From assembly GCA_027009095.1 (NCBI GenBank), contig JALVDG010000216.1, positions 1 to 10,730 on the forward strand: a stretch of DNA of 10,730 nt. Reading direction: 5' to 3'. Positions within the stretch are counted from its first letter, which is position 1, and every line of letters begins with the position of its first letter. The DNA is from Thiotrichaceae bacterium (GTDB lineage Bacteria > Pseudomonadota > Gammaproteobacteria > Thiotrichales > Thiotrichaceae). The notes beneath the pieces are model-generated. The model saw only the letters and a list, made by a program, of their open reading frames with translations. It did not search any database and was not told the origin of the DNA. Positions 1 through 10,730 of this stretch are shown piece after piece. The position numbers were made by a program, and so were the translations under genes.

Positions 1-1
1 C

Positions 2-760
2 TCTATTGCGTATCTTATTACGAGTGATGAAGAAGGTCCTGCACATAATGGTACAGTAAAAGTCATTGAAACATTAGAAGCTCGTCATGAAAAAATTGAC
101 TGGTGCTTAGTCGGAGAACCATCAAGTAGCAAGAAAGTGGGTGATATTGTTAAAAATGGGCGACGTGGCTCACTGGGTTGTAAACTCACCATTATTGGTA
201 AACAAGGTCATGTTGCCTATCCTCATCTTGCAAATAACCCTATTCATCTAGCCGCCCCTATGCTTGCGGAACTAACAGAAATGAAGTGGGATAGGGGTAA
301 TGATTTCTTCCCTCCAACTACATTTCAAGTTTCAAACTATAACTCTGGTACAGGTGCTACCAATGTTATTCCTGGTACAGCAGAAATTATTTTTAACTTT
401 CGTTTCTCAACAGAAGTAACGGCAGATGAGTTAAAACAAGGTGTAGAAAACTTACTAAAAAAACATCAATTAAAATATAACATTGAATGGAATTTATCAG
501 GCCTGCCTTTTTTAACAGCTGAAGGGGAGTTAGTTGCAGCGGCAGTTAAAGCAATAAAAAAGGTAACAGGAACGCAAACAGAGTTATCGACATCTGGAGG
601 GACATCTGATGGTCGATTTATAGCCCCTACAGGTGCTCAAGTATTAGAGCTAGGACCAACTAACGCAACCATTCACCAAGTTAATGAATGTGTAGGCGTT
701 GATGACCTTAATATGCTTGAGGAGATATACTTTCAAATATTGGTAGAATTATTAGCTTAA
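2..760 (+). CDS. dapE: Succinyl-diaminopimelate desuccinylase, 3' part
   Basis: DapE hydrolyses N-succinyl-LL-2,6-diaminopimelate to succinate and LL-diaminopimelate in the cytoplasm. This step feeds lysine and peptidoglycan synthesis. The frame is open from base 2 with no start in the window, giving 252 codons and a TAA stop, so about a third of the usual ~375 residues lies to the left. Visible family signatures are the SDEEGP segment with the catalytic and metal-bridging Glu pair, GEPSS with the next metal-ligand Glu, the NGRRGSL and [12 protein letters not shown] segments of the dimerisation domain, [12 protein letters not shown], and NATIHQVNE carrying the last metal-ligand His. An ATG at 137 is internal and should not be used as the start. 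The gene runs convergently towards the minus-strand gene at 903-1928. Identification rests on near-continuous similarity to known DapE proteins; nothing looks broken. Confidence 0.96.
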
Positions 761-762
761 AT

Positions 763-908
763 GTGTAACTCCTCAGCTTGAACTCTATTTTGCCCGATTT
801 CTGCATTAAAAGTACCCATTTATACTGATAAACTCCATATTTTCGCCTTAAACTCAAACAAAATAGAGTACGGTCTAAGCAGTTACTGATTATGCTGGGT
901 AGTTACAC
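763..908. repeat. Nested inverted repeat between two convergent genes
   Basis: The space between the dapE stop and the convergent gene at 903-1928 is built as a nested inverted repeat. The outer arms, 763-777 (GTGTAACTCCTCAGC) and 894-908 (GCTGGGTAGTTACAC), pair at 13 of 15 positions. Inner arms 782-792 (ACTCTATTTTG) and 859-869 (CAAAATAGAGT) are perfect complements. The right arm contains one copy of the dispersed ~30-bp motif described at 876-908. The structure could be a small MITE-like insertion or a bidirectional transcription-ending hairpin. No T run follows a compact GC-rich stem, so a classical terminator is not supported. Confidence 0.55.
876..908 (-). repeat. Dispersed ~30-bp repeat, copy A
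   Basis: Read on the minus strand this begins GTGTAACTACCCAGCATAATC and ends AGTAACTGCTTA. It shares 22 of 24 positions (884-907) with 2947-2970, including an exact 14-base core TACTGATTATGCTG, and a diverged copy lies at 6165-6195. It overlaps the last codons of the gene at 903-1928: the final Val codon and TAA stop are the first bases of the repeat (GTGTAA). Confidence 0.6.
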
Positions 909-1928
909 TTTCTTTTTCTTGGTAGGAAAAAGAAAAATAAGACTAAAAATAAGCGACACGATAGTTCCAATGAGTGAGGCAAAAAAACCTACCGTTTTCT
1001 TGATAATTTTACCTCCACGCAACATGCCTTTACCTAGTAATTTTAAGTACCCTTTTGCATTTACACCATGTTTTAGCGTTAGTTTTTCTACTCGACGCAA
1101 ATCATCGGTTGTTTCTACATATTTCAATAAATGTAATGTATCTGCAACCGAGCTTGCCTTTTTTATATTTCCAACCTGCCCTGCTACCTTCTCTAAAGGT
1201 TTAAGTGCTTTAGGATGATAAGCTTTTTTTGCAGCTCGAAGAACATTCTTCATTCCTTTGCTACTTTTAGCTGCTTTGATAAAGCCACTCCAGTCGAATA
1301 CCTTAGCGGCTAATCGTAAAATTTGTTTTTGAAAAGGTAGCGTTAAACGACTTGTTTTCTTTGCCATTTTAACAATAGAAACACCCGTTTTTGCAGGTGC
1401 AGCAGCTCCTGCACTACCAATGGTCAAAGCAGTGAGACCGACACCAACACCAGATAAGGTTGCGACTAACTCATCTACAGGTTCATTTTTTTGATAATGG
1501 GTATACTCTGTATGTAAATCACGCGCATCACCAATAACGGTAAAGTCGGCAGCAATTGCACCTGCTACTCCCGCTCCTGTACTTCCTTTACCTGAAGCAA
1601 AACCTTTCACAAAATTGCCCACACCATCTTTTATTTCACGCGCTCGGGTATCGTTTTCTAACAGTTGCTGTTGGTATTGATCATAATAGAGGGAATAGCC
1701 ATTTTCCTTTGCTATATCAATATACATTCGAGCATCATCAAACTGCCCTTGCTCTATTGCATCGATAATATTTTTGTGCAGCTCTTGCGCACTCACTGTT
1801 GTTATCATCAAGTTATGTGCAATAGCAGGAACTTCTTCATACTCCCAATGTTCTGCCAGCTGCATCAAACTTATAGCTAATGCAGACAAGGATATAATAA
1901 GAAAAATAAGCCTAAGCGATGACTTCAC
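903..1928 (-). CDS. Membrane protein of unknown function
   Basis: I do not recognise this 341-residue protein. The start is GTG at 1928, supported by a strong ribosome-binding site (AGGAGAGG) about 9 bases upstream. Residues 7-24 form an N-terminal membrane segment or uncleaved signal. Residues 50-100 are helical and acidic. A glycine-rich stretch (about 104-140) contains DFTVIGDARDL, which faintly resembles the segment ahead of the toxin domain in some secreted polymorphic toxins, but that link is weak. A second hydrophobic stretch covers about 154-179, followed by a very Lys-rich region (180-312). A strongly hydrophobic segment at 313-335 is capped by KKKK at the C-terminus. An inner-membrane protein with a basic cytoplasmic region is likely. 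The final Val and stop lie in repeat copy A, so the original C-terminus may have differed. It is separated from ate upstream by a MITE-like element and probably has its own promoter. Confidence 0.8.
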   Translation of the reverse strand: MKSSLRLIFLIISLSALAISLMQLAEHWEYEEVPAIAHNLMITTVSAQELHKNIIDAIEQGQFDDARMYIDIAKENGYSLYYDQYQQQLLENDTRAREIKDGVGNFVKGFASGKGSTGAGVAGAIAADFTVIGDARDLHTEYTHYQKNEPVDELVATLSGVGVGLTALTIGSAGAAAPAKTGVSIVKMAKKTSRLTLPFQKQILRLAAKVFDWSGFIKAAKSSKGMKNVLRAAKKAYHPKALKPLEKVAGQVGNIKKASSVADTLHLLKYVETTDDLRRVEKLTLKHGVNAKGYLKLLGKGMLRGGKIIKKTVGFFASLIGTIVSLIFSLIFLFPTKKKKV

Positions 1929-1986
1929 AATAGCAACCTCTCCTTTTATTATCCCTCGCAGATTACATAGACAATAAATAGTTATT

Positions 1987-2141
1987 TTAAGTACCCGCTC
2001 AAAATTAATTTAATAATTTCATCCCTGTTTTCTGATCTTCTTCATTATTGCTTTGCTTACATAGCTCACTATGCTCCTATCGCAAGATCTTGAATAAAAA
2101 AGCAACAAAATTTTGTTAGATCAATTTTGTTTAGCTACTTA
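1987..2141. repeat. MITE-like element, copy 1
   Basis: This AT-rich element of about 155 bp has imperfect terminal inverted repeats: TTAAGTACCC at 1987 and AGCTACTTA ending at 2141. The match continues inward, with roughly 15 of 22 positions pairing between the two ends. The 50-base core at 2028-2077 matches the core at 5362-5411 at 44 of 50 positions. The core can fold into a hairpin (CATAG, loop CTCA, CTATG, with outer GATCTT/AAGATC pairing). No reading frame of meaningful length is present, so it would be non-autonomous. Its right end supplies the TAA stop of the adjacent ate gene. Together with short flanks it fills the 210-bp gap between the two genes. Confidence 0.6.
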
Positions 2142-2840
2142 CGACTTTGGTAAATGTCGCCACTGACCATCAATCAACCCTTCTATCGGTTGGTATTGTG
2201 TCTTATAGTTCATTTTTTTACATTCTTCAATCCAATAACCTGGATAAACATAATCTAAACCTAATGTTTTTGCGTATTCTATTTCCCATAAAACAGCAAA
2301 TACACCCAAACCTCGTTTATGTCCTATTGTTGGATCAAAGAATGTATAAACAGCAGAGAGCCCTGATTCCAAAACATCAATCGTTGCTACTCCAATTAAT
2401 ACATCATTATCATAAAATTCTATAAATTCTGTATCACACCAGTCAGAACCCAAAAATTCATCCACACCTGCGTAGTCAGTACTGTCGTGTCTTGCCTCTA
2501 AATAATCAGCATAAAGAGGTAAATATTCCTCCTTAAAATCACCCTTATTAATCACGATAGCTAAATCTTGGTTTGCTCTCCAATTACGACGCTGACTGCG
2601 ACTTGCTTTAAACTCAGAGACACTAATACGAGTTGTTTTACATTTATTACAAGACTGGCAGTATGGTTTATAAACCTGTTGTCCACTACGACGAAAACCT
2701 GATCTTATCAGGTAGTCATAAACAGAGGGGGACATAGGAAAGCTAGGATCAATAACAGCATTTCTTGCGATAACACTTGGCAAGTAGGAGCAGGCATGCA
2801 AAGCAGTAGGGAATATTTTTAGAGGTTGGCTTAATTTCAT
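2139..2840 (-). CDS. bpt: Aspartate/glutamate leucyltransferase (arginyl-tRNA-protein transferase family)
   Basis: This 233-residue cytoplasmic protein belongs to the bacterial ATE/Bpt family, which moves an amino acid, usually Leu, from aminoacyl-tRNA to N-terminal Asp or Glu. The product is marked for degradation by ClpS/ClpAP (N-degron pathway). Evidence: the N-terminal CSYLP motif (Cys17), the Cys cluster C61-QS-C64-NK-C67 that matches the conserved cysteines of the family, and FRRSGQQVYKPYC, TYFFDP-like TFFDP, LGVFAVLWEIEYA and KMNYK. Eukaryotic ATE1 binds an iron-sulfur cluster through equivalent cysteines. Length agrees with Vibrio Bpt. In many proteobacteria the gene sits beside aat; here the upstream neighbour is an FNR-type regulator. 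No good Shine-Dalgarno sequence is visible before the ATG. The stop codon falls in the terminal repeat of the downstream MITE-like element, yet the protein looks full length. Leu rather than Arg specificity is inferred from the bacterial family, not read from the sequence. Confidence 0.93.
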   Translation of the reverse strand: MKLSQPLKIFPTALHACSYLPSVIARNAVIDPSFPMSPSVYDYLIRSGFRRSGQQVYKPYCQSCNKCKTTRISVSEFKASRSQRRNWRANQDLAIVINKGDFKEEYLPLYADYLEARHDSTDYAGVDEFLGSDWCDTEFIEFYDNDVLIGVATIDVLESGLSAVYTFFDPTIGHKRGLGVFAVLWEIEYAKTLGLDYVYPGYWIEECKKMNYKTQYQPIEGLIDGQWRHLPKS

Positions 2841-2940
2841 ATTATTGGGGGCTACAATATATTTAAAAGGAACTACAACTCATAACACGGGGGAAGGAAA
2901 TAAGTTATAGGGATAATATTTATGTTGTGCAAGAATAAAT

Positions 2941-2970
2941 CGTAACTACTGATTATGCTGAGCAGTTACA
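2941..2970 (-). repeat. Dispersed ~30-bp repeat, copy B (hairpin after the FNR-type gene)
   Basis: This copy starts 15 bases beyond the stop of the regulator gene at 2986-3687. On the minus strand GTAACTGCT (2969-2961) and AGTAGTTAC (2950-2942) can pair over nine positions including one G-U, with a 10-base loop. It could stabilise or end the regulator transcript. No U tract follows, so intrinsic termination is not supported. The sequence matches copy A at 22 of 24 positions. Confidence 0.6.
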
Positions 2971-2985
2971 ATAAATCTAACATGA

Positions 2986-3687
2986 TCATGTAATACAGGC
3001 TTTTTTCTTTAGACCTTGAGGATCAACAATTAAAATAAAGCCTTTTGATTCTTCAATAAATCCTAAGCGTCGCCAATCAGATAAAAAACGACTTACTGTC
3101 TCAATAGTCAAGCCAAGTAAAGCACCTATTTCGCTACGAGACAGCTCTAATTTTATCCAATCTTTCTCGTTTACGCCTTCGCACCACTTGAGCAAGAAAG
3201 ATGCTAGTTTTTCGGGAGCTTTTTTGGCTCCTAATTCAAGCATCATATCCTCAGCATCACGAATATTTTTTAACCAACGCTCCATCATGGCTGAATTAAT
3301 TTCAGCATTATTGATACGCAATTTGGCTAAATCCTTTAAAGGTAACCTGCAAACTTCGCTTTGACTTATCGTAATAGCGTTATGATTGTAGGCTTCTTCA
3401 ACAAAACCATCGAACCCAAATAAATCACCTTTTTTAAGAATTTTAACAATTTGTGTTCGACCGTCTGACAAGCTTTTTGTTAATTTAATTAAACCTTTAC
3501 GAAGAGTATAAGCATACTCAGAAGGCTCTCCTTGTTCGTAAATCGTATCACCCGATTCACAACTTATTATGGATGTGTGAAAATTTCTTATATCCGTTTT
3601 TAGCATCTCCTCAGATAAACCTGCAAAAATGCTACGATAACGAATGGGACAGGTCAGGCAATGACCTTTACCTATAATACTTGGCAT
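2986..3687 (-). CDS. FNR/CRP-family transcription regulator with reduced cysteine set
   Basis: This 233-residue DNA-binding regulator has an N-terminal cysteine motif C10-LT-C13-PIR, a cyclic-nucleotide-binding-type beta-barrel (about 30-120), a dimerisation helix (about 125-160) and a winged helix (about 165-230). The recognition helix carries E196-TV-S199-R200, the spacing of E209/S212/R213 in E. coli FNR, so a target close to TTGAT-N4-ATCAA is expected. Cys113 in SEVCRLP corresponds to FNR Cys122. FNR needs four cysteines for its [4Fe-4S] cluster; here only C10, C13 and C113 align well, and Phe21 occupies the approximate place of the third N-terminal cysteine. Cys43 and Cys169 are other candidates. 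It may sense oxygen or redox with altered chemistry, or may not bind a cluster. A TATAAT sequence lies 20 bases upstream of the ATG. The upstream LysM gene is on the same strand, 161 bases away, so separate transcription is likely. Confidence 0.9.
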   Translation of the reverse strand: MPSIIGKGHCLTCPIRYRSIFAGLSEEMLKTDIRNFHTSIISCESGDTIYEQGEPSEYAYTLRKGLIKLTKSLSDGRTQIVKILKKGDLFGFDGFVEEAYNHNAITISQSEVCRLPLKDLAKLRINNAEINSAMMERWLKNIRDAEDMMLELGAKKAPEKLASFLLKWCEGVNEKDWIKLELSRSEIGALLGLTIETVSRFLSDWRRLGFIEESKGFILIVDPQGLKKKACIT

Positions 3688-3706
3688 AAGGTGCCTACAG
3701 CTTTAA

Positions 3707-3750
3707 ATTATATTGATAAAAAAACGATACTATGAGCTTAATCGAGATTA
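3707..3750 (-). promoter_or_regulatory. Candidate promoter and dyad upstream of the FNR-type gene
   Basis: On the minus strand a perfect -10 hexamer TATAAT spans 3712-3707, 19 bases before the ATG; the -35 is poor. A hyphenated inverted repeat TAATC-GA-GATTA lies at 3739-3750, centred about 44 bases upstream of the expected transcription start. A weak -35 with an activator site near -41.5 is typical of CRP/FNR class II promoters, so autoregulation is possible, but the dyad is not a good FNR box. Confidence 0.35.
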
Positions 3751-3848
3751 TCGAAGAATCTAAAACGATTAAAGCATAATAATGAAACTATTCGCAAACA
3801 AGCAAACCACGATAATTGGAGGATAATATCGGAAGTGATAAACTTAAA

Positions 3849-4592
3849 TTACGGTATTTTTAACACTTGCCCAACACGAATAACATTAGGATTATCTATC
3901 GTATCTTTATTTGCTTCATATAAAGCCAAATAATTTTCACCACTTCCATAAACACGCTGTGCTATTTTAAATAACGATTCGCCTTCTAAAACGGTAACAG
4001 TGCTTGCAGATTCAAATTCTTTAGTCCTAGTTGTTGATACTACTGCTTTTTTCTGTGAAGAACCACTAGTCGCGTTTGGCAATTCATTTTTTAAAGACTC
4101 AATATAGACATCTTTTTTACTCTTACCAACAATACTTTTGAGTGCCTTATTTGCAGAATTAATCGTTCCCTTTGATATTTTTTCGCCCGCTTCACTATTT
4201 ATATCAATCATAGCAGCTGACACAGCGTTACGGATATCATTTAACTTATTTCCTTTCAATAAAGCCGAGGAAACTACATTTTCAAGTTTATTGTGAAACT
4301 CTTTATCCTTTTTTATATCCTTATTTTCTGCATTTTTAGTCGTTTTAACTAGAATACCTTTAATTTGTGCTGCAATTTTATCTTCTAAAGCAGAATAATC
4401 AGTTATTGCTTTGGGTTTAATGGAAGGCTCCACTGTAGGCTCTTCAGGAACCACATTTTCGTCCATACTTGTGTCTTTAGCTTCCTCACTCAAGGCATCT
4501 AATATCGATATATTATTGTCTTCTGCGAATACTGTCGAACTACTTAAAAGCAAAAATATGCTTAGTACAACTATATTGCTAATAGTTTTCAT
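3849..4592 (-). CDS. Secreted LysM-domain protein
   Basis: The 247-residue protein begins with a clear signal peptide (hydrophobic 5-20, likely cleavage after V21-F-A23), so it is exported to the periplasm or envelope. Residues 24-62 are acidic and Pro/Glu-rich, 63-170 are predicted helical with many Lys and Ala, 170-195 form a Ser/Thr/Lys linker, and 198-247 form one C-terminal LysM domain (GESLFKIAQRVYGSG then YEANKDTI, NPNVIRVGQVLKIP). LysM domains bind N-acetylglucosamine-containing glycans such as peptidoglycan. No catalytic domain is visible, so it is probably a peptidoglycan-anchored structural or adaptor protein. The start has an excellent ribosome-binding site (AAGGAGGTC) 4 bases from the ATG. 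It starts 33 bases after the rhodanese stop and is probably co-transcribed with it. Confidence 0.88.
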   Translation of the reverse strand: MKTISNIVVLSIFLLLSSSTVFAEDNNISILDALSEEAKDTSMDENVVPEEPTVEPSIKPKAITDYSALEDKIAAQIKGILVKTTKNAENKDIKKDKEFHNKLENVVSSALLKGNKLNDIRNAVSAAMIDINSEAGEKISKGTINSANKALKSIVGKSKKDVYIESLKNELPNATSGSSQKKAVVSTTRTKEFESASTVTVLEGESLFKIAQRVYGSGENYLALYEANKDTIDNPNVIRVGQVLKIP

Positions 4593-4625
4593 TTTTGACC
4601 TCCTTATAATGACATTAATGTGAGT

Positions 4626-5276
4626 CTACGGAGTAACAACGGTCAATCCTAATAACTGCCAAGCTTGCATACCACCACGATACCAAAATAATTTTTCTGG
4701 TGGATATCCCATCGAAATAAAATCTTTAATTGCTCGAGGCGACTGTCCGCACCACATCCCATTACAGAACAAAAGTAACTTTTGTGCATTATCAAAGTTC
4801 CATTTATCGTCGCTAACTGTCGCCCCTAATAGCTTTAAAATCCTTGTAGCATGCTTACTTTTCAAGCCACCATCAAGAATACTAAACGGAATATTAATAG
4901 AACCTGGTATAGTCCCTTTTTCAAACCAGTCTGGCAATCTAGCATCTATTAATAAGCCTTTATTGTTTTTAACTTCATTATCTAAAAAAGATAATAATTC
5001 TACTTCTCCTACTGTTTTAACGTCTTTATGTATTTCTATAGGCTGAACACAAAATGGAGGACAAACACGGGAGGTTTTAGCAAAACCATTAGTTAACTTA
5101 TGCTTTGTATCTTGAATTCTCTCAATGGTAACTGTTTTGCCTCCGTAGGTAATATCGAGGCTTTTTATATTTTTTGTAATACCTACTTTCTTTTCAGCAT
5201 ATGATAGTGATGGAAGCAATAATATCCCACTAGCAAAGACTAAAATCAAAAAATTCGAAAGTGCTTTTATATTCAT
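4626..5276 (-). CDS. Periplasmic rhodanese-like protein
   Basis: This 216-residue protein has a signal peptide (hydrophobic 7-22, likely cleavage after L-S-Y-A27). Rhodanese domain, about residues 88-214: LLIDAR with Asp111-Arg113, GSINIP at 125-130, active loop LLFC171-NGMWC176-GQS, and WYRGGMQAW near the end. Cys171 is in the persulfide-forming position. Cys176, five residues later, could form a disulfide with it. Ahead of the domain a second pair, C72-PPF-C76 in TSRVCPPFCVQPI, recalls a motif found in a group of exported proteobacterial rhodaneses. Substrate and sulfur acceptor are unknown; periplasmic sulfur handling or disulfide chemistry is inferred. Upstream of the ATG is only a weak ribosome-binding site (TTAGGT). 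The MITE-like element at 5313-5488 ends 36 bases before the start and may carry or replace part of the promoter. The LysM gene follows after 33 bases, probably in one operon. Confidence 0.9.
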   Translation of the reverse strand: MNIKALSNFLILVFASGILLLPSLSYAEKKVGITKNIKSLDITYGGKTVTIERIQDTKHKLTNGFAKTSRVCPPFCVQPIEIHKDVKTVGEVELLSFLDNEVKNNKGLLIDARLPDWFEKGTIPGSINIPFSILDGGLKSKHATRILKLLGATVSDDKWNFDNAQKLLLFCNGMWCGQSPRAIKDFISMGYPPEKLFWYRGGMQAWQLLGLTVVTP

Positions 5277-5312
5277 AAGTTTTACCTAATCTACGATAAT
5301 TATTCAGTTCTA

Positions 5313-5488
5313 GCTAACTTAAGTACCTGTCAAGTACCTTAATCTGACAATTTAGCCTCTATTTTCTGATCTTCTTCGTCATTGCTTTGGTCATATAGCC
5401 CACTATGCTCCCGTTACAATGCATTGAATATTAAACAATAGGAAACTAAACTTTGTTAAATTAATTTTACTTGGGTACTTAACTTAGC
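5313..5488. repeat. MITE-like element, copy 2
   Basis: This element of 176 bp has terminal inverted repeats GCTAACTTAAGTACC (5313-5327) and GGTACTTAACTTAGC (5474-5488), complementary at 14 of 15 positions. Its core at 5362-5411 matches 2028-2077 at 44 of 50 positions, starting TTTTCTGATCTTCTTC and ending CACTATGCTCC, with hairpin potential ATAG-CCCA-CTAT flanked by CATTG/CAATG. AAGTACC is repeated directly at 5321-5327 and 5332-5338. No reading frame is present and I see no certain target-site duplication. It lies just upstream of the rhodanese gene. Confidence 0.65.
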
Positions 5489-5526
5489 ACGCCAAAATCA
5501 TTCTGAACCAGAAGACTTGTCCTTTA

Positions 5527-5689
5527 CCTGAATCCGTGACTTCAATGCGGATAACAAGAGGTAAGATATTGGTTTAGCATGGGATTTTAAAAAATCTTAG
5601 CTTCACCCTTAAGGTTAAGCGGGTATTTTTTAAACCCTTGATGAATCAATAGCTTATTCACTGCGTGGTAATGAAGTCACTAATTCAGG
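5527..5689. repeat. 163-bp imperfect palindrome
   Basis: The left half (5527-5610) and the reverse complement of the right half (5611-5689) align almost end to end, roughly 70% by eye with a few small gaps. The outermost 18 bases match at 16 positions (5527-5544 with 5672-5689). The arms also share TTTAAAAAAT, and CCTTAAGG marks the centre. As RNA or single-stranded DNA this would form one long hairpin on either strand. It may be a further small palindromic transposon-like unit or a structured transcript. It lies in the 528-bp gap at 5277-5804, which otherwise holds the MITE-like copy 2 and, at 5690-5804, AT-rich sequence in which I see no gene. Confidence 0.6.
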
Positions 5690-5804
5690 CTTTAATTAAA
5701 ATAAACAGGATATCTCTTTCAAACTTGTTGGAGTACTAGCCTAAAGGATACGAAATTTCCCATCAATTCTAGAAGCATTAATAGAATAAATTTAACTTAT
5801 ACCC

Positions 5805-6083
5805 TTATTTTTGTAATTTCTCAATTTCTGATTGCACCGCTTTTTGAATATCTGCATCAATTGAATCTTGAACAGCGTTATTTAAAGCATTTCTCAAACT
5901 ATCTGATGCCTTATTTTTTTTATCATTTTGTTTTTCTTTATCAACCACCTGAGCACCATTTGTTGCTTTTTTTGCAACGGAGGCAGTCGTCGCTTCAGGT
6001 GCTTTATCTTGTGGGTAAAAAAAATATATAATCATAGCTAGTAGCACAACTCCTACAACTATGAACCCTATTTTTTTATTCAT
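5805..6083 (-). CDS. Small membrane-anchored protein of unknown function
   Basis: The 92-residue protein has one N-terminal membrane segment (4-23), preceded by NKK. A low-complexity Ala/Thr/Lys linker follows (25-58), then a charged, probably amphipathic helix (about 60-92, DSLRNALNNAVQDSIDADIQ onward). No family is recognised. Topology may be a periplasmic tail by signal-anchor insertion; the lysines near the start favour that. It follows the sensor gene on the same strand with a 119-base gap that contains repeat copy C. Upstream of the ATG at 6083 the ribosome-binding region is a run of eight G preceded by five A, unusual in this AT-rich sequence. A small accessory of the sensor/GTPase cluster is possible from position only. 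Confidence 0.75.
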   Translation of the reverse strand: MNKKIGFIVVGVVLLAMIIYFFYPQDKAPEATTASVAKKATNGAQVVDKEKQNDKKNKASDSLRNALNNAVQDSIDADIQKAVQSEIEKLQK

Positions 6084-6087
6084 GGCT

Positions 6088-6100
6088 CCCCCCCCTTTTT
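6088..6100 (-). promoter_or_regulatory. G8 homopolymer in the ribosome-binding region
   Basis: The plus strand has eight C (6088-6095) followed by five T (6096-6100), so the mRNA for the 92-residue protein reads AAAAAGGGGGGGGAGCC just before ATG. The G run is the only Shine-Dalgarno-like sequence there. Slippage would alter SD spacing and strength, a known route to phase variation in other bacteria. Variation here is not shown by one sequence. Confidence 0.45.
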
Positions 6101-6164
6101 ACTCATCCATGGCTCTCAAATCTTCTTTTGTAATTTCAAAAACACTAAACAGTCTTTATTTTAT

Positions 6165-6195
6165 GTGGCTACTCAGCACAATCAACAACTGCTTA
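6165..6195 (+). repeat. Dispersed ~30-bp repeat, copy C (diverged)
   Basis: Read on the plus strand, GTGGCTACTCAGCACAATC followed by AACAACTGCTTA aligns with the minus-strand reading of copy A, including CAGCA, AATCA and AACTGCTTA. It is in opposite orientation to copies A and B and lies 7 bases beyond the stop of the sensor gene at 6203-7384. Like copies A and B it sits at a gene's 3' end. Confidence 0.45.
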
Positions 6196-6202
6196 GCTTG
6201 TA

Positions 6203-7384
6203 CTAGCTTGCTCGCTTCATAAGAATTTGCATCGATTTTCTTAGTAGCTCAACTGCTTTGGAGAGAGCACCTATTTCATCGTTACTTTCAATAACAATAG
6301 GTGTTTCTAAATCCCCCATGCTAAGTTTCTCAACACTTTCGGTCAAGGTGACTAAAGGTTTTGATATTGAGCGAGATAAAAACAAAGCTAAAGCTACGGT
6401 CAAAAAAAGTGCCAGCAAAGCCACACCAAGAAAAACATACAGAAAATTATTAACTGCTTTAAAAATAACACTCTTTGGAGAAATATCAACAATCGTACCT
6501 AATAAAAAGCTATCATCAATAACTTTCACTGGCATAAATGTAATAATATCATCACTTGTTTCTATATTTTTCACGCTTGTTGCACGAGATATTTTGTCTT
6601 TTATTTCTGGTCGCTCTTTAAAAAGATTGGCTTCTTTTTTTAATTCTCGAACACTGCTCCACATGCTTTTTTCATCCGGACTGTAGAAGTAATACCCATC
6701 ATTATCAATAAAAACTATACTCTCCCCCCGAACCGCTTGAGAGGCAATTAAATCTATGATTTTCTGTGCTTTAAGATTTAAAACAACAATGCCTCGTAAT
6801 TTATTTTTTTTATCAAATACAGGGGTTGCAAAACGAATAGTTGGATTGTAGGGCTCTTCTATTTTGCCTTTTTCACGATTTAAATCTAATTTACTAATGA
6901 ATAATTTATCTTTTTTAAGTTTCAATGTTTCATTAACATAAAACCTATTCTTCTTAGATTTTAGCTTAGTTTCTGTCACTATTTTTGTTTTATCCCCAGA
7001 GTGATTTACTCGAACCACTTCTTTACCTGAAATATCAATAAACCGAACTTGGTCATATATTTTTTTCTGTGCTGAAAACTTTGCAAAACTTGAACGTAAA
7101 TTAGTTAATAACAACCTTTCAGAAGTACTACTATCGGATTCTAGTGCTGACAAATACAAATGCAATGCTGGAAAATCCCTTAAATAAAAGACATCGCTAC
7201 TGACATTCCCCAGATAACCGTTAATCTGCTCACGAATTAATAGTATTTTATTTTTCTGTGCTGAAATACTACTTTCTTTTAATGACTCAATGGTTGAAAA
7301 AAAGGTATAACCTCCAATTAACAACGTTGGTAACAAGGTAACTAGCAATAGCACTAATAAAAGTTTATTTTTTATACTGTTCAT
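6203..7384 (-). CDS. Double-Cache/HAMP membrane sensor without an output domain
   Basis: This 393-residue inner-membrane receptor has TM1 (about 8-29), a large periplasmic region (30-308) of double-Cache type, TM2 (about 312-336) and one HAMP domain (about 337-390, with SISKPLVTLTESVEKLSMGDL and SNDEIGALSKAVELLRKSM). The Cache assignment rests on size, a long N-terminal helix, the segment YDQVRFIDISGKEVVRVN (110-127), RFATPVFDKKNKLRGIVVLN (184-203) and SIVFIDNDGYYFYSP (222-236). Such modules normally continue into a histidine kinase, cyclase or methyl-accepting domain. Here the protein stops three residues after HAMP, with nothing in any frame downstream resembling a lost output. It must therefore act on a separate partner; the GTPase/roadblock genes just upstream are the obvious candidates by position. 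The start at 7384 has a weak ribosome-binding site, and an overlapping short frame ends just inside the gene. The ligand is unknown. Confidence 0.9.
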   Translation of the reverse strand: MNSIKNKLLLVLLLVTLLPTLLIGGYTFFSTIESLKESSISAQKNKILLIREQINGYLGNVSSDVFYLRDFPALHLYLSALESDSSTSERLLLTNLRSSFAKFSAQKKIYDQVRFIDISGKEVVRVNHSGDKTKIVTETKLKSKKNRFYVNETLKLKKDKLFISKLDLNREKGKIEEPYNPTIRFATPVFDKKNKLRGIVVLNLKAQKIIDLIASQAVRGESIVFIDNDGYYFYSPDEKSMWSSVRELKKEANLFKERPEIKDKISRATSVKNIETSDDIITFMPVKVIDDSFLLGTIVDISPKSVIFKAVNNFLYVFLGVALLALFLTVALALFLSRSISKPLVTLTESVEKLSMGDLETPIVIESNDEIGALSKAVELLRKSMQILMKRAS

Positions 7385-7520
7385 ACATAATCTCTGTATT
7401 TATTTTGTTCTCAATAAATTGTGAAAGCTTTGACAAGGGAATAACCATTGCCTGCAACCCATGCCTTGCCTTGAACACTTTGGTTTGCTCTGTATCCGTC
7501 AATATAACGTGGTTGGAGTA
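7365..7520 (-). other. Short open frame between roadblock gene and sensor (possible gene or remnant)
   Basis: On the minus strand one frame is open from after a TAG at 7523 to a TAA at 7367-7365, overlapping the first 20 bases of the sensor gene. Its translation (LTDTEQTKVFKARHGLQAMV, then IPLSKLSQFIENKINTEI) looks protein-like. Codons end in G more often than in the neighbouring genes. The only ATG near the front (7448) would give 27 residues, while TTG at 7502 would give 45. No family is recognised. It could be a small coupled gene, the tail of a decayed gene, or chance. Confidence 0.2.
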
Positions 7521-7528
7521 CTAGTACA

Positions 7529-8170
7529 TCAACTATCTAGAAAGTCATCTATCACAATTTTTGCCTGCTGATAAAAATCAGCCTGCTCTTTATTAGGATC
7601 TAACTCTTGCTTAATAATTTCTACTAAATGAGGAAGGTTTTCATGGCTTTGAATATATGTTTTTTTCCATTTTTTAACATCGTCTTCAAATACAAAAATA
7701 GCCGCAGGACCTAAGTATTTTTTCAGTATAGTTGATAACTGATCAAGCACAGGCTGAAGCTCTTCATCTGTTGGCGGAACTTGCTCGGCAGCTACCTGCT
7801 GAGGAGCTAAACGTGCTATTTTCTCCTGTTGCTCCTCTTTAATTTTACGTTGAATTTTAGCCGATGCTGACTTAATTCCCATATGAACCAAAGGAAAATT
7901 GATTTTTTTATCTGTTAGTAAAATCGCGATACATGTTTCATGCATCAAATATCCCACTAAAAAACGGTCTCCCATTGAAAAATAAATTTCATTGTGTGAC
8001 TTATCAATCGCCTTTAATGCTGAAAAAATCTGATCGATTAAATCATGAGACAAATTCATCGAAGCAGACATTTCATCAGGAAATGTAGATACTGGTTCTT
8101 TTCCTTCCTGATAAATACACGCATAATGTACCCCACGAAGCAATGTAATACCTTTTAGAATACTCTCCAT
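7529..8170 (-). CDS. Roadblock/LC7-like protein with a C-terminal extension
   Basis: This is a 213-residue protein. A TTG at 8173 directly precedes ATG at 8170; I use the ATG. Residues about 1-107 fit a roadblock/longin-type fold: N-terminal helix (ESILKGITLLRGV), strand HYACIY, a long helix (40-56), strands EIYFSMGDRFLVGYLMHETC and IAILLTDK, and a last helix. A charged helix (107-122) and an Ala/Pro linker lead to a second domain (136-213) with ILKKYLGPAAIFVFEDDVKKW. A similar LGPxA helix-strand pattern occurs at the ends of some bacterial signalling proteins, but I cannot name the family with certainty. Roadblock proteins bind and regulate Ras-like GTPases (MglB for MglA). The gene starts 4 bases after the GTPase stop, implying translational coupling and a shared complex. 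No cysteine-rich or membrane segment is present, so a cytoplasmic location is expected. Confidence 0.78.
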   Translation of the reverse strand: MESILKGITLLRGVHYACIYQEGKEPVSTFPDEMSASMNLSHDLIDQIFSALKAIDKSHNEIYFSMGDRFLVGYLMHETCIAILLTDKKINFPLVHMGIKSASAKIQRKIKEEQQEKIARLAPQQVAAEQVPPTDEELQPVLDQLSTILKKYLGPAAIFVFEDDVKKWKKTYIQSHENLPHLVEIIKQELDPNKEQADFYQQAKIVIDDFLDS

Positions 8171-8174
8171 CAAA

Positions 8175-9167
8175 CTAAACCCACTGTAACATATCCTCTA
8201 CTTTCTGACTTAGTGCTGGTACAGAGACCGCTTTATCAGAGCTAACACCTAATGAACGCTCTTCTTCAACAAAGACCGTCAAATTGTCATCTTGAGGACC
8301 TCGTAGCATTATTCTATGTATTCTACCCATGTTACTTGCATCTTCGAGCATTGGCGTAACACCCGATAAAAAAGCGATGAATTCATTAATATCGTCATCA
8401 TTAATAGTCGAATGTAATAATTCACCGATAGAATTGGTTAATGTCACCCCATTAACACCCTCTAATGTCGCAACTTGCTCTAAGGAACTTTCATCAAGCT
8501 TCAAAACATCATCTGTGGATGGTGTTAAAGTCTGCTCAACTGACACCTCTTCAGCCACTAATTTTTTAGCTGAAGGAGTAGCTGATGCATGCTCTGCAAT
8601 AGTGCCAGACTCATTTACAATTACTGGTATCTGCTCACTTTCAGAGGAAGCAACAATACTTCCAACTAAAGTGCGTACCAACTGCTCTACATCCTCTTTT
8701 TTTCGAGCATCAATAAACATGACTTCGGCATCTAAACTTAGTTCTTTTATCCACTGCTGATAAGCTGATATGGGTATCTCATCACTTTCATCTGAACGAG
8801 TTACACCAAGAATAAGCGTTTGAGATGCAATGAGGTTCGAAAAATTTTCTACATAATACTTTAAATCTCTAAATGGATAGTTTCGTGTATTATCAAGTAA
8901 TATGATAATGCCATGCGCACCTTCAGAAAGAATTTCCCACATAAAGTTAAAACGCTGCTGCCCAGGCGTTCCATAAACATAAGCGGTATGCTCATTCACC
9001 TGCACTACACCAAAATCCATTGCTACTGTTGTATTTGATTTTCGCCTGCTAGTCACTTCATCGCTAACCTGTACATCTGTCATGAAGGCATCGTCGTTAG
9101 TCAACGAATTAATTGCAGTTGTTTTACCTGAGCCTACTGGACCCGTTATAATTATCTTATATTTCAT
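8175..9167 (-). CDS. Ras/MglA-like small GTPase fused to a roadblock-like domain
   Basis: This 330-residue cytoplasmic protein has two parts. Residues 1-172 form a small GTPase: P-loop GPVGSGKTT (9-17), switch I with TTVAMDFG (46-53), G3 YGTPGQQRF (65-73) with Gln70 in the Ras Gln61 position, G4 as GVTRSD (121-126) instead of NKxD, and DARK (153-156) near G5. The Asp that begins G3 in Ras is Gly66, as in related bacterial MglA-type proteins. A linker rich in Ser/Thr/Glu/Val (173-222) leads to residues about 225-330, which fit a roadblock domain: LEQVATLEGVNGVTLTNSIG, then ELLHST, a helix (258-276) and strands RIHRIMLRG and NLTVFVEEE. Stand-alone gammaproteobacterial members of this GTPase family are about 180 residues, so the C-terminal domain is an addition. 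It is the first gene of the probable operon, followed after 4 bases by the roadblock protein. The start ATG at 9167 has a weak ribosome-binding site (AAAGG). The role as a polarity or signal switch is inferred from MglA. Confidence 0.87.
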   Translation of the reverse strand: MKYKIIITGPVGSGKTTAINSLTNDDAFMTDVQVSDEVTSRRKSNTTVAMDFGVVQVNEHTAYVYGTPGQQRFNFMWEILSEGAHGIIILLDNTRNYPFRDLKYYVENFSNLIASQTLILGVTRSDESDEIPISAYQQWIKELSLDAEVMFIDARKKEDVEQLVRTLVGSIVASSESEQIPVIVNESGTIAEHASATPSAKKLVAEEVSVEQTLTPSTDDVLKLDESSLEQVATLEGVNGVTLTNSIGELLHSTINDDDINEFIAFLSGVTPMLEDASNMGRIHRIMLRGPQDDNLTVFVEEERSLGVSSDKAVSVPALSQKVEDMLQWV

Positions 9168-9191
9168 TGCTTCAGCCTTTAGATTTCATCC

Positions 9192-9221
9192 AGATTACTT
9201 TTTGAAAAATGCCTATATCAA
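9192..9221 (-). promoter_or_regulatory. Candidate promoter of the GTPase operon
   Basis: On the minus strand TTGATA (9221-9216) and TAATCT (9197-9192) are separated by 18 bases and lie 24-54 bases before the GTPase ATG. The -35 differs from consensus at one base, while the -10 is poor. It is the best sigma-70-like pair I can find directly upstream. Confidence 0.3.
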
Positions 9222-9763
9222 CAGCTTAGAAACGAACATCAAACCACTCTTCCGACCCTCTCACTTGCTTTTTTGTCCCAACATGGATGATCTCATTTGT
9301 TACAAATAAATGACTATATCCCCATGAGCTCATCCAATCTGAAATAAACATTTTGTATTATAACTTTAGAAATTCATGCTTATTCTTTGAGCAAAATTAT
9401 CTTTACAAAACCCCTTTATATTTTAGTATGATAGATGATAATGGAAAGCCGTTATTATTATTTTTGTTAAAATATCAAGCATGCTAAAGCAAGTATTCTT
9501 AAGAGAACTCAAATTATTTAATTTAGCACACCTTTTGTTCAAAGATTTCTATACTTCCAATGTGATATTTTCATACACTTTACTTGGATATTCTTTATTT
9601 GTCATATATCAATATACTCAATGGTTGAAATTATCACAATTCATAGCAATTCCTCTCCTTTATCCTTCAATACACTACCAATAAAATAGACAAGCTGTTA
9701 TTTTACCCCTTCTAAAAAAAATCCCTCTTGAGCAATGCTAATTTACCAACGAAATTAATACAT
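9222..9763. other. Divergent intergenic region between GTPase and metG
   Basis: The 596 bases between these divergently transcribed genes (9168-9763) must hold both promoters. I see a perfect 13-base palindrome ATTTGT-T-ACAAAT at 9295-9307 that could be an operator, and very AT-rich sequence from about 9330 to 9720. A 67-codon frame at 9481-9684 has no ribosome-binding site and no recognisable product. No tRNA, terminator or riboswitch is evident. metG itself has only a weak Shine-Dalgarno region. Confidence 0.4.
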
Positions 9764-10730
9764 ATGAGCAAACGTAAAATTCTAATTACTAGCGCCCTCC
9801 CCTATGCAAATGGTCCGATCCATTTAGGTCATATGGTTGAATATATTCAAACCGATATTTGGGCAAGATTTCAACGTCTGCGAGGTAACACTTGCTACTA
9901 CGTTTGCGCTGATGATGCGCATGGCACACCTATTATGTTACGCGCACAACAAGAAGGCATTGAGCCTCAAGAGCTAATAGATAAGTCAAATATCGAACAT
10001 CAAACTGATTTTGCTGATTTTAATATTGCTTTTGATAACTATCACTCAACTCACTCTGATGAAAATCGTGAGCTCTCTGAAGCTATTTATCTTGCTGCAA
10101 AAGCAGGTGGTCATATTAGTCAAAAGATCATTAAACAGTCTTACGACCCCGAAGCAAATATGTTTTTACCTGATCGTTTTATTAAAGGAGAATGCCCTAA
10201 GTGTGGAGCTAAAGATCAGTACGGTGATAATTGTGATAACTGTGGCGCTACCTACTCAACAACCGAAGTTATCAACCCTTATTCAGTAGTAACAGGTGCA
10301 ACTCCAATAGAAAAAGATAGTGAACATTATTTCTTTAAATTAAGTAATTTTGATGATTTTTTAAAAGACTGGATTGATAGTGGCTCTGTGCAATCAGAAA
10401 TCGCGAATAAAATGAAAGAGTGGCTCAACGATGGCTTAAGTGATTGGGATATTTCTCGTGATGCACCTTATTGGGGCTTTAAAATTCCAGGGACAGAAGA
10501 TAAATACTTCTATGTTTGGTTAGATGCCCCTATTGGCTACTTAGCTTCATTTAAAAATCTTTGTGATAAAAACAATATTGACTTTGATGAGTTCTGGAAA
10601 GAAGGTGCTGACACTGAAGTCCATCACTTCATTGGCAAAGACATTGCCTACTTCCATACACTGTTTTGGCCTGCCGTATTAAAATCAGCGGGTTACCGTA
10701 TTCCAACAGCCGTACATTGTCATGGTTTTT
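9764..10730 (+). CDS. metG: Methionyl-tRNA synthetase, 5' part
   Basis: MetG is a class I aminoacyl-tRNA synthetase that charges tRNA-Met in the cytoplasm. The first 322 codons are present and the gene continues past the window. Evidence: [16 protein letters not shown] with the HIGH-type signature HLGH (20-23), [14 protein letters not shown], the zinc knuckle C144-PK-C147 and C157-DN-C160 of the MetG1/E. coli type, [22 protein letters not shown] in the Met pocket, and [12 protein letters not shown]. The KMSKS loop and anticodon-binding domain lie beyond the right edge. The ATG at 9764 fits the family N-terminus; no strong Shine-Dalgarno sequence precedes it. It is divergent from the GTPase gene. 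Confidence 0.97.

What the first reader, a model, noticed from the sequence alone, without database searches (positions are those of the whole stretch)
6203..9167. Candidate signalling cassette: GTPase-roadblock fusion, roadblock protein and output-less sensor
Three consecutive same-strand genes encode a Ras/MglA-like GTPase with its own roadblock-like domain, a second roadblock-like protein starting 4 bases later, and a double-Cache/HAMP receptor lacking any output domain. MglA-MglB and Streptomyces conservons show that roadblock proteins regulate such GTPases and that sensors can sit with them. A HAMP-only sensor paired with a GTPase-roadblock fusion would be an unusual non-phosphorelay route from the periplasm to a GTPase switch. 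Domain content is read from sequence; the pathway is inferred.
Basis: partly seen in the sequence, partly recalled or inferred. Interest (0 to 1): 0.72.

Follow-up and report, generated by a model that had tools for sequence, protein, structure and literature searches.

The report
Membrane sensor split from its switch
A bacterial membrane sensor that has no signalling part of its own sits next to a small adaptor protein and a Ras-like on/off switch, and relatives suggest that such cut-off sensors hand their signal to a separate protein carrying one recognisable helical domain.

Summary
The three genes encode an MglA-type GTPase fused to a roadblock (RB) domain, an RB protein, and a dCache-HAMP receptor that stops 9 residues after HAMP. 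In the family, 17 of 22 fusion loci that have the RB protein carry an adjacent sensor. Sister cassettes keep RB, RB protein and sensor but lack the GTPase (sensor in 9 of 12, two at contig ends). The missing piece is the RB protein's C-terminus: a four-helix domain, DUF8082, with an LGPAA motif. In nine other families of the class, output-less Tll0287-HAMP receptors lie beside, or one gene from, Ser/Thr kinases or a class III cyclase carrying a related domain: 9 of 9, against 0 of 21 Tll0287 loci without a terminal HAMP. I conclude that DUF8082 proteins are the detached outputs of HAMP-only receptors; here the output is an RB-GTPase module. The archaeal pair Af1503 (HAMP-only) and Af1502 (STAC) is a parallel; homology of DUF8082 to STAC is not shown. 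Physical coupling, GTPase regulation, ligand and downstream effect are inferred.

The parts
8643..9167 (-). MglA-type GTPase domain (residues 1-175) of the fusion protein
   Evidence: motifs fit MglA Groups 2-5 (GTPGQ) and the Group 2/3 DAR motif as described in PMC4316618
8178..8522 (-). C-terminal roadblock domain of the fusion (about residues 216-330)
   Evidence: 27-47% identical to stand-alone RB proteins of sister cassettes
7823..8170 (-). roadblock domain of the adaptor protein (residues 1-116)
7532..7756 (-). DUF8082-type four-helix domain of the adaptor (residues 139-213) with LGPAA motif; proposed receptor-coupling domain
   Evidence: precomputed PF26309 on P0121; helices 139-153, 157-171, 176-187, 195-212; related to C-terminal domains of receptor-linked kinases/cyclases
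6518..7282 (-). periplasmic dCache-type sensor domain (residues 35-289)
   Evidence: PDB relatives 2p7j/3lid at E 5e-19
6233..6382 (-). HAMP domain (residues 335-384), the receptor's only recognised cytoplasmic domain
   Evidence: the HAMP hits in the PDB are led by 2y21 (titled HAMP), 2y20 and an entry titled Hamp domain of AF1503
6206..6232 (-). 9-residue tail after HAMP; an R-x-S pattern just upstream is invariant in 20 aligned receptors
5805..6083 (-). 92-aa protein with one hydrophobic stretch (read by eye); matched only in close relatives and partly in L045 and L060
4626..5276 (-). rhodanese-like protein with a signal-peptide-like N-terminus (read by eye), in 17 of 22 fusion loci
3849..4592 (-). 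LysM protein with a signal-peptide-like N-terminus (read by eye), in 18 of 22 fusion loci and beside two GTPase-less cassettes
   Evidence: L097, L136

Best explanation
The cassette is a split receptor: a periplasmic dCache domain senses a signal, the HAMP domain switches, and, since the receptor has no output of its own, the signal passes to the C-terminal DUF8082 four-helix domain of the neighbouring roadblock protein. That protein's RB domain pairs with the RB domain of the GTPase-RB fusion, so the receptor controls the nucleotide state or membrane recruitment of an MglA-type GTPase. DUF8082 acts as an interchangeable plug: the same kind of output-less HAMP receptor is served by DUF8082-tailed Ser/Thr kinases or class III cyclases in other gammaproteobacteria. 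Shown: gene order, domain content, recurrent linkage, co-occurrence, relatedness of the DUF8082 domains. Inferred: physical HAMP-DUF8082 contact, RB-RB pairing, effect on GTP hydrolysis, ligand, and downstream output (perhaps envelope or surface behaviour, given the LysM and rhodanese neighbours).
For: Cassette with sensor in five genera of the family (17 of 22 fusion loci). GTPase-less cassettes keep RB + RB-DUF8082 + sensor (9 of 12, two more at contig ends); both forms coexist in G097 (L136, L137). RB, adaptor and sensor trees group mostly by cassette type (2-3 label changes against 7.5-10 in shuffles). HAMP-tail matches of at least 62 bits in 0 of 38 genomes without the adaptor and 24 of 25 with it, though 15 of those 24 supplied rows to the profile. 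DUF8082 protein beside, or one gene from, output-less Tll0287-HAMP receptors in 9 of 9 loci and in 0 of 21 other Tll0287 loci. Kinase-end against adaptor-end profile: probability 95.9, score 44.0; best of 100 column shuffles 16.3. Reverse search: all 13 strong DUF8082 genes, in 11 of 143 class genomes, lie beside or one gene from a HAMP-terminated receptor. Two weak hits on one contig of G014 turned out to be such a set.
Against: No binding or activity was measured and no complex predicted. Sensor absent from 5 of 22 fusion loci, and G031 has the adaptor with DUF8082 but no such sensor found in the genome. G015 has at least four further short HAMP-terminated receptors (C28, C36, C4, C24) with no DUF8082 neighbour found. 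Co-occurrence rests partly on physical linkage, on related genomes and on a profile made from the cassettes; the 62-bit cut was set after seeing the gap (62.1 to 52.4 bits). The segments in the profile comparison were cut around a GP motif, so part of their likeness is by selection. Four weak DUF8082 hits (E 1e-5 to 1e-7) have no receptor flagged by motif. Two GTPase-RB fusions (L058, L059) have neither adaptor nor sensor nearby. In G025 the sensor frame runs on into the next gene, and in the fused G097 cassette the Cache protein has no recognised HAMP.
Confidence: 0.6

Rival explanations
1. The receptor signals directly to the GTPase-RB fusion, and the DUF8082 end of the adaptor is a scaffold unrelated to the HAMP.
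For: The genes are adjacent and roadblock proteins are known GTPase regulators (PMC4316618).
Against: Cassettes without any GTPase keep the sensor; the element shared with kinase and cyclase loci is DUF8082, not RB or GTPase.
Confidence: 0.12
2. Output-less receptors act by mixing with other HAMP receptors (kinases or chemoreceptors) encoded elsewhere; the RB genes are merely co-transcribed.
For: The genomes hold many other HAMP matches in frames of about 420-860 aa.
Against: The receptors follow the adaptor across genomes (0 of 38 genomes without it have a strong match) and DUF8082 proteins in nine other families; the receptor tails are alike.
Confidence: 0.12
3. The fusion is a self-regulated GTPase working on its own; the adaptor-sensor pair is an independent system that uses RB only for dimerisation, as in the GTPase-less cassettes.
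For: GTPase-less cassettes; two GTPase-RB fusions without adaptor or sensor (L058, L059). The residue before the RB glycine is not Asp in the window or in 12 of the 13 related RB rows (11 from cassettes, 2 lone) of the alignment, unlike the Asp-Gly pair described for MglB of Groups 2-5 (PMC4316618).
Against: RB, adaptor and sensor trees give largely matching groups; the fusion gene ends 4 bases before the adaptor.
Confidence: 0.16

Closest known systems
Af1503-Af1502 (archaeal HAMP-only receptor and STAC-domain protein, PDB 5A1Q)
   Same: Receptor ends in HAMP; neighbouring gene encodes a helical domain of about 70 residues with an LGPx(x)A motif and four helices (PMC4834066 section 8); here LGPAA and four helices.
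   Different: Here the helical domain is fused to an RB domain, and in relatives to a kinase or cyclase, so an output is visible. Profile comparison with CbrA-type STAC domains was inconclusive and a PDB profile search did not return 5A1Q.
Streptomyces conservons / actinobacterial G protein systems (CvnA-D)
   Same: Membrane sensor, roadblock protein and MglA-family GTPase in one operon (PMC13343842 abstract; PMC4316618).
   Different: No histidine kinase-like protein; GTPase fused to RB; RB protein with DUF8082; a CvnC counterpart was not looked for.
MglA/MglB (Group 3, beta/gamma-proteobacteria)
   Same: GTPase motifs GTPGQ and DAR; coupled to roadblock proteins. An unfused GTPase + RB operon exists elsewhere in this genome (L001/L098).
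   Different: 330-aa fusion rather than a small GTPase, with a HAMP-only receptor in the same cassette.
Asgard archaeal GTPase-roadblock fusions
   Same: GTPase fused to an RB domain in one chain (PMC10933270 passages).
   Different: Those are Rag/Arf-like by that paper; this is MglA-type and tied to a receptor.
sCache_heme (Tll0287/DUF3365) receptors with HAMP
   Same: Same sensor family as the second output-less receptor of sister cassettes and the kinase/cyclase-linked ones; CXXCH present. One HAMP-bearing member binds NO (PMC12889525 abstract and passages).
   Different: 'Roadblock' and 'GTPase' occur 0 times in that paper's main text; the passages seen name no trans partner.

Membership tests
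MglA family GTPase (Groups 2-5) | P-loop, TT in G2, GTPGQ in G3 | tested here: met
   invariant in the alignment of 64; criteria from PMC4316618
MglA family GTPase (Groups 2-5) | coupled to an MglB/roadblock | tested here: met
   fused RB and adjacent RB protein
MglA Group 3 system | small GTPase of at most 240 aa | tested here: not met
   330 aa fusion
MglA Group 3 system | neighbour with receiver-like N-terminus and winged-helix C-terminus | tested here: inconclusive
   none of the cassette neighbours shows such Pfam domains, but the published protein matches no Pfam model either and neighbour folds were not tested
Conservon | CvnA histidine kinase-like sensor | tested here: not met
   receptor ends after HAMP, no HATPase domain
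Conservon | CvnB roadblock and CvnD GTPase | tested here: met
Conservon | CvnC protein | not tested
   no CvnC profile was used
Roadblock/LC7 | roadblock fold of the adaptor N-terminus | tested here: met
Roadblock/LC7 | profile match of the GTPase C-terminus | tested here: met
   46 of 64 members at E<=0.1, the window protein itself not among them; PDB hits of the family profile; no structure model obtained
DUF8082 (PF26309) | profile match | tested here: met
   precomputed PF26309.1 on P0121; the model itself is not in the local library
STAC domain | LGPx(x)A motif between the first two of four helices, beside a HAMP-only receptor | tested here: met
STAC domain | sequence/profile or fold similarity to known STAC domains | tested here: inconclusive
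   profile score 15.5 against a best of 18.0 in 60 shuffles; kinase-end profile 19.3 but out of register; PDB profile search without 5A1Q; the C-terminal part was hardly tested by the fold search

The most novel reading that the evidence does not exclude
Bacteria have a general class of split receptors: sensor-TM-HAMP proteins without output whose signal is delivered in trans to cytoplasmic proteins tagged with one HAMP-reading domain (DUF8082, possibly the bacterial counterpart of archaeal STAC), and outputs of quite different chemistry (Ser/Thr kinase, cyclase, roadblock-GTPase) are swapped by swapping what carries the tag. This would answer how HAMP-only receptors such as Af1503 signal and would be a phosphorelay-free route from periplasm to a Ras-like switch.
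Probability: 0.5. Interest if true: 0.9.

Novelty: new variant of a known kind. Interest (0 to 1): 0.78.

Why it matters
Af1503, the source of the first HAMP structure (PMC3570549 passages), is described as lacking a recognisable effector (PMC4834066). A recurrent neighbour domain that sits on a recognisable effector gives HAMP-only receptors a direct, testable partner. It also adds a kinase-free way to put a Ras-like GTPase under a periplasmic sensor, and links heme-Cache receptors (NO-binding in one tested case, PMC12889525) to Ser/Thr kinases and cyclases.

Tried and rejected
Pfam on the adaptor and 61 relatives showed no roadblock among the 25 of 35 families listed; the structure model settled it. 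A profile-profile comparison of adaptor RB and fusion RB gave a weak match (probability 60.4, E 8.4e-5). DUF8082 = STAC by sequence: not supported beyond the motif; the best PDB hits of the DUF8082 profile were designed TPR proteins (E 0.003). Origin of the fusion versus stand-alone RB: the trees need 2-3 label changes and long branches make the root unsure, so I do not claim gain or loss. Promoter and terminator scan: 29 and 3 found against 26.8 and 3.6 in shuffles, so operon structure is unproven. Literature: DUF8082 in 0 papers; roadblock + GTPase + Acinetobacter + MglB 0; the listings for Tll0287, STAC/HAMP, DUF3365/HAMP/kinase and roadblock/HAMP/Leucothrix (titles and abstract starts, capped lists) named nothing describing this pairing; the library is open-access only. 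In five family genomes the DUF8082 search found one match each, the adaptor, and none in G012.

Dropped or unequal rows: of 22 fusion loci with adaptor, 20 were in the trees (G025, whose adaptor reads in two frames, and G045 left out). The Tll0287 test used the 30 loci returned out of the more than 100 places listed. One of the nine positive loci (L238) was missed by the first profile and seen by eye; a second profile that does not contain it found it later (G130:C79, E 1.9e-16). Of the 36 adaptor rows, G025's two rows are one gene and the weak G014:C38 row was counted apart. L095 lies 559 bases from its contig end, so its lack of a sensor is not secure.
Full report

Conservation. The window lies in a 2.39-Mb draft genome whose named kin are Leucothrix, Cocleimonas and other Thiotrichaceae MAGs. 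Adaptor relatives were found in 25 of 63 genomes of the order. Twenty-two loci combine fusion and adaptor, in five genera; 17 have a sensor gene next. In two of the 17 the sensor is irregular: in G025 its frame runs on into the next gene, and in G097 the Cache protein has no recognised HAMP but a Tll0287-HAMP gene follows. In G001, G003, G004, G005 and G031 it is missing; a rhodanese gene follows the adaptor directly there. Over the 22 loci a rhodanese gene was seen in 17 and a LysM gene in 18. Four of the five sensor-less genomes carry a second cassette: stand-alone RB (104-117 aa), adaptor, output-less dCache-HAMP and a Tll0287-HAMP receptor of about 290 aa, without GTPase (L081, L083, L084, L085); in G031 no sensor was found at all. 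Over all 12 stand-alone RB + adaptor loci, nine have a sensor, two (L088, L095) lie at contig ends, and one (L096) has none; in L095 and L096 the adaptor lacks the DUF8082 end. G097 has both forms. Trees of RB, adaptor and sensor group mostly by cassette type: in G001, G003, G004, G005 and G006 the fused and stand-alone copies fall apart in the RB and adaptor trees; exceptions are the fused G097 copy, which groups with stand-alone ones, and long-branched G017 copies.

Co-occurrence. A profile of the receptor HAMP plus tail gives matches of at least 62 bits in 24 of the 25 genomes with an adaptor (not G031) and in 0 of the 38 without; the next match is 52.4 bits. Fisher p is 1.6e-16, but the profile was built from cassettes of 15 of those 24 genomes, the genes are mostly physically linked, related genomes are not independent and the cut was placed after seeing the gap. 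The 0 of 38 is the informative side.

The key comparison. A family search for Tll0287 sensors in 143 genomes of the class returned 30 loci, of more than 100 places. Nine, in nine other families, encode receptors of 290-311 aa that end 134-142 residues after CXXCH, in a HAMP; 16 frames end 44-49 residues after CXXCH; five run on for 364 residues or more. A profile of the adaptor's C-terminal domain, built from 101 adaptor-like database proteins, searched against 1135 reading frames of these 30 loci, hit proteins in eight of the nine HAMP-terminated loci (sequence E 3e-5 to 0.06) and in none of the other 21; the ninth, L238, shows the domain by eye and was hit by a later profile that does not contain it. 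Four of the neighbours were confirmed as protein kinases and two (L233 and L271) matched the cyclase family, L271 just under Pfam's cut-off; the other kinases were recognised by motif or reading, and in L232 one of the two DUF8082 proteins is unassigned. Comparing the kinase/cyclase-end profile with the adaptor-end profile gives probability 95.9, score 44.0 over 54 columns; 100 column shuffles reach at most 16.3; segments on both sides were cut around a GP motif, which helps the score. In reverse, a mixed DUF8082 profile in 143 class genomes found 27 places in 14 genomes: 23 strong ones (at least 43 bits) are 13 genes in 11 genomes, all beside or one gene from a HAMP-terminated receptor, including a cyclase and a kinase-like gene whose contigs start inside the receptor; the four weak places showed no receptor by motif. 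The two searches overlap and are not independent. As a forward test, two weak separate hits on contig C38 of G014 proved to be a 476-aa frame with two DUF8082 domains and, one gene away, a CXXCH-HAMP receptor, in a genome that also has the RB-GTPase cassette. These receptors end with a similar helix end, e.g. FNRMRRSLEKAMSMLDE and, in the window, VELLRKSMQILMKRAS.

Interpretation. The simplest reading is that DUF8082 is the cytoplasmic partner domain of HAMP-only receptors and that its carriers are their detached outputs. In the window the carrier is a roadblock protein adjoining a GTPase-roadblock fusion, so the output should be a Ras-like switch, with the two RB domains likely forming a heterodimeric platform (inference; that RB dimers bind small GTPases is stated in PMC10933270 passages). 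A close parallel in print is Af1503, a HAMP-only archaeal receptor translationally coupled to Af1502, a four-helix STAC protein with an LGPx(x)A motif (PMC4834066, section 8 read). Sequence profiles do not show DUF8082 to be homologous to STAC.

Limits. Nothing here measures binding, nucleotide turnover, ligand or phenotype. At least four short HAMP-terminated receptors in G015 have no DUF8082 neighbour found, G031 has the adaptor without a sensor, and two GTPase-RB fusions stand without adaptor or sensor (L058, L059). The fusion and the isolated DUF8082 domain could not be folded because the queue stayed full. Papers: PMC4316618 (Results parts 1-2 and the section on signal-transduction links read, other passages), PMC4834066 (section 8 and passages), PMC12889525 and PMC11112851 (abstract and passages), PMC10933270, PMC3570549 and PMC13022988 (passages), PMC13343842 (abstract and outline).

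On rereading the calls I mended: five genera, not four; L095 moved from 'no sensor' to 'contig end'; the wording on Pfam and PDB lists; the source of the HAMP profile; and the receiver/winged-helix test, now inconclusive.

Noticed in passing
L032 (QOAQ01000028.1): Contig titled Aquificaceae MAG has the window's gene order, with metG 94% identical at protein level; the organism label looks wrong (a contig of the same length lies in a genome of the window's genus).
   Followed up: partly
L001 / L098 (G000:C24): Second, unfused GTPase (179-189 aa) followed by a 211-aa protein and a 120-aa Robl_LC7 protein, with 240- and 458-aa unknown proteins upstream; the set is also seen in L138 (G020), and partly in L139 (G032).
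   Followed up: partly
L090, L091, L092, L093 (G015): Four additional short HAMP-terminated receptors (273-294 aa, no CXXCH) without a DUF8082 neighbour found.
   Followed up: partly
L232, L236, L238, L239, L289: A protein with an F-W-P-[ST]-W stretch lies beside the kinase-type receptors, secreted-looking in most.
   Followed up: no
L081-L085: A divergent ORF of 675-777 aa (cut in L084) lies upstream of the GTPase-less cassettes; the one scanned has no Pfam match.
   Followed up: no
L058 (G014:C62), L059 (G019:C221): GTPase-RB fusions 41-44% identical to the window's, in other surroundings, without adaptor or sensor.
   Followed up: partly
L060 (G025:C312): The adaptor gene reads in two frames (79 + 142 aa) and the sensor frame runs on into the next gene: broken genes or assembly errors.
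   Followed up: no
window 2986-3687: FNR/CRP-type regulator follows the LysM gene in the window and in G002, G006 and G008 only, among the loci compared.
   Followed up: no
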